Under the pieces are notes generated by a model that made no database searches, was not told the origin of the DNA, and saw only the letters and a list, made by a program, of their open reading frames with translations. The position numbers were made by a program, and so were the translations under genes. Shown here in pieces: positions 1 through 64,000 of a stretch of 64,000 nt of DNA (position 1 is its first letter; each line of letters begins with the position of its first letter). Origin of the DNA: Bacteroidaceae bacterium (GTDB lineage: Bacteria; Bacteroidota; Bacteroidia; Bacteroidales; Bacteroidaceae); the NCBI GenBank assembly GCA_017536765.1, contig JAFXGV010000025.1, forward strand, positions 1 to 64,000, read 5' to 3'.

Positions 1-140
1 AACGCAAATTTATTTGCAGTTTATCAACGAGTGCAGCCTATTTTCGCTGAAAGCAGTGCAGTGCTTTGACTTCGTCGAAGAACGTTTCACTCGCCGAGCA
101 ATCAGTGAGCAAGCTCACATTGCGCTCGTTTAATCCGTTC

Positions 141-195
141 TGTGGCTCCGCACTGCCCTCTTCAAGAGGAGGAGTTCACCCACGTGTTCGCCCGG
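141..195. repeat. Repeat debris at the window edge
   Basis: Bases 141-161 are identical to 15155-15175 in the repeat cluster upstream of ilvC, and the following AGAGGAGGAGTT belongs to the same hairpin family. Bases 182-193 (ACGTGTTCGCCC) match the right arm of the GGGCGAAC hairpin at 13763-13784. No credible gene is seen in 1-295; the short open frames there run through these repeats. Confidence 0.7.
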
Positions 196-204
196 TACAA
201 AACA

Positions 205-257
205 ATACAAAATATAACCATCATCGGCGCAGGGTTGCCTGCGCCGATGATGGTTAT
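205..257 (-). terminator. Intrinsic terminator after the GH89 gene
   Basis: A perfect 20-bp inverted repeat (214-233 with 238-257, loop GTTG) lies 39 nt past the GH89 stop codon. On the minus strand it is followed by a T-rich tail (ATTTTGTATTGTTTTG). The tail is interrupted, so termination strength is uncertain. Confidence 0.75.
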
Positions 258-260
258 TGG

Positions 261-283
261 ATTCCTCACACAAGGTTCGGAAT
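261..283. repeat. 23-bp fragment of the TGTCAT inverted-repeat element
   Basis: These 23 bases are identical to 13860-13882, the right half of the complete element at 13813-13886. The fragment lies between the GH89 stop codon (296) and its terminator hairpin, so it would be transcribed in the 3' untranslated region. Confidence 0.7.
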
Positions 284-295
284 AATACTCTTTTC

Positions 296-3200
296 TTACT
301 TTACAACCAACTTGCCGTTTACAATGTAAACACCCTTTTCGGGGGCAGCCTGCAACTTGCGGCCCTGGAGGTCGTAAATAGCATCATCCTCGGCAGCCTC
401 GGTTACAACCTCGTCAACAGCAGTGGTGCCGGGGAAGCGGAAGCTATATGTAGCAGCAGGGTTACCACTTGTCGGGAGCTCCATATAAGCCTTGTTGGCA
501 GCACACTTAATGTGAGTCTTATCTAAACCGGGGTAAAGATTTTTGTTTTCATCATACTCCTTGTAAATCCAATAGAAAGCCTCGTTTTCATCTATGGTGA
601 GCAACATATAATATTGATAATTCTGCTTACCCTCTACATAAGTCTCCTGCAATTTACCTACAAGAGCATTTGTCACAGCCACCTCCTCGGGGGCAGTTTT
701 GTTATCGTAGCTGAAAACATAATCACCAACCGATGCTGCCAATGCCTCCTCGCGATAAACAATAACGGGAGTATATGCAGGCACAACAGACAATGCATCG
801 CTCAACTCAATCACGGTTGCGCCGGTGCCGTCGGCAGGCATCTTGGCCACATAAGACTCAACGCCGGTGGGAACCTTTACAGCATAGGGCAAATAGAGCG
901 TTGCGAACTTATGTCCCTTGGTCATAGTCAATGTGTAGCTCACAGGCGATATGTCACTAACCTTCTCAAAGTAGAAATCGGTTGTAACCGTGGTGTTCAC
1001 ATTAGTCCCACCGCCGCTGTAGAAATCGAGGTCATCGCCATCCACTACAAAACTGCGGCCGACATTGTCCACAATCTTAAATGTTTCATCCACAGTACCG
1101 TCACTTAGTGTGAGTTCAACGCCATCCTCGGTGAGGGTTGCCTCGTGGCTCCAAATACCATCACCAAGCGCGCTCACGAACTTCCAAGTGTTTGCGATTT
1201 CGTTCTTCTGTGCCACGAACAAGGTTGTAGCATCGGTCCTTGTCTCAAACTCGGCCCACTTGATGCGGTTTCCTGCGCCGTTGGTGTAGAGCGTGCGCAA
1301 TGTGCCATCGGACAAACGGCCATATATGCGATACACAGCGCCATCAACAACCTCCATGGGAGCTACAGGCTCATTAATTGCATCTATCATAGCCTTCAAC
1401 TCGTCATAGGCCTGTTGCAATGCGGTTGTTGCAGCAGTGAGCTCTTCTACCGTTGCAGCATTTTCATAAACATCCATTGCGCTGAGCAATGCATCGTACT
1501 TTGCGGCAGCATATTCGGGTGTGAGTGCTGTGCCATCGTATTTATCCAACACATCGGCAGTGGTTGTTGCATCATACAAGTTGAATTCCGCCATATGGAA
1601 ATAGATGCGATTATCAGTTGTTGTAACCACAAAACGCAAATAAGGATAATCGGCAGTGGGAACCACAACATCGGACATCCACGAAGCACCGGCAGTTGTG
1701 GGTATGTCGTTCACTGTGGTTATGGGTGTCCAACTCGCTTTATCGGTACTACCAAGAACCTCTATTATCTCGGGGAAGTCGTTCTTGGCACCTGTACGCT
1801 GTACAACGCCAATCTTAAATTTCTTAAGTTCATTACCTGTGCCAAGTTCCACCTGCAAGAAGTCGTTGCTCGTCGATGGTGCCGACCAGTTTGAATGCAA
1901 ATATGTAGAGTTGTCTTTATCGAGCAAAGCAGCTACACCACCCTTGCCATCATTACCGACTGTATGGGGGTTGCTACACCATATATAATATGAGCCGCCC
2001 TCTGTTGTTGCTTGCATCTCAATCTCGGTTTCCGTTTTGTATGTACCCACCTGTGCTGTCAGAGGTTTCATCAAGTCGATGACAGCTGCAAGCGCTTCTT
2101 TTGCATCAAAGAAATCGGCAGTTACCACCTTAACGGTTACAGTGAATGCAGTACCATCGGATATCGCAATTTTAGCGGTATAGCTGTTGCCGTCGATGCC
2201 ACTATTCACAGCCACCGCAGCAAAATTGCTTGCATCGCTGAACGCATCGCAGGTAATGGTCACGGTTTTGGTGCCGCCGCTTGTGAGGTCGCCAAAATAT
2301 TTGTTCATATCAACTGTAGAGCCCACGGGTACGGGAATAACAGCTGCGGTGAAGTCGTTATTTGTTTCGGTGAGGTAACGATATGCATAGTATGCTCCAT
2401 TATCGGCCTTTATGGGAATAATATACTTGCCAAGTACCTCGGTGGCTACCTCCACGGTACTGCCCTCGGGATTGCGGCTGTAGCTGTAGCCTGTTGCATC
2501 CTCGGCAAGCGCCATGTTGCTCTTTGATGCATCACCAACAGCGTGTGTTTTACCGTGTGCCCAGTTCCATTCAAAGAAGAAGTAGCTACTTGGGCCTGTA
2601 CAATTATTATTGAAATAGTACTGCCAACGGGGCAGGTAGTAATCCTTCAGCAAGCCCTGCCAAGAACGGTAAGAATAATCCCTCAAACCACCGGAGCCAT
2701 TTTGATACTGGTCACCCCAGGTTGTAATAATAGTACGGGCGTTGTTATATTCGTACCAGTCGGGGGTGGCAGTTGTTGCACCGGTAACCTCGGCGGCAGC
2801 ATCGCGTGCCTCTTGTGTCCACTTACCCAAGCGGAAGTTGAGGTTGGTACCCTTGAACTCATCTACATCGGCAATGAGGGCAAGGAAAGCATCACGGCGG
2901 GTTTCGTACAATGCCGTATTTGAAGCATTCTTTGCCTCCTTTATTCCCAAGAGAAGGTCGTGCGCATAGTCGGCAAGCACACCGCCACCCATTTCCACAA
3001 TGTCGTAGTTGTAGTTGCTCTCATAAACCGAACCGGCAACGAGTGCCAGAGCATTTTTTTGACCGAGCAGTCTGTATGTTGCATCTATGAGCATCTGGCG
3101 ACGCGCCTTGGTGTATGTGCTTTGAGCAGGAGATTTTCCTTTTGATATTGTGCTACCCCAAGAACTTGCAGCATTGGCATCAAGGTTGGGGCGTGCAGCC

Positions 3201-6200
3201 CATACATCCTCCACAGGGCCCTGAATAGCATCGGCACCATAATTGAGAACGCCCTGGCGCAAGAGGCTCCAAGCCTCTTTTACCTCGGCATTATCTACAC
3301 CGTAACGAGCAATGGAGTAGTTATCAACCCACTCTGCCACATCGGGCTTGCTACCCATCCAGGGAAGCTGGAATATGAGGTCATACATCACAGGTGTCTG
3401 CTCTATGGCCTCGGGGGCGGCACCTACACCTTTGATAGTTGCATACTTGTTTTTATACGAGAAATAGTTGTCGGTTACATTCTGCAAACGGCCCATCAAG
3501 CCCGAGCGACCACCAAAGTTAGGAATAGCACAGAACACAGCATCCTGCGGCGCATAGCCACCATTTGTTCCAAAAGAATCAAAATAAGGTTTTCCGTCGG
3601 AGAAGAGGTCGAGCACCACAAGACGGCCTGCGGGTACGGCATTGAGAGAACGACGTTGGTGGGTATTATCAGACCACTGCCACTGCTGGATAACCCACTG
3701 CGAGCCGGGCTTTGCCTGCTCCATTGCCTGGTATATGGCAGCATAAGCTGCATCATAATCGTCATTTGTACCATTGGAAATGCTACCACCCTCGTGGAAG
3801 GGGTCTATCGAGTAATACTTACTCTCACCCATCACCTCCTTAAGACATTTATAGTAGTCGGCTGCAATCTCGGCAAAACGTGCGTTCGAGGGCAACACAA
3901 TTTTCGGGCGAGTAAATCCACACCAGGAACCGGCATTACACGTTACGCCTGTTTTGGTTTGGAAATTGCTCGGCACCATACCACTAAAGCCCGGCAACAC
4001 AGGCTGCATACCAAGCTGGCGCTGGCGGGTGACAATGTCGGTGGCAAGTTGCTGCTGGCGTGTGTACCAAGCATCGTCTTGCACACCACCCCAGCCGTCG
4101 GCTGCGGTACCACCCCAGCCTTCGAGGTTGTTCATACCCCACCAAGCTGTAAATGCAGGGCCGGGAACAAAGGCTTTTGCCTCCTCGTCGGTGTAGTTAT
4201 ATTTGCGGACATCGTTCTCCTCCAATGTAAGGAACTTGCGCCATACCTCTTCCAAACCAATAATCTGCAAAGGCATATTTATACCGTGCAGGGCCATCCA
4301 GTCGATTTCCTGTTGCCAGCGTTTCCAGGTCCAGGTAGTCATTGAATAACCAAATGTACAGTAGTTAAGGTAGTAGCGATAAATAGCATCGCTGGTGTGT
4401 GTCTCCTCGCTTGTGGGCACGGGGATGTTCGAGAGGTCGGCATACGCGCTACCATCGGCAGTCTTTTCGTTGAGCGAGTTCCAAGCAATGTTAATGTGTG
4501 CGATGTTCTGCAAGTACCAACCGATACCTGTGGTGATGGCGCTGATGGTTGTACCTTTGATAAGTACTTTGTTATCTTCGCGGCCTATTACAAATGTCTC
4601 TTGGTCGTAGTTGAGAGAAGGCTCCAGCACAAACTTGAATTTGCCGGCAGCATCATCACCACCAATACGCTTGATGAGTGCAACCACGGCTGCGGGGTTC
4701 TCCACAGTTACAAGTTCTGTAAATGTTATTGTAACGAGTTTGTTTGTGTGGTCGGCAGTTATATCATAAGTATAGTTATCGGGGCAATTGGTGATAGAGA
4801 GTACCTGAGTATCTATCTCCAAGCCGATGATATACCCGTCTGTCACCTCGTTGCTATCGTATGTAATTTTAACACCGGTGGGAACATCCACAAGCGAGAA
4901 GGTATATTTTTTCACGTAAACGAGGGTAAGTGTATTGGCCTCTTTATCTACAACAAACATTGTTTCATAGCCTGCGATTTCATCTACATCGAACGAGGCT
5001 TCGTCGTAATCAGCAGTAATCTTATCGCCATCGGCAATATCATTACCTTTGTATGTGATAGAAACCTTCTGCGGGGCATCAATCTTGAATGTATAGTCCG
5101 ATTTCTCGTACGATGTCACTATCTCAAATGCCTTTGCATTCATTGTGGTGTTTTCGGTTACGAATGAGAAGGAGAATGCACCGCCAAGGTCTATTTCTGC
5201 AGGCAACAGAATCTCGAACCAGTCATCGGTTGCCGATGATGAGCCCCAGGCTGCGTTGCTGTATGTGCCATCAGTCCCATCTATCATTCCGCTAAAATCG
5301 GAAATGTTGTTACCGGTAATATTGTTGGCTGTTAATGTAACAGCGTCGCCATTGGCATTGTAAAGTACAAATGAGTCGAAGCTCAAACGTTTAGCTCCAT
5401 TTTGATAGAATACAGCGCTCTCGGTGAGTGTAAAACGTAACTTGTTACAAGCACCGGCGTATGCAATTAAGCCCGATGTAAAACGATATTTACTATTAAC
5501 GATTGTAGCCTCGGTGGACACATTGTATGTACCGGTGAAATACCATTTATTGCAACTTGTCGAAGCTGCATTGGAATAAATAGCGGTAGGGGGATCTGAA
5601 GTAGTTCTATCGGTATGTCCAAGAGATAAGGTTGAATTTGCGGCCCTTGATATTGTAGCATAGCCATCTGTGTCGTGGGCTGATATGAGCCAAGCATAGG
5701 GTGTTGTAGAAGCAGTTGCGCCCCATCCGTTAGACGACACTGACACGTATGTAGCAGGATCGGAGTCCTTCAATTTGATATAATAACCATTACCATCGGC
5801 AGGTTCCATAATAAATTCCGTAGCATTGTCTTGGAAAGAGAACTCGGTATCACCGGCAACCGATGTGCTGCTCAAGAATGTGCCTGTAACGGTCTTCAGG
5901 GTATATGAGCCCACGATATACTTATACTCCTCAACTTCGAACTTGAGACCGGTACCTCTGTCGCAATATAAACAAACACCTGCAGTGGTATTATCTGCGC
6001 CTATGAATTTGCCGTCGGCACGGGCTATGGTAAATTTACCGGTTTCGGGTTCAGCGATAGTCCACTCGTAGGCATTTTCACCAAGACGAACAATCCAATG
6101 TCTATTATTACCAGTTTGTTGCATAACGTATTCACCGTTAGCATTCTTCATTGTCCACTTTGATGCATCGGTTGTTCCTGCTGCAAAGTAGATAACGCAA

Positions 6201-6394
6201 GGATTCGCACTGAGACTCAAGTTGTCATCATAATAACTATTTCCATCATTGACACCCGTCTGAATATCGAGGTACAAGCCACTGGTTGTCTCCTTTAGAG
6301 CATACATCTTGCCCTCCTCGGGGGCAAATTGTGCCCACACTGTTGCAGCGCTGAAGAGCGCTAACAACAGGGTTAAATAAAAATGCTTTTTCAT
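296..6394 (-). CDS. Secreted alpha-N-acetylglucosaminidase (GH89), multidomain
   Basis: A 2032-residue enzyme predicted to release terminal alpha-linked N-acetylglucosamine from glycans such as mucin O-glycans or heparan-type chains. It starts with a signal peptide (MKKHFYLTLLLALFSAATVWA). The GH89 barrel starts near residue 670 with YRYYLNYCTFGYSMTTWTW and WMALHGINMPLQ. The probable catalytic glutamates are in DPFHEGG (about residue 863) and in APEAIEQ (about 993); both contexts match GH89/NAGLU enzymes. Further on are an F5/8C (discoidin) carbohydrate-binding domain (about 1460-1610), a FIVAR-like helical module (about 1611-1670) and the C-terminal motif YDLQGRKL...GVYIVNGKLVVK. I chose the ATG at 6394 because a clean signal peptide follows; an in-frame codon 14 residues earlier overlaps the small upstream ORF. 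It lies 17 nt behind that ORF and probably shares its transcript. The exact linkage and glycan are inferred. Confidence 0.92.
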   Translation of the reverse strand: MKKHFYLTLLLALFSAATVWAQFAPEEGKMYALKETTSGLYLDIQTGVNDGNSYYDDNLSLSANPCVIYFAAGTTDASKWTMKNANGEYVMQQTGNNRHWIVRLGENAYEWTIAEPETGKFTIARADGKFIGADNTTAGVCLYCDRGTGLKFEVEEYKYIVGSYTLKTVTGTFLSSTSVAGDTEFSFQDNATEFIMEPADGNGYYIKLKDSDPATYVSVSSNGWGATASTTPYAWLISAHDTDGYATISRAANSTLSLGHTDRTTSDPPTAIYSNAASTSCNKWYFTGTYNVSTEATIVNSKYRFTSGLIAYAGACNKLRFTLTESAVFYQNGAKRLSFDSFVLYNANGDAVTLTANNITGNNISDFSGMIDGTDGTYSNAAWGSSSATDDWFEILLPAEIDLGGAFSFSFVTENTTMNAKAFEIVTSYEKSDYTFKIDAPQKVSITYKGNDIADGDKITADYDEASFDVDEIAGYETMFVVDKEANTLTLVYVKKYTFSLVDVPTGVKITYDSNEVTDGYIIGLEIDTQVLSITNCPDNYTYDITADHTNKLVTITFTELVTVENPAAVVALIKRIGGDDAAGKFKFVLEPSLNYDQETFVIGREDNKVLIKGTTISAITTGIGWYLQNIAHINIAWNSLNEKTADGSAYADLSNIPVPTSEETHTSDAIYRYYLNYCTFGYSMTTWTWKRWQQEIDWMALHGINMPLQIIGLEEVWRKFLTLEENDVRKYNYTDEEAKAFVPGPAFTAWWGMNNLEGWGGTAADGWGGVQDDAWYTRQQQLATDIVTRQRQLGMQPVLPGFSGMVPSNFQTKTGVTCNAGSWCGFTRPKIVLPSNARFAEIAADYYKCLKEVMGESKYYSIDPFHEGGSISNGTNDDYDAAYAAIYQAMEQAKPGSQWVIQQWQWSDNTHQRRSLNAVPAGRLVVLDLFSDGKPYFDSFGTNGGYAPQDAVFCAIPNFGGRSGLMGRLQNVTDNYFSYKNKYATIKGVGAAPEAIEQTPVMYDLIFQLPWMGSKPDVAEWVDNYSIARYGVDNAEVKEAWSLLRQGVLNYGADAIQGPVEDVWAARPNLDANAASSWGSTISKGKSPAQSTYTKARRQMLIDATYRLLGQKNALALVAGSVYESNYNYDIVEMGGGVLADYAHDLLLGIKEAKNASNTALYETRRDAFLALIADVDEFKGTNLNFRLGKWTQEARDAAAEVTGATTATPDWYEYNNARTIITTWGDQYQNGSGGLRDYSYRSWQGLLKDYYLPRWQYYFNNNCTGPSSYFFFEWNWAHGKTHAVGDASKSNMALAEDATGYSYSRNPEGSTVEVATEVLGKYIIPIKADNGAYYAYRYLTETNNDFTAAVIPVPVGSTVDMNKYFGDLTSGGTKTVTITCDAFSDASNFAAVAVNSGIDGNSYTAKIAISDGTAFTVTVKVVTADFFDAKEALAAVIDLMKPLTAQVGTYKTETEIEMQATTEGGSYYIWCSNPHTVGNDGKGGVAALLDKDNSTYLHSNWSAPSTSNDFLQVELGTGNELKKFKIGVVQRTGAKNDFPEIIEVLGSTDKASWTPITTVNDIPTTAGASWMSDVVVPTADYPYLRFVVTTTDNRIYFHMAEFNLYDATTTADVLDKYDGTALTPEYAAAKYDALLSAMDVYENAATVEELTAATTALQQAYDELKAMIDAINEPVAPMEVVDGAVYRIYGRLSDGTLRTLYTNGAGNRIKWAEFETRTDATTLFVAQKNEIANTWKFVSALGDGIWSHEATLTEDGVELTLSDGTVDETFKIVDNVGRSFVVDGDDLDFYSGGGTNVNTTVTTDFYFEKVSDISPVSYTLTMTKGHKFATLYLPYAVKVPTGVESYVAKMPADGTGATVIELSDALSVVPAYTPVIVYREEALAASVGDYVFSYDNKTAPEEVAVTNALVGKLQETYVEGKQNYQYYMLLTIDENEAFYWIYKEYDENKNLYPGLDKTHIKCAANKAYMELPTSGNPAATYSFRFPGTTAVDEVVTEAAEDDAIYDLQGRKLQAAPEKGVYIVNGKLVVK

Positions 6395-6411
6395 ATATGA
6401 TTCAGTTATTA

Positions 6412-6588
6412 TTATTCGTTCCAAATGTTTTCCCAAGAGCCGCCTATAGTTTCGTCGGCAGTGTTTGTTGTAGAGCTCACACGGTCGAGGTTCAACAGCC
6501 CGTTTGTGGGCAATGAAGCAGTCACCATTACCGGTGGCAACTCTATCTCTACATAATTTATTGCGGGGGCATTATATAGCTTCTTCAT
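6412..6588 (-). CDS. Small 58-residue protein between two giant secreted proteins
   Basis: A complete ATG-to-TAA frame with the N-terminus MKKLYNAPAINYVEIELPPV and the C-terminus GGSWENIWNE. The pattern M-K-K-x-Y-x-x-P followed by an acidic/hydrophobic stretch resembles very short uncharacterised ORFs that are frequent beside secreted proteins in Bacteroidales. It has no signal peptide, cysteines or recognisable domain. It starts 55 nt after the stop of the upstream 2040-residue gene and ends 17 nt before the GH89 start, so it sits inside an apparent three-gene transcript and may be translationally coupled to GH89. The function is unknown. That it is a gene at all rests on its position, its uninterrupted frame and the family-like N-terminus. 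Confidence 0.6.
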   Translation of the reverse strand: MKKLYNAPAINYVEIELPPVMVTASLPTNGLLNLDRVSSTTNTADETIGGSWENIWNE

Positions 6589-6643
6589 AATTCAAAATCT
6601 TAAAATATATTATATAATCGCTATTTTTTTGCAAAGCAGTGTA

Positions 6644-9600
6644 TTATTTAACAAATACCTTTTTACCGTCTATGATGTAATAGCCCGGGGCTGTTATGGC
6701 ATCGAGCTTGCGACCTTGCAGGTCGAAGGTGCCTTTAGCACTGTCGCTTGCGGGAGCTGTTCTGTAACCGGAGGGTATCTCATCGATGCCGGTGAACGAA
6801 CTTTCGTTGAAGCGCAACGCAAACGCTGTGGGAACAGCAGCAGTGTTGGTGGAGGCATTGTAGGGCACCTTGCTATGTCCCACTATGAGGAATGCTCTAT
6901 TAGGGTTCACATTTATGTGACCGCCGTCGTCACTGTTCTCCTCATAGGTGTACCAGCTGCCGTCGTCGTCCACATAATAGTTCTCATATACCCAGTAGAG
7001 ATATTGGTTCTGCGGAGCATTGTTTACATACATATATGCGTAGCAATCTTCCTGGCCATCAAGAGCGCCGCCGGCCTCTTTGTAACCCTCGACATATACA
7101 GGTTTTTTATAGAGCGAGCCGTCGATAATGAGACCATCGCTACCTGTAGATTTGTTAGCGGCATCGGGTACCTCGCTACCACTGTAGTAGAACTTATATG
7201 TAGCCGCGGCATCGCCATTATCGGCTATCTTAAGGATAGCGGGTGTTTCGGCGGGCAACAAGGTGCTGTACGACTCAAATGTAATGTGATAGTCCATAAG
7301 GTCGTTGGTGGCTGTGGGATAGAAAGCGTTAATACCTGTGGGTATTGCAGCTGTGTATCCAAGCATCAACGAGCCAAGGCCCGAACTGTTGGTCTTTGTG
7401 GCGTGGTAGATTTTTGTCTTGTCGGCATCGGGTATCTCATCTATGTACCAGGTGTCGCCCTCGGCCGAAAGGATTACATTGGAGAGGCCGAAGAAGCAAC
7501 CTACGTTATCGGGGTCCGCTGTAATCGTAATCTTAACAGTGAGTGTGTTGTTGATAACAGGGATAGCAGCATCGCCTTCTCTAACAACATTCCACACCTT
7601 GTGTGTTTTATTATCGGTTTTAGCATCTGTCACTTGAATATCGTCGAGTTTACCAAACAGAGTGAGGTCGTCAGCATCGGAACCGGCCTCAACCTTTACA
7701 GTCCACTGTCTATTATGTGTTTCACCGGAACCTTGATAACCATTTGTACCATTCAACGCGTGGATATCGAGAGCTACATTGTTGAACGATGTGAATGATG
7801 CGGGCAAGTCGGTGTAAGTGAATATAAGCACTATACCCTCTTTACCATAATCGATGGAACCCGTACTTGCATTCACAGCGGGACACAAGATAGAAGATGT
7901 AATACTGCCGGCAGTTGCTCTAAAATCATAGTTTGATGTAACAGACACATTGGCATCTACAACTTGGGCACCAGCACCCTTGTCCATTATTGAGCTCACC
8001 AGCACACTGGCATCGTCGAGCGGCTTAATCTCGACTGAGGCAGCGGTGGTACCTGTCCTGTTAAATTGGGTAGATACATATCCATAGTCCATAGGTGTGT
8101 CGGCACCGGTCATTGCCGAGTCGCCCACTGCAGTGTGGCGCAGGTAGTTTGTACCGTCGCTCAAGCGCACGATGCAGGCACCCAACTTCTCAATTTCAAC
8201 ATTCTCGCGAACATCGTCTTTGTCGTTCAGGCGTACAGTATCGGCAATAACGCCGGTGTTGCTCTGTGTGTGCAAGCTGATGAGTGAGAGGTTCTTGGCA
8301 AGGTCGTAGAAATTGTTACCGCTTTCGGTTGTACCATCGAAATACCACACGGCACGGCTGTCATATTCACCACCAAGCAAGAGGCTGTCCTGCTGGGTTA
8401 TACAGTTATATGCATTGGCCATAAGGTTATCGTTGCTGTTGCCATAAACGGGGCGTATGGTGTAGAACTTGCCAAGCTTGGGAGCTCTGAACTCCTCGGG
8501 CATAGGACCGTCGTAGGCACAGATTGCCGCATACATCTCATTGAAATAGTACTCGTCCATTTCGTCGGTGGGCAAGCCCTTGATGAACGATACGTTTCTC
8601 TTTATAAGGCGCTGCAATGCGGCAAGTTTCTCGTTGTAGATAACACAATCGTCGATGTTATACAATGCGAGCAGCTGGTCGGCGTGGTCATCGAAACGAG
8701 TAACCTTCACATACTGCCAGGTAGAATTATCTACATAACCGGCATCGCTGAAGACTGAATCGTTCTTGGCCGCAGCGTTTGTCCATCCAAGGTTGTTATC
8801 GTTGGCACTGTTTGCCACAATGGCAAGGCCCGGGTATTTGGTGTTGGAAGAGGGAAGCACATACCAGGTGTCCTTTTGAGCGGAAACAGGCTGTGTGGTG
8901 TCGTCTTCTTTCTCCCACCAGTAGGACCTTATCTTTTCAATGCCAAGGATATTGATACTGCAAGTACCGGAATCGAACATACTCCTTAACTCTGTTATGG
9001 TAGTGAGTGTAGGATTTTCAACTACAATTGATCTATCCTCACCTTCGGAATTATATACAGTGAACTTTGTTTCCACAGGTGAGTGTGTAATAACAATCTT
9101 TATCTTGCTGTGATTCTCCATAGTATGTGTAAATCTGTATTTATCGTTATTACCATTGTTCATTTTTACCACTATGGAAGCATCGGCCTTCATATATACC
9201 TGGAAGTGGTTTGTGTATTCGTTGGCACCGGGGTTTTCGAACGAGGTAAGCAAACAGGAGCCGTAAGTGTTATACGAGTGGAATCCATTGGAGAAATCGT
9301 ACTCGCACTCTATTCTCCAAGTACTGTCGTTCTGAAGCGCAAAGCCATTTGCAATAATCTTACCTTCGGCCTTGCCGTTACCCGGGTCGATATCCTTTCC
9401 GCTAAACACGGTGACATCCTTGCTCACCAAGGTGTAACCCTTACTTGCTGTAAAGTTGTGTATATCAACCTCGAGGAACTCGTCAAATGTGAGGGCGTTA
9501 TCGGTGAGAGTCTGGTTATAGGAGTTGTCATCCAACCCGCCATCTGTAATTGTACCATCGCTGTTTCTGGTACCCTCGAAGTAGAACAGATGTGGCAAGT

Positions 9601-12600
9601 TGAAATCCTTGTCGCCATCGCTATCGCCATCGGGCACCTGCTCCAGTGCCATATGAATGGTGTGAGCCCTGAATTTGGCATAATACTCCTCGTCATTACC
9701 GGACAATTCCTTGCTCCTTACGTTATAGATGTAGTACCATTTGGGGTAAGCGAATTCATTTTTATCGAGCGCGTCGCGGTCGGTTACCTCGGGCAGGGGC
9801 AGCAATGCATACTGAACCTCGCTCTCAAGCATATATACCTGCTGCACAAGGGGTACCAAGGTGGCAATCACTTCGGCAGTGGCTGTGGCTGCGTCCACGT
9901 TTGTGATTTTGTCAATAACATCCTCGAGCAATGCTTTATATTTTGCGAGTTTCTCTTCATCTACATCTTCTTCGCCTTCTAAAGCCTCCAGCTGGCCTTT
10001 AACCTTATAGGCAAGACCATCGCCGTCGTCAAAAGTTTCGTCGCCATCGGCATCGGCAACGGCATATTTTTTAAGCATCACGGCTGCATCGGCGGGCTCC
10101 ACATAAACAAATTCCCACGATGAACCGTTATCATTTGCATAGTACGGCAAAACCTTGTTGCCATCGGCGTGGTTGGTGCACCAAGCATCGTATGGGTTGT
10201 TGGTGTCATTGAGTTCATAGCGGCCTATTACATAACCATTATACTTGCCTTTGGTATTGGGCTGTATATACCACGAACGACCGGTCGAAGTCCAGCTATC
10301 GGGAGTATAGCATTTCTTCGATGTTATGGCACTGCATATATTTACATTGTAATATTCCTCTACCGATGTATTCTCGGTGGGGGTGAAGTAAAAGAGCGAT
10401 GTGGCATTGAACTGTGAGTGAGCTACATTTTCGCTCCACATATCAAGACCAAGAGGCACATTCTCGCCGTCATACCTTGCGTAATATACGTTGGCCGACG
10501 ATGTAGATGCCTGGGTACCCCCCGACACCGGTACATCGGTGGCCGAGCGGCGCGGCATCGAGGGTGCCTGCTGTGCCACAGACTCAGGGCGTTTGTTCAT
10601 TATCAGATATAGATAGCTGTTGCCCATCTCAAAGGGAGGACCTATTGTGAGCTGCAGCTCCAGCACATCGGCATCTTCTATGTTGGCAAAAGTAAATGAT
10701 ACTACACCATCGGTGTGAGATGCTTTGGTGCCTGTAACATTGGTACCTTCGGCATCTACAACCGCTTTGAAGGAGTGTATATCCTTGCTGTTGAGTGTTA
10801 TTTGAGGCATAGCATCGGCCGAAACAAACGTTTTTGAGAATGGCAACGAATATTTGGTACCATTGAGCGTGAAGGTGACATTGCGCTTCACAATATCGTT
10901 GGCTGTGAAGGTTATCTTCTTCTCAACGCCTTCGTCAAGAGGCACAGGGATAAACACAAAGTCGGTACAAGCACCGGTAGCAGACACGGTGGTGGTTGTG
11001 GTGGTAGTTGTCTCTTCACCTGTGCCGGGGTCGGTAGTGGTAGTTGTGGTGGTGACAGTGTAGGGCACTACAGTCTGGTTCTGCGCGGCAGTAACATCGT
11101 TAACCCAGTCGGTGCCATTATTAACGGCAAGATACTTACCATCGTTGCCCCACAAAGGCGCACCAAAGTGGAATGTCTGCACGGTGCTGGAGTTCCACTC
11201 GTATGCGGTGCTCGACACCACTCCGTTGTTGCCCAAATAGATATCGCCGGGAACACCGTCACCTGCGGCATACACATTGCGGAACACCAAGGTACCGTTT
11301 GGTGTCTCCTCGCAATACCACTCATACTTTTTGCGGTCGGCACTACCTGCGGCAGTACTATGATATGAGCCTGCATTGGCAATAGAGATAACACCGTCGC
11401 CCAAGTATATCTCCTTATTTACATATTTTTTGGTGGCATCATCGTAGGCATCGGCATATATACGGTACTTGTTACCGGCAATGGGCACACCCGAAAGTGT
11501 CTTTACCTCGGGATATTTGCTGTTATATTGGGCAACCTCTTCTTCGTATTGTGCTACGGTGGCGCGGTTGTATATGCGGGCAGAGGTATTTTTCAGAGCA
11601 TCGAAGTAACCCACCGATTGCTCTACTTTGGTATCGTTGGGCAGCACATAGGCCTCGGAAAGTGCAAGCGATGTGGCATTGGTTGTGGCATTTACCACAC
11701 GTACATATTGGTAGGAACCACCAAACTCCACTTTCTTTGTATAAGAGAGCGCGGAACCAAGACCTGTGGCAAAACTTGTGTCATTGACATCGGATGTGTT
11801 GCCATCTATAGTAACCCAAGTACCATCGGCACCGGTGGCACTCACCTGTATATTTACGTTTGCGGGAATGGTTACACCACTCTCACCACTACGTTGCAGA
11901 TATACATATGCACCGGTGACACTCTTGCCAAGATTGAACTGAACATAGTTACCTGTGGTGTTTATGCCGGTGGTGGCATCGCCATCTATAAGCAGTTGAT
12001 TCTCGGTGGCATCGCTTGTGGTGATATTGGCGGACAACTGCACATAACCCCATATCACCTGTGCCGAGTAGATGTCGCAACGGCTGAAAATGTGTAGGTC
12101 GGTAAGATAGTCGCCGCTTGTAAGCTCGCGCACTTGATAGAATGCATAGGGGTGGCCATTGGACCAAGTTGTAAAGCTGGACTCTTCTCCATTCCAATAT
12201 TTGGTGGTGTTGGTAGGAGTGGCAGTACTTGCAATAATAAATTCGCCACTGATGCTGCCATTTGGGGTACGCGAGAAATTGGCACTCTCTGAATCGACAC
12301 CCGAAAGGCCCCAATCGGGCTCGCCATTGGCATTAGAGGTGTTATATGTCTTTGCATCACTCCATTTGGTTATATACAGAGGCTGCGGGGTAGCATTCAC
12401 CGTAGTACCGTCGATTGAAACGTATAAACCACTTGTTACAGACTTAATGGCATAGTAAACACCATTGGCATCGGTAATAGACTCGAGTGTATAAACATAT
12501 TTCTCGTTATACACAAAACGGTCGCGCTCCTTTGACTTATCCAGACCAAAGGTGGTACCGTTGTCATACAAGAAACCAGTACGGTCCACTTCTCCATTAA

Positions 12601-12766
12601 GTGCCGTGTTGTAAATCATAAACTTCTTGCCCACCATATTGGCGATATTTGCGAAACGGGGGTTTTCAACCAAGTAATTGTAGGGCTCATAGTACTTATC
12701 AGCCCACACATTTGCCACGCCCAACACAAGCAGCAGCAAACACAAATAAATGTTTTTCGTTCTCAT
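6644..12766 (-). CDS. Giant secreted protein of unknown function with F5/8C-like domain
   Basis: A 2040-residue protein with a signal peptide (MRTKNIYLCLLLLVLGVANVWA). I do not recognise a catalytic domain. Visible parts: a discoidin-like module at about residues 230-380 (YVQFNLGKSVTGAYVYLQ, then ...YQYVRVVNATT); a threonine-rich linker near 575-600; a helical, acidic stretch at about 890-960; long beta-rich segments with many aromatic and Asn/Gly-rich turns; and the C-terminal motif FDLQGRKL...GYYIIDGKKVFVK, shared with other secreted proteins here. It is followed after 55 nt by the small ORF and then GH89, in the same direction, suggesting a joint role in binding or processing a host or dietary glycan. 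It could be an adhesin, a glycan-binding scaffold or a divergent hydrolase. Secretion is well supported; the activity is not. Confidence 0.85.
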   Translation of the reverse strand: MRTKNIYLCLLLLVLGVANVWADKYYEPYNYLVENPRFANIANMVGKKFMIYNTALNGEVDRTGFLYDNGTTFGLDKSKERDRFVYNEKYVYTLESITDANGVYYAIKSVTSGLYVSIDGTTVNATPQPLYITKWSDAKTYNTSNANGEPDWGLSGVDSESANFSRTPNGSISGEFIIASTATPTNTTKYWNGEESSFTTWSNGHPYAFYQVRELTSGDYLTDLHIFSRCDIYSAQVIWGYVQLSANITTSDATENQLLIDGDATTGINTTGNYVQFNLGKSVTGAYVYLQRSGESGVTIPANVNIQVSATGADGTWVTIDGNTSDVNDTSFATGLGSALSYTKKVEFGGSYQYVRVVNATTNATSLALSEAYVLPNDTKVEQSVGYFDALKNTSARIYNRATVAQYEEEVAQYNSKYPEVKTLSGVPIAGNKYRIYADAYDDATKKYVNKEIYLGDGVISIANAGSYHSTAAGSADRKKYEWYCEETPNGTLVFRNVYAAGDGVPGDIYLGNNGVVSSTAYEWNSSTVQTFHFGAPLWGNDGKYLAVNNGTDWVNDVTAAQNQTVVPYTVTTTTTTTDPGTGEETTTTTTTTVSATGACTDFVFIPVPLDEGVEKKITFTANDIVKRNVTFTLNGTKYSLPFSKTFVSADAMPQITLNSKDIHSFKAVVDAEGTNVTGTKASHTDGVVSFTFANIEDADVLELQLTIGPPFEMGNSYLYLIMNKRPESVAQQAPSMPRRSATDVPVSGGTQASTSSANVYYARYDGENVPLGLDMWSENVAHSQFNATSLFYFTPTENTSVEEYYNVNICSAITSKKCYTPDSWTSTGRSWYIQPNTKGKYNGYVIGRYELNDTNNPYDAWCTNHADGNKVLPYYANDNGSSWEFVYVEPADAAVMLKKYAVADADGDETFDDGDGLAYKVKGQLEALEGEEDVDEEKLAKYKALLEDVIDKITNVDAATATAEVIATLVPLVQQVYMLESEVQYALLPLPEVTDRDALDKNEFAYPKWYYIYNVRSKELSGNDEEYYAKFRAHTIHMALEQVPDGDSDGDKDFNLPHLFYFEGTRNSDGTITDGGLDDNSYNQTLTDNALTFDEFLEVDIHNFTASKGYTLVSKDVTVFSGKDIDPGNGKAEGKIIANGFALQNDSTWRIECEYDFSNGFHSYNTYGSCLLTSFENPGANEYTNHFQVYMKADASIVVKMNNGNNDKYRFTHTMENHSKIKIVITHSPVETKFTVYNSEGEDRSIVVENPTLTTITELRSMFDSGTCSINILGIEKIRSYWWEKEDDTTQPVSAQKDTWYVLPSSNTKYPGLAIVANSANDNNLGWTNAAAKNDSVFSDAGYVDNSTWQYVKVTRFDDHADQLLALYNIDDCVIYNEKLAALQRLIKRNVSFIKGLPTDEMDEYYFNEMYAAICAYDGPMPEEFRAPKLGKFYTIRPVYGNSNDNLMANAYNCITQQDSLLLGGEYDSRAVWYFDGTTESGNNFYDLAKNLSLISLHTQSNTGVIADTVRLNDKDDVRENVEIEKLGACIVRLSDGTNYLRHTAVGDSAMTGADTPMDYGYVSTQFNRTGTTAASVEIKPLDDASVLVSSIMDKGAGAQVVDANVSVTSNYDFRATAGSITSSILCPAVNASTGSIDYGKEGIVLIFTYTDLPASFTSFNNVALDIHALNGTNGYQGSGETHNRQWTVKVEAGSDADDLTLFGKLDDIQVTDAKTDNKTHKVWNVVREGDAAIPVINNTLTVKITITADPDNVGCFFGLSNVILSAEGDTWYIDEIPDADKTKIYHATKTNSSGLGSLMLGYTAAIPTGINAFYPTATNDLMDYHITFESYSTLLPAETPAILKIADNGDAAATYKFYYSGSEVPDAANKSTGSDGLIIDGSLYKKPVYVEGYKEAGGALDGQEDCYAYMYVNNAPQNQYLYWVYENYYVDDDGSWYTYEENSDDGGHINVNPNRAFLIVGHSKVPYNASTNTAAVPTAFALRFNESSFTGIDEIPSGYRTAPASDSAKGTFDLQGRKLDAITAPGYYIIDGKKVFVK

Positions 12767-12995
12767 TTGTTTTTTAATGGTTTTATTATTTTTTCTTCAT
12801 TTTCAAAAACTTTGCCCTATGGCACATACGTATATAGTATAAACCATACTAACCATAAGAAATGTAAAATTAAGGATTTTTATTATAAAAAACACATAAA
12901 ACATTATTTTTTTACTTTTTCAACGAAATAATTGTGTAGCTGCAAGCCTGTTACATTATTTATTGTGTAAATTTTTATCATTTTTGATATACCTA
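12767..12995. other. AT-rich upstream region of the giant secreted protein
   Basis: About 230 bases of very AT-rich sequence upstream of the 2040-residue gene. It presumably holds that gene's promoter (minus strand), but I found no pair of TTTG and TAnnTTTG boxes at the right spacing. No coding potential was seen. Confidence 0.5.
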
Positions 12996-13580
12996 AACTC
13001 CTCCACAAGCGGGTGTATAAAAACTCCTCCGGCACAAAGTATTATCTAAACTCCTCCGGCACTGCGTGCCACCTCCTCTTAAAGAGGAGGAGTATGTTTG
13101 CTAATACTCTCCCTCTTCAAGAGGGAGTACCCGAAGGGGGAGGGAGTTCATTAAAACTCCACCGCGGGTATTATCTATACTCCTCCACCGCAAGCGGTCC
13201 CCCTCCTCTAAAAGAGGAGGAGTTTATTGTTTTTTACTGCTCCTCATTAGGAGGAGCCGGATTGTGGCGAAGCCACAAGACTGAGGAGGTTATAAATTTA
13301 TTCAGCAAACTACTCCACCGCGGGGTATTGTCTATACTCCTCCGGCACTGCGTGCCACCTCCTCTTCAAGAGGAGGAGTTTGTTTGCTAATGCTCTCCCT
13401 CTTAAAGAGGGACGGTGCGATACCGTAGCACCGTTTGCGACGACGAAAGCTTTAGCTTTCCAAAGGAGTGCCGAAGGCCCCAACAGCCGGGAGGGAGTTC
13501 GCTAAAACTGCACCGCGGGTATTATCCTAACTCCTCCGGCACTATGTGCCACCTCCTCTTAAAGAGGAGGAGTATATCCC
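12996..13580. repeat. Hairpin-rich intergenic repeat cluster A
   Basis: A mosaic of short units, each able to fold: CTCCTCCGGCACTGCGTGCC (GGCAC/GTGCC hairpin), CCTCCTCTTAAAGAGGAGG, and CTCCCTCTTCAAGAGGGAG followed by TACCCGAAGGGGGAGGGAGT. The CTCCTCCGGCAC...GTGCC unit begins near 13051, 13337 and 13531. Units are linked by AT-rich spacers such as TATTATCTATA. The same units recur in cluster B (15062-15660), on the other side of ilvC. Open frames across the repeats (for example + strand 13013-13390 and 13415-13717) are low-complexity by-products. Confidence 0.88.
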
Positions 13581-13632
13581 AGAAAGAGGAGGAGTTTGTT
13601 TACAACCCGCCACACGGCGCTAAATACGAAAT

Positions 13633-13719
13633 TGTCATCCCGACAGAGCGAAGCGACGAGGGAGCTCAAAACATAGTGGAATATGAGATTTCTCCTCCCG
13701 TGTGGTCGTCGAAATGACA
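13633..13719. repeat. TGTCAT inverted-repeat element (copy 1, 87 bp)
   Basis: A short element bounded by TGTCATCCCGAC and GTCGAAATGACA, which are imperfect inverted termini. Internally GAGGGAGCTC faces GAGATTTCTCCTCCC. It carries no ORF. It has the size and shape of a MITE or interspersed palindrome. Related copies are at 13813-13886, 17974-18046 and 32677-32711. Confidence 0.65.
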
Positions 13720-13762
13720 ACCCTGCGCGAACGGCTATATAGACACACAACAGCTACCGTAG

Positions 13763-13784
13763 GGGCGAACCTACGTGTTCGCCC
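13763..13784. repeat. GGGCGAAC hairpin repeat
   Basis: GGGCGAAC, loop CTACGT, GTTCGCCC forms a perfect 8-bp stem. A truncated copy (ACGTGTTCGCCC) occurs at 182-193. It lies between two TGTCAT elements in the intergenic space after ilvC. Confidence 0.65.
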
Positions 13785-13812
13785 AAAAGAAAAAATATAC
13801 CTTATTATATAT

Positions 13813-13886
13813 TGTCATTTCGAACACGAAGTGGAGAAATCTATGCATACACTCTTGAGATTCCTCACACAAGGTTCGGAATGACA
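13813..13886. repeat. TGTCAT inverted-repeat element (copy 2, 74 bp)
   Basis: This is the cleanest copy: it starts TGTCATTTCGAAC and ends GTTCGGAATGACA, a near-perfect terminal inverted repeat. The inner part contains GAGAAATCT and GAGATTCCTC. Its right half is repeated identically at 261-283. Confidence 0.7.
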
Positions 13887-13952
13887 AAACAATGTTTTGT
13901 TATCGGCGAGTTCATTTAGGAACGAGCCAATGACATACTATATATACCAATA

Positions 13953-14996
13953 TTACTTGTTCTCGGGACGGAGCTGACGAACAACTTCGGCTGTGCGCCA
14001 CATCTCGCTGTCGTGGAGAGCCTTGAGCTCGGCATTGAGTTTCTCGCGATAATCGGGCTGTGAGTTAGAGTCGATTGAACGCTGAGCCTCTTTACCTGTC
14101 TTTACAGAGTCGTACAACTGGTACATAACGGGCTTGATAGCATCGTGGAAGGGAGTCATCCAATCGAGAGCACCGCGCTGTGCTGTGGTAGAGCAGTTGG
14201 CATACATCCAGTCCATACCGTTCTTTGCGAACAGGGGCATAAGCGACTGTGTGAGCTCCTCAACTGTTTCGTTGAAAGCCTCAGAGGGTGTGTGGCCGTT
14301 CTCGCGCAATACCTCGTACTGTGCAAGGAGGAGGCCCTGGATGGCACCCATCAATGAACCACGCTCACCGGTGAGGTCCGATACAGCCTCGCGCTGGAAT
14401 GTGGTCTCGAACATATAACCCGAACCGATACCAATACCGAATGCCAATACGCGGTTGAGTGCCTTGCCTGTTACATCCTGATAGATAGCGTATGATGAGT
14501 TCAAGCCGCGGCCCTCGAGGAACATTGTGCGCAACGATGTACCCGAACCTTTGGGGGCAACCATAATAACGTCGATGTCGGCGGGGGGAACGATGCCTGT
14601 TCTGTCGCTCCAGTTGATACCGAAGCCGTGTGAGAAGTAGAGCGCCTTGCCTGCTGTGAGGTAGGGTTTAACCTTGGGCCATACTGCAATCTGTGCAGCG
14701 TCTGAAAGCAACATACATACGATGGTACCCTTCTCGGCAGCCTCCTCAATAGAGAAGAGTGTCTCGCCGGGAACCCAACCGTCTTTAACAGCCTTGTCGT
14801 ATGTGCTGCCGGGGCGCTGACCTACGATTACGTTGAAGCCGTTGTCGCGCAGGTTGCAAGCCTGTCCGGGGCCCTGCACACCATAACCGAGCACTGCGAT
14901 TGTTTCGTCTTTCAAAATCTCACGAGCTTTCTCGAGTGAAAACTCTTTGGGAGTAATTACGTTTTCGATTACTCCGCCAAAATTCATTTCTGCCAT
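13953..14996 (-). CDS. ilvC: Ketol-acid reductoisomerase
   Basis: The second step of valine and isoleucine synthesis: it isomerises and reduces acetolactate or acetohydroxybutyrate to the dihydroxy acid using NAD(P)H and Mg2+. At 347 residues it is a short (class I) enzyme. The dinucleotide-binding motif is GYGVQGPGQACNLRDNG near residues 37-53, followed by VIVGQRPGS, the loop that sets cofactor preference. Downstream are the helical KARI C-terminal domain motifs (ERGSLMGAIQGLL, and E-x-x-E-x-x in FNETVEELTQS). It is the last gene of the ilvD-B-N-C run, but about 670 nt of repeats separate it from ilvN, so it may have its own promoter or depend on read-through. Start by the ATG giving MAEMNFGG, typical of the family. 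Confidence 0.95.
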   Translation of the reverse strand: MAEMNFGGVIENVITPKEFSLEKAREILKDETIAVLGYGVQGPGQACNLRDNGFNVIVGQRPGSTYDKAVKDGWVPGETLFSIEEAAEKGTIVCMLLSDAAQIAVWPKVKPYLTAGKALYFSHGFGINWSDRTGIVPPADIDVIMVAPKGSGTSLRTMFLEGRGLNSSYAIYQDVTGKALNRVLAFGIGIGSGYMFETTFQREAVSDLTGERGSLMGAIQGLLLAQYEVLRENGHTPSEAFNETVEELTQSLMPLFAKNGMDWMYANCSTTAQRGALDWMTPFHDAIKPVMYQLYDSVKTGKEAQRSIDSNSQPDYREKLNAELKALHDSEMWRTAEVVRQLRPENK

Positions 14997-15061
14997 AATT
15001 GTAATTTAATTTGGTTTATTTTTTGTTTTTTGTTTTTATGTTAAAATCCTCTATCGAGGAG

Positions 15062-15660
15062 GGTTTTATTGTTTTATTTATACTCCTCCACCGCGGAGCG
15101 GTAGCCTTCGGCACTCCTTTGGGGACCTAAAGGTCCCGTCGTCGCAAGCAGTGCTGTGGCTCCGCACTGCCCTCTAAAAGAGGAAGAGTTTGTTGCTAAT
15201 GCTCTCCCTCTTAAAGAGGAGGAGCTTGTTTTGCTAATACTCTCCCTCTTCACAAGAGGGAGTACCCGAAGGGGGAGGGAGTTCGTTAAAACTCCACCGT
15301 AGGGTATTATCTATACTCCTCCACCGCAAGGCGGGTGTATAAAAACTCCTCCGGCACTATGTGCCACCTCCTCTTGAAGAGGGAGTACGGCGCCAGCCGG
15401 GAGGGAGTTCGCTAAAACTCCACCGCAAGCGGGTGTATAAAAACTCCTCCGGCACTATGTGCCACCTCCTCTACATTAGAGGAGGAGTTTGTTTTGCTAA
15501 TACTCTCCCTCTTAAAGAGGGAGTACCCGAAGGGGGAGGGAGTTCGTTAAAACTCCTCCGCAAGCGGGTGTATAAAAACTCCTCCGGCACTGTGTGCCCC
15601 CTCCTCTATTTAGAGGAGGAGTTAGTTGCTAATACTCTCCCTCTTCACAAGAGGAGGAGT
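15062..15660. repeat. Hairpin-rich intergenic repeat cluster B
   Basis: The same unit types as cluster A: CTCCTCCGGCACTATGTGCC (near 15346, 15443 and 15580), CTCCCTCTTAAAGAGGGAG, AGTACCCGAAGGGGGAGGGA and CTCCACCGCAAGCGGGTGTA, in at least four rounds. It fills the gap between ilvN and ilvC inside an otherwise compact operon. As RNA it would form many stem-loops between the two reading frames. No real gene was seen in it. Confidence 0.9.
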
Positions 15661-15664
15661 GCGG

Positions 15665-16222
15665 TTACCCCCTTACCTTGCTGCGTATTGAATCCTCGTC
15701 GAAGAGGTTCTCGCTGAGGTTCACGCTTGCATCGCGCACAATGGCCACGCGGCCCGACTTAACGAACTGTAGCACACACTGCTCGGCTGCAAACTCCTTG
15801 TAGAGGCTGAGCACGGCATCGGTCTTTCCGGTCTTTTCCACCACGGTGTAGGCCGAGTTTATCTCTATAACGCGGGCGTTGTTGTGGCGGATGATTTTAG
15901 ATATCTGCTTGTTTTCGAGCAATCGGGGGGTGGACAGCTTATAGAGCGCAACCTCCTGCATAAATATTTCGTTGTCGGTGAAATAGTAGGCACGCAATAT
16001 GTCCACCTTCTTTTCCAGGCGCTTGGTTACGCGCTGTATGAGCCACTCGGTGGTCCACAGAGATATGGTGTAGCGGTGAACGCCCTCTATGTTTGAAGAG
16101 GAAACGTTCAAGGTCTCTATATTCATCTGGCGACGGGTAAACTCGGCTGTCACCTGGTTCAACATTCCGGCAATGTTCTCGGAATATACAATAACGGTAT
16201 ATAGTTTCTTCTCCATAAGCAT
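15665..16222 (-). CDS. ilvN: Acetolactate synthase, regulatory (small) subunit
   Basis: The regulatory subunit of acetohydroxyacid synthase; it binds valine and stimulates the IlvB catalytic subunit. It has 185 residues with an N-terminal ACT domain (YTVIVYSENIAGMLNQVTAE, residues about 8-80) and the usual C-terminal half. Its ATG overlaps the ilvB stop codon (TAATG), a coupled arrangement; a second ATG two codons later gives MEKKLYTV and is an equally possible start. It ends immediately before repeat cluster B, and the last codons lie only a few bases from the first repeat hairpin. I would also accept the symbol ilvH. Confidence 0.93.
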   Translation of the reverse strand: MLMEKKLYTVIVYSENIAGMLNQVTAEFTRRQMNIETLNVSSSNIEGVHRYTISLWTTEWLIQRVTKRLEKKVDILRAYYFTDNEIFMQEVALYKLSTPRLLENKQISKIIRHNNARVIEINSAYTVVEKTGKTDAVLSLYKEFAAEQCVLQFVKSGRVAIVRDASVNLSENLFDEDSIRSKVRG

Positions 16223-17916
16223 TACTCTAAAATCATCTCACATACCGACGCGCCAAGGGGCATCATAGGCATCACATTGTCCTCGGCACGTACTACCACG
16301 TTCAGCAGGAAGGCACCCGGGGTTTCAACCATCTCCTTGATGGCGGCATCGAGCTCGCTGCGGTCCTTAACGAAACGCGACGGAATACCGTAGGCCTCGG
16401 CTATCTTGCAGAAGTCGGGGTTGCACATAGGTGTCCACGAACAACGGTTCTCGTAGAACAGCTGCTGCCACTGGCGCACCATACCTAAGTAACTATTGTC
16501 CATCACTATCATCTTCACGGGGCAACGCTGCTCCATAATGGTACCAAGCTCCTGCATATTCATCTGGAAACCGCCGTCGCCTGCAAAGTAGCACACGGTG
16601 CGGTGAGGAGCACCCATTGTGGCACCCATTGCAGCGGGAAGGCCGAAGCCCATTGTGCCCAGGCCACCCGATGTGATGATGCTGTGAGGCTCTTTGTATT
16701 TGAAATAGCGGGCGGCGAACATCTGGTTCTGGCCCACATCGGTCACAAGGATGGCGTTGTGGTTTGTGGCCTCGCTCACCTTGCGGCACACCTCGCCCAT
16801 AAGTATGGGGCCGTCGGTGGGGTTAAGTGCCTTTTCTATAACCTTTTCGTTCTCTATCTTGTCGAGGTCGCCAAAGGTGGCAATCCACTCCTTGTGGCTG
16901 TTCTCGTTGAGCAGTTCGGTGATGAGGGGGAGTGTCTCCTTGCAATCGCCCAATACGGGGATGTCCACGGGAACGCTCTTGTCTATCTCCACCTTATCTA
17001 TATCGAGGTGTATGATTTTTGCCTGCTTGGCATATGTTTCGAGCTTGCCCGTCACGCGGTCGCTGAAACGCATACCTATGGCTATGAGCACGTCGCACTC
17101 GTTGGTGTTCACGTTGGGGCCAAGGTTGCCGTGCATACCAAGCATACCCATACACAGGGGGTGGTCCGATGGCAACGACGACAGGCCCATAAGGGTGCGT
17201 GCTGCGGGGATGCCGCCCTTTTCGAGGAAGGCAATGAGTTCCTTGTGTGCCTCGCCAAGCTCCACGCCCTGCCCCACTACTGCAAAGGGACGCTTGGCAC
17301 GGTTAATGAGGTCGGCTGCCTCTTTTATGCACTGCAAATCGGGTTTGGGATAGGGCACGTAGCTGCGCACGCTATCTACCTTTATAGGTTCGTAGAGCAC
17401 CTGAGACACCTGCGCATTCTTGGTGAAGTCGAGCACCACGGGGCCGGGACGACCTGTGCTTGCTATGTAAAAGGCGCGCGACACTGCCCAGGCTACATCC
17501 TCGGCACTGCGTATCTGGTAACTCCACTTGGAAATGGGCTGTGTAACGCCCACGAGGTCTATCTCTTGGAAGGCATCGGTGCCAAGCACTGCCGAACTCA
17601 CCTGCCCTGCTATCACAACTATGGGGGTGCTGTCGAGCATTGCATCGCTAATGCCTGTGAGGGTGTTTGTGGCACCCGGGCCGCTGGTAACGATGCAGAC
17701 ACCTACCTTGCCCGAACTGCGCGCGTAGCCTTGCGCTGCGTGCACTGCCGCCTGCTCGTGGCGCACGAGCACCTGGTGGAAATCCTCGCGGTAGTCGTAC
17801 AATGCATCGAACACCGGTATAATGGAGCCGCCGGGGTAGCCGTAGATGGTATCTACCTGCTCGTTCTTCAATGAACGCAGAAGTGCTTCGCCACCTGTTA
17901 TTAGTTCTTTCTTCAT
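16222..17916 (-). CDS. ilvB: Acetolactate synthase, catalytic (large) subunit
   Basis: Thiamine-diphosphate enzyme that condenses two pyruvates, or pyruvate and 2-oxobutyrate, at the head of branched-chain amino acid synthesis. It has 564 residues, normal for the family. Glu54 in VRHEQAAVHAAQGYAR is the ThDP-activating glutamate; SGPGATNTLTGI and GQVSSAVLGTDAFQE belong to the N-terminal domain; GDGGFQMNMQELGTI near residue 445 is the metal/ThDP-binding motif. It overlaps ilvN by the TAATG junction and follows ilvD after 136 nt that contain a TGTCAT repeat element. A long open frame on the opposite strand is a shadow. Confidence 0.96.
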   Translation of the reverse strand: MKKELITGGEALLRSLKNEQVDTIYGYPGGSIIPVFDALYDYREDFHQVLVRHEQAAVHAAQGYARSSGKVGVCIVTSGPGATNTLTGISDAMLDSTPIVVIAGQVSSAVLGTDAFQEIDLVGVTQPISKWSYQIRSAEDVAWAVSRAFYIASTGRPGPVVLDFTKNAQVSQVLYEPIKVDSVRSYVPYPKPDLQCIKEAADLINRAKRPFAVVGQGVELGEAHKELIAFLEKGGIPAARTLMGLSSLPSDHPLCMGMLGMHGNLGPNVNTNECDVLIAIGMRFSDRVTGKLETYAKQAKIIHLDIDKVEIDKSVPVDIPVLGDCKETLPLITELLNENSHKEWIATFGDLDKIENEKVIEKALNPTDGPILMGEVCRKVSEATNHNAILVTDVGQNQMFAARYFKYKEPHSIITSGGLGTMGFGLPAAMGATMGAPHRTVCYFAGDGGFQMNMQELGTIMEQRCPVKMIVMDNSYLGMVRQWQQLFYENRCSWTPMCNPDFCKIAEAYGIPSRFVKDRSELDAAIKEMVETPGAFLLNVVVRAEDNVMPMMPLGASVCEMILE

Positions 17917-17973
17917 CGGTTATCAGTTTTCTATGTATATTTTCTATCAATATATGTATCGTTTTAAGCACGT

Positions 17974-18046
17974 TGCCATTTCTAACGTATGTGAGGAATC
18001 TCCTACACGGCCGAGATTCTTCCTCCCTGCGGTCGTCAGAATGACA
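17974..18046. repeat. TGTCAT inverted-repeat element (copy 3, diverged)
   Basis: Starts TGCCATTTCTAAC and ends GTCAGAATGACA. The centre contains GAGGAATCTC and GAGATTCTTC facing each other across CTACACGGCC. It lies in the 136-nt gap between ilvD and ilvB, within the presumed ilv transcript. Confidence 0.6.
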
Positions 18047-18052
18047 TTTACA

Positions 18053-19858
18053 TTATTCTTCAATCACCCTCACACCACCTTTGTCGGCAGAGCTTACCAT
18101 ATTGGCATAGGCCTTGAGGCTCTTTGAAATGACGCGGTTGCGTGTGAGGGGGAGCATCTCGCGGGCAGCCAACTCCTCATCGGTGAGCTTCACATTGATG
18201 GTGCGGGCGGGGATGTCTATCTCTATGATGTCGCCGTCGCGCAGCTTGCCTATGTTGCCGCCTGCCGCAGCCTCGGGCGATATGTGGCCTATGCTCAAGC
18301 CCGATGTGCCGCCGCTGAAACGGCCGTCGGTGATGAGGGCACACTCCTTGCCCAAGTGGCGCGACTTTATATAAGAGGTGGGATAGAGCATCTCCTGCAT
18401 ACCGGGGCCGCCTTTGGGGCCTTCATATACAATGACCACCACGTCGCCTGCCTTTACGTCGCCACCCAAGATGCCCTCGACGGCAGCATCCTGTGAGTCG
18501 AACACTTTGGCTGTGCCTGTGAATTTCCATATGCTCTCGTCGACACCGGCTGTCTTTACCACGCAGCCGTCTTGTGCTATGTTACCAAAGAGGATTGCAA
18601 GGCCGCCGTCCTTGGTGTAGGCGTGAGAGAGCGAGCGTATGCAACCGTTCTCGCGATCGGTGTCAAGGGTATCGTAGTTCTCGCTCTGTGCTCCCATTTG
18701 GTTGCAGAACACATTGGCGGGGCCTGTGCTGTAGATGCGCTGTGCCTCGGCATCCACGGTGCTGCCTGTGATGCTGTACTTTGCAATATCCTCGGCAAGG
18801 GTGGCGCCGTTAACGCGCTTGAGCGATGTGTTGAGCAAGCCGCCCTTGGCAAGCTCGCCCATAATACCTATGATGCCGCCTGCACGACCACAGTCCTGAA
18901 CGCTGTATTTGGGGCCGTTGGGTGCCAGCTTACACAAGCAGGGAACACGGCGGCTCAAACGGTCGATATCGGCCATCTTAAAGTCCACACCGGCCTCCTG
19001 TGCCACTGCAAGCAGGTGAAGGATGGTGTTGGTGGAGCCACCCATTGCAATATCGAGTGTCATTGCATTGAGGAAGGCATCGCGCACGGCTATGCTGCGG
19101 GGCAGCACGCTATCGTCGCCCTCTTCGTAATATTTGAGTGCGTTGGTAACTATCTGCTTGGCGGCATCCTTGAGCAACTGCACACGGTTGGTGTGGGTTG
19201 AAAGGATGGTGCCGTTGCCGGGGAGTGAAAGACCTATGGCCTCGGTGAGGGAGTTCATTGAGTTGGCTGTGAACATTCCCGAGCAGCAGCCGCAACCGGG
19301 GCAGGAACGCTTCTCAACCTCGGCAAGTTCCTCGTCGCTCACGCTTGTGTCGGCAGCCTTTACCATTGCCGATATGAGATCGAGGTTTTCGCCCTTCCAA
19401 GTGCCCTTCTCCATAGGACCGCCCGATACAAACACGGTGGGGATGTTAAGGCGCATAGAGGCCATAAGCATTCCCGGGGTGATTTTGTCACAGTTCGATA
19501 TGCACACAAGGGCATCTACCTTGTGAGCGTTGCACATATACTCCACGCTGTCGGCAATGATGTCGCGCGAGGGCAGCGAGTAGAGCATACCGTCGTGGCC
19601 CATTGCAATGCCGTCGTCTATGGCTATGGTGTTGAACTCGGCGGCATAGCAACCGAGCTTTTCTATTTCGCGCTTCACTATCTGGCCGGCCTCGTGCAGA
19701 TGTGTGTGGCCGGGAACAAGCTGGGTGAACGAGTTGGCAATGGCTATGATGGGCTTGCCGAACATTTCGCGTTTCATACCGTTTGCAATCCACAAGGCGC
19801 GTGCGCCTGCCATACGACGGCCCTCGGTGCATTGCGCGCTTCTTAACTGTATCTTCAT
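18053..19858 (-). CDS. ilvD: Dihydroxy-acid dehydratase
   Basis: Iron-sulphur dehydratase that converts 2,3-dihydroxy-isovalerate (or -methylvalerate) to the 2-oxo acid, the third step for valine and isoleucine. It has 601 residues. The conserved cluster cysteines are in [12 protein letters not shown] (Cys123) and [11 protein letters not shown] (about residues 190-200); [20 protein letters not shown] lies near the C-terminus. It is the first structural gene of the ilv run and is preceded by a 19-codon leader peptide and attenuator (19905-20022). Its ATG lies 47 nt beyond the terminator T-tract, so transcription into the operon should depend on read-through. Confidence 0.96.
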
Positions 19859-19904
19859 ATCTATTTTTTAATTATGGGGCGGCAAGCCACCCTCGCATAG
19901 TAAT

Positions 19905-19936
19905 AAAAAAGCCCTCCTCATTATACAGAGAAAGGC
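19905..19936 (-). terminator. ilv attenuator terminator
   Basis: On the minus strand GCCTTTCTC (19936-19928) pairs with GAGGAGGGC (19919-19911), 9 bp with two G-T pairs and an 8-nt loop, followed directly by TTTTTT (19910-19905) and ATT. It lies between the leader peptide and ilvD. The 5' arm can instead pair with GAGATGGGC (19964-19956) to form an antiterminator. Confidence 0.8.
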
Positions 19937-19955
19937 ACGTTTTTGCATACACACA

Positions 19956-19964
19956 GCCCATCTC
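19956..19964 (-). promoter_or_regulatory. ilv antiterminator strand
   Basis: GAGATGGGC overlaps the TGA of the leader peptide by two bases and pairs at 8 of 9 positions with GCCTTTCTC, the 5' arm of the terminator. A ribosome that finishes the leader and sits on its stop would cover this strand. A ribosome stalled earlier on the Leu/Val codons would leave it free, as in classical attenuation. Confidence 0.65.
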
Positions 19965-20022
19965 ATCCCATTTTCTGCAATAGGACGACCACATTAAGGA
20001 GGTTAATGGATGTTGTGTGCAT
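19963..20022 (-). CDS. ilv operon leader peptide (attenuator)
   Basis: A 19-codon frame encoding MHTTSINLLNVVVLLQKMG. One Ile, four Leu and three consecutive Val make up 8 of the 19 residues, the three amino acids whose synthesis the operon serves. It ends at a TGA that touches the antiterminator strand. The next structure is an intrinsic terminator, followed by ilvD. It begins about 60 nt after the predicted transcription start. The likely function is cis-acting sensing of charged Leu/Val/Ile tRNA through ribosome stalling; the peptide itself probably has no role. It also contains CCTATT...AATGGG, a possible pause hairpin. Confidence 0.8.
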   Translation of the reverse strand: MHTTSINLLNVVVLLQKMG

Positions 20023-20087
20023 TCTCTTAATTATTTATGTTTTAACTCCCGCGGCGGGCTTTTGCTGCCGCAATGGCTAATAGACCG

Positions 20088-20119
20088 CAAAAATAAACTC
20101 TTTTTTTCAGCGGAACAAA
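20088..20119 (-). promoter_or_regulatory. Promoter of the ilv operon
   Basis: Minus-strand TTTG (20119-20116), a 20-nt spacer, then TATTTTTG (20095-20088): an exact match to the Bacteroidetes consensus TTTG-N19-21-TAnnTTTG. Transcription would start near 20082, giving a leader of about 220 nt before ilvD. Confidence 0.75.
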
Positions 20120-20364
20120 AAAAATTAAAGAAAAATTGGTGGCTTTTATAATAAAAAGGTTGTTTTTGTGCTATTTTGTTACAATGTTGTTGGTTTTGAG
20201 GGGGTAATTATTGATTGTCAATGATTGCTGCAAAGTTGTTATCCGTAAATTTTACAGAAAAACCACCAAAGAGATTAGATAAAAGCACATCAGCTATTAG
20301 CAATACCGATTGATTCTATAGAAATTAACGAATGAATTAAGATATATTATAAAATAATTAGCAG

Positions 20365-20372
20365 TAACTTTG
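20365..20372 (+). promoter_or_regulatory. -7 box of the AspT-type transporter gene
   Basis: TAACTTTG matches TAnnTTTG. No good TTTG lies 20 nt upstream. It falls 73 nt before the chosen ATG, which argues against an earlier TTG start at 20370 inside the box itself. Confidence 0.5.
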
Positions 20373-20444
20373 CAGCCGAAAAAGAAGAGAAGAGCAAGAA
20401 CAAAGGCGTTTCACACGTTGGAAACGAAAAAAAACAGATACGTT

Positions 20445-22118
20445 ATGGAATTTATACTTACACTTTTGGAAGGAGCGCAAGGCCAATGGAGCGGCGGCAT
20501 AGCCCACTCTATGATAATACTTGCACTCACGGTGGGATTCGGAATAATGCTTGGCAGGCTTAAAGTGGCCGGCATATCATTCGGAGTAACTTGGATACTG
20601 TTCGTGGGAATAGTATTCTCGCACTTCGGCTACACGCTCAACGGCGATCTGCTGCATTTTGTAAAGGAGTTCGGCCTCATATTGTTTGTGTTTTCAATAG
20701 GTTTGCAGGTGGGGCCGGGATTTTTCTCGAGTTTTAAGGCAGGCGGCCTCGCACTATGCGCAATCACCTGCATAATAGTGCTTTGCGACGTGCTCACCGC
20801 CATAGGCGTGCACTATACCACCGACACACCCATAACCACCGTCACCGGTATTCTGTCGGGTGCTGTGACAAACACCCCCGGACTTGGTGCCGCACAGCAG
20901 ACCTACAGGGAAATAACAGGCTCGTCGGCAACGGACATTGCGCTGGGCTACAGCGTGGCCTACCCTCTTGGTGTAATTGGTTGCATATTGTCGATGTTAG
21001 TGATAAAGAGCCTTTTCTACCGCAAGGACATAGCCCCTGCAACCGACATCGATGGCAAGGAGCTGAACGTGGAGCCTATGACCATCGAGGTGCTGAACCC
21101 TGGTGTGGCAGGGAAAACCTTGGAGGAGATACGCAGCGCAAAGAAATATGACTTTGTGGTGTCGAGGATATTGCACAGCGCCACATACGAGATAGAGATT
21201 GCCAACTCCAAGAGCACATTGCAGGTGGGCGACAAGTTATTGATTATTGTGAAGCCTGCATTCCGCGAGGAGGTGCTGGAGCTTTTCGGCCGCGAGTGCA
21301 TTGTGAACTGGGACAAGGCCGGCGCGCAGTTCCTCTCGAGCAAGATTATTGTCACCAACCCCAAGCTCAATGGAGTGCCCCTGGCCAAGCTGAGCCTGCG
21401 ACAGAACTTCAAGGTGAACCTCACAAGGGTGAATCGTGCGGGCATAGACCTGGTGGCTGCACCCGACCTGCGCCTGCAGATGGGCGACGTGGTTACCGTT
21501 GTGGGTATGGAGAGCTCGGTGAACAGCGTTAAAAGAGTGCTTGGCGACTCGCGCAAGCACTTGGACCACCCCAACCTCATACCAATATTCATTGGCATAG
21601 CGCTTGGCTGCACACTTGGCAGCCTGCCCATTTTCATTCCCGGTATGTCGCAGCCTGTGAAATTAGGCCTTGCAGGCGGTCCGCTGGTGGTGGCCATTTT
21701 ATTGAGTTACTTTGGCCCCAAACTTAAATTGGTTACATACACCACTATGAGTGCCAACCTTATGATAAGAGAGATAGGCATTTCGCTGTTCCTCGCTTGC
21801 GTGGGCCTGGAGGCCGGCAAGGGCTTTGTGGATACCATTGTGAACAACGGCGGTATGTGGTGGGTGCTCTATGGTGCCATCATCACCATAGTACCTCTGC
21901 TCATTGCGGGAACCGTGGGCCGTTACTGCTTTAAGATTCCCTACATAAAACTCATTGGTGTGATGTCGGGTTCGTGCACAAACCCACCCGCTCTTGCTTT
22001 TGCCAACGAGCAGGACAAGAGCAGCGACAAGGCTTCGGTGGGATATGCCACGGTTTATCCGCTTGCAATGTTCCTGCGCATCCTCACCGCACAGCTTATG
22101 ATTCTGCTGTTCTGTTAG
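20445..22118 (+). CDS. AspT/YidE-family membrane transporter with two TrkA-C domains
   Basis: An integral membrane protein of 557 residues. Two hydrophobic halves (about residues 1-170 and 375-557) carry the duplicated AspT/YidE signatures GFGIMLGRLKVAGISFG and SGAVTNTPGLGAAQ in the first half, and SGSCTNPPALAFANEQ in the second. Between them lie two cytosolic TrkA-C-like regulatory domains (for example VEPMTIEVLNPGVAGKTLEEI and IIVTNPKLNGVPLAKLSL). Relatives include the aspartate:alanine exchanger AspT and the uncharacterised YidE/YbjL proteins; the substrate here is unknown, an acidic metabolite being most likely. The start at 20445 (MEFILTLLEG) fits the family and the upstream -7 box. It is transcribed alone and divergently from the ilv operon, ending at a two-way terminator. 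Confidence 0.88.
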   Translation: MEFILTLLEGAQGQWSGGIAHSMIILALTVGFGIMLGRLKVAGISFGVTWILFVGIVFSHFGYTLNGDLLHFVKEFGLILFVFSIGLQVGPGFFSSFKAGGLALCAITCIIVLCDVLTAIGVHYTTDTPITTVTGILSGAVTNTPGLGAAQQTYREITGSSATDIALGYSVAYPLGVIGCILSMLVIKSLFYRKDIAPATDIDGKELNVEPMTIEVLNPGVAGKTLEEIRSAKKYDFVVSRILHSATYEIEIANSKSTLQVGDKLLIIVKPAFREEVLELFGRECIVNWDKAGAQFLSSKIIVTNPKLNGVPLAKLSLRQNFKVNLTRVNRAGIDLVAAPDLRLQMGDVVTVVGMESSVNSVKRVLGDSRKHLDHPNLIPIFIGIALGCTLGSLPIFIPGMSQPVKLGLAGGPLVVAILLSYFGPKLKLVTYTTMSANLMIREIGISLFLACVGLEAGKGFVDTIVNNGGMWWVLYGAIITIVPLLIAGTVGRYCFKIPYIKLIGVMSGSCTNPPALAFANEQDKSSDKASVGYATVYPLAMFLRILTAQLMILLFC

Positions 22119-22140
22119 CAGATTTCCATATAATACCGAC

Positions 22141-22181
22141 ACCAAAAAATGGTGTAGCCACTAGCTACACCATTTTTTGGT
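22141..22181. terminator. Two-way intrinsic terminator
   Basis: A perfect 18-bp stem (22141-22158 with 22164-22181, loop CACTA) with an A6 tract in one arm and T6 in the other. It serves the converging transporter gene (+) and the glycosidase gene (-), whose stop codon is at 22198. Confidence 0.88.
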
Positions 22182-22197
22182 GGATATAAGAGACAGG

Positions 22198-25100
22198 TTA
22201 CTTAACGACCTTCTTGCTGTTCATTATGTACATACCCTTGGCAGGGGCGGCTTTGAGCTTGCGACCGCTGAGGTCGTAAAGAACTGAGCGGGCCTCTTCG
22301 GCCTCTACCATTTCCACACCTGTTGCAGAGGAGTTTACACGCAATATGGCATCGACAATGGAACCGCTGTTTGCAAGAAATCCATTGGTACCTGTACAAG
22401 TTCCGTCGGCTGCAATCTGGCCACCGGCATCAATGCTGTTCCAGTCCATCTTGAAACGAATACGGTAGTCGCCCTCGGTGGCGGGAGATGTAAACGAGGG
22501 CAGTTCGTGTGTGTTACGGGCACTGCCTGTAATAGATTTGCCGGCCGAGTTTACACCGCCGTTTACATCATCGTTAAAATTTCCTGTATAAAAGCTGAAC
22601 GAAGCCACATCGGTACCGCTCTGGTCGGTGGTGCCATCATTAAACGAAAATTGGCCATCATTTTCGTAGTCGATATAAACATAGGCATTCATCCAACCAC
22701 CGCCTTTGGTAAGGTCCATAGCCACTGTAATAACAGAACCCGGGGCACAAGCGAGGATACAGGCCTCGTCTATTGTTTTATCGATATACGGTTTTGCGTA
22801 ACCTATTGCTATTGTCTGTGTTTCACAATCGGCCTCAGTAAAATTTATGCTGTTGATTTTGTTGCCACTCTTTACAGAATTCATATTCTTGTCGAAGTTG
22901 GTTGCATAGGGCTCCACGATTTTGGGAGTAACCTTTATTGTAACCGATGCCGAAACGCCCGAACCATCTTTTGCGGTGGCAGTGATGGTAACCTCGCCCT
23001 CGGCAACAGGCTTCACAAGACCGTTGTTCACTGTGGCAATGTTTGCATCGCTTGTTGTCCACTCAAGAGCGTGGAATGTAGCCTCGGTGGGGTTGATGGT
23101 TGCAGTAACAACCATTGTGTTGTTGAGCGCAACCTCCACAGCATCGTTCTCTGTTGCAAGGGCTATGCTCTCGACAGGGCTGAAAGCAGCTGTTGCATCG
23201 ATACCGTCGAAACAGAAGAGCGAGCTTGCAGGAAGTGTAACGGTGAGTTCATCGTCGATGTTGATGGCACTGCCCTCGGTGAGGCCTGCAAGTGCAGCCT
23301 GCGAAGCGAATGACGAACGCAATACTATGCTGCCGTTTACATTTGCGGGGATGTTAAGCGCTTTGCGCAATGTGAATGTGTAGTTCTTTTGGTCGTTGCT
23401 ACCGTTGCGCAGTGCAAGTGTAGATTTTGTGCCGTTCCAAGAAGCCCAACCGTAGATTTGAGCAGCGCTACCTGTCCAGGGGCTGCCACCTACCCAGTGA
23501 GTATCGGGCAATACATCGGCATTACGTTTCTGCCAAGCGATGCACTCTGCTATGTCGGCCCACAACTGACCGTTGTTAATGCTGTTGAGCAATGCATAAT
23601 CGACATAAAGCTCCACAACGCCCGAACCGCAAACAAATGCGCAACGCATCTCGCGGAGTACTGCATCGTAATCGCGCTCGTCACCTGCGGGAGGGCCGAA
23701 TTGTGTGAGCATAAAGCCGTGAGTCATCAAGGTGTTGATGGGGCAGATGGGTGAGTTGGTCACATAGTTCTGATATACAAGGCGGTCGCGGTATGTAATC
23801 CAGTTCTCGCGGTTAAGAGTGTTGTTACCAATGCGGTCGTGGTCGTTCTCTTGGCGCCAGGTGGCATCGCTTATCTGGTACCAGAAGGGGCTTGCCCAAG
23901 TACCCACGGTGGTATTGAAGAAGATATCCTCGCGGAGTTCCTCACGCACATAGCGCTCGAGGCGAATGATACCCTCGGCATTCTCGTTACCCGAATCGCC
24001 CGCATCGGGGCCTACAGATGTAAACTGTGCCGAGATACCATCGAACTTGAAGAATTTATAGTCACCCTGATTCTTTACAAGGTTATATGCTGCATCCTTG
24101 AATGCCTGATAGTATGCGGGGTTGGACAACTGCATACCACCACGGTTTTCGGCGTTCCAGTATGCACGGCGATAGTTACCGCTCTGGCCATAACCGCCGA
24201 CAGGGCCTAACCAGGCACCTACACCGGCACCCATCTCCTGAGCAAGGCGTGCCATAGGACGCATCTCATCGGGGAAGCCGCTGTGGAATGTCCAGGGGCC
24301 GTAGTTGTCCCAACCATCGTCTATCACGAAGGCTACAGGGCCGTGGCCGTAACGGTCGTAGAAAGCGGTCTTCCAATTCTGGAGAACATCTTCAATATCG
24401 GCCGATGTGAAGTTGGTGTGCTCGCTACCGGGAGCGGCGTTGTTGCGGTTGATGTTAAGCTCGTACCAGCTGTTATAGTGGGGGAATGCACGCCAGGGCA
24501 CTGCACGCTCGCGCTCGCTGTATGCGAGGAATGAACGGCGTTTCTGTGTATTGTGAATATTGGCGTCGGCCTGCGAGCCATCCTGTGCCACAAGACCTAC
24601 GACGGCACCCACCTTCCAGGTTTCGCCTGCCTGCAATGTGGTATTGCGGCTCCAACGGCCCTGAATACCCACTACATCGGCATTTATTACAACGCCCTCT
24701 TTGGGTGTGTATATCTTCACTGTAATTTTGCTTGATGCCGTGATAGCCTCGCTCTTGTTCTCAATCATTACGCGGAGTGTGAATGTACCGTCGTTGGGAG
24801 CAATAAAACTGAAGGTGTTATTATTCTTTGCGGAACCGGTGTAACCGCTATGGTAGTCGTTGGCTGCAATTGAATTGTTGCCATCGAGAATATCCACACC
24901 ACCAAGGTTCAAACGGTTGTCACCACTCACATACTCCACGGTAACCTCTACCTTTTGGTTCGCCTTGAGCTCGAGGCCCTCGTGGCAGTATGCATAGATA
25001 TTGGGATAATCTACACCTATTGCCTCAACTATGCGGTTGGGAACGTCGGCATCGGCAACCTGCACCCAAGAATCTTTTGTAAGAGAAATGGGGTTCATTG

Positions 25101-26484
25101 TGGTTGTGAGGTTGTAGTTATCCTCCTCGCCCGATGCATCGCCCACTGTGTTATAGGCTGTAGGAGTCTCGAGACCGGCAAATATTTTGTTGCTCATAAG
25201 CACTGCACCACGCGTGTTACCCACAACTGCGGGTGTTGAGCCTGCGGCCTTGGTGTCCACGTTGTACATAAGAGGGATGATGTTGAACATATCCACATCG
25301 TCAACACCGTAGAGGTCCATTTCGGTGCGCAGATAGTGGCTGCCGTCGCGCAGCACTGCACGCCATACGATTTCCACCTTCTTCTCTTTGTAGGTATATT
25401 CGTAGTTTGCAACAAGCTGCTTGCCTGCAAAATGCTCGGCACCACCAACTGCATTGGGGTTGGCAGCGAGGTCTTGCAACTCCACGCTGTTGAGTTTCAT
25501 ACCCGATGCATATACATTGTCGCCATTACCGAAGGCTACGCTGAAGATTTCGGTGCCGGCTACAAGGTCCATAGCATTTGAACCTGCAAAGTAGATGGCA
25601 TTGCCCACCTTCATAAAGCCTGCTGCAAGCACATTGTTACTAAGCACGTATGTGCCGTTATCCTCGGTGGCCACGGCTGCGCCCACTGCATCCTGCTGCG
25701 CGGGATAGACAACGGCATTGGTGTATGCCTGGCAAGCGGGGAGCACGGGAAGTGTTGCAAAGTTCACGGTGATGGTGGCAGCCTCATCGTCAACAGCTAC
25801 CGCTGCAAACTGCCCCTCGGGAGCAATCACTACTATATCGCCCTTTGAAACCGAGCCCTCAATGGTGTATGTATCGCCATTGGCAAATGTTTCGTCGCCA
25901 ATCTTTATGGTGTTTCCATCGGGGATGCTTATGGTATATACACGCTCGATTGTTATAACCTCGGTAAAAAGGTAGCGGCTGCCGGCATCGGCACTGGCAT
26001 CCTGCTGCCAAAGACCGAGTGTGTTTGCGCCGTCATAAGGGTTGCCATCCACTCCCTGGAACCAGTTTACATACTTGTCATTGCCACCCGATGTGGTAAA
26101 GGGGCGGATTTGATAATTATCGTCCGAATAATTTTCAACGAGGAAATAGTTTTCGGGTTTTGTGTCGCTAAATTTCACAAAATCCTTGCCGTTGTTGTAG
26201 CTTGCGGCAGGTGTGTATGTCAACCATTTTTTACCATTGTGGCTGTATATGTAGTAGCCATTTTCAACGCCATCTACTGCATAGAATGCAAACAAGCCAT
26301 ACTTTTCGGCGGTCTGTGTGGGAGCAGTCAATGCATTTGAATAGACATTATTACCATTTACCATAGTATAGACGTGTTCGGGCCTGCCGTCGGCGGGCAA
26401 GGTGGTGGACACCTCTATCTTGTCGGCCATTATCTGCGACACAGCGCAGAAAACGCCCATTAGAAGGAGTAATGTTTTTTTCAT
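22198..26484 (-). CDS. Secreted clan GH-D-like glycoside hydrolase with Big2 and GEVED-like domains
   Basis: A 1428-residue secreted protein with signal peptide MKKTLLLLMGVFCAVSQIMA. The central region (about residues 630-1095) looks like a GH27/GH36-type barrel: FPHYNSWYELN for the first strand, FVIDDGWDNYGPW, AWLGPVGGYG, and YKFFKFDGI near residue 813, where the Asp after K-F is the likely nucleophile. Next come a bacterial Ig-like Big2 domain (about 1106-1186, LEWTTSDANIATVNNGLVKP) and a GEVED-like module (about 1195-1375, AYVYIDYENDGQFSFNDGT). The C-terminus has YDLSGRKL...GMYIMNSKKVVK. The probable activity is removal of alpha-linked galactose or N-acetylgalactosamine from glycans, but the family cannot be fixed by eye. 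The start is the ATG at 26484; the in-frame extension upstream begins with TTG and would precede the signal peptide. Confidence 0.85.
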   Translation of the reverse strand: MKKTLLLLMGVFCAVSQIMADKIEVSTTLPADGRPEHVYTMVNGNNVYSNALTAPTQTAEKYGLFAFYAVDGVENGYYIYSHNGKKWLTYTPAASYNNGKDFVKFSDTKPENYFLVENYSDDNYQIRPFTTSGGNDKYVNWFQGVDGNPYDGANTLGLWQQDASADAGSRYLFTEVITIERVYTISIPDGNTIKIGDETFANGDTYTIEGSVSKGDIVVIAPEGQFAAVAVDDEAATITVNFATLPVLPACQAYTNAVVYPAQQDAVGAAVATEDNGTYVLSNNVLAAGFMKVGNAIYFAGSNAMDLVAGTEIFSVAFGNGDNVYASGMKLNSVELQDLAANPNAVGGAEHFAGKQLVANYEYTYKEKKVEIVWRAVLRDGSHYLRTEMDLYGVDDVDMFNIIPLMYNVDTKAAGSTPAVVGNTRGAVLMSNKIFAGLETPTAYNTVGDASGEEDNYNLTTTMNPISLTKDSWVQVADADVPNRIVEAIGVDYPNIYAYCHEGLELKANQKVEVTVEYVSGDNRLNLGGVDILDGNNSIAANDYHSGYTGSAKNNNTFSFIAPNDGTFTLRVMIENKSEAITASSKITVKIYTPKEGVVINADVVGIQGRWSRNTTLQAGETWKVGAVVGLVAQDGSQADANIHNTQKRRSFLAYSERERAVPWRAFPHYNSWYELNINRNNAAPGSEHTNFTSADIEDVLQNWKTAFYDRYGHGPVAFVIDDGWDNYGPWTFHSGFPDEMRPMARLAQEMGAGVGAWLGPVGGYGQSGNYRRAYWNAENRGGMQLSNPAYYQAFKDAAYNLVKNQGDYKFFKFDGISAQFTSVGPDAGDSGNENAEGIIRLERYVREELREDIFFNTTVGTWASPFWYQISDATWRQENDHDRIGNNTLNRENWITYRDRLVYQNYVTNSPICPINTLMTHGFMLTQFGPPAGDERDYDAVLREMRCAFVCGSGVVELYVDYALLNSINNGQLWADIAECIAWQKRNADVLPDTHWVGGSPWTGSAAQIYGWASWNGTKSTLALRNGSNDQKNYTFTLRKALNIPANVNGSIVLRSSFASQAALAGLTEGSAINIDDELTVTLPASSLFCFDGIDATAAFSPVESIALATENDAVEVALNNTMVVTATINPTEATFHALEWTTSDANIATVNNGLVKPVAEGEVTITATAKDGSGVSASVTIKVTPKIVEPYATNFDKNMNSVKSGNKINSINFTEADCETQTIAIGYAKPYIDKTIDEACILACAPGSVITVAMDLTKGGGWMNAYVYIDYENDGQFSFNDGTTDQSGTDVASFSFYTGNFNDDVNGGVNSAGKSITGSARNTHELPSFTSPATEGDYRIRFKMDWNSIDAGGQIAADGTCTGTNGFLANSGSIVDAILRVNSSATGVEMVEAEEARSVLYDLSGRKLKAAPAKGMYIMNSKKVVK

Positions 26485-26548
26485 CTTATTAAGTTTATGG
26501 TTAGTAAATCCAAGCCTCAAAGAACCATTTGGAAGGTTCGTATGTTAC

Positions 26549-26579
26549 AAAAAAAACGTGGACAATTTACATTATCCAC
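26549..26579 (-). terminator. Intrinsic terminator of the structured RNA
   Basis: GTGGATAAT (26579-26571), loop GTAA, ATTGTCCAC (26566-26558): a 9-bp stem with one T-G pair, followed by G and a run of eight T (26556-26549) on the minus strand. Confidence 0.85.
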
Positions 26580-26730
26580 TGATGAGGTCTTGGCGTACCC
26601 GAAAGAAAGATATGCAAATCGCCCACGCCGTATATACAGCGCGGACATCAACTTTGCCACTATTCTTTCTCTAATAAACCGCCAAGTTTGACAAGGCCCA
26701 ACACCCTGCCGAGGCAAATGCCTCCATCAG
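26549..26730 (-). ncRNA. Structured noncoding RNA candidate (6S-like shape) with own terminator
   Basis: On the minus strand this about 180-nt stretch folds as one long interrupted hairpin. GATGGAGG (26728-26721) pairs with CCTCATC (26587-26581, one bulge). CTTGGCG (26686-26680) pairs perfectly with CGCCAAG (26595-26589). Inside, GAAAGA/TCTTTC, GCAAA/TTTGC and GTCCGCGC/GCGTGGGC (26646-26639 with 26628-26621) continue the rod. Right after it comes an intrinsic terminator. Length, rod shape with internal loops and the 3' terminator recall 6S RNA, but I cannot confirm a family. The 5' end is approximate; no ideal promoter was found. It lies 65 nt upstream of the GH-D-like glycosidase gene, same strand, so a long cis-acting leader is the alternative reading. 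Open frames through it are not convincing. Confidence 0.65.
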
Positions 26731-26768
26731 TAAGATAGTAAAGCTAATGCGCTATTTTTGTATGTTGT

Positions 26769-26782
26769 GTCACAAATGTGAC
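26769..26782. promoter_or_regulatory. 14-bp perfect palindrome upstream of the structured RNA
   Basis: GTCACAAATGTGAC is a perfect inverted repeat about 40 bp upstream of the predicted RNA start. It could be an operator for a dimeric regulator. No regulator is assigned. Confidence 0.35.
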
Positions 26783-26939
26783 TTTATTGAGAAAAATGCC
26801 GATGATACGCATAGCACACCATACAAAGCATTATTTCACAATAATATCGCAAATATAGTGAAAATAATATTAACAGCAACCGCTCGTTTATATTATTTTA
26901 TTAAAGTATATGAATACTATTATTCTGGAAAATTAGAAA
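26783..26939. other. AT-rich spacer without a gene
   Basis: AT-rich sequence between the structured RNA region and the end of the FecCD permease gene. No terminator hairpin with a T-tract was found after the permease and no coding signal was seen. Confidence 0.5.
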
Positions 26940-27962
26940 CTAACGGGAAAAGCGCTCTTTGAGCACCACATAGATAATGACCGGTGCGCCTATGAGAGGC
27001 GTGATGGCCCCGAGCGGCAAAAGACCGCTCTCCCCGGGCAGCAGGCATATGAGGTTGCACACAAGCGTCACCGCACCGCCAAGCAGCAGGGCAACGGGCA
27101 GCAGCCTGCGATGATTGTTTGTGCCCACGGCCAGGCGGGCCAAGTGTGGCACTGCGAGGCCTACGAATGCCACAGGGCCGCAAAATGCCGTGACGGTGGC
27201 CGTGAGCAACCCCACAATGAGCAGCAACACGCCACGCACACGCTTGGTATCGATACCCAAGTTACGGGCATAATAGTCGCCAAGCAGCATAGCGTTGAGC
27301 GGCTTCACAAGCAGCAGGGCAGCAGCAAGCACAAGCAGCAACACCGTTACATAGAAGGGCAACTGTGCCGATGACACTGCACCGAAACTGCCCATACCCC
27401 AAATGAGATAGGAGTGAACGCCCTCGGCCGTTGCAAAATAGTTGAGAATGGAGATAACCGATGATGCGAGATAGCTTATTGCCAGGCCTGCTATGAGCAG
27501 GTAGATGTTATTGGCAAGCAGGCGGGAGAGCAAGAGCACCACGCCGATAATGAGCAGGGCACCCGCGAAGGCACCTGCAAGCACTGCAAAATAGCTGCCC
27601 ACACCCATAGCCACACTACCCTGCAACAGCAGCATAACTACTGCCACACCTAAGCCTGCACCGCTGTTTATGCCAAGCACCTCGGGGCCGGCCAACGGAT
27701 TATTGAAAAGCGTTTGCAACAGAAGGCCTGCCACCGACAGCGCCATACCCGCCAACAGCGCGGTAACAGCCTGTGGCAGGCGGGTTTGCAGCAGAATAAG
27801 CTGCCAAGCGGTGTTACCACCATCGCCACCTGTGAGAATATCGGCAACGGCACGTGCAGGGATGGTCACCGAGCCCCAAAAGAGGTTGGCGGCAAACAGC
27901 GCGGCAAGCAACAGCCCCCACGCAGTAAAAAGCACGGCGGCACTACTCTTGCAGTTTCTCAT
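26940..27962 (-). CDS. FecCD-family ABC transporter permease
   Basis: The membrane subunit of an importer for a siderophore, haem or corrinoid; 340 residues with about ten hydrophobic helices. FecCD/BtuC signatures include LLQTRLPQAVTALLAGMALS, LLLQTLFNNPLAGPEVLGIN and, near the C-terminus, GPVAFVGLAVPHLARLAVG. It overlaps the substrate-binding lipoprotein gene by 20 nt and is the last gene of the run that begins with the polyprenyl synthase. The ATPase subunit expected next to it is absent: downstream lie only a spacer, the structured RNA and a glycosidase gene. It therefore presumably shares an ATPase encoded elsewhere. Confidence 0.93.
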   Translation of the reverse strand: MRNCKSSAAVLFTAWGLLLAALFAANLFWGSVTIPARAVADILTGGDGGNTAWQLILLQTRLPQAVTALLAGMALSVAGLLLQTLFNNPLAGPEVLGINSGAGLGVAVVMLLLQGSVAMGVGSYFAVLAGAFAGALLIIGVVLLLSRLLANNIYLLIAGLAISYLASSVISILNYFATAEGVHSYLIWGMGSFGAVSSAQLPFYVTVLLLVLAAALLLVKPLNAMLLGDYYARNLGIDTKRVRGVLLLIVGLLTATVTAFCGPVAFVGLAVPHLARLAVGTNNHRRLLPVALLLGGAVTLVCNLICLLPGESGLLPLGAITPLIGAPVIIYVVLKERFSR

Positions 27963-29085
27963 AATATCTTAATTTATAGGATGGCAGCAGCTGCGGGTGG
28001 AATATTGCCACAAGCTCGCGCAGGAGCAAGTCGGGGCGGAAGGGTGTCTCCTCGTAAAAGAGTTTTTTGCCCGTGTTGCAGGCATATATATTACGCTCCT
28101 CGAAGGGCGTAAAATGGGCATAGCCGCCAAAGTCGGTTAGCAGCGAGGAGTAGCTTTTGTCACTGTCGGAATTATATTTTATGAGCCAGAAATCGGCTGC
28201 GGCGGCACGGTTCAGAACGGTTTCGAACGAAAGGGGTACCGAACCACTGCCCTTGCAATATGAAAAGAGATAGTCGGCACCGGCCATTTGGTACATCTGC
28301 CCCATAGTACTGCCGCCCGCCGGCATATACCAGGCGGAACTGCTCTTGAGCTCGCACAGCAGCGAGGGGCGTTGCAATGTGTCGGAAACAATAGAACGTA
28401 GTTGCTCAAAATTGCCACACACCGCAGAAAAAAGTGAATCGGCAGCTGAAGCACGCCCCACAAGGCGCCCATAAAAGCGCATCCACTCGGCTGCGGCAAG
28501 GGGCGAGGATTCCATATATTCGGCACACTCCACCACGGGGTAAGGGAGGCTCTCTATCTTGCCATAGCCACCATTCTCAAAGGGTAGCACCAAGATGGCC
28601 GAAGGAGATAGCTGCACCACCCTTTCGACGTCTGCATTAAGCGTGCTGCCACAATCGACAATGGTGCCGCGCGCAACACCTTCGCGCACAAACGGGGAGA
28701 GCATATAACGGGAATCGCACACACCGCCAATGGCTGCCGATGCACCCAAGCTATGTAGCAGATGGGTGTGAACTGTGGAAAAAACCAGCAGATTGTCGAG
28801 CGGGGTGCGCAGCACTGTTCCGTGTGGCAGGTTGCGTGGCAAAGGGGCAGTGCGCGGAACAAGCAGATAGCGCTGCAGCAGACCGCGCCCCCAGGGATTC
28901 TTTACATCGGCCACCGTGAAGCTGTCGCAATCGACCATCTGCAACAGACCGGCATAGTGCATAGCTATGGTATCTCCTTTAATAGCGTCGCCCGTCTGCT
29001 GCGATGGCACACCGCAACCACACAAACAAATGGCAAGCAACAGCGCACAGGCTGTGATTCTTATATAAGAAAAGATACCACACAT
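27943..29085 (-). CDS. ABC transporter substrate-binding lipoprotein (metal chelate/corrinoid type)
   Basis: A 380-residue lipoprotein: hydrophobic leader, then a lipobox ending LAICLCGCG. The rest resembles the helical-backbone binding proteins that deliver iron chelates or cobalamin to FecCD/BtuC permeases (TVLRTPLDNLLVFSTVHTHL, GASAAIGGVCDSRYMLSP, VERVVQLSPSAILVLPFENG). It overlaps the permease gene by 20 nt and follows the DAHP synthase/chorismate mutase gene after 6 nt. Its gene lies in the middle of an otherwise metabolic operon. The substrate cannot be read from sequence; no B12 riboswitch or haem-type motif was noticed nearby. Confidence 0.85.
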   Translation of the reverse strand: MCGIFSYIRITACALLLAICLCGCGVPSQQTGDAIKGDTIAMHYAGLLQMVDCDSFTVADVKNPWGRGLLQRYLLVPRTAPLPRNLPHGTVLRTPLDNLLVFSTVHTHLLHSLGASAAIGGVCDSRYMLSPFVREGVARGTIVDCGSTLNADVERVVQLSPSAILVLPFENGGYGKIESLPYPVVECAEYMESSPLAAAEWMRFYGRLVGRASAADSLFSAVCGNFEQLRSIVSDTLQRPSLLCELKSSSAWYMPAGGSTMGQMYQMAGADYLFSYCKGSGSVPLSFETVLNRAAAADFWLIKYNSDSDKSYSSLLTDFGGYAHFTPFEERNIYACNTGKKLFYEETPFRPDLLLRELVAIFHPQLLPSYKLRYYEKLQE

Positions 29086-29091
29086 AGCAAC

Positions 29092-30156
29092 TTATTTGTC
29101 ATCGTTCACTATGCACAGCTGCTGGCGTATGCTCTCGGAATGAATAGCCTCGAAAACATCCTTCACAGCCTCCACATCCAATTTATGGGTAACACTAAGC
29201 GCCGCACAACGTTCCATTGTCTCTTTGTAGCGGAAGGGCTGGAACACGGTGAGCCCTTTCTCCTTTTTTATCTCACCTATTTCGCGCACAATTTCCATAC
29301 GGCGGGCAAGCAGGCGTATGAGTTCGTCGTCTATGCTGTCGAGGCACGAGCGGTGGTGTGCGATGTACGATGTATCGCCCGCCGAGGAACGATGCACAAG
29401 ACTGTCGAGCATAGCCACGAGTTCGGCCGGCGTTAGCTGCTGCCGAGCGTCGCTGAGGGCACACGCGGGGTTGCAGTGCACTTCGACCATAAGACCGTCG
29501 AGGTTGAGGTCGAGCGCCTGTTGCGAAAGCGGCATCACAAGCTCGCGCTTGCCTGCTATATGGCTGGGATCGCATATTATAGGCAACTGAGGCAAACGGT
29601 TCTTCAACTCTAAGGGTATCTGCCACTGGGGCGAATTGCGAAAAATCTTCTCGCCATACGAGGAGAAACCGCGATGTATGGCACCCAAACGAGTGACACC
29701 GCTGTTGTTGAGGCGTTCAAAGGCTCCTATCCACAGCTCTAAGTCGGGGTTCACAGGGTTCTTCACAAGCACGGGGACATCCACGCCACGCAGTGCATCG
29801 GCAAGTTCCTGCACGGCAAAGGGGTTGGTGGTGGTGCGTGCGCCCACCCACAGCAAATCAACACCTGCGCTCAAAGCAGCCTCGACGTGCGCCGCAGTGG
29901 CCACCTCTGTGGCCACAGGCATATTAAGTTCCTTTTTAACACGGGCAAGCCACTGCAACCCCTCGGGGCCTATGCCCTCGAAACAGCCGGGGCGTGTGCG
30001 CGGCTTCCATATTCCGGCACGGAAGAGGGTGACACCCGCCGCGGCCAATTCTGTAGCTACGGTCATCACCTGTTCCTCACTCTCGGCACTGCAAGGGCCC
30101 GCTACTATAATAGGCTTTTTTGCCCCTGCAAATATATCAATTGCCTCTGTATTCAT
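29092..30156 (-). CDS. Bifunctional DAHP synthase / chorismate mutase
   Basis: A fusion of 354 residues. The N-terminal part (about 1-265) is a type I-beta DAHP synthase, joining phosphoenolpyruvate and erythrose-4-phosphate at the entry to the aromatic pathway: IIVAGPCSAESEEQV, FRAGIWKPRTRPGCFEGIG, WVGARTTTNPFAVQ, VKNPVNPD, ICDPSHIAGKRE. The C-terminal part (about 268-354) is an AroQ-type chorismate mutase helix bundle: IDDELIRLLARRMEIVREIG, then KKEKGLTVFQPFRY. Such fusions are standard in Bacteroidales, where the mutase domain also gives feedback control. It is 10 nt from tatD and 6 nt from the binding-protein gene. Confidence 0.94.
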   Translation of the reverse strand: MNTEAIDIFAGAKKPIIVAGPCSAESEEQVMTVATELAAAGVTLFRAGIWKPRTRPGCFEGIGPEGLQWLARVKKELNMPVATEVATAAHVEAALSAGVDLLWVGARTTTNPFAVQELADALRGVDVPVLVKNPVNPDLELWIGAFERLNNSGVTRLGAIHRGFSSYGEKIFRNSPQWQIPLELKNRLPQLPIICDPSHIAGKRELVMPLSQQALDLNLDGLMVEVHCNPACALSDARQQLTPAELVAMLDSLVHRSSAGDTSYIAHHRSCLDSIDDELIRLLARRMEIVREIGEIKKEKGLTVFQPFRYKETMERCAALSVTHKLDVEAVKDVFEAIHSESIRQQLCIVNDDK

Positions 30157-30166
30157 ATATTGGTGG

Positions 30167-30949
30167 TTATTTTATCAATGGGAAAAGAGTTTCGGCATTC
30201 CGTGTGGTTATGCGGGCCACATCATCGGTGGCGCAGCCGTATATCTGCGCAAGCCTTGCCGCAATGAATGGGATGTATGAACTCTCGTTGCGCTTACCAC
30301 GGTGTGGCACGGGGGCAAGATAGGGGGAGTCGGTTTCCAGCACTATGCGCTCCAACGGCACCGATGCCAAAGCGGCGGCAAGCCCCGAATTCTTGAACGT
30401 GAGTACCCCGCCTATGCCCAAGTAGAAGCCTTCATACGAAAGGAGTTTTTCGGCCTCGCAGGCACTGCCCGAAAAGCAGTGGAACACACCTGTGAGCCCG
30501 GCCGCGCGATGCGCCTCCATAACATCTACCAACTCGTCAAATGCACTGCGTGAATGTATTGCAAGCGGCAGGCCTGTGGAGCGAGCCCATTGCAGGTGGG
30601 CATCGAACACTTCGAACTGCTCACTGCGTCGCTCTTCGCTCCAATAGAAATCGAGCCCCGTTTCGCCTATCGCCACATAGCGGTCGACAGCCTGCAAGGC
30701 GGTTTCTATGGCCGATAGTTGCTCTTTGTAATCGTCGTTTATCTCGGTGGGGTGCAGGCCAATCATAGGATAGCACACGCCCGGATGGGCGGCACACAAT
30801 TCATCGATTACCGGCATAGAGTGGTAATCTATGGCAGGCAGCAGCAGACGAGTGACACCGGCCTCCACGGCACGGGCAACCACTGCGGCACGGTCGTCGT
30901 TGAACTCCTCGCAGAATATATGTGTGTGGGTATCTACAAATTTATTCAT
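30167..30949 (-). CDS. TatD-family metal-dependent hydrolase
   Basis: A 260-residue TIM-barrel hydrolase of the TatD DNase family. Metal ligands appear in FVDTHTHIF (N-terminus), in GETGLDFYW (Glu), in IHSRSAFDE, in VFHCFSGSACEAE, and in LETDSPYLAPVPHRGKRNE near the C-terminus. These proteins are 3'-5' DNases in vitro. The ATG at 30949 overlaps the stop of the upstream gene by 8 nt and gives the usual MNKFVDTHTH start; an ATG at 30961 is less likely. It is part of the polyprenyl synthase to permease run. Confidence 0.92.
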   Translation of the reverse strand: MNKFVDTHTHIFCEEFNDDRAAVVARAVEAGVTRLLLPAIDYHSMPVIDELCAAHPGVCYPMIGLHPTEINDDYKEQLSAIETALQAVDRYVAIGETGLDFYWSEERRSEQFEVFDAHLQWARSTGLPLAIHSRSAFDELVDVMEAHRAAGLTGVFHCFSGSACEAEKLLSYEGFYLGIGGVLTFKNSGLAAALASVPLERIVLETDSPYLAPVPHRGKRNESSYIPFIAARLAQIYGCATDDVARITTRNAETLFPLIK

Positions 30950-31658
30950 CGGTGGGAGCATCGCTTTTACGGTTTGTGCGATAGTAATATATTACTCCAT
31001 ACTCGGCGCACTTTTTTATACGCGCCTCGCCCGTGAAACCGGCAAAGGCCTTCTCTATTTCGCCCCAAGCCTCGAAGATTATCTCGTCGCCTTCGAAACG
31101 CATATCGGATATATTGCTCAAAGCCTCTGCCGTGCGCTGTTGCAACGACTGCTGCCTGTCGTACATCTCCTTGAAAAGGTCGAATGCCACCGACACACGC
31201 CCCATTGTGGGGTTGTAGATGGGCACACCACCCTCGGCCGTGCGGCGGCGCTCACCCTCCATTATCTTGGCACCCCACTCTAACACCGCTGTCTCGGAAA
31301 AGAGGTTGGGCGTGGTGTCCTCGTCTTGAGGCAGGCCGTAATAGGGGCGCTTGCTGCGGGCTATCTCGCCACGCATAATGGACATACTAAGCACCTGAAT
31401 GAAATGCGACACATACATACGGGCACGCTTGAGCGCAGCCTCGTATTTTTCGTTGCCACGCTTGGTCGATTGCTCGGCCACGCAACGCTTGTATATGCCC
31501 ACCTCGCGCGAGAAACGCTCGAGAAAGGTTTTCGCCTTGTAATAGGTGTTGTGAGTGAGCACGTTGGTATATACGCCGTTCTGCACACTGCTCTCGACGG
31601 CGGTGCGCAGGGCCCTTATGCGTGCCTGGTCGGTTTTGGGAAGGCGGCGGTATGGCAT
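30942..31658 (-). CDS. Conserved hypothetical protein, 238 residues
   Basis: A soluble, basic, mostly helical protein (MPYRRLPKTDQARIRALRTA at the N-terminus). No catalytic motif was recognised. Its C-terminal third (SDMRFEGDEIIFEAWGEIEK...EYGVIYYYRTNRK) looks like a small mixed fold. It has no signal peptide or membrane segment. It lies 3 nt downstream of the polyprenyl synthase gene and overlaps tatD by 8 nt, so it is certainly part of that operon. Such a fixed position suggests a Bacteroidales-restricted housekeeping role, but the function is unknown. Confidence 0.85.
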   Translation of the reverse strand: MPYRRLPKTDQARIRALRTAVESSVQNGVYTNVLTHNTYYKAKTFLERFSREVGIYKRCVAEQSTKRGNEKYEAALKRARMYVSHFIQVLSMSIMRGEIARSKRPYYGLPQDEDTTPNLFSETAVLEWGAKIMEGERRRTAEGGVPIYNPTMGRVSVAFDLFKEMYDRQQSLQQRTAEALSNISDMRFEGDEIIFEAWGEIEKAFAGFTGEARIKKCAEYGVIYYYRTNRKSDAPTDE

Positions 31659-31661
31659 AAA

Positions 31662-32636
31662 TTACAGGTTACGATTGAGGAGAGAGTCGGCAAATTGCTT
31701 GAGGTTGACCTTGCGCGCTGCATCTACCGAGAGGTTCTCTATGTAGGCATCGCACTTAGCAAAGAGTTCGGCTATGCGGTTTTCGCAAATCTCCTTTATA
31801 CCTAATTTATTATACATATCGGTGAAGAAGGCAACCTTCTCATCGGGGTTGCAAGCAGCATCCTCCATCCAGGCGTTCATCTGTGCACGCTGCTCGGGAG
31901 AGGCTGTCTCCATTGCCTTAATGAGCAGGAAGGTCTTTTTGTTGCAACGTATGTCGCCACCAATCTTCTTGCCAAAGAGGGCTGCATCGCCATAAACATC
32001 GAGCATATCATCCTGCAATTGGAAGGCAAGGCCCATTGTCTCGCCATAGGCATAGAGATTTTGCAAATCGCTCTCCGATGCACCTGCCACAAGACCGCCC
32101 ATCTTGAGCGAAGCGGCTATGAGCACCGATGTCTTAAGGCGAATCATCTCCATATACTCGGCTTCGGTAACATCGCTACGGTTTTCGAAATCGAGGTCAT
32201 ACTGCTGACCATCGCTCACCTCCTTGGCCGTCTCGGTAAAGAGGGCAAGCATTGCGGGAAGTTTTTCGGGTGCGGCGTGGGCTATGAACTCGTATGCAAG
32301 CAGCAACATAGTGTCACCTGAAAGAATGGCTGCGGTGTCGCCCCACTTGGCACAAACGGTGGGCTTTCCGCGGCGTATGTCGGCACGGTCCATCACATCG
32401 TCGTGTATAAGAGTGTAATTGTGATAGGTCTCCATTGCCACTGCGGGATAGAGCGCCTCGGTTATCTCCTCTTTATAGAGGTTGTATGCCATAAGGCAGA
32501 GCACGGGGCGCACACGCTTGCCGCTCTGCTCTATCGTGTAGCGTATTGGTTTGTACAACTCGAGCGGTTCGCGCTCAAATTTTATATTCTCTATGAAACG
32601 GTTTACCTCGTCTCGTATCTGTTCCCAGTTATACAT
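31662..32636 (-). CDS. Polyprenyl diphosphate synthase
   Basis: A prenyl-chain elongating enzyme of 324 residues. The first aspartate-rich motif is IHDDVMDRADIRRG (Asp79, 80 and 83) and the second is LQDDMLDVYGD near residue 212. RVRPVLCLMA near residue 51 binds isopentenyl diphosphate. Tyr74, five residues before the first motif, is a bulky residue that usually limits product to short or medium chains (FPP/GGPP), so quinone side chain or undecaprenyl precursor synthesis are both possible. It is the first gene of a six-gene minus-strand run; the tonB terminator lies upstream. Confidence 0.9.
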   Translation of the reverse strand: MYNWEQIRDEVNRFIENIKFEREPLELYKPIRYTIEQSGKRVRPVLCLMAYNLYKEEITEALYPAVAMETYHNYTLIHDDVMDRADIRRGKPTVCAKWGDTAAILSGDTMLLLAYEFIAHAAPEKLPAMLALFTETAKEVSDGQQYDLDFENRSDVTEAEYMEMIRLKTSVLIAASLKMGGLVAGASESDLQNLYAYGETMGLAFQLQDDMLDVYGDAALFGKKIGGDIRCNKKTFLLIKAMETASPEQRAQMNAWMEDAACNPDEKVAFFTDMYNKLGIKEICENRIAELFAKCDAYIENLSVDAARKVNLKQFADSLLNRNL

Positions 32637-32676
32637 AAATTTATAAAGATATTAGAGTAGTTATTATAAAAAAAAC

Positions 32677-32711
32677 TGCATAGAGATATCTCGCATGCGT
32701 TCGATATGACA
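32677..32711 (-). repeat. TGTCAT inverted-repeat element (half copy, minus strand)
   Basis: Read on the minus strand, TGTCATATCGAACGCATGCG then AGATATCTCTATGCA aligns with the left half of the copy at 13813 (TGTCATTTCGAAC...GAGAAATCTATGCA). It lies upstream of the polyprenyl synthase gene. Confidence 0.5.
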
Positions 32712-32743
32712 CTAATACTACAATTGCTTTCCGCGGCTATATT

Positions 32744-32785
32744 ATTAAAAAAGAGAGGCTACACTTTGGAAGGCAGCCTCTCTTT
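32744..32785 (-). terminator. Intrinsic terminator after tonB
   Basis: AAAAGAGAGGCT (32749-32760) pairs with AGCCTCTCTTTT (32774-32785). On the minus strand the stem is followed by TTAATAAT, extending the T-rich end. It lies 15 nt past the tonB stop. Confidence 0.8.
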
Positions 32786-32799
32786 TATACTGTTTTTAA

Positions 32800-33531
32800 T
32801 TATTTCAAGCGGAAGGTTACCGGCAATGTAAAACGCACGCGCACCGCTTTACCGGCCTGCTTACCGGGGTTCCATTTGGGCATTGCGCTTACTACGCGAA
32901 CGGCCTCCTTGTCGAGATATACGTCGCTTGAGCTCTTGAGCACCTCAACGTCCTGAATTGAACCGTCGGAGTTAACAACGAAATTGATGAACGCCTTACC
33001 CTGTGAGTTATTCTCGCGCGAGATACGGGGGTAGTTGATGTTGTCCTTCAAATATTTCATAAGTGCCTGCATACCACCGGGGAACTCGGGCATCTTCTCA
33101 ACCACGTTAAGAATGGGCTCCTCTTCGGGAACATCCTCTACCACTACGTTACCTATGTCGGCAATCTCAACAACCTCACCGGTCTCCTCAACCGATGCGA
33201 GCTCACTCTCCTCGATTTCGGCCTCGTCGTCAACGATTTCAAGAATCTCGGTAATCTGTTTTGCCTGGGGAGGAGGAGGAACAACCTTCTTCTCGGGCAT
33301 TGTGATGGGAATCATAATCTCCTCTTCGAGAAGAATACCTGCACTCACAATTTCGCCTGTGTGTTTTTTCTCGGTAGCTGTCCACTCGAAAGCCACAAAT
33401 AGAATAGCGAACACCATAATGTAACCAATCAAGAGCCATACGGTCTTGTGCTGTTCAAGGTTCGCTTTCGCGCTTTTCTTCACTTCAAGAAGCTCGCGCT
33501 CGTTTGCCTGTTGATTGTTTCTTGTATTCAT
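32800..33531 (-). CDS. tonB: TonB-family energy transducer
   Basis: Couples the proton-motive force from ExbB/ExbD to outer-membrane receptors. It has 243 residues: a short cytosolic N-terminus, one membrane anchor (about 33-52, TVWLLIGYIMVFAILFVAFE), a periplasmic linker rich in Pro/Glu (VVPPPPQAKQ, DDEAEIEESE) and a C-terminal TonB domain (about 155-243: MPEFPGGMQALMKYLKDNIN, YPRISRENNSQGKAFINFVV, MPKWNPGKQAGKAVRVRFTL). It is transcribed alone. The C-terminal domain is closely similar to that attached to the BlaR1-like protein at 51783-53801. Many TonB paralogs exist in Bacteroidales, so its receptor partner is unknown. Confidence 0.92.
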   Translation of the reverse strand: MNTRNNQQANERELLEVKKSAKANLEQHKTVWLLIGYIMVFAILFVAFEWTATEKKHTGEIVSAGILLEEEIMIPITMPEKKVVPPPPQAKQITEILEIVDDEAEIEESELASVEETGEVVEIADIGNVVVEDVPEEEPILNVVEKMPEFPGGMQALMKYLKDNINYPRISRENNSQGKAFINFVVNSDGSIQDVEVLKSSSDVYLDKEAVRVVSAMPKWNPGKQAGKAVRVRFTLPVTFRLK

Positions 33532-33596
33532 ATGATAGTTTAATATATTTTACTCGGTAAATTCTTGCTTTCGCCTTCATTACATCTTCCAAAGGG

Positions 33597-33629
33597 CAAA
33601 AATAAACAATATTTTTCAATACACACAAT
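33597..33629 (-). promoter_or_regulatory. Promoter of tonB
   Basis: Minus-strand ATTG, 21-22 nt, then TATTTTTG (33604-33597), which fits TAnnTTTG. This predicts a leader of about 60 nt. Confidence 0.55.
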
Positions 33630-33773
33630 TTAAGGCATCTTTTTTTATTTTATAAAGATTTTCTTTTGCGCGTATATCATAAATAACTCGTTTTTCAGTT
33701 ATTTATTATTGAAGCCTGCGCTTTTTATGCCGTTATTTTTGGCGTGCAATATATAAAAGATGAAAAAAAGCAT

Positions 33774-33781
33774 TATCTTCG
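33774..33781 (+). promoter_or_regulatory. -7 box of the porQ operon
   Basis: TATCTTCG, one mismatch from TAnnTTTG, followed by CA. The same octamer precedes argF' (46894) and fhs (60366, minus). It lies inside any longer version of porQ and supports the GTG start at 33825. Confidence 0.45.
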
Positions 33782-33824
33782 CAGTGCTTTCGTATATATA
33801 CTAACCACGAAACAGAACTACAAA

Positions 33825-34805
33825 GTGAAATCGAGAGTTTTTATACTTTTAGCGATATTGGCAATACCGTTGCAGTTGTTGCGGGCACAAACGGGCGAGA
33901 TTGCATTCAATTTTCTGCGCCTCCCCTACTCGTCGCACGTGGCAGCATTGGGTGGCACCAATATATCCATAATAGACGATGACATAACACTGGCGGCACA
34001 CAACCCTGCGCTGCTTATAAACACCACACACAACACGCTGAACCTAAACTATATGACCTATATGAGCGACAGCAAGGTGGCAGGGGCGGCATACAACCGC
34101 GTGTTCGGCGAGCGTTCGGCCGGCGCCATCGTTGCCCGCTATGTCGATTACGGCGAGTTTAACGGATATACCGAGGACAACGTATTCACCGGCACCTTCA
34201 AGGCAAAGGATATGGAGTTTGCCGCCACATACAGCTACCTGCTGAGCGACCGCTGGAGCGGTGGCGTTGCCGGCAAGTTCATATATTCGAAATATGATGA
34301 TTTAAGTTCCATTGCATTGGGTGTGGATTTGGGATTGAACTACTACGAGGAGGAGAGCGAGTTCTCGGCATCAATAGTATTCAAGAACTTAGGTGCGCAG
34401 ATAACCGCCTTTGAGGAGGAGACCGAGAAGATGCCCTTCGACATACAGATAGGTTTTTCAAAGAGATTGTCGCACGCCCCCATACGCTTGTCGGTTACAA
34501 TGAACAACCTGCACAAGTGGAGCAATGATGACTTTTACAATGCCGACGGCAGCAAAGACGGCTTTGGGCAGAGGCTTTTGAAACACTTCACCTTTGGTGC
34601 CGACATTCTGTTGAGTGAAAGATTCTACATTGCCGCGGGATACAATTACCGCATGACTAAGGAACTGTCAACCGACAACAGCAAGTGGGATGGAATGAGC
34701 ATTGGTGCGGGATTCAATGCAAAGAGAATAAAACTTGGTGCATCGTACAGCAAGCTACACATTTCTTCGTCGTCGCTGCTGTTCAATGTATCATATACAC
34801 TATAA
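33825..34805 (+). CDS. porQ: Type IX secretion system protein PorQ-like
   Basis: An outer-membrane beta-barrel protein (326 residues) of the PorQ/PorV type, part of the attachment machinery of the type IX secretion system that anchors cargo at the surface. After a signal peptide (KSRVFILLAILAIPLQLLRA) it has the family start GEIAFNFLRLPYSSHVAALG and SIIDDDITLAAHNPALL, then alternating beta strands to the final FNVSYTL. I chose the GTG at 33825 because it gives a clean signal peptide and lies after the -7 box at 33774; an in-frame ATG at 33744 would lie before the transcription start. It leads a four-gene operon (porQ-cmk-ispH-pfkA). Its presence fits the sorting-like C-termini on the secreted proteins in this window. 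Confidence 0.85.
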   Translation: MKSRVFILLAILAIPLQLLRAQTGEIAFNFLRLPYSSHVAALGGTNISIIDDDITLAAHNPALLINTTHNTLNLNYMTYMSDSKVAGAAYNRVFGERSAGAIVARYVDYGEFNGYTEDNVFTGTFKAKDMEFAATYSYLLSDRWSGGVAGKFIYSKYDDLSSIALGVDLGLNYYEEESEFSASIVFKNLGAQITAFEEETEKMPFDIQIGFSKRLSHAPIRLSVTMNNLHKWSNDDFYNADGSKDGFGQRLLKHFTFGADILLSERFYIAAGYNYRMTKELSTDNSKWDGMSIGAGFNAKRIKLGASYSKLHISSSSLLFNVSYTL

Positions 34806-34814
34806 ACAGGAATT

Positions 34815-35504
34815 ATGAAAAAGATTGTAATAGCAATAGACGGCTTTTCGTCTTGTGGCAAAAGCACTATGGCCAAAGCGCTTGCGCGCAATGTGGGTTA
34901 TCTCTATTTCGACAGTGGCGCGATGTACCGTGCTGTAGCTCTCTACTGCCTGCGCAACGGGCTCATAAATGGCGAGCAGATTGACACCGAAGGGTTGCGT
35001 GCACAATTAGGCAACATAAACATCACATTCGAGGCCGACCCCGTGACAAAGAACTCCATAACATTGCTCAACGGCGAGAATGTGGAGCACGAGATACGCT
35101 CGCTCGAGGTATCACGCCTTGTGAGCCACGTGGCAGCGCTCGACTTCGTGCGCACCGAGATGGTGGAGCAGCAACGCCGTATGGGCAAGCAGAAAGGCAT
35201 TGTGATGGACGGGCGCGACATAGGCACCACGGTGTTCCCCGATGCCGAACTCAAGATTTTCGTAACAGCATCGGCCGAGGTGCGCGCACAGCGCCGCTAC
35301 GACGAGCTTAAGGCCCGTGGCGACAACCCCGACTACAACGAGATTCTCGAAAACGTGATGGAGCGCGACCGCATAGACCAGACACGCGAAGTAAGCCCCC
35401 TTAAAAAGGCCGATGATGCACTGTTGCTCGACAACAGCAATATGACTCACGCCCAGCAGGAGGCTTGGTTGAAAGAACAATTCATTGCACATACAGAATG
35501 TTAA
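34815..35504 (+). CDS. cmk: Cytidylate kinase
   Basis: Phosphorylates CMP and dCMP with ATP. It has 229 residues with the P-loop [17 protein letters not shown] (about residues 8-24), FDSGAMYRA (substrate site), [20 protein letters not shown] and the lid/arginine region [19 protein letters not shown]. It starts 9 nt after porQ, and its last 7 nt overlap the ispH start, so the genes are tightly coupled. Confidence 0.95.
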
Positions 35505-36382
35505 GAATAGAGATAGACGACCACTCGGGCTTCTGCTTTGGTGTAACCACCGCCATCAAGAAGGCCGAAGAGGAGCTGCGGAACGGCGGCACCCTCTACT
35601 GCCTGGGCGACATAGTGCACAACGGCATAGAGTGTGACAGGCTCAAGAAGCTTGGGCTCATAACAATAGACCACGAGACTTTTGCCAAGCTACACGATGC
35701 CAAGGTGCTGCTGCGTGCCCACGGTGAGCCCCCTGCCACATACGAGATTGCACGCCGCAACAACCTGGAGCTGATAGATGCCACCTGCCCCGTGGTGCTG
35801 AAACTGCAACAGCGCATAAAACAAAAATGGCAAAGCACTGCCGACGAAGAGAGACAGATTGTGATTCACGGACAGGCGGGGCACGCCGAGGTGCTCGGCC
35901 TTGTGGGGCAGACACACGGCGAGGCTATTGTTATTGAGAACACCGCACAGCTCGACAAGGTTGCCACCGACAAGGACACCTACATATATTCGCAAACCAC
36001 CAAGTCGCTCGAGGGCTACAAGCAGATTGTGGAGGCCATAGAGCAGCGAATAGATGCCGACAAGAGAATAGAATCGTTCGACACCGTGTGCAGGCAGGTG
36101 GCCAACCGTATGAGCGGCATTGGCGAGTTTGCCAAGAGCCACGAACTCATATTCTTCGTGTGCGGGCGCAAGAGTTCAAACGGCAAGATACTCTTTAACG
36201 AGTGCAAGAGGATGAACCCCAATTCGTACCAGATTGAAAGCCCGCAGGAGATAGACCTCGCACTCACCGACAACGTGGAGAGCATTGGCATATGCGGTGC
36301 CACATCCACCCCCAAGTGGCTTATGGAGAATTGCAAACAGGAGATTCTAAACTATAATAACCATAAAAACATAGAGCAATGA
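35498..36382 (+). CDS. ispH: 4-hydroxy-3-methylbut-2-enyl diphosphate reductase
   Basis: The last step of the non-mevalonate isoprenoid pathway, a [4Fe-4S] enzyme that yields IPP and DMAPP. It has 294 residues. The three cluster cysteines are Cys13 ([10 protein letters not shown]), the Cys of LIDATCPVV and the Cys of [11 protein letters not shown]; the substrate motif [12 protein letters not shown] is near the C-terminus. I chose the ATG at 35498 (overlap of 7 nt with cmk), which gives [16 protein letters not shown]; an earlier ATG at 35465 lies inside cmk. It overlaps pfkA by 4 nt. Its product feeds the polyprenyl synthase encoded nearby. Confidence 0.95.
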
Positions 36383-37365
36383 AAAACAAAATCAGCTGTG
36401 TGGGAATACTCACATCGGGTGGCGATGCCCCCGGAATGAACGCGGCAATACGCGCCGTCACACGTGCCAGCATCTACCACGGGATTAAAGTAAAGGGTAT
36501 CTACCGCGGCTACAAAGGACTCATCACAGGCGAGATTAAGGAGTTCAAGACCGAGAATGTAAGTAACATCATTCAACGCGGAGGAACAATACTGAAAACC
36601 AGCCGTTGCGACGAGTTCAAGACCGAGGAGGGCCGCGCAATAGGTTACGAAACACTGAAGAGAGAGGGAATAGATGCACTTGTGGTGATTGGCGGCGACG
36701 GCTCCATCACCGGCGCATACAACCTTGCACGAGAGTATGACATCCCCTGTATTGCCCTGCCCGGCACCATCGACAACGACCTCTATGGCACCGACACCAC
36801 CATTGGCTACGACACTGCACTCAACACCATTATGGAGTGTGTGGACAAGATACGCGACACAGCATCGTCGCACGAGCGCCTTTTCATTGTGGAGGTTATG
36901 GGCCGCGATGCCGGTTTCCTTGCCCTCAACGGAACGCTTGCCACCGGTGCAGAGGCTTGCGTGTTGCCCGAAATCGATCCCGAATTTGAACGCATAAACC
37001 AATTTATAGCCAATGGGTTGCGCCGCACAAAGAGCAGCAGCATCGTGCTGTTTGCCGAAGGCCGCGAAAAAGACTACAACATTATGGAAGTTGCCGAGGG
37101 TATGCGCCAGAAGTTCCCCGAGCTCGACGTGCGCGTATCTATTTTGGGTTACCTGCAGCGTGGCGGCAGCCCCACAGCCAACGACCGCATTCTTGCCAGC
37201 CGATTGGGTGTTGCAGCCATCGATGCCCTCTTGGAAGGACAGCGCAACGTAATGATAGGCCTCCGCAACAACGAGATTGTATATATCCCCTTCACCAAGG
37301 CCATCAAAGACGACAAACCCATCGACCGCGAAACCGTGCGTGCACAGGAGATTCTTGCATCGTAA
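36379..37365 (+). CDS. pfkA: ATP-dependent 6-phosphofructokinase
   Basis: Commits fructose-6-phosphate to glycolysis. It has 328 residues: [19 protein letters not shown] (nucleotide loop), [16 protein letters not shown] (the Gly of GGDGS favours ATP over pyrophosphate), [20 protein letters not shown] with the catalytic Asp, [13 protein letters not shown] and [13 protein letters not shown]. The start overlaps ispH by 4 nt (ATGA). The gene ends the porQ operon, 25 nt before a strong terminator. Confidence 0.96.
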
Positions 37366-37390
37366 CCCCGATGCAAAGGAATACAAAAAC

Positions 37391-37427
37391 AACAAACCCC
37401 GAAGCGATGCTTCGGGGTTTGTTTTGC
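37391..37427. terminator. Two-way terminator between pfkA and secG
   Basis: A perfect 15-bp stem (AACAAACCCCGAAGC, 37391-37405, with 37409-37423; loop GAT) followed by TTTT on the plus strand. It serves the converging porQ operon and secG. Confidence 0.88.
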
Positions 37428-37454
37428 TATACGGGCAACCGTGCTATGAGCAAA

Positions 37455-37808
37455 TTACTCGACAGCGGGAGTCTCCACTGTAACCTCGGCAGGCACCTCC
37501 TCGGTAAAGTCGGGGGCAACCTCGGGGTTTACAATGCTGTTCTCAACAGCGCTCTGCTGTATGATGCTCTCGTCCGAAACTGTTGCGTGGGGGATAGACC
37601 AAGCTGCGAGCACGCTCACAACAACCATAAAGGCTGCAAGGCTCCAAGTGGCTTTCTCCAGGAAATCCGTGGTCTTTCTAACACCCATAATCTGGTTCGA
37701 TGATGCGAAGCCCGATGCAAGGCCACCACCCTTTGAATTCTGAACCAATACTATAAGACACATTAGCACCGATGCTATTACGATAAGTAAAACGCAAACC
37801 AAATACAT
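37455..37808 (-). CDS. secG: Preprotein translocase subunit SecG
   Basis: A small integral membrane subunit of the SecYEG channel. It has 117 residues and two membrane helices (about 3-24 and 53-72), separated by the conserved cytosolic loop VQNSKGGGLASGFASSNQ...GVRKTTDFLEKATW. The C-terminal 40 residues are an acidic, Val/Pro/Glu-rich tail typical of Bacteroidales versions. It lies 1 nt downstream of the TPR-like gene. Confidence 0.94.
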   Translation of the reverse strand: MYLVCVLLIVIASVLMCLIVLVQNSKGGGLASGFASSNQIMGVRKTTDFLEKATWSLAAFMVVVSVLAAWSIPHATVSDESIIQQSAVENSIVNPEVAPDFTEEVPAEVTVETPAVE

Positions 37809-37809
37809 A

Positions 37810-38520
37810 TTATTTCCTTTTTGTATGTTTAACTATTTTTTCTAAAAATCTAATTTGGTCTGCAAAGTAACGATTTTTATTCGGATATTCCAAACATAAC
37901 CGTTTAATAATTTCCAGAGCCTTGTCATATTTTCCCTGCTTAATGTAAATATTAGCAAGCGTTTCGGTGAAAAACGATGTTTCGAGGAGCGCATCCTCGG
38001 ACTCCTCGGGCACTGCGGGAGCAGCCTGCTCGGCATCGTTTTTCAGGTCGAGGGTTATCTTCTCATTGTCACCCGCAAGGAAATCGTCTATAAGATTTTG
38101 ACCACGCAGGCGAGGCACACTCTCCTGTGGTGCCTCTTTAACCAGGTAGGCCGACACATAGTCCACCGCAGCGGCACCCTCGGCCTCGAGCGAGAAATTA
38201 TCGGCGGGCAAGGTTTCCAGGAAGGCATCTATGAGCGCCATTGTTCTATCCACCGCCACATCGGCAGCCGGTGCTACATCGACCACATTTGTGCCATACC
38301 CCTCCATAAGTTCAAACAGCGCCCAACGGTTTTTAAGATAAAGGGCAGCCTTGCGCATCTCCTTTCCAAGCTCCACATCGTGCAGGATGTAGAGGTTCTT
38401 GAGCATAAGCAGGCGCGCCACGTCGAAGGTGGGATACTTTGCCACTAAAAGACGAAGCTCGTAGAGGGTGTCGCGGTTGAGCTTTTCGGGGTGCGATATA
38501 TATGCCGAGAGCGACTCCAT
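37810..38520 (-). CDS. TPR-like helical protein of the lptE-secG cluster
   Basis: A soluble 236-residue protein without signal peptide. The N-terminal half is helical (MESLSAYISHPEKLNRDTLY, LRLLVAKYPTFDVARLLMLK). The C-terminal part ends in one recognisable TPR-like unit (TLANIYIKQGKYDKALEIIK, then CLEYPNKNRYFADQIRFLEK). The middle is acidic. It is placed between lptE (3 nt) and secG (1 nt), an arrangement that recurs in Bacteroidales. The function is unknown; a scaffold or assembly role is a guess from the fold. Confidence 0.85.
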   Translation of the reverse strand: MESLSAYISHPEKLNRDTLYELRLLVAKYPTFDVARLLMLKNLYILHDVELGKEMRKAALYLKNRWALFELMEGYGTNVVDVAPAADVAVDRTMALIDAFLETLPADNFSLEAEGAAAVDYVSAYLVKEAPQESVPRLRGQNLIDDFLAGDNEKITLDLKNDAEQAAPAVPEESEDALLETSFFTETLANIYIKQGKYDKALEIIKRLCLEYPNKNRYFADQIRFLEKIVKHTKRK

Positions 38521-38523
38521 TCA

Positions 38524-39048
38524 CTACCAGTTGGCTACGGCGGCATTGAATATCGCCTCCACAATTTCGTTAATCATTTGTGTCACGAGCTCCTCCTGAA
38601 CGGTTTCGAGCAACTGTGACGAGTCGAAATCTCGTGTTGCCGAGAAGACACGCTCAAAATCCTCCTTGTGATTCTTGTTGTTGACAAAGCGCACATTCAC
38701 GCTCATCTTCAACTGCACCATAGCTGAGTAGCCGTCCGAAGATATCGACTTGTTCACCTGGTCATATGCGGTAATCTCACCCGCCAACTGCAAATCGCCG
38801 CCACGGTTCACCTGCGTGAGTTTGGTTTGCTGTATAAACACATCGCTCAGTTTCTCGTTGAGCATAGCAGCCATAGGGCCCCACTGGTATGCGGCACGGT
38901 TCTGGAAAGTTTCCATCGATATGGTTTTCACCACCGAATAGTCGATGGATGCACCCGTGAACTTATAACTCACCTTGCAACCTGCAAAGAGCAACAAAGC
39001 CACAAGGGGTAGTGCAAAAAGCACTCTCTTTATCTTATTCAATTCCAT
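38524..39048 (-). CDS. lptE: LptE-like lipoprotein (LPS transport)
   Basis: A 174-residue lipoprotein with leader LFALPLVALLLFAGC and an immediately following conserved CKVSYKFTGASIDY. It matches the Bacteroidetes LptE family, which plugs LptD and helps place LPS in the outer membrane. The remainder (TISMETFQNRAAYQWGPMAA, LAGEITAYDQVNKSISSDGY) shows the alternating strand and helix pattern of that fold. The N-terminus overlaps the sigma-54-type activator gene by 14 nt. Confidence 0.85.
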   Translation of the reverse strand: MELNKIKRVLFALPLVALLLFAGCKVSYKFTGASIDYSVVKTISMETFQNRAAYQWGPMAAMLNEKLSDVFIQQTKLTQVNRGGDLQLAGEITAYDQVNKSISSDGYSAMVQLKMSVNVRFVNNKNHKEDFERVFSATRDFDSSQLLETVQEELVTQMINEIVEAIFNAAVANW

Positions 39049-40267
39049 ACTCCTTTATCTTTCTATAAAGTGTTCTTTCCGATATGTTAAGTTCCTTGGC
39101 AGCATCGCGGCGGCGGCCACGATGGCGTTCAAGCGCCTGTTTTATGGTTTTCTTCTCCACATCGTCGAGCGAGAGAGCCTCATCGACATACTCCTCCACC
39201 ACCTGATGTACCTGCGGAGAGGAGGCAAGGTGGATGGTGGGCTTCACGGGGCGGTGCACCACGGGAACCACCTCCTCGGCATCGGCATATATGGGCACAT
39301 CGGCAGCGTGCGGTGCCGTGTGCTGCGATGCACGCAAGCCCTCGAGCTGCTGTTTGAGTTCGGTAATGTCGCGGCGCATATCGAAGAGCACGCTGTAGAG
39401 TATCTCACGCTCGCTCTCAAAGGTTTTGCCGTTGCCACCGCCCTTTGAACCAAAGAGTGCAGGCAGGTTATTTTTGGGTTGCTCGGGCAGGTACTGTGTA
39501 ATCACATCGGCCGTAATCGTGCGGTTGAGTTCGAGGATGGAAATCTGCTCGGCCACGTTTTTAAGCTGGCGTATGTTGCCCGGCCACGAATAGGAGAGCA
39601 ACGCACGCTTGGCCTGTTCGTCGAGTTCTATGCGAGGCACATTGTATTTTGCCGCAAAATCCATAGTGAACTTTTTGAACAAGAGGAACACATCCTCGCC
39701 GCGCTTGCGCAATGGGGGCACCTTAATGGGCACCGTGCTCAGGCGGTAGTACAAATCCTCGCGGAAACGGCCGTTGCTTATAGCCTCGGGCAGGTTCACG
39801 TTTGTGGCACACACTATGCGCACATTGGTCTTTTCAACCTTCGACGAGCCCACACGAAGAAACTCGCCGTTCTCTAACACGCGCAACAGGCGCGCCTGGG
39901 TGGAGAGGGGCAGTTCGCCCACCTCATCGAGGAATATGGTGCCGCCGTCAGCCTCGCTGAAATAGCCCTTACGCTCGCTTATGGCATCGGTAAAGGCACC
40001 CTTGACGTGACCGAAGAGCTCCGAGTCTATTGTTCCTTCGGGGATGGCACCGCAGTTCACGGCAAAATACTTGCCGTGCTTACGCACGCTGTTCGTATGT
40101 ATTATTTGAGGGAAATACTCCTTACCCACACCGCTCTCGCCCGTTATGAGCACGGATAGGTCGGTATGTGCCACCTGTATTGCGGTATCTATGGCACGAA
40201 TAAGGTCGGAGTCGTTACCAATGATACCGAACTGCTGCTTCACCCTCAATATCTCTGATGCTTCCAT
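39035..40267 (-). CDS. Sigma-54-type AAA+ transcriptional activator with Fis-like HTH
   Basis: A 410-residue activator without receiver or sensor domain: the AAA+ domain starts almost at once. Walker A is GESGVGKE (43-50); the loop that normally reads GAFTGA is GAFTDA (90-95); Walker B is GGTIFLDEVGELP; sensor I and the arginine region (FREDLYYRLSTVPI, PPLRKRGEDV) are intact. The C-terminus carries a Fis-type helix-turn-helix (HRGRRRDAAKELNISERTLY). I chose the ATG at 40267 because the promoter's -7 box at 40295-40302 puts the transcription start near 40288, after the alternative ATG at 40297. It overlaps lptE, so it may control its own cluster, but its target is unknown. Confidence 0.9.
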   Translation of the reverse strand: MEASEILRVKQQFGIIGNDSDLIRAIDTAIQVAHTDLSVLITGESGVGKEYFPQIIHTNSVRKHGKYFAVNCGAIPEGTIDSELFGHVKGAFTDAISERKGYFSEADGGTIFLDEVGELPLSTQARLLRVLENGEFLRVGSSKVEKTNVRIVCATNVNLPEAISNGRFREDLYYRLSTVPIKVPPLRKRGEDVFLLFKKFTMDFAAKYNVPRIELDEQAKRALLSYSWPGNIRQLKNVAEQISILELNRTITADVITQYLPEQPKNNLPALFGSKGGGNGKTFESEREILYSVLFDMRRDITELKQQLEGLRASQHTAPHAADVPIYADAEEVVPVVHRPVKPTIHLASSPQVHQVVEEYVDEALSLDDVEKKTIKQALERHRGRRRDAAKELNISERTLYRKIKEYGIE

Positions 40268-40294
40268 AGATTTTGTTTTCTTCTTATACGCTGA

Positions 40295-40328
40295 CAAATT
40301 TACCTATTTTCTATTAAAAACAGGCAAT
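40295..40328 (-). promoter_or_regulatory. Promoter of the activator-lptE-secG cluster
   Basis: Minus-strand ATTG (40328-40325), 22 nt, then TAAATTTG (40302-40295), a full TAnnTTTG match. Confidence 0.55.
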
Positions 40329-40353
40329 TTTGACACATTTTATTATCAAATTC

Positions 40354-42204
40354 TTAGAACGGGAAGAGGAACGGGAGTACAAGAATCATCACAATTCCAA
40401 GAATTATCTGCAACGGCAGGCCCACCTTCACATAATCCATAAAGGTATATTGCCCCGCAGGCATCACAAGTGCGTTGGGCGGTGTGGAGAAGGGCGATGC
40501 AAAACAGAGGCTGGCACCGAGTGTCACGGCAAAGAGGAAGGGCACGGGACTCACACCTATCTGCAAAGCACTGCTCATTGCTATGGGAGCAAGGAGCACG
40601 GCGGTGGCCGTGTTGCTTATGAACATAGTCATAAACGAGGTTGTGAAATATATTCCCGCCATAAGAGCCAACGGACCATAGTCGCCCAAGCCGCTCACGA
40701 GCGAGTTTGATATCCACGCCGACACGCCCGTCTTTTGCAGCGCCACCGACATTGGCATCATAGCCGCAATGAGCACTATACTCTCCCAGTTGATGGTTTT
40801 GTAGGCAGCCTCCACGTTACGGAAACAGCCTGTGAGCACCATAAGAAGGCCGGCAACCATAACCGCCGTTACCGGCGCAATGGGAATGAAGTCGCAAGCC
40901 ATAACCACAATCATCGCAAGCATAATGAGCGCTGCAACGGGAGCCTTGTAGTCGAGTGTAACCTTTGCAGCCTCTTCTAAAGGACGGCCCAGCACAATCC
41001 ACTCGGTGCTTTCGTTCTCAAGGGCTGCAATATTGTCCCACGCACCCTGCACAAGCAGCACGTCGCCGCTGTGTATGGTTTCGTCGGCAATGCCCTGCAA
41101 TATATATTTCTTTTTGCGACATATGCCAAGCACGCTCAGGTTGTATTTCTTTCTGAAGCCTATCTCCTTGACAGTCTTGTTCACCACGGTTGAGGAGTTC
41201 ATAATGACAATTTCGGCAACACCGATATTGTAGAAATCGAGCGACTTGCCCTTGGCCTCGTCGCGGTCGTTCAAAACCGTGAGCTTGTACTTTTGTGCAA
41301 ATACCTTTACAATCTCCTCGTTACCCGACACATACAGCACATCATCCACACGCAGTTTGGTATCGGAATCCACAGCCTGCTGCACCACGTTTTTCAATAT
41401 CCTATGCTGGCCACGCTCTATGTGGCGCAGTTCTATGATATTAAGGCCATACTTTTTGCGTATGTCTATCTCGCCAATCATTTTACCCACCACAAGCGAC
41501 GATGCCGTCACCTGCAGGCGATGCAGGTTACTCGAAATGCCATACTCGGCAACCAACGTCTTGAGCGACTTGCCGCTGCTGGCGCTTGCCGCACTCAATG
41601 CACCGGGCTTGGAGAGGAACTTTTTGCTCAAAGGAAGCAACACAATGGTACCCACCACCGCGCATATAAGGCCCACGGGGAGGAAGGTGAAGAAGCCCAA
41701 CCCCTCGAAACCGTTTTTGAGCAACTCGTCGTTTATCACAAGGTTGGGGGGAGTACCAATAAGTGTCATCATACCGCTCATACTGCTGGCAAAGGCCAAT
41801 GGCATAAGCAGGCGGCTGGGGTTCATCTTCACGCTCATAGCCATACTCACCACAATGGGAATCATAATGGCCACGGTACCCGTGTTGCTCACAAAAGCAC
41901 CCATTACCGAGGTCACACCCATAACAAGCAGGAACAGTTTGAGTTCGCTGTCACCTGCAAATTTCATAAGCTTGGAGCTTATCATTTTGGCCAAGCCCGT
42001 CTGGAAGATGGCACCACCCACCACAAAGAGGCCCACCATCATTATGATAACATTGTTCGAGAAGCCCGAAAGAGCCTCTTCGGGGGTGAGAATACCCGCG
42101 GCAAGCAACGTCACAAGCGAGCATAGCGCCACTATGTCGGAACGTAATTTGCCGCTGATAAAAAATATCACGGACAAGAAAAGTACAAGGATTGTGAGTA
42201 TCAT
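40354..42204 (-). CDS. SLC13-family anion permease with two TrkA-C domains
   Basis: A 616-residue permease of the divalent anion:sodium symporter type. Hydrophobic N- and C-terminal halves flank two cytosolic TrkA-C domains (about residues 215-290 and 305-385). The characteristic SNT-T signature occurs twice: GAFVSNTGTVAIMIPIVV and MFISNTATAVLLAPIAM. LIGTPPNLVIND and FSTPPNALVMPAGQYTF are the paired P-rich motifs. Relatives carry sulphate, phosphate, dicarboxylates or are unassigned (YfbS type), so the substrate is open. It is transcribed on its own from a well-formed promoter. Confidence 0.9.
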   Translation of the reverse strand: MILTILVLFLSVIFFISGKLRSDIVALCSLVTLLAAGILTPEEALSGFSNNVIIMMVGLFVVGGAIFQTGLAKMISSKLMKFAGDSELKLFLLVMGVTSVMGAFVSNTGTVAIMIPIVVSMAMSVKMNPSRLLMPLAFASSMSGMMTLIGTPPNLVINDELLKNGFEGLGFFTFLPVGLICAVVGTIVLLPLSKKFLSKPGALSAASASSGKSLKTLVAEYGISSNLHRLQVTASSLVVGKMIGEIDIRKKYGLNIIELRHIERGQHRILKNVVQQAVDSDTKLRVDDVLYVSGNEEIVKVFAQKYKLTVLNDRDEAKGKSLDFYNIGVAEIVIMNSSTVVNKTVKEIGFRKKYNLSVLGICRKKKYILQGIADETIHSGDVLLVQGAWDNIAALENESTEWIVLGRPLEEAAKVTLDYKAPVAALIMLAMIVVMACDFIPIAPVTAVMVAGLLMVLTGCFRNVEAAYKTINWESIVLIAAMMPMSVALQKTGVSAWISNSLVSGLGDYGPLALMAGIYFTTSFMTMFISNTATAVLLAPIAMSSALQIGVSPVPFLFAVTLGASLCFASPFSTPPNALVMPAGQYTFMDYVKVGLPLQIILGIVMILVLPFLFPF

Positions 42205-42241
42205 AAAATTAAATATTATCTATTAGATAGAATTTAAGGCG

Positions 42242-42273
42242 CAAAATTAACAAAATTCAGCGGCAAAAGCAAA
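42242..42273 (-). promoter_or_regulatory. Promoter of the SLC13 permease gene
   Basis: Minus-strand TTTG (42273-42270), exactly 20 nt, TAATTTTG (42249-42242): a full consensus match. The leader would be about 30 nt. Confidence 0.7.
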
Positions 42274-42443
42274 TGGTTTTAACCACTTGGCACCGCATAG
42301 TTAAACTTTTTTATAATATCGCATCGGCTGCTGCCCGCGCTCACCCATTTATAAAAAACAGGCAACAGTTTCAAAAAATAGATTTTTGCCCTTTTTACCG
42401 CAATTTTTCCCGCACGAAAGAGAGGAATAACGAGATTTCTATA

Positions 42444-42451
42444 TAATTTTG
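42444..42451 (+). promoter_or_regulatory. -7 box of the tamB-like gene
   Basis: TAATTTTG fits TAnnTTTG but lacks a TTTG 20 nt upstream. Transcription would start near 42457, right after an in-frame TAA, limiting how far upstream translation of the tamB-like gene can begin. Confidence 0.5.
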
Positions 42452-42534
42452 CAATATAACTAAAATTTAAGTCTATAAGAGTACTGAAATACATAATCCT
42501 GACCATCACAACGGTTGCGGTCACAATATATGCC

Positions 42535-45500
42535 GTGTCGTTGTTGCTACGTCTCGATGCCGTGCAGCATCGGGCAGCAGGCTATGTAACCGAGACAATA
42601 CAGGAACTCAGCGACCTGCCCATAGGCATAGGCTCGGTGCAGGTGCAGCACTTGAACAAAGTGGTGCTCAAAGGCATATACCTCACCGACGAAAGAGGCG
42701 ACACCGCTGTGAGCATCCCCAAAATAACCGCCCACCTGTCGCCGTTGCATATGCTCAAAGGCGACATACGCATAAACACACTGATGATTGGTAACCCCGC
42801 GGTAAAGCTCTATCGCACAAGCGAAGAGGCGCCGCTCAACATACAGTTCGTACTTGACAAACTCGCAGGCGACAGCACTAAGGAGAAGAGCAAGCTCCCG
42901 AGCATAAGAGTGAACCAGATACAACTGTACGATGGCTGCGCAAGCTACGATGTAGAGAGCGCAGAACAGGGTGCCGAGGGAGTCTTTTCGCCGCAGCACA
43001 TAGAGGTAAAGGATATTGCGTGCAACCTGTCGCTCAAGCAGCTGAGCAGCGACACGCTGAGCCTATACATCCGTTCCATAAGCGGCAGAGAGAGTTCCGG
43101 CATCGAGATAAAGAAACTGCGCGCCAGAGTTAATGCCAACACCGAAAGCATACGAATAGAGGATTTCCGTTTGGAATTGCCGCAGAGCAAGCTGCGCGCC
43201 CACAAACTCACGCTCAAAAACAACGGGAAAAGAGCGTTTGAGATAGATGGCGAGATATACAGCAACGCCATTGTGCCAAATGATTTCAAGGCACTCTGCC
43301 CAACGCTTACCGCAGACCTGCCCGCAATGAGCCTGCGCATAAAAGCCAAAGGAAACAACAAAAAGACCAACGCCACTCTCTCGCTTGAGACAGCCGACAA
43401 CAGCCTGTCTGTCAAAACCGATGCCACGATAAGCAACGCCCTTAGCAGCGACAAGCGCAGCATAGAGATAAGAACAGCCGGGAGTAGGGCCGAAAAAGCC
43501 GCCATCGGGCATATACAAAAAATAGCAGGCGACACCATAGGCAGCCTCGACATTCTTAAACGCCTTGGCACCATAAACATCACAGCCGATGCAAAATATG
43601 CCGGTGGGGAACTGCTGGGCGACATAGCCATTGCGACAAAGCGTGGAAACATCGACTGCAACCTATTCCTGGACAAAGCAAGGAACTACCACACCACCCT
43701 GCAGGCTGCCGCAATAGATTTGGGCAGACTGCTGCAAGAGGAGGACTTGGGCCTGTGCAATGCAGAATTCACAGCCAACGGCATACTTGGTGCAGGCAGC
43801 ATCCCCGCAGGCTCGTTCCAATCGAGCATCAGCGAATTTGAATACAAAGGATACACCTACTCGCCCATTATGATACAAGGCAGCCACGGAGAGAACGATT
43901 TCTCCACCACCGCCACATTTACCGACAAAAATGCCTGTGGCGAAATAGACTTTTTCAAGTTGAAAAAGGAGGGAGCACGGGAGTACAGGCTAAAAGCAAG
44001 AATAGACTCGCTGCGATTGCACGAAATAAACATCAACAACAAGGGCGAAGGATGCCTGTCGGCTATGCTGGAGGGCAATTACGAAATATACGATCACGGC
44101 AAGTCGCAGCTCGATGCCCGCATATACAACATAACCCTTGCAACAGCCGACGAACGCAAATCGTTGCGCACATTCCACATAACGGACAACAACCTGTCCG
44201 ACACCCGCCTGCTGCTCCTCTCGTCCGACTTTATGGATATGAACATTGCCGGGCACTTCAGCTACAAAGGTATAGCAAACACATTCACGAACATACTGCA
44301 AACCCACCTGCCCGCGCTTGCAGGCAGCACCGTCAAGAGGAATGCCGGAAACGAATACAGTTTCAAGATAGACATTAAGGAGACCGCCTGGATAAGCGAC
44401 CTGTTAGGCCTGCCATTTACCATAAACGAACAATCGAGCATTGTAGGCAGCTGCGACGACAACCGCCGGCTCTTCTACCTCAACGCGCAGTTGCACAACT
44501 GCGACATCGACGGGCGCAAATATCGCAGCATCGATGCCACAGCAATATCGACAGACGAAAAAATCACACTCGCTGCCAAAGCCGCGGTGCCACAGGTATT
44601 GGCAAAGAAAGTTCTATATGACAATGCCGAAAACGATATGGCAATAAACATAGGGTGCAGTGCAGGCGAGAACCGCATTAGCAGCAACATACATTGGGAG
44701 CGCCACGCACAGCCGGTGGGCAACGGAACATTTGAGATGGATATTGCGCTTGCAAGAGGCAATAACGGGAACGTGACATTCGATGCCGACATAAAACCCA
44801 ACAAAATAGTTTATAACGATACACCGTGGGAGTTGCTCCCCTGCCACATTGCAAGCGACGGCAACAGCTACACGATAGACCGTTTCAGCCTGCAGAGCGA
44901 CAAACAGTGGCTGAGGATAGATGGCGTTGTGGGAGAACTTGAAGAGGACCTGCTCACCATAAGCCTTAAAGACATAGGCGTGGAGGATATTCTGGACCTT
45001 GTAAACTTCCATTCGGTAGATTTCGGTGGCATAGCCACAGGCGACATATCCCTGTCGCGTATGTTGCAAAACCCCCAATTCAGCAGCGAATTGAATGTAG
45101 AGAATTTCTCTTTTGAGGAGGGATATATGGGCGACCTTGATGTAAAGGCAGCCTGGAACGAGGAGGACAAAGCAGTACACCTCACAGGTGACATATACGA
45201 CATAAACAACTCGCACACCGTGGTGAGCGGTTTTGTATCGCCTGCCAACGACACCATCAACCTGCGAGTAGATGCCGACCGCGCCAGGGTTGAATTCCTC
45301 AACAGTATGCTCGAGGGAATACTATCGGAGGTGGATGGCACGGCCACGGGAACGCTTTCTGTTGTGGGCCCGCTTGGCGATCCCAACCTCATAGGTGACA
45401 TACGCGCCAACGGCTCGCTTAAGCTCAACGTCACAAACACCAAATACAAGATGATTGACGGCCTTGTGAATCTCACATATAACAAAATGGCCTTCAACAA

Positions 45501-46890
45501 TTTCCCTATTGCAGATATTTACGGCAACCGCGGAAGAATAAACGGCAGCGTGGACCATAACAGCCTGAGCGACTTCACCTGCACACTTAACGTAAACGCA
45601 GAGAACCTTCTGGCCTACCACACCGAGGGCTTCGGCGAGCTACCCTTCTACGGCACGGCATTTGTAACCGGCACAGCCAACCTCACTGCCGACGACCGCG
45701 GCATCTTCCTGCACGCCAACATAAGCAGCGACGAAGGCTCATCGTTTGTTTACGATGCCGGCACCACGGGCAGTGTAACCAACAGCAATTTCATCACCTT
45801 TACCGACAATAGCAAAAGGTTGCTACACATAATAGAGAAGGAGAAGAAAGAGGCACGCAGAAACAGCCTGCTCAGCCGCCTGAACCTTGAATTTATTCTC
45901 GACATCACCCCCGATATGCAGCTGAAGGTATTTACAAACGTAAAAACCGGCGACTACATCGACCTCTACGGCGAGGGTCCCATAACCGCCATATACGACG
46001 AAAAGGATGGATTCAGTATGAAGGGAAGGCTCGACCTGCACCGTGGCACATACAAATTCACAATGCAGGATATCTTCCCCAAGGAGTTCGACATCATAAA
46101 GGGGAGCACCCTTGCGTTCGACGGCGACCCCTTCGATGCCGAGTTGAACCTGAAGACAAAATACCTGGTGTCGAGCGCATCGCTCAGCGACCTGGACCCC
46201 GAGGGGCGCCGCCACAAGAGCGTTAAGGTAAACTGCCTTATGGACATCACAGGTAAGTTAGAGGCGCCGCAGCTGAGCTTCGACATAGAACTGCCCGATG
46301 CCAACGAAGAACAGCGCGAACTGTTAGCAAGTGCCGTAAACACCCCCGAGCAGAAGAATATGCAGTTCATATACCTTATGGGTATAGGCAAGTTCTACAC
46401 ATATGACTACAACCGCAACAACAGCGGCACCGAAAGCTCCACTGCGATGGAATCGCTCATATCGAACACCATTTCGGGGCAGCTCAACAATATGCTGTCG
46501 CAAATCATAGACAACCGCAACTGGAACATATCGGGTAACTTCAGCAGCAGCGAGCGCGGGTGGAACAGTATGGAGGTGGAGGGCATACTCGAAGGCCGCC
46601 TGCTCGACAACCGCCTGCTCATAAACGGCAACTTCGGCTACCGCGAAAACCCAATGGCAAACACCAATTTCGTGGGCGATTTTGAGGTACAGTGGATACT
46701 CGACGAAAACGGCAAGGTGAGCCTCAAGGCATACAACAAGACCAACGACCGCTACTTCTCGGAATCGACACTCACCACACAGGGTGCCGGCATCATACTG
46801 CGCCACGACTTCAACGAGTGGCTCTGGTGGATAAAGAACAGGAATAAAAAGAGAGAAATCAACAAAGAGAGCGAAGAAACTGAAAAATAG
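42535..46890 (+). CDS. TamB-like translocation and assembly protein
   Basis: A giant periplasm-spanning protein (1451 residues from this GTG) of the TamB/AsmA-like family, thought to move lipids or help barrel proteins to the outer membrane. The long middle is repetitive beta structure. The C-terminal third holds the TamB domain (GRLDLHRGTYKFTMQDIFPK, IKGSTLAFDGDPFDAELNL, and the final EVQWILDENGKVSLKAYNKT). The GTG start cuts into the membrane anchor: in frame upstream, codons 42475-42534 read IRVLKYIILTITTVAVTIYA, an obvious helix with no ATG, GTG or TTG before the stop at 42457. Translation may start at ATA 42475 or CTG 42484, or the start codon has been lost. It is followed by argF'. Confidence 0.88.
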   Translation: MSLLLRLDAVQHRAAGYVTETIQELSDLPIGIGSVQVQHLNKVVLKGIYLTDERGDTAVSIPKITAHLSPLHMLKGDIRINTLMIGNPAVKLYRTSEEAPLNIQFVLDKLAGDSTKEKSKLPSIRVNQIQLYDGCASYDVESAEQGAEGVFSPQHIEVKDIACNLSLKQLSSDTLSLYIRSISGRESSGIEIKKLRARVNANTESIRIEDFRLELPQSKLRAHKLTLKNNGKRAFEIDGEIYSNAIVPNDFKALCPTLTADLPAMSLRIKAKGNNKKTNATLSLETADNSLSVKTDATISNALSSDKRSIEIRTAGSRAEKAAIGHIQKIAGDTIGSLDILKRLGTINITADAKYAGGELLGDIAIATKRGNIDCNLFLDKARNYHTTLQAAAIDLGRLLQEEDLGLCNAEFTANGILGAGSIPAGSFQSSISEFEYKGYTYSPIMIQGSHGENDFSTTATFTDKNACGEIDFFKLKKEGAREYRLKARIDSLRLHEININNKGEGCLSAMLEGNYEIYDHGKSQLDARIYNITLATADERKSLRTFHITDNNLSDTRLLLLSSDFMDMNIAGHFSYKGIANTFTNILQTHLPALAGSTVKRNAGNEYSFKIDIKETAWISDLLGLPFTINEQSSIVGSCDDNRRLFYLNAQLHNCDIDGRKYRSIDATAISTDEKITLAAKAAVPQVLAKKVLYDNAENDMAINIGCSAGENRISSNIHWERHAQPVGNGTFEMDIALARGNNGNVTFDADIKPNKIVYNDTPWELLPCHIASDGNSYTIDRFSLQSDKQWLRIDGVVGELEEDLLTISLKDIGVEDILDLVNFHSVDFGGIATGDISLSRMLQNPQFSSELNVENFSFEEGYMGDLDVKAAWNEEDKAVHLTGDIYDINNSHTVVSGFVSPANDTINLRVDADRARVEFLNSMLEGILSEVDGTATGTLSVVGPLGDPNLIGDIRANGSLKLNVTNTKYKMIDGLVNLTYNKMAFNNFPIADIYGNRGRINGSVDHNSLSDFTCTLNVNAENLLAYHTEGFGELPFYGTAFVTGTANLTADDRGIFLHANISSDEGSSFVYDAGTTGSVTNSNFITFTDNSKRLLHIIEKEKKEARRNSLLSRLNLEFILDITPDMQLKVFTNVKTGDYIDLYGEGPITAIYDEKDGFSMKGRLDLHRGTYKFTMQDIFPKEFDIIKGSTLAFDGDPFDAELNLKTKYLVSSASLSDLDPEGRRHKSVKVNCLMDITGKLEAPQLSFDIELPDANEEQRELLASAVNTPEQKNMQFIYLMGIGKFYTYDYNRNNSGTESSTAMESLISNTISGQLNNMLSQIIDNRNWNISGNFSSSERGWNSMEVEGILEGRLLDNRLLINGNFGYRENPMANTNFVGDFEVQWILDENGKVSLKAYNKTNDRYFSESTLTTQGAGIILRHDFNEWLWWIKNRNKKREINKESEETEK

Positions 46891-46893
46891 TGC

Positions 46894-46901
46894 TATCTTC
46901 G
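46894..46901 (+). promoter_or_regulatory. -7 box of argF'
   Basis: TATCTTCG followed by CAC, just after the tamB stop codon, 31 nt before the argF' ATG. It is the same octamer as before porQ and fhs. Confidence 0.45.
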
Positions 46902-46931
46902 CACATAATAACAATACAAAAACATTTAGCA

Positions 46932-47885
46932 ATGAGAAATTTCATAACCGTAAACGACATAGGCGACCTCAAAGGTGCTGTAAAAGAGGCATTGGAGATA
47001 AAGGCGGACCGCTTCAAATACTGCGAGTTAGGCAAGAACAAAACCCTTATGATGGTATTCTTCAACTCCAGCCTTCGCACACGTTTAAGTACCCAAAAGG
47101 CCGCGCTCAACCTTGGGATGAACGTAATAGTGCTCGACATAAACCAGGGCGCCTGGAAACTGGAGACCGAGCGTGGCGTGATAATGGACGGCGACAAGCC
47201 CGAACACATTCTGGAGGCAATCCCCGTAATGGGCAGCTACTGCGATGTGATAGGCGTGCGCTCTTTTGCCCGTTTCGAAAGCAAGGCTGACGACTACAAC
47301 GAGGTAATCCTCAACCAATTCATCAAATATTCGGGCCGCCCCGTCTTTTCAATGGAGGCAGCAACCCGCCACCCCCTGCAGAGCTTTGCCGACCTCATAA
47401 CCATAGAGGAGCACAAGACCAAGGAACGCCCCAAAGTGGTGCTCACCTGGGCACCCCACCCCAAGGCGCTGCCGCAGGCTGTTCCCAACTCGTTTGCCGA
47501 GTGGATGAACGCCGCCGATTACGATTTTGTAATCACCCACCCCAAAGGCTACGAGCTCGACCCCGCCTTCGTGGGCAATGCACGAGTGGAGTATGACCAG
47601 ATGAAGGCATTTGAGGGCGCCGATTTCATATATGCCAAGAACTGGGCGGCATACACAGGCGACAACTACGGCAAGGTGATATGCACCGACCGCAGCTGGA
47701 CCGTGAGCGAGCGCCAGATGGCCGTTACCAACAACGCCCACTTTATGCACTGCCTGCCCGTGCGCCGCAATATGATTGTAACCGACGAGGTGATAGAGAG
47801 CCCCCGCTCACTTGTGATACCCGAGGCTGCCAATCGCGAAATATCGGCCACCGTGGTACTCAAAAGAATAGTAGAAAGCCTCTGA
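46932..47885 (+). CDS. argF': N-succinylornithine carbamoyltransferase
   Basis: A transcarbamylase of 317 residues that carbamoylates succinylated ornithine in the Bacteroidetes arginine pathway. Carbamoyl phosphate site: SLRTR (47-51) replaces the usual STRTR. HCLPVRRN near residue 275 is the second conserved site. In this family residue 90 separates substrates: Pro90 in Bacteroides succinylornithine enzymes against Glu in Xanthomonas acetylornithine enzymes. Here GDKPEHI places Pro exactly at 90, which predicts succinylornithine. The start is the ATG giving MRNFITVNDI; a frame extending upstream overlaps the tamB stop and the -7 box. The TauE-type gene begins 5 nt after it. Confidence 0.92.
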   Translation: MRNFITVNDIGDLKGAVKEALEIKADRFKYCELGKNKTLMMVFFNSSLRTRLSTQKAALNLGMNVIVLDINQGAWKLETERGVIMDGDKPEHILEAIPVMGSYCDVIGVRSFARFESKADDYNEVILNQFIKYSGRPVFSMEAATRHPLQSFADLITIEEHKTKERPKVVLTWAPHPKALPQAVPNSFAEWMNAADYDFVITHPKGYELDPAFVGNARVEYDQMKAFEGADFIYAKNWAAYTGDNYGKVICTDRSWTVSERQMAVTNNAHFMHCLPVRRNMIVTDEVIESPRSLVIPEAANREISATVVLKRIVESL

Positions 47886-47890
47886 AAACG

Positions 47891-48616
47891 ATGCTCACGG
47901 CACACGCACTTATATTCTTGTTAACCATAGCCGCCAGCTTCATACAAAGAGCAAGCGGCTTTGGGTTCGGAATATTTGTGATGATGTTCTTCCCCTTCAT
48001 ACTGCCATCGTACGGCGAAGCCACCACCCTATCGGGCCTGCTTGCGGGAACTACCGCCCTCTTCATAACACTGCGCCACTACAAACAGATATGCTGGCGC
48101 AGTGTTGCCATTATAATAGTGTTCAACATAGCGGCATCCTACTTTGCCATAGAATTCATATCCTCCGTTGGCAACGACACAATGAAACGCTGCCTGGGCG
48201 TGGCGTTGGTGGCAGTGTCGCTCTATTTCCTCTTTTGGGAAAACAAAATATCGTTGTTGCTGCAATCCAAGGCGGCACGTGCCGTCATAGGCACCATAAG
48301 CGGCATTATGGGTGGAATGTTCGCTATGCCCGGGCCACCCGTGGTGCTCTACTGCATAGGAGCCATAAAGGACAAAATGCAGTATATGGCCACTTTGCAG
48401 GCCCTCTCGGTGGTATTCAACCTATTCTACACCACATTTCGCATAAAAGCAGGCTTTTTAACCGACAGCACCATCACCTACTGGGCCATAGGCTGCGGCG
48501 GCATACTCATAGGCTCGCTCATAGGAGCGTGGTGCTTCAAGAGAATAAGCCGCCACACACTCAAAAAAGGAGTATGTATTCTTATGATTATCAGCGGCAT
48601 AATTGCCGCAATGTAA
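47891..48616 (+). CDS. TauE/SafE-family membrane permease
   Basis: A 241-residue membrane protein with about seven or eight helices. The family features are FIQRASGFGFGIFVMMFFPF at the N-terminus and GTISGIMGGMFAMPGPPVVL in the second half, the duplicated G-x-G-x(2)-G/P pattern. Relatives export sulphite, sulphoacetate or related anions, but most are unassigned. It follows argF' by 5 nt, so the two are probably cotranscribed. A frame starting at 47681 inside argF' has no membrane character before this ATG and was not used. It converges with the epimerase-like gene. Confidence 0.85.
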   Translation: MLTAHALIFLLTIAASFIQRASGFGFGIFVMMFFPFILPSYGEATTLSGLLAGTTALFITLRHYKQICWRSVAIIIVFNIAASYFAIEFISSVGNDTMKRCLGVALVAVSLYFLFWENKISLLLQSKAARAVIGTISGIMGGMFAMPGPPVVLYCIGAIKDKMQYMATLQALSVVFNLFYTTFRIKAGFLTDSTITYWAIGCGGILIGSLIGAWCFKRISRHTLKKGVCILMIISGIIAAM

Positions 48617-48625
48617 AGATGTGAT

Positions 48626-49600
48626 TTACTTTTTCTTCTGCTCACGCAACCATTTGACCGTGCGTGCAACACCCTCAATGCGCGAAACCGGCAGGTGAGG
48701 GGCAATCTCACGAAGATTTTCGGTATTCACCACATTATCTGTTGTCATATTCTTTAGACGGAACGATGTCATAGGGAAGGGAATATGTATTTTCTTCAAT
48801 ACATCCCCCACAAATGCCGCAGCCTGCAACAGGAAGAAGGGCACAGTGGGAATATATACCCCGGCCTCTTTGCCCACCTCTTTAGCCCACTCCGAAATGT
48901 TGTAAGGTTCGTAGTCGCCAATGTAATATACATTGCCGTTAACTCGTTCCTCGTCGGCTGTGAACAGCGCCATTATCTGGTACACCGCATTGTCAATATA
49001 ACCATAGGTTTTGGTGCAGGCCTTCTTGCCCATATTCACATATGTGTGAGCAAGTATCATTTTGAAGAAATTGGCATAGGGAACACCAAACCAGGGGCCC
49101 CAGATAGATGTGGGACGTATTATACTCCAGCAATAGGCCGGGTTGTGTGCCTTAATGATGGCTTCGGTTTTCACCTTGCTCTCACCATAGAATGTCGATG
49201 GAGAATAGTCCTCGTCGTGTGTGGGAATATAGCCCACACGGCACACTAACATAGATGATGTAAACACTGCGCGTTTGAGGTTCTTAAGCCCATCAAGTGC
49301 ACATAGCATATTTTCCACACCCGTCACATTGGCATCGTAATCCTCAACAGATGCGCCCATCAAGTCGGTGCGGGCAGCCAAATGCAGCACGTATGTGGGG
49401 TTAAACTCGGTAACGGCAGCCACAACGGCAGCCTTGTCGCAGATATTCACATTTTTCCAATAACAGCGATGGGCATCGTTTTTGGGCTCCACAGAATCTA
49501 TATTCAACACTTCATACTTGCCGGTAGATACAAGATATTCCACTACATTTGTACCTATAAATCCACTACCACCTGTTACTAAAAACTTCTGCATCGACAT
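48626..49600 (-). CDS. NAD(P)-dependent sugar epimerase/dehydratase-like protein
   Basis: A 324-residue short-chain (extended SDR) enzyme. The nucleotide motif is FLVTGGSGFIGTNVVEYL; HLAARTDL is the adenine region; the catalytic triad is represented by TSSML and Y-x-x-x-K in STFYGESKVKTE; RPTSIWGPW follows. Relatives act on nucleotide sugars or on 3-beta-hydroxysteroid-like substrates. The ATG overlaps the upstream glycosyltransferase stop (TAATG), so it belongs to the small glycan-synthesis cluster and probably makes or modifies a sugar donor for it. Confidence 0.88.
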   Translation of the reverse strand: MSMQKFLVTGGSGFIGTNVVEYLVSTGKYEVLNIDSVEPKNDAHRCYWKNVNICDKAAVVAAVTEFNPTYVLHLAARTDLMGASVEDYDANVTGVENMLCALDGLKNLKRAVFTSSMLVCRVGYIPTHDEDYSPSTFYGESKVKTEAIIKAHNPAYCWSIIRPTSIWGPWFGVPYANFFKMILAHTYVNMGKKACTKTYGYIDNAVYQIMALFTADEERVNGNVYYIGDYEPYNISEWAKEVGKEAGVYIPTVPFFLLQAAAFVGDVLKKIHIPFPMTSFRLKNMTTDNVVNTENLREIAPHLPVSRIEGVARTVKWLREQKKK

Positions 49601-50295
49601 TATCTTATAAGAGAAAATATGAACATATATAATCTATAGCTCAACTGCTGCATAAAAGTGAGCCCCGACTTTTCGGCCGTAGATGAAGCGTTGTGTCCGT
49701 GGCGCCTGTAATGGAGCAACGGCTCCTGAATAAACAAGGGATTGCCATATTTTTCGGCAATAACACCAAGCCATATATCGTGCGAAGCTATATTTGGAGG
49801 GAATGGCATTGCACGTTCAAGGAGTTCACGACGGAATGCCATACAGCACCCGCTATACGAGTTGCGCCACAATGTGCGCCAATAACCGCCTGCTGAGCGA
49901 TTCTGCGCAAAGAAATCGACACCCAACGATTGACCTTCGGAATCGACAAGCAGGGAGTTATGATTTACCGCAATATGCTTGCCAAGCGCCTCCACGCAAA
50001 CCTGCACCTTATTGGGCAGCCACACATCGTCTTGGTCGCTTAGGAATATGTAATCGCCCTTTGCGTTCTTGAGTGCATTCTCAAAATTGCGTACAAACCC
50101 CTTTTGGGTATTGTGAAACAACTTTATGCGTTCGTCGGCATACGATTGCAGAATGTCGAGCGTTGCATCGGTACTGCCATCGTCCGACACAACAACTTCG
50201 TCGCCCTCGCCCAGCTGTGGCAAAATTGAGTCTAACTGCTCGCGCAAGTAACGCTCACCGTTGTATGTAGCAATGCAAACGGAAATCATCATCAC
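49600..50295 (-). CDS. Glycosyltransferase family 2 (231 residues)
   Basis: A GT-A fold transferase: ISVCIATYNGERYLREQLDS at the N-terminus, EVVVSDDGSTDATLDIL, the D-x-D region FLSDQDDVWLPNKV and SHDIWLGVIAEKYGN. It has no membrane segment until a weakly hydrophobic C-terminus (MFIFSLIR). The gene starts inside the stop of the neighbouring GT2 gene (4-nt overlap, ATG repeated three times) and ends in a TAATG junction with the epimerase gene. The two transferases are alike in sequence and probably arose by duplication; the donor sugar is unknown (rhamnose-type enzymes have a similar DQDDVW motif). Confidence 0.9.
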   Translation of the reverse strand: MMMISVCIATYNGERYLREQLDSILPQLGEGDEVVVSDDGSTDATLDILQSYADERIKLFHNTQKGFVRNFENALKNAKGDYIFLSDQDDVWLPNKVQVCVEALGKHIAVNHNSLLVDSEGQSLGVDFFAQNRSAGGYWRTLWRNSYSGCCMAFRRELLERAMPFPPNIASHDIWLGVIAEKYGNPLFIQEPLLHYRRHGHNASSTAEKSGLTFMQQLSYRLYMFIFSLIR

Positions 50296-51188
50296 CCCTT
50301 TTTGTATAGAACGTAATATTTCAGTTTATAGTATATATATTTGAAAATATTTCCGTAACCCACACTTTTGAGCATACGGTAATTGGAGCGATTCTCTTTG
50401 AGCACACTCTTGAGCGACATAAAACGCTTCATAAAATAGTTGTAACGCAGGTCGTGAGCACCCAATGTGTTTTTGCCGTGTTGCCTGTAAAGGATTAGCG
50501 GCTCGGGCACATCCACCACCCTGCCGCCTTGCTTCAGTGAGCAGAGGAGCACCCACACGTCGTGCATTAGTGTTTCATCGGAAAATGCAAGCGAGGCGTT
50601 CCTTGCTGCGCGGTTGAACATCATAGTGCAACCGGTTACAAGGTTGTGCCCTGCCTGCTCGGCAAATGTGGTCAGCAACGCGGGATTTATGCGCGACATT
50701 TCCCAAAACGAGGGAGCTATCTGCTTTAGATCTGCATCTACCACCGACAAATCGGTGTGCACCACAAGAGGAAGGTTGGTGCCACACTTGGCTTCAACAT
50801 TCTCAAGACAGGCAAAAGTTTTTTCTATTTTAGCAGGCAACCACACATCGTCTTGGTCGCAGAACATATAGTACTGTGCATCAACCGCGGAGAGCAACGT
50901 CATAAAATTCTTCATTGCACCCAATTTTTCATTGTTGGGCAACAATTTTATGCGCGTGTCCTGCGCAGCCTCGGCCCTTAAATAGTCGGCAGTACCGTCG
51001 GTTGAGAGGTCGTCTTGCACATACAACACCCAATTGGAGTATGTTTGTGCCTTAAGCGAGGCCAACTGCTCGGGGAGATACTTCATACCGTTATACGTTG
51101 CCATAAGTATTGAAATCTCCGGCCTGCAACTATTGCCTCCCATCAATGAAAGTGCATTTTCTGTATCCGTGTCAGGTGTGTGTGCCAT
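50292..51188 (-). CDS. Glycosyltransferase family 2 (298 residues)
   Basis: The first gene of the cluster, a paralogue of the next one: ISILMATYNGMKYLPEQLAS, VQDDLSTDGTADYLRAE, FCDQDDVWLPAKI and LMHDVWVLLCSLKQGGRV. It has an N-terminal extension of about 23 residues relative to its neighbour. The annotated ATG may be too early, since a later ATG (MGGNSCRPEISILM) also fits. The upstream 180 nt hold the blaI operator region in the opposite direction. The likely role is adding sugars to a surface polysaccharide or lipid-linked glycan. Confidence 0.88.
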   Translation of the reverse strand: MAHTPDTDTENALSLMGGNSCRPEISILMATYNGMKYLPEQLASLKAQTYSNWVLYVQDDLSTDGTADYLRAEAAQDTRIKLLPNNEKLGAMKNFMTLLSAVDAQYYMFCDQDDVWLPAKIEKTFACLENVEAKCGTNLPLVVHTDLSVVDADLKQIAPSFWEMSRINPALLTTFAEQAGHNLVTGCTMMFNRAARNASLAFSDETLMHDVWVLLCSLKQGGRVVDVPEPLILYRQHGKNTLGAHDLRYNYFMKRFMSLKSVLKENRSNYRMLKSVGYGNIFKYIYYKLKYYVLYKKG

Positions 51189-51305
51189 ATATCTTTTAAT
51201 GCGTTACGCAAAGGTACAACTTATTTTGTAATTGCAAAAGTTTTTCAAAGCAGCGGCACACCGGCAGCATATATAGCAAGGAAAAACAGGCCGTTAACCT
51301 TTATT

Positions 51306-51322
51306 AACTATAAAAATTAGTT
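51306..51322. promoter_or_regulatory. BlaI-type operator 1
   Basis: AACTA-N7-TAGTT. It is one of three copies of the same inverted repeat upstream of blaI, at 51306, 51327 and 51354. Confidence 0.65.
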
Positions 51323-51326
51323 TGTC

Positions 51327-51343
51327 AACTAAAATTTTTAGTT
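51327..51343. promoter_or_regulatory. BlaI-type operator 2
   Basis: AACTA-N7-TAGTT. This copy is a perfect palindrome around one base (AACTAAAA-T-TTTTAGTT). GTTCTTTG overlaps its right arm and could be part of the blaI promoter; bound repressor would block it. Confidence 0.7.
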
Positions 51344-51353
51344 CTTTGCACCC

Positions 51354-51370
51354 AACTAAAAAATATAGTT
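51354..51370. promoter_or_regulatory. BlaI-type operator 3
   Basis: AACTA-N7-TAGTT, extended to CAACTA/TAGTTG. It lies 19 nt before the blaI ATG, in the presumed leader. Confidence 0.65.
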
Positions 51371-51389
51371 GATAAAAAACACCCTACCT

Positions 51390-51752
51390 ATGAATAAAGG
51401 ATTGACAAAAAGAGAGGAGGAGATAATGAATATCTTCTGGGCCAAAGGCCCCCTGTTCGTGAAAGAGCTCATACCGTTTTTCGACGAGCCCAAGCCCCAC
51501 ATAAACACCCTATCGACCATTGTGCGCGGGCTGGAGGAGAAGGGATACATAGCCCACACAGCATATGGCAACACCTATCAATACTATGCCGCTGTGAGCA
51601 AAAACGAATATGGCAGAAAGAGCTTGAAGGATATCGTGAGCCAATATTTCAAGAATTCCTACCTCGGTGCGGTGTCGTCGCTTGTGGAGGAGGAGAAGAT
51701 TTCGCTCGAGGAACTCACCGAGCTCATTGAAAAGGTAAAAAAACAGAAATAA
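51390..51752 (+). CDS. blaI: BlaI/MecI-family repressor
   Basis: A 120-residue winged-helix repressor: LTKREEEIMNIFWAKGPLFV (first helices) and INTLSTIVRGLEEKGYIAHT (recognition helix and wing), then a C-terminal dimerisation region (SSLVEEEKISLEELTELIEK). In known systems the repressor is cleaved after the partner BlaR1 senses a beta-lactam or other envelope signal. The ATG at 51390 is preferred to the TTG at 51369, which lies in operator 3. Three matching inverted repeats sit immediately upstream, so autoregulation is very likely. The partner gene begins 30 nt downstream. The symbol is by family, not by proven resistance function. Confidence 0.9.
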   Translation: MNKGLTKREEEIMNIFWAKGPLFVKELIPFFDEPKPHINTLSTIVRGLEEKGYIAHTAYGNTYQYYAAVSKNEYGRKSLKDIVSQYFKNSYLGAVSSLVEEEKISLEELTELIEKVKKQK

Positions 51753-51782
51753 AGACCGCCCTACCACTCAAAACCACCCGCT

Positions 51783-53801
51783 ATGGAAGCACTCCTTATA
51801 TATTTACTGAAATCGGCCACACTGCTCACGGTTTTTGTGGCGCTCTTTGTGGCACTTATGCAGCAAGAGACCTACCACAAGCTCAACCGTTTCACCCTGC
51901 TTGCAATTATAGCCCTCTCGCTTTCCCTGCCGCTTGTGAATTTAGGCATAGAGACACCCTTCTCGCGTCTTTTTTCAGAAGAACCCGCGACAACCACAAG
52001 CGAAACAGGCATAGGATTTGTAAGCACCGGAATACTCACCCCTGCACAAACAGCACCAGCAGAGCCCGCCACCGCTATTGAGTGGAGCAGTATAGCAGTT
52101 GCAATATATCTTATAGGAGTAATGGTACTACTTGCGCGCCTTGTAATTATGTACACAGGGCTTGCAAGAATCATCAAGCGAGGCACGCCCACACCTGTCG
52201 AGGAATACACGAGCGAGAAGATACACCTGCGGGTGAGAGAGGAAGAGGAGATAAAGCCTTTCAGTTGGTTCCGCTATGTGGTAATAAACAGAACCGACCT
52301 ACGGGAGAGCGGGCGCGAGATTATCACCCACGAAGCCGCGCACGCACGCTCGCTCCACTCAATGGACATTGTCGTAACCGACCTTCTTATACTATTGCAG
52401 TGGTTCAACCCAATGGCGTGGTTCACAAAATACTGCATAAAGAACATACACGAATACGAGGCCGACGAGGCTGTCATAAACAGCGGAACCAATGTAGAAC
52501 GATACCAGCAAATGATAATAAAAAAAGCCGTTGGCGCAAGGCTCTACTCTATTGCCAACAGCTTTAATCACAGTTCAACTTTTAAACGTATAACTATGAT
52601 GTGTAAGAAAAAATCGAACAAGTGGAGGTGTACAAAAGCACTGTACATACTCCCTGCGGCAGCTATTGCCGCGCTGCTCTTTTCGCAGCCCGAGAGTGTG
52701 AACGCCGTCGAGCAACCGAGCGATGGCAAAGTTACGGAATTTGTTGCAAACGACCAAACGGAAACGCCTGCAACCGCACCAAGCGAGAGCACCGCAAACA
52801 GGCGCAAGGTGGCTGCAGTGGGCGAGGTAAAGCACACGCAACCGAGCGACACCACACAGGTATATCAGGTGGTGGAGCAGATGCCACAATTCCCCGGTGG
52901 CTCAAACGGATTGATGACATACCTTCGAAACAGCATCATCTACCCACAGGAGGCACGCGATGCCAATATACAGGGTAAATGCTTTGTAACCTTTGTTGTA
53001 GATAGCAACGGCAAGATAAAGGATGCCCGCGTACAAAAAAGCAGCGGCAACGAAGCACTGGACAAAGAGAGCGTGCTCGTGGTTGAGAGTATGCCACGCT
53101 GGACACCCGGCAAGCAGAACGGCAAAAATGTGGCGGTGCAATACACCCTGCCCATTATGTTCCGCCTGCAAGGTGCCCCGCAGCCCAAGACCAACAAGGA
53201 TATGCTGTTGCTGAACAAGGAGTCGCCCCTGCTTATCATAAACGGCGCGGTATACGAAGGCAATGCAGGCATCATCAACAACATAAAGGAAGAGGATATT
53301 GAGAGCATAAATGTTCTCGAGGAGGAAGCAGCCACAAAACTGTACGGCGAGAAGGGTAAATATGGTGCCATCATGCTTGAACTTAAAAAGCACACGCAGT
53401 TCGACCCAAAGAGCTTTACCTACGACGATGCAAGCAGCAGCAAGGAGCCGCAAATGTACCAATTCAATGTAGGCATAAAGCCGGACAATGCGACACCGGA
53501 GAAATTCGACACCCCGGGAGCAGAGTTCATTGGAGATACAAGCGACCTGCAACTGGGCAACAGAAAGACGGTGCTTGAGAGCGGGCTCACCGAAGGGAGC
53601 GTTACAATAGAATTCAATGTGGAGACCGATGGCACCATCACCTTTGCCAAGGTAACAAAGAGTTCGGGCAACAACGCCGTGGATAGCGAGGCGTTAGTAC
53701 TCATCTACAACACCCAAAAGAAATGGAAACCCGCCACAAAAGATGGCAAGCCTGTGCGTTCGAGGCCCTCATTAACACTCACTTTCTCAAAAAAGGGTTA
53801 A
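51783..53801 (+). CDS. BlaR1-type M56 metallopeptidase fused to two TonB C-terminal domains
   Basis: A 672-residue membrane sensor/protease. The N-terminal part (1-115) has three hydrophobic helices (AIYLIGVMVLLARLVIMYTG is the third). The zinc protease motif is HEAAH (183-187), with EYEADEAV near 224 as the third ligand region. After a fourth helix (ALYILPAAAIAALLFSQP) comes a TonB C-terminal domain (about 360-455: MPQFPGGSNGLMTYLRNSII). Next is a stretch like the plug of SusC-type receptors (LLIINGAVYEG...INVLEEEAATKLYGEKGKYG), and then a second TonB-like domain (about 600-672). The partner repressor is encoded just upstream. No penicillin-binding sensor domain is present, so the signal is probably not a beta-lactam; the TonB parts suggest sensing of envelope or receptor state. 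A two-way terminator follows. Confidence 0.88.
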   Translation: MEALLIYLLKSATLLTVFVALFVALMQQETYHKLNRFTLLAIIALSLSLPLVNLGIETPFSRLFSEEPATTTSETGIGFVSTGILTPAQTAPAEPATAIEWSSIAVAIYLIGVMVLLARLVIMYTGLARIIKRGTPTPVEEYTSEKIHLRVREEEEIKPFSWFRYVVINRTDLRESGREIITHEAAHARSLHSMDIVVTDLLILLQWFNPMAWFTKYCIKNIHEYEADEAVINSGTNVERYQQMIIKKAVGARLYSIANSFNHSSTFKRITMMCKKKSNKWRCTKALYILPAAAIAALLFSQPESVNAVEQPSDGKVTEFVANDQTETPATAPSESTANRRKVAAVGEVKHTQPSDTTQVYQVVEQMPQFPGGSNGLMTYLRNSIIYPQEARDANIQGKCFVTFVVDSNGKIKDARVQKSSGNEALDKESVLVVESMPRWTPGKQNGKNVAVQYTLPIMFRLQGAPQPKTNKDMLLLNKESPLLIINGAVYEGNAGIINNIKEEDIESINVLEEEAATKLYGEKGKYGAIMLELKKHTQFDPKSFTYDDASSSKEPQMYQFNVGIKPDNATPEKFDTPGAEFIGDTSDLQLGNRKTVLESGLTEGSVTIEFNVETDGTITFAKVTKSSGNNAVDSEALVLIYNTQKKWKPATKDGKPVRSRPSLTLTFSKKG

Positions 53802-53836
53802 GGAGGCACACTAAAGAATCATAACGTAAAAAACAT

Positions 53837-53873
53837 TTATGGCGGTCAAATTCGACCGCCATAATTGGTTTTT
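53837..53873. terminator. Two-way terminator
   Basis: TTATGGCGGTC (53837-53847) pairs with GACCGCCATAA (53854-53864), loop AAATTC, then TTGGTTTTT. It lies between the converging blaR1-like gene and the LRR protein gene. Confidence 0.82.
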
Positions 53874-53888
53874 ATAATACATACTATC

Positions 53889-56456
53889 TTAAAGCACGAC
53901 TTTTTTACCCTTCTTTATGTAAATTCCCCCCGTCGGATTATCCACCATACGACCATTAAGGTCGAAATAAATATCCAGAGTATCACGTAGGACATCATCA
54001 ACGATAACATCTTCTATACCCGTGAACTCAATTTCAACGATGTTAGCAGAATTCTTCCAATACTCGGCTGTTTGATATGCATCTTTAGCACCTATGGGAA
54101 CATAAAGCGTTGTCAAGGTTGGTACATCATAGAATGAGTCTGATGCAACTATTGCAGGCACTATTGTCTTAGAATATAATTTGACAAGCCTTGTACAACC
54201 CCTAAAAGCGAAACTTCCTATACTTGTAACACCTGCGGGGATTGTTATACTCACCAAGTTAATGCATCCATCGAAAGCTAGTGGATTTATTTCAGTTATA
54301 TCATTAGGTATAACAAGGTTTGTCACCAATTCACCGTTTATATATAGATTATTTGCATAATATAAAGGATTAGTAACACCTGTTTCAAATATATTGTAAC
54401 CATATTTATCAAAGTCTATTTTACACCAAGCCGACAGGTCACTTATATACACCCCTGTTAAACCAAGACAGCCATTGAAGGCATAAGCTCCTACATTTGT
54501 AACACTACTCGGGATTGTCACGCTCTCGAGAGCACTGCAACCGCTGAACGCATAAGCCCCAATACTTTCTATACCATTGGGAATTATTACGCTCGTAAGG
54601 CCCTCGCATCCACAGAATGCATACCCCCCTATGCTTGTCACATTTTTGCCCATTGTTACGCTACCCAATGTGGTTATTCCGCAAAAGGGAGAATATCCAC
54701 AATTTGTGTCAGCACCATATAACAAATTACGCCCAATATATAGTGTTTCTAATGGGCAACTATTAAATAATCCGAAACCATTGCCATAAGGAGCAAAAAC
54801 ACTACACCCCAAATTCAGAGTGTTATTCCCATCTTCAATGCAAAGTTCCTTTAATGAAACGCAAGAATTAAATACAAAATTCTCTATATTTGTAACGTTG
54901 TTCGGAATTGTAAGTTTTGTTACGTTGCAACCATAAAATGCGTATTTCTTTATTCTTGTAACATCGCTTGGAATAACAAGGTGGGTTATTTCGTTTCCAT
55001 TCAAATAGAGACTATTTGCTTTAAGCAATGGGTTAGAACTGAAATCAGCAAAGTCGATATTACACCACGACGACAGGTCTGAGATACACACTGCATTGAG
55101 ACTATGACAATTAACAAATGCCTGAATTCCTATACTTTTCACGCTACTTGGGATTGTCACGCTTGCAAGGTTTTTGCAATCACCGAACGCATTTTGTCCT
55201 ATCTCGGTCACATTATCCCCAATAGCCACACTCTCAAGATCCAAACAACCGCTGAACGAGCCGCTTGCAAGACTTGTCACGCTGTTAGGAATTATCGTAT
55301 TACTACAGCCACGAAGAAGTGTACCTGTCGCGGTTTCTATAATAGCGTTACAGTCATCACGGCTATCATACACAGTGTTTCCTTTTTCTACTTTTATGCT
55401 TGTGAGGCTACTGCAATTAGAGAACACGGCATTTCCGATGCTTGTAACACTGCTTGGAATTGTCACGCTTGTAAGGCTTGAGCAAACATTAAAAGCACGG
55501 TTTCCAATACTTGCAACACCATTAGGAATTTCAACATTAATGAGACTGTAGCAAGCACTAAAAGCTTCTTCTCCTATGCTTGTTACGCTACTGGGAATTA
55601 CAACACTTGTAAGGTTGCGGCACATATTGAATGCACCCTTCCCTATGGTCTTAACGCTAGCAGGAATTATGATATTTGTGAGTCCATAACACTTTTTGAA
55701 AGCATTTTCTCCTATACTTGTAACACTATTACCCACAACTACCTCTTTTATTGAGGAGTTAGAACTAAACCAAGAGCCAATGGTATTGCAATTAAATTCA
55801 AGATGTTCAAGACCGCTGCAATCATAAAATGCCTTTTCTCCTATGCTTGTGACACTATTGGGAATATTTATGCTGGTGAGGCTCCTACATCTATTAAACG
55901 CATAATCACCTATGCTTGTGACGCTATTGGGGATATTTATACTAGTGAGGCCGCAACCATAAAATGCCTCTTCTCCTATGCTTGTGACACTATTGGGAAT
56001 AACAATATCCGTAAGTTTTTGGCAATAATTGAATGCTCCATTTCCTATACTTGTGATGCCATAAGGGATTGTGGTTTTAGCACAGCCTAGAACAAGAGTA
56101 TTTGTCGCTGTTTCTATGACAGCATTACAATCATCACGACTATCATATACAGTGTTGCCACTTTCTACTTTTATATTTGTAATACCGTAGTATTCATCGA
56201 ATGTGTATTCATCTATGGCCTTTACACCATTACCAATAATTATGGTTTTGATGTCGCTACTATATTCATCCCACGGATTCAAGCCATTTATAGTCGTTAA
56301 TTCTCCTATACCGGTAATCTTAAGTATGCTGGTTGCGGTGTCTAACGACCAAGTTAAATTAACACCGCAAGTACCAGTGTAAATTGTTGCATTTGTAGCT
56401 ACGCTGCACAGCAAAACAATAGCAATAAACAAGTTTTTAAGATAACAATTTCTCAT
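53889..56456 (-). CDS. Secreted BspA-like leucine-rich-repeat protein
   Basis: An 855-residue secreted protein with signal peptide (MRNCYLKNLFIAIVLLCSVA). Nearly all of the rest is LRR_5 (BspA/Treponema type) repeats of about 23 residues, e.g. SVTSIGEEAFYGCGLTSINI, with the alternating F-x-x-C / L-x-x-I-x-I-P pattern. The C-terminus reads FDLNGRMV...GGIYIKKGKKVVL, the sorting-like motif shared by other secreted proteins here. Such proteins bind fibronectin, other host proteins or neighbouring bacteria; the ligand is unknown. The gene is visibly richer in A+T than its neighbours and adjoins an integrase remnant, which suggests it arrived by transfer. Confidence 0.9.
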   Translation of the reverse strand: MRNCYLKNLFIAIVLLCSVATNATIYTGTCGVNLTWSLDTATSILKITGIGELTTINGLNPWDEYSSDIKTIIIGNGVKAIDEYTFDEYYGITNIKVESGNTVYDSRDDCNAVIETATNTLVLGCAKTTIPYGITSIGNGAFNYCQKLTDIVIPNSVTSIGEEAFYGCGLTSINIPNSVTSIGDYAFNRCRSLTSINIPNSVTSIGEKAFYDCSGLEHLEFNCNTIGSWFSSNSSIKEVVVGNSVTSIGENAFKKCYGLTNIIIPASVKTIGKGAFNMCRNLTSVVIPSSVTSIGEEAFSACYSLINVEIPNGVASIGNRAFNVCSSLTSVTIPSSVTSIGNAVFSNCSSLTSIKVEKGNTVYDSRDDCNAIIETATGTLLRGCSNTIIPNSVTSLASGSFSGCLDLESVAIGDNVTEIGQNAFGDCKNLASVTIPSSVKSIGIQAFVNCHSLNAVCISDLSSWCNIDFADFSSNPLLKANSLYLNGNEITHLVIPSDVTRIKKYAFYGCNVTKLTIPNNVTNIENFVFNSCVSLKELCIEDGNNTLNLGCSVFAPYGNGFGLFNSCPLETLYIGRNLLYGADTNCGYSPFCGITTLGSVTMGKNVTSIGGYAFCGCEGLTSVIIPNGIESIGAYAFSGCSALESVTIPSSVTNVGAYAFNGCLGLTGVYISDLSAWCKIDFDKYGYNIFETGVTNPLYYANNLYINGELVTNLVIPNDITEINPLAFDGCINLVSITIPAGVTSIGSFAFRGCTRLVKLYSKTIVPAIVASDSFYDVPTLTTLYVPIGAKDAYQTAEYWKNSANIVEIEFTGIEDVIVDDVLRDTLDIYFDLNGRMVDNPTGGIYIKKGKKVVL

Positions 56457-57021
56457 TATTTTTTCTTTTTTCTCCCCAATTCCCCGACAAGAGTGTAAAT
56501 AAAAGAAAGAGCGTGGGAACTATTGCTAATATCGCAACGAGAAGCAAACGTTTCTATCATCAAATATAAGAAGAAACCTACGCCACCAATATATTTCACC
56601 ATTGAACCTGCATATATTATATTGGTATTAGTAGCTAACTTTAAATCTTTGACAAACAGAATTGACAACTTTTCGCTGCATAAAAAAAATGCAAAACGCT
56701 CACTAAAATACGTATTAAAGAAGGTAAACATCCATAGTTTCACAAAATTAGAGAAAAATGCTGGAATAATCAACCAAAATCGTAATAATAGTGCATCTTG
56801 CACTGATAATAAACGCATTACGCTGAAGATCTCGAAAATACAGGAAATAGCAATTTAGTAAAGAAACACAAGGTAATGAAATAGAACGGTTGCCTATTCA
56901 TTACCCAATAATGCAGTAAAGTTTTTCTTTGTGTCGTCACGTTTCATAGTTCTACATCATATTGCGTAGCAATGTATAACTCACTGATATATATATTTTT
57001 TTATAAAAAAAAGATTGGATT
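56457..57021. other. AT-rich region without a convincing gene
   Basis: About 560 bases upstream of the LRR gene. One open frame on each strand (minus 56456-56818, plus 56523-56858) is composed of AT-rich random-looking sequence without domain or signal peptide. Inside it must lie the promoter of the LRR gene, but I could not place it. It may be decayed mobile DNA, given the integrase remnant next to it. Confidence 0.5.
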
Positions 57022-57313
57022 ATGCGAAGTACATTTAAGCTGCTGTTCTACGTGAACGCAAGCAAGAAGAAAAACGGTATTGCCCCATTGTAGGACCAGT
57101 GACAATCAACGGCTCAGTAGTCCAATTCAGTTGTAAGCGTACTATTCCAAAAAACTTTGGGATGTGAAAGGCAACCGAGCCAAAGATAGGAGCAAGGAAG
57201 CAAGGGAAATCAATCTTGCTTTGGATAACATAAAGGCTCAAATCATCAAGCGCTATCAACGCCTGTCGGATAGAGAAGCCTATGTAACTGCCGAAATTGT
57301 ACGAAGATGAGGC
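57022..57313 (+). pseudogene. Remnant of a tyrosine recombinase (integrase), N-terminal part
   Basis: Starting with ATG at 57022 the frames read MRSTFKLLFYVNASKKKNGI, then (after a frameshift near 57083) VGPVTINGSVVQFSCKRTIP, then (after a second near 57158) FWDVKGNRAKDRSKEAREIN and LDNIKAQIIKRYQRLSDREA, ending YVTAEIVRR and a stop. This is the arm-binding N-terminus of Bacteroides-type integrases. The core-binding and catalytic domains are missing; the sequence stops just before the rarA terminator. It is therefore broken twice and truncated. Confidence 0.85.
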
Positions 57314-57342
57314 TGCTAAAAAATACTTTTTAGTCAGCCTCA
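57308..57342 (-). terminator. Terminator after rarA
   Basis: TGAGGCTG-CTAAAAA and its partner TTTTTAG-T-CAGCCTCA form a stem with one bulge and a small loop, 7 nt past the rarA stop. Confidence 0.7.
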
Positions 57343-57348
57343 TTGGTT

Positions 57349-58629
57349 TTACTTTGAAAATTTCCTGTCGTCGCCCCAGCAGAAATTCATCCAAGCCTTG
57401 ATCTTTTGCTCGGCCGGGTTATCTTGTGGCTGCCAGAAGGAGAATGTGCGGCCTTCGTCGGGCAGGAACTGTTGCTTTACAAAGTGGTGGGGATAGTCGT
57501 GGCTGTATTTATACCCATCGGCATAGCCAAGCTGTTTCATAAGTTTTGTGGGGGCGTTGCGCAAGTGCAGGGGCACTGGCAGGTTACCCGTTTCGCGCAC
57601 CTTCTCCAATGCGCTGTTTATGCCCATATATGCCGAATTGCTCTTGGGCGAGGTGGCAAGATACACCGTAGCCTCGGCAAGGGGAATGCGCCCCTCGGGC
57701 CAGCCTATCTTCATCACGGCATCGAACGCCGCATTGGCAAGCAGCAGAGCATTGGGGTTGGCAAGACCAATATCCTCCGATGCCGATATTACGAGGCGGC
57801 GGGCAATGAATTCAGGCGCCTCGCCACCCTCAATCATACGGGCAAGCCAATAGAGGGCTGCATCGGGGTCGCTGCCACGAATGGATTTTATGAAGGCCGA
57901 GATAATGTCGTAGTGCATCTCGCCCTCTTTGTCGTATGCCAGCGGGCTCTGCTGCAGGCACTGCACCACCTTATCGTCGGTAACGACAACGGGCGATTCA
58001 CTATCGGCCTCCACCACAAGCTCCAGTATGTTGAGCAACTTGCGTGCATCGCCGCCGCTGTAACGCAGCATTGCATCGGTCTCTTGCAGGCGCACGCCAC
58101 GGCTTTTAAGGGCCTCATCGGTGGTTATTGCGTAGTTGAGCAGCTGCATCAAATCCTCTTTTTCAAGAGACTTGAGCACATACAACTGGCAACGCGATAG
58201 CAATGGACGTATCACCTCGAACGAAGGGTTCTCGGTTGTTGCGCCAATGAGGGTGACAACGCCTGTTTCCACCGCGCTTAACAAAGAATCCTGCTGCGAC
58301 TTGTTGAAGCGGTGAATCTCGTCTATAAAGAGTATTGCACCGCCACCCGAAAAGAGGGGCGAGTTTTTTGCCTTGTCTATCACCTCGCGCACCTCCTTCA
58401 CACCCGACGACACAGCGTTGAGGGTGTAGAAGGGGCGGTTGAGTTTATGGGCTATAATCTTGGCTATGGTTGTTTTTCCCGTACCGGGAGGGCCCCACAT
58501 AATGAACGAAAGGATGCGCCCCGAATCTATCATACGGCGCAGCACAGCACCCTCGCCAACGAGGTGCTGCTGCCCCACATAATTTTCAAAAGAGGTGGGG
58601 CGCAAGCGTTCTGCAAGTGGTTGTGCCAT
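57349..58629 (-). CDS. rarA: Replication-associated recombination protein A (RarA/MgsA)
   Basis: An AAA+ ATPase of 426 residues that acts at stalled replication forks. It has the clamp-loader-like sequence PLAERLRPTSFENYVGQQHL, Walker A WGPPGTGKTT, Walker B FIDEIHRFNKSQQDSLL and sensor GATTENPSFEV. The C-terminal tetramerisation region contains RGSDPDAALYWLARMIEGGE and YADGYKYSHDYPHHF. It follows fhs after 16 nt and is probably cotranscribed with it. Confidence 0.94.
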   Translation of the reverse strand: MAQPLAERLRPTSFENYVGQQHLVGEGAVLRRMIDSGRILSFIMWGPPGTGKTTIAKIIAHKLNRPFYTLNAVSSGVKEVREVIDKAKNSPLFSGGGAILFIDEIHRFNKSQQDSLLSAVETGVVTLIGATTENPSFEVIRPLLSRCQLYVLKSLEKEDLMQLLNYAITTDEALKSRGVRLQETDAMLRYSGGDARKLLNILELVVEADSESPVVVTDDKVVQCLQQSPLAYDKEGEMHYDIISAFIKSIRGSDPDAALYWLARMIEGGEAPEFIARRLVISASEDIGLANPNALLLANAAFDAVMKIGWPEGRIPLAEATVYLATSPKSNSAYMGINSALEKVRETGNLPVPLHLRNAPTKLMKQLGYADGYKYSHDYPHHFVKQQFLPDEGRTFSFWQPQDNPAEQKIKAWMNFCWGDDRKFSK

Positions 58630-58645
58630 AGCCTTATATTACAAT

Positions 58646-60307
58646 TTAGCTGAGACCAACTATTTCTCCGTTTATGTAGTCGATGTGGTTGGCCTGGGGG
58701 TCCTTGGGCAAACCGGGCATACGAATGATATCGCCCGCAATGGCAACAATCATTTCGGCACCCGCGTTGAGCACCACGTCGCGTATCTGCAGGTTGAAGC
58801 CTTTGACGGCACCATACTGTTTGGCATCGGCGCTGAAGGAGAACTGCGTCTTTGCTATGCACACGGGGAAAGCCGACATACCGAGCTTTTCGGCAAGTTT
58901 TATGCGGTCCATAGCGGGCTTGGCAAATGTAACCGATGCCGCGCCATAGATATTCTTGGCAACCTTTTCAATTTTTGTAGTTATGGCATCCTCGTCGCTG
59001 TAAGTGAATTGCAGCTTCTTCGAGGGGTTGTTGGCTATTGTATCAACCACAATCTGCGCCATTTCAACAGCACCCTCACCACCCAGTGCAAAGGCGTTGT
59101 TGATAACAAAAGGCAAGCCCAACTCCTGTTCCACGTGAGCACGCAGCAGAGCCATCTCCTCGTCGGTGTCGGTGGCAAAGCGGTTGAACACCACAATAAC
59201 CGACTGACCGAACGACTGCAGGTTTGCAACGTGGCGGTCAAGGTTGGCAAGGCCATTGCGCAAGCCCTCCATATCGGGCTCCTTAATTTTGTCGAGCTCC
59301 ACGCCACCGTGCATTTTCAAGCCCTGCGCTGTGGCAACAATCACTGTGGCATCGGGCTGCAAGCCACTCTTGCGGCACAGGATATTGTAGAACTTCTCTG
59401 CACCCAAGTCGGCACCAAAGCCCGCCTCGGTAATTGTATATTCGCTGTGGGCAAGAGCCATCTTTGTGGCCAGCTGCGAGTTACAGCCGTGAGCGATATT
59501 TGCAAACGGGCCGCCGTGCACCACTGCGGGAGTATTCTCGGTTGTCTGCACCAGGTTGGGCTGGATGGCATCCTTCAGCAGCACCATAATGGAACCGGCA
59601 ACACCAAGCTCCTTCACGGTGAAGGGCGCACCATCGTAGGTGTAACCCAAAAGAATGTTTTCGATGCGGCGACGCAAATCCTCCTCGTCAGAAGCGAGGC
59701 ACAATATAGCCATAAGTTCCGATGCGGGAGTGATGTCGAAGCCCGCCTGCTCCAAAAGGCCGTTTGTAGCGGGGCCGATTCCTGTGATTATGGAGCGCAG
59801 TGAACGGTCGTTCACATCGAGCACGCGACGCCACAGGATTTCCTTAAGACCGAAGCCCTCTTTAGCGTGTTGGTAGAGGTAGTTATCGAGCAGTGCAGAA
59901 ATCATATTGTGGGCCGATGTTATTGCGTGGAAATCGCCGGTAAAGTGCAGGTTGATTTTCTCCATAGGCAACACCTGTGCATAACCACCACCGGCAGCAC
60001 CACCCTTCATACCGAAGCAAGGGCCGAGCGAGGGCTCGCGAAGAGCAACAACAGCCTTCTTGCCTATCTTGTTAAGACCAAGCGCAAGGCCTATGGATAC
60101 GGTGGTTTTGCCAATACCGGCACGGGTAGCAGTGATGGCAGTAACAAGAATGAGCTTGCCCTTTTGCTCGCCTATAAGGCTCAAAGGCAATTTTGCAATG
60201 TACTTACCATAGTGTTCGAGTTCGTCGGCGGCAATGCCCATCTTGGCAGCCACATTCTCAATACGTTGGAGCTCAGTTTCGTGAGCAATCTGAATGTCAC
60301 TCTTCAT
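58646..60307 (-). CDS. fhs: Formate-tetrahydrofolate ligase
   Basis: ATP-dependent formation of 10-formyl-tetrahydrofolate, feeding purine and one-carbon metabolism. It has 553 residues. Conserved segments: [42 protein letters not shown]-type [49 protein letters not shown] and the C-terminal [11 protein letters not shown]. The P-loop is TRAGIGKTT instead of the usual TPAGEGKTT. I take the ATG giving [20 protein letters not shown], normal for the family. A variant -7 box lies 59 nt upstream. Confidence 0.95.
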
Positions 60308-60365
60308 AGTAGTATATTTATAGTTTGGGTTTATTATTCCGCAGTATCAAACAATTTCTAAAATG

Positions 60366-60373
60366 CGAAGATA
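60366..60373 (-). promoter_or_regulatory. -7 box of fhs
   Basis: Minus-strand TATCTTCG followed by CA, 59 nt before the fhs ATG. It is the same variant octamer as at 33774 and 46894. Confidence 0.45.
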
Positions 60374-60481
60374 CGGATTTTAGTTGAAAAACCGCCTATA
60401 AAAGCCCCCTATTATTTCCCACAAGGCCAAGAAAAGCACTCAATTTCAAAAAATCTCAAGCATTTAACAAAATTTAACAAT

Positions 60482-60517
60482 GGGGGGGTAATTTCACACC
60501 TAACATTTGTACTTTAG
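60482..60517 (+). promoter_or_regulatory. Possible promoter with a G7 tract
   Basis: TACTTTAG (60510-60517) is one base off TAnnTTTG. A run of seven G (60482-60488) occupies the place where the -33 element should lie. TAACATTTG just before is an alternative -7. It lies 51 nt before the second LRR gene. Confidence 0.35.
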
Positions 60518-60567
60518 CGCATTAAAGCGGTAAAAACAATATTATTTAACCTCAATTATTATACATT

Positions 60568-63500
60568 ATGCAAAAATTTTACTTTAAGCAACTGCTCGCG
60601 GCAGCGCTATTGCTGTGCAGCATCGTAGTAAGTGCCCACGACTTTGTGGCGAACAACATCTACTACAACATCACCAGTGAGACCAATGCCACGGTGGAAG
60701 TAACGTTTGCCGGTAGCAACTACTCCAACTACACAAGTGAGTACATCGACAATGTAGTGATCCCCTCCACGGTGGAATACAACGGAACCGCCTACACGGT
60801 TACCGCCATCACCAACGACGCATTCCGCGACTGCAAGGGAATAATAAGCGTTGTTATTCCCTCCACCGTGAAGAGCATAGGCACCTATGCATTTAGCGGC
60901 TGTATAAGCCTCGAAAGCGCCACCGTGCCCAACAACGTGGCAAACATAGGCGAATACGCGTTCAACGGCTGCCACCTGCTCAATAGTTTCACTATCCCCG
61001 CCAAAACAACAACCATTGAGCGTGGAGTATTTAAGGACTGCCAAAAGCTCACATCGGTGAACATACATAGCAAAGTAACAAGTATAGGCCAAGATGCATT
61101 TGCAGGCTGCAGAAGCCTTGAAGGCATAGAACTGCCAAACAGCATAACCCAAATAGCCTCATACGCATTCGGCGGGTGCAGCAGCCTTAAAAGTATCACT
61201 ATCCCCAACTCGGTATCTGTAATACGCGATGGCAGCTTTGAAAACTGCGCAAGCCTCGAAAGCGTAAGCATACCCAACAGCGTAACGACTATTAACTTAT
61301 ACGCTTTCCGTAATTGTAGCAGCCTTAAGAGCATTGTTATACCAAATAGTGTGAACCATATTGGAAACCACACTTTCCAGAACTGCACAAGCCTCGAAAG
61401 CATCACACTACCACAAAGTATTACCTATATTAGCAATAACCTCTTTGAAAATTGCAGCAGCCTTAAGAGCATCACTATCCCCGACAATGTAACAACTATT
61501 TACAGTGATGCTTTCCAAAATTGCACAAATTTGGAAAACGTTATTATACCTAATAGTGTAATAGAAATACAATCAAGTGCATTTCGGGGTTGCACCAGCC
61601 TTAAAAACATTAATTTACCAAATAGTGTACGAGAGATTGGCTACCACGCTTTCACGGATTGCAAAAGCCTTGAGAATATTGTTATACCAAGCAGCTTAAA
61701 CTATATTACGAGTAACACATTCGAAGGTTGTACAAACCTAAAGAGCGTCACATTGCCAAATAACATAACGGAAATTCAAATAAATGCATTCCATAATTGC
61801 ACCAGCCTCGAGAGCGTTGTTATCCCCAATAGTGTAACAAAAATTGGCGAAAGCGCATTCAAAGGCTGTACAAATCTTAAAGAGGCCATACTAAGCAGCA
61901 ACCTCTCAAGCATAGAGCGATACGCATTTGAGGAGTGCACAAGCCTCCAAGAGGTATCTATGGCCAAGGGTAGCATAGGCGAAAAAGCATTCTACGGCTG
62001 CACATCGCTCTCAAAAGTTCTCCTTGGCGATTTGGTAAGAAGCGTTGGCAATAATGCCTTTGAGAATTGCGCCGCACTGCGCACAATAGACCTTGGCAAT
62101 GGCATAACATCTATTGGTGACAAAGCATTCTATAACACCAAGTGGTGGAACAGCCAAGCCGACGGCGTGCTCTACCTCGATTACTGGTTGATAGGTGTAA
62201 AAAACACCAAGCCCACAAACAACTACACAATACCCGCAGGCACCGTGGGCATCGCAGCTAATGCATTGAGCTACAGCTACGAAATGACAGGCATAAATAT
62301 CCCCGATGGGTTGAAGTATATAAACGCGGATGCATTCAAAGGTTGCAGCGGAATAAAATTCCTGAAACTGCCAAGTTCCATTGTATCATACGACCGATAT
62401 GCGTTTAGCGATTGCGGTGGCATTAAAGAGGCATATATAGACTGCCCCACCGTTACCGACCTGCGAGCGCTTAGCGGCATACGCGATGTGTTCTTTGGTG
62501 AAAACGTAAAAACCATTAAAAATGATGCATTCTACGACTGCAAAAACCTTAGCAGCATCACAATATCAAAGAATGTGGCAACCATCGAAAGTTCTGCCTT
62601 TTCGTATTGCAGCGGGCTGGCGAGTGTTCTTTCCTATGCAAAATACATTAACCTTTACGGCAGTCCATTCAGCGGCATATCCTCCGAAGCCACCCTTACA
62701 TACCCCGCCGGTTACGACTATTCCGCTTGGAAAGGTTACTTCAGCAACGTAGTGGCCGATAATCTGCTATATCTGCAAATAATGCTCGAGGATACACAAG
62801 CGCTGCTCGACACCAGCATCGAGGGAGCACACTACGGCAGCTACCTCCCCGGCACCAAGCAGGAGTTGCAAGCGTTGGTAGATGAGCTAAACAGCAAATT
62901 GGAAAACGAGAGCACCGACGACGAGCAGGCAAAGAGCTATGTAGAGCAGTTAAAGGCCGGCATAGACAAATTCAATTCTCAAATAGTATCAACCTATTTG
63001 AACACACTGCACATAACCAACACCAAGGCGCTCACCAAAACCGAGACCACCCTTTCTGTTAATATGAGCAATGAAACCGAGATATCTTCAATCCAGTTCG
63101 ACATATACCTGCCCAAGGGAATGACATTCACAACCGACAACAGCGGCAACGCATTGGTTGAAATGAACACAGAACGCACCACCGAAGAGAAGCACACATT
63201 TGAGCACGCAATACAGGCCGATGGCGCACTGCGCGTTATCTGCTATTCGAACAGCAACGACGTGTTCAGCGGCAACAAAGGCGAGGTTTTCAAAGTGACA
63301 GTGAGCGTGGGCGAGGAGATGCTCGACAAGACTTACGATATTGAAATCAAGAACATCACACTGAGCGAAGCCAACGGAATAAGAAAATACGACGTTCCCC
63401 TATCGACATCTACCATAGATGTAAGAACATACATCACAGGCGATGCCAACGGCGACCGTGGCATCGACGTATCCGATGTAACAGAACTCGTAAACTACAT

Positions 63501-64000
63501 TCTCACAGGCTCACAAGAAAACTTCAATATGAATGGTGGCGATGCCAACGAAGACGGCATAATAGACGTTGCCGACATAACAACCATAATATCGATGATT
63601 CTTGGCACATACGAGGCACCCGCACCACAAGCCGCACGAGCAGCCGCCACACGTGCAGACAGCGACGAAATAAGCAGCGGAACAAGCTACATATCAACAA
63701 GCAGCGATGGCGAGACTATGCTGATAAACGTAACCAACCCTGTGTACGAATTCTCGGCCATTCAGTTCGACCTTTACCTGCCCGAGGGCATCGAGATTAC
63801 CAACGATGGCGAATTCTACGATATATTCCTTGGCAGCCGCACATCGAGCCGCAAGCATAGCGAACCCGCAACAGCAATACAGCCCGACGGTGCAATGCGC
63901 GTTGTAATTTACTCTAATACAAACAAACTATTCAGCGGTACAGAGGGCGATGTAGCCACAATAAACATAAAGGCTAACGGCCTTGAAGATGGTACATACG
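60568..64000 (+). CDS. BspA-like LRR surface protein with cohesin-like and dockerin modules (partial)
   Basis: The frame stays open to the window end, giving at least 1144 residues; the C-terminus lies outside. It begins with a signal peptide (MQKFYFKQLLAAALLLCSIV). Residues about 40-725 are some 27 LRR_5 repeats (for example SVTVIRDGSFENC-type units; GAFxxC and LKSITIP patterns). Next come a helical FIVAR-like segment (about 730-808), a first cohesin-like domain (about 812-935: SVNMSNETEISSIQFDIYLP) and a dockerin-like pair of calcium loops (about 958-1015: GDANGDRGIDVSDVTELVNY and GDANEDGIIDVADITTIISM). A second cohesin-like domain starts near 1040 (MLINVTNPVYEFSAIQFDLY). The likely role is surface adhesion or assembly of multi-protein complexes. 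Base composition is normal for the window, unlike the other LRR gene. Confidence 0.88.
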   Translation, partial: MQKFYFKQLLAAALLLCSIVVSAHDFVANNIYYNITSETNATVEVTFAGSNYSNYTSEYIDNVVIPSTVEYNGTAYTVTAITNDAFRDCKGIISVVIPSTVKSIGTYAFSGCISLESATVPNNVANIGEYAFNGCHLLNSFTIPAKTTTIERGVFKDCQKLTSVNIHSKVTSIGQDAFAGCRSLEGIELPNSITQIASYAFGGCSSLKSITIPNSVSVIRDGSFENCASLESVSIPNSVTTINLYAFRNCSSLKSIVIPNSVNHIGNHTFQNCTSLESITLPQSITYISNNLFENCSSLKSITIPDNVTTIYSDAFQNCTNLENVIIPNSVIEIQSSAFRGCTSLKNINLPNSVREIGYHAFTDCKSLENIVIPSSLNYITSNTFEGCTNLKSVTLPNNITEIQINAFHNCTSLESVVIPNSVTKIGESAFKGCTNLKEAILSSNLSSIERYAFEECTSLQEVSMAKGSIGEKAFYGCTSLSKVLLGDLVRSVGNNAFENCAALRTIDLGNGITSIGDKAFYNTKWWNSQADGVLYLDYWLIGVKNTKPTNNYTIPAGTVGIAANALSYSYEMTGINIPDGLKYINADAFKGCSGIKFLKLPSSIVSYDRYAFSDCGGIKEAYIDCPTVTDLRALSGIRDVFFGENVKTIKNDAFYDCKNLSSITISKNVATIESSAFSYCSGLASVLSYAKYINLYGSPFSGISSEATLTYPAGYDYSAWKGYFSNVVADNLLYLQIMLEDTQALLDTSIEGAHYGSYLPGTKQELQALVDELNSKLENESTDDEQAKSYVEQLKAGIDKFNSQIVSTYLNTLHITNTKALTKTETTLSVNMSNETEISSIQFDIYLPKGMTFTTDNSGNALVEMNTERTTEEKHTFEHAIQADGALRVICYSNSNDVFSGNKGEVFKVTVSVGEEMLDKTYDIEIKNITLSEANGIRKYDVPLSTSTIDVRTYITGDANGDRGIDVSDVTELVNYILTGSQENFNMNGGDANEDGIIDVADITTIISMILGTYEAPAPQAARAAATRADSDEISSGTSYISTSSDGETMLINVTNPVYEFSAIQFDLYLPEGIEITNDGEFYDIFLGSRTSSRKHSEPATAIQPDGAMRVVIYSNTNKLFSGTEGDVATINIKANGLEDGTY

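Follow-up and report, generated by a model that had tools for sequence, protein, structure and literature searches.

A predicted leader-peptide attenuator of the branched-chain amino acid operon upstream of ilvD, and its conservation in Bacteroidales

The short region that precedes ilvD in a Bacteroidaceae genome raises the question of whether transcription of the ilv operon is adjusted there to the supply of charged branched-chain tRNAs. In the window, by which we mean the whole stretch of 64,000 nucleotides that was analysed, the leader is followed on the minus strand by ilvD (dihydroxy-acid dehydratase, 18053-19858; NCBIfam equivalog, 1007.8 bits), which would be the first controlled gene, then by ilvB (acetolactate synthase large subunit, 16222-17916; TIGR00118 above cut-off), ilvN/ilvH (acetolactate synthase small subunit, 15665-16222; TIGR00119 above cut-off), a repeat-filled gap and ilvC (ketol-acid reductoisomerase, 13953-14996; TIGR00465 above cut-off). 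The gap between ilvN and ilvC (14997-15664) consists of repeats and has no listed gene of at least 80 codons on the operon strand; ilvC, on its far side, is likely co-transcribed with ilvDBN. Interspersed repeats are found on both sides of ilvC (12979-13563 and 15056-15652), and their 27-base core, GTGCCGGAGGAGTTTTTATACACCCGC, is present in four copies in the genome, all of them around ilvC. Opposite the ilvD leader, a divergent gene for an AspT/YidE/YbjL-type transporter is encoded on the plus strand (20370-22118).

Ribosome-mediated transcription attenuation is a textbook mechanism, and a preliminary description of this DNA had proposed it for ilvD; the coordinates and base pairs given there all proved correct when checked on the minus strand. 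Promoters of Bacteroidota follow the consensus -33 TTTG / -7 TAnnTTTG. The promoter proposed at 20119-20088, of the form TTTG-N20-TATTTTTG, agrees with this consensus exactly at the level of single bases, and a -7 box also lies upstream of the leader in most relatives. Downstream of it, the 19-codon leader that had been pointed out is found at 20022-19963 and encodes MHTTSINLLNVVVLLQKMG (ATG CAC ACA ACA TCC ATT AAC CTC CTT AAT GTG GTC GTC CTA TTG CAG AAA ATG GGA TGA). Eight of its 19 codons specify Ile, Leu or Val, including the run GTG GTC GTC CTA TTG, a content that exceeds that of shuffled sequences and is conserved in the order.

Three strands described previously follow the run. Strand 2 (GAGATGGGC, 19964-19956), the 5' arm of the putative antiterminator, begins within the stop codon TGA, and in most relatives too it starts at the stop codon or a few bases from it. 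As claimed, it forms standard pairs at eight of nine positions, with one U-U mismatch, with strand 3 (GCCTTTCTC, 19936-19928), which is common to the antiterminator (2:3) and the terminator (3:4). In the latter, strand 3 is paired at nine of nine positions, two of them G-U, with strand 4 (GAGGAGGGC, 19919-19911), the 3' half of an intrinsic terminator that continues into six T residues (19910-19905). A further pairing was first seen on folding the window leader: GAATGCACACAAC (strand 1, 20012-20024), which spans the leader start codon, pairs with GCTGTGTGTATGC (19945-19957), which overlaps the end of strand 2 and extends just 3' of it. This predicted protector helix (1:2), overlooked in the preliminary description, completes the classical four-strand design.

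We consider it very probable that the region is a classical ribosome-mediated transcription attenuator through which the supply of charged branched-chain tRNAs sets transcription of the ilvDBN(C) operon. RNA synthesis would begin a few bases past the -7 box, with a ribosome trailing RNA polymerase into the leader ORF. Were Val- or Leu-tRNA scarce, the ribosome would stall on GTG-GTC-GTC-CTA-TTG and prevent strand 1 from pairing; strand 2, thus left free, would capture strand 3 while strand 4 had yet to be transcribed, so that no terminator would form and ilvDBN would be transcribed. With an adequate tRNA supply, the ribosome would reach the stop codon, where strand 2 begins, and cover that strand, whereupon 3:4 would pair and transcription would end near 19905. 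In an untranslated leader, strand 1 would hold the strand 2 region and the terminator would form by default.

The dependence of the fold on ribosome position was modelled by simulating the folding of the RNA only up to strand 3, that is, in the state before strand 4 is synthesised. Across 59 relatives, the expected number of 2:3 pairs was 7.3 with the ribosome stalled halfway through the Ile/Leu/Val run, 4.9 without a ribosome and 0.5 with the ribosome at the stop codon, and the stalled state surpassed the stop state in 53 of the 59. For the window species, 1.9 pairs are expected with the ribosome footprint alone masked and 7.9 with the mask extended to all RNA 5' of the ribosome; here the start-codon helix still competes with 2:3, and the modelled switch is consequently weaker than in many relatives. 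When strand 4 was included, equilibrium folding preferred the terminator in most modelled states and separated the ribosome states poorly, so the switch would hinge on the order of folding during transcription. In the model, ribosome position thus selects the fold, a stall favouring the antiterminator and arrival at the stop codon the terminator, less clearly so in the window species.

Taken by itself, the window is moderately significant and only suggestive of an attenuator: 0.46% of dinucleotide shuffles hold a leader as rich in Ile, Leu and Val (p=0.0046) and 2.9% a 2:3 helix as good (p=0.029). Being just moderately above chance, it also accommodates a plain terminator in the 5' UTR accompanied by a chance ORF, which would produce constitutive partial termination and no sensing. 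Since the significance of the window alone was insufficient, relatives were gathered, and it is the comparative data that decide. The samples comprised 44 genomes of the genus, 198 genomes of the order (83 with ilvD at the threshold used), 198 genomes of the phylum and 80 named loci. For the order, 81 ilvD loci were scored; a strong terminator was counted if it lay no more than 220 bases from the ilvD start, and a leader ORF if it exceeded a score threshold.

By these measures, 69 of the 81 order loci carry a strong terminator, and 59 of those 69 an Ile/Leu/Val-rich leader ORF, against 3.1 expected from shuffles. Typical examples are MNTIVMLVNVVILLVVVTKR, MINTILHIINLLSVIIVVVVR, MTKSILHIILVVVVLVLIPGAT and MNTTLIIIVVVIILILIRT; among named organisms, Bacteroides caecigallinarum (MKATNIIINLAVLHIIRVVVLEPRGEEGSCM) and Phocaeicola faecalis (MNVTTLNNLAVLHIIRFVVVTLGE) carry such a leader. 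The preliminary description had held that a real attenuator would keep its leader codon content among Bacteroidales relatives, and these counts bear this out; the predicted switch is retained in most Bacteroidales examined. A strong terminator was also found in 46 of the 80 named loci, 26 of which have the leader as well, and the arrangement is missing from many loci labelled Prevotella or Prevotellaceae. Outside the order but within the class, at least three of 20 genomes (L157, L171, L174) have a leader and terminator of similar kind, and most lack them.

The same loci bear on a third reading, in which the leader works mainly through translational control, with the ilvD start being sequestered and freed or reached by re-initiation, rather than through termination. 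A short translated upstream ORF could act either way. Nevertheless, loci scored as strong terminators have a T-run after strand 4, and the distance from the end of the terminator to the ilvD ATG varies from ~15 to ~200 nt across loci, which is a poor fit to sequestration of the start; we therefore regard translational control as extremely unlikely.

Within the genus, the leader is far from universal. Of 43 same-genus loci, 18 have no recognisable leader (L009-L011, L013-L017, L021, L027, L028, L030, L036, L037, L040, L041, L043, L044) and five have a weak one. On an ilvD tree, 19 leader-bearing and two weak loci, that of the window included, fall on one branch, with all 18 leaderless loci outside it; the tree is partly built on 300 bases per species, which makes the number of losses uncertain. 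Loci in the sister half of the genus mostly keep promoter and terminator; their leader ORF is missing, lies out of frame or, as with MCPVVVENNDIQ in L012, is short. This pattern speaks in favour of a plain terminator. This loss inside a single genus offers a natural experiment in the decay of such switches.

Five species (L010, L011, L012, L014 and L021) share, just before the terminator, a hairpin of the type GTTCGG.TGTCGTTG ... CAGTGAC.TCCGAAAC with compensating changes. From this hairpin one might suppose that a different RNA sensor took the place of the leader peptide before the same terminator in the sister half, an idea that we hold to be unlikely. L012 and L021 could be interpreted as having short (M/L)CPVVVE..IQ leaders. 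By eye, L011 and L014 show an ORF running from MCS.VV in frame across the terminator region into ilvD, and their ilvD could carry an N-terminal extension.

The competing helices provide the next line of evidence. Strand 3 varies among loci, with versions such as GCCTTTCTC, GCCATTCTT, CCTTTCCAC, GCCCTCC, TTTCCGGGT and CCGATT, and its two partners, strands 2 and 4, vary in step with it. In a permutation test on the order loci, with strand 2 sought only inside an interval defined by the stop codon, 2:3 helices averaged 18.1 with their own partner versus 15.1 with swapped partners, and 0 of 20,000 permutations reached the observed sum. On 44 distinct anchored rows, 93.2% of cells are paired for 2:3 and 97.2% for 3:4, with 101 and 105 double-sided changes, respectively, versus ~29 in either case after shuffling, and all eight column pairs change on both sides for both helices; because each row was positioned on the best helix it contains, the rows are biased towards pairing, and the permutation test, being free of such bias, is the cleaner evidence. 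Both competing stems thus covary through the strand 3 that they share, as the preliminary description had expected of a real attenuator. Protector-type pairing, between the 5' part of the ORF and sequence at or after strand 2, likewise scores higher for own than for swapped partners across the 59 order loci (18.98 versus 15.52), with 0 of 10,000 permutations as good in the order and p=0.018 in the genus.

A terminator and an alternative hairpin upstream of ilvD would also be compatible with the expression platform of a riboswitch, and a metabolite riboswitch or T-box could in principle sense branched-chain amino acids, uncharged tRNA or ppGpp. What is conserved, however, is the codon content of the leader and the competing strands; no aptamer-like block common to the loci was seen, and strand 2 follows the position of the stop codon. 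No Rfam family matched in the window or the tested relatives: the Rfam 15 riboswitch models gave no match in either, and the T-box covariance model none at the gathering score in the window. Sensing of this kind appears highly improbable.

Codon choice in the leaders was compared with that in ilvD at the 22 loci with a sufficiently long ilvD. CTA accounts for 26% of Leu codons in the leaders versus 3% in ilvD, GTC for 51% versus 20% of Val codons, and ATT for 76% versus 36% of Ile codons. In the leu attenuator of Salmonella, the control codon is CUA, and CUG in its place reduces sensitivity (PMC1183508). A CTA preference in another phylum, as in Salmonella leu, fits selection on tRNA sensing, and constraints from pairing within the leader RNA could add to the skew. 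Against a plain terminator with a chance ORF stand this codon skew, the 59 leaders where 3.1 were expected, and the covarying antiterminator and protector, which together render it very unlikely. Attenuation by branched-chain supply, as originally claimed, is supported by codon conservation and covarying stems, from which we infer stalling, read-through and regulation in the cell.

In line with this notion, a second putative attenuator of the same kind occurs in the same genome. A His leader, MFAQNVYHHHHRLSQKRVG, with the run HHHH, precedes hisG (G000:C72; L175, minus strand 1198-1257) and is followed by a terminator-like hairpin, GAGCTTACC...GGTGAGCTC, and then a T-run. An ORF with at least three consecutive His codons lies before hisG in 16 of 19 scored order loci, this genome included, versus 0.05 expected. 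No Thr/Ile leader was found in the region upstream of thrA in the same genome, and leuA sits at contig edges there. Leader-peptide attenuation works only if a ribosome follows RNA polymerase closely; order-wide ilv and His leaders therefore argue for transcription-translation coupling. The argument applies to the ilv and his leaders of Bacteroidales, which are dominant in the gut and whose regulation has received little study, and the ilvD leader offers a compact, genetically testable reporter of tRNA charging for gut Bacteroidales.

Together, our findings describe a new instance of a known mechanism; the mechanism itself is not new. Vitreschak and colleagues reportedly predicted amino-acid attenuators in 2004 (FEMS Microbiol Lett 234:357) in Proteobacteria and some Bacteroidetes/Chlorobi, with targets said to include branched-chain and histidine operons; their predictions concern the same mechanism, to which the present work adds measurements of covariation and codon bias across the order. 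Bacteroid-trp RNA (RF01692), which we take to be a Trp leader attenuator, resembles the ilvD leader in being a predicted cis-regulatory RNA of Bacteroidetes and differs in that RF01692 has no match in the window. That RNA was predicted in Bacteroidetes and classed as cis-regulatory, not as a riboswitch (PMC2864571). The transcriptome of B. thetaiotaomicron contains long 5' UTRs with short ORFs recalling leader peptides, and ilv is absent from the main text of that study (PMC7366714). In the open literature that was searched, we found no description of a Bacteroidales ilv attenuator. In Corynebacterium glutamicum, the ilvBNC attenuator also serves a branched-chain operon through alternative hairpins, and differs in being actinobacterial and in its operon order (PMC11857589). 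The closest likeness in design is to the enteric ilvGMEDA, ilvBN and leu attenuators, with a leader peptide of cognate codons, a protector 1:2, an antiterminator 2:3 and a terminator 3:4, and Salmonella leu shares CUA among its control codons (PMC1183508). Compared with these enteric systems, the attenuator predicted here has ilvD as its first controlled gene, a Bacteroidota-type promoter and leaders rich in Val-Val-Val, and it belongs to a different phylum.
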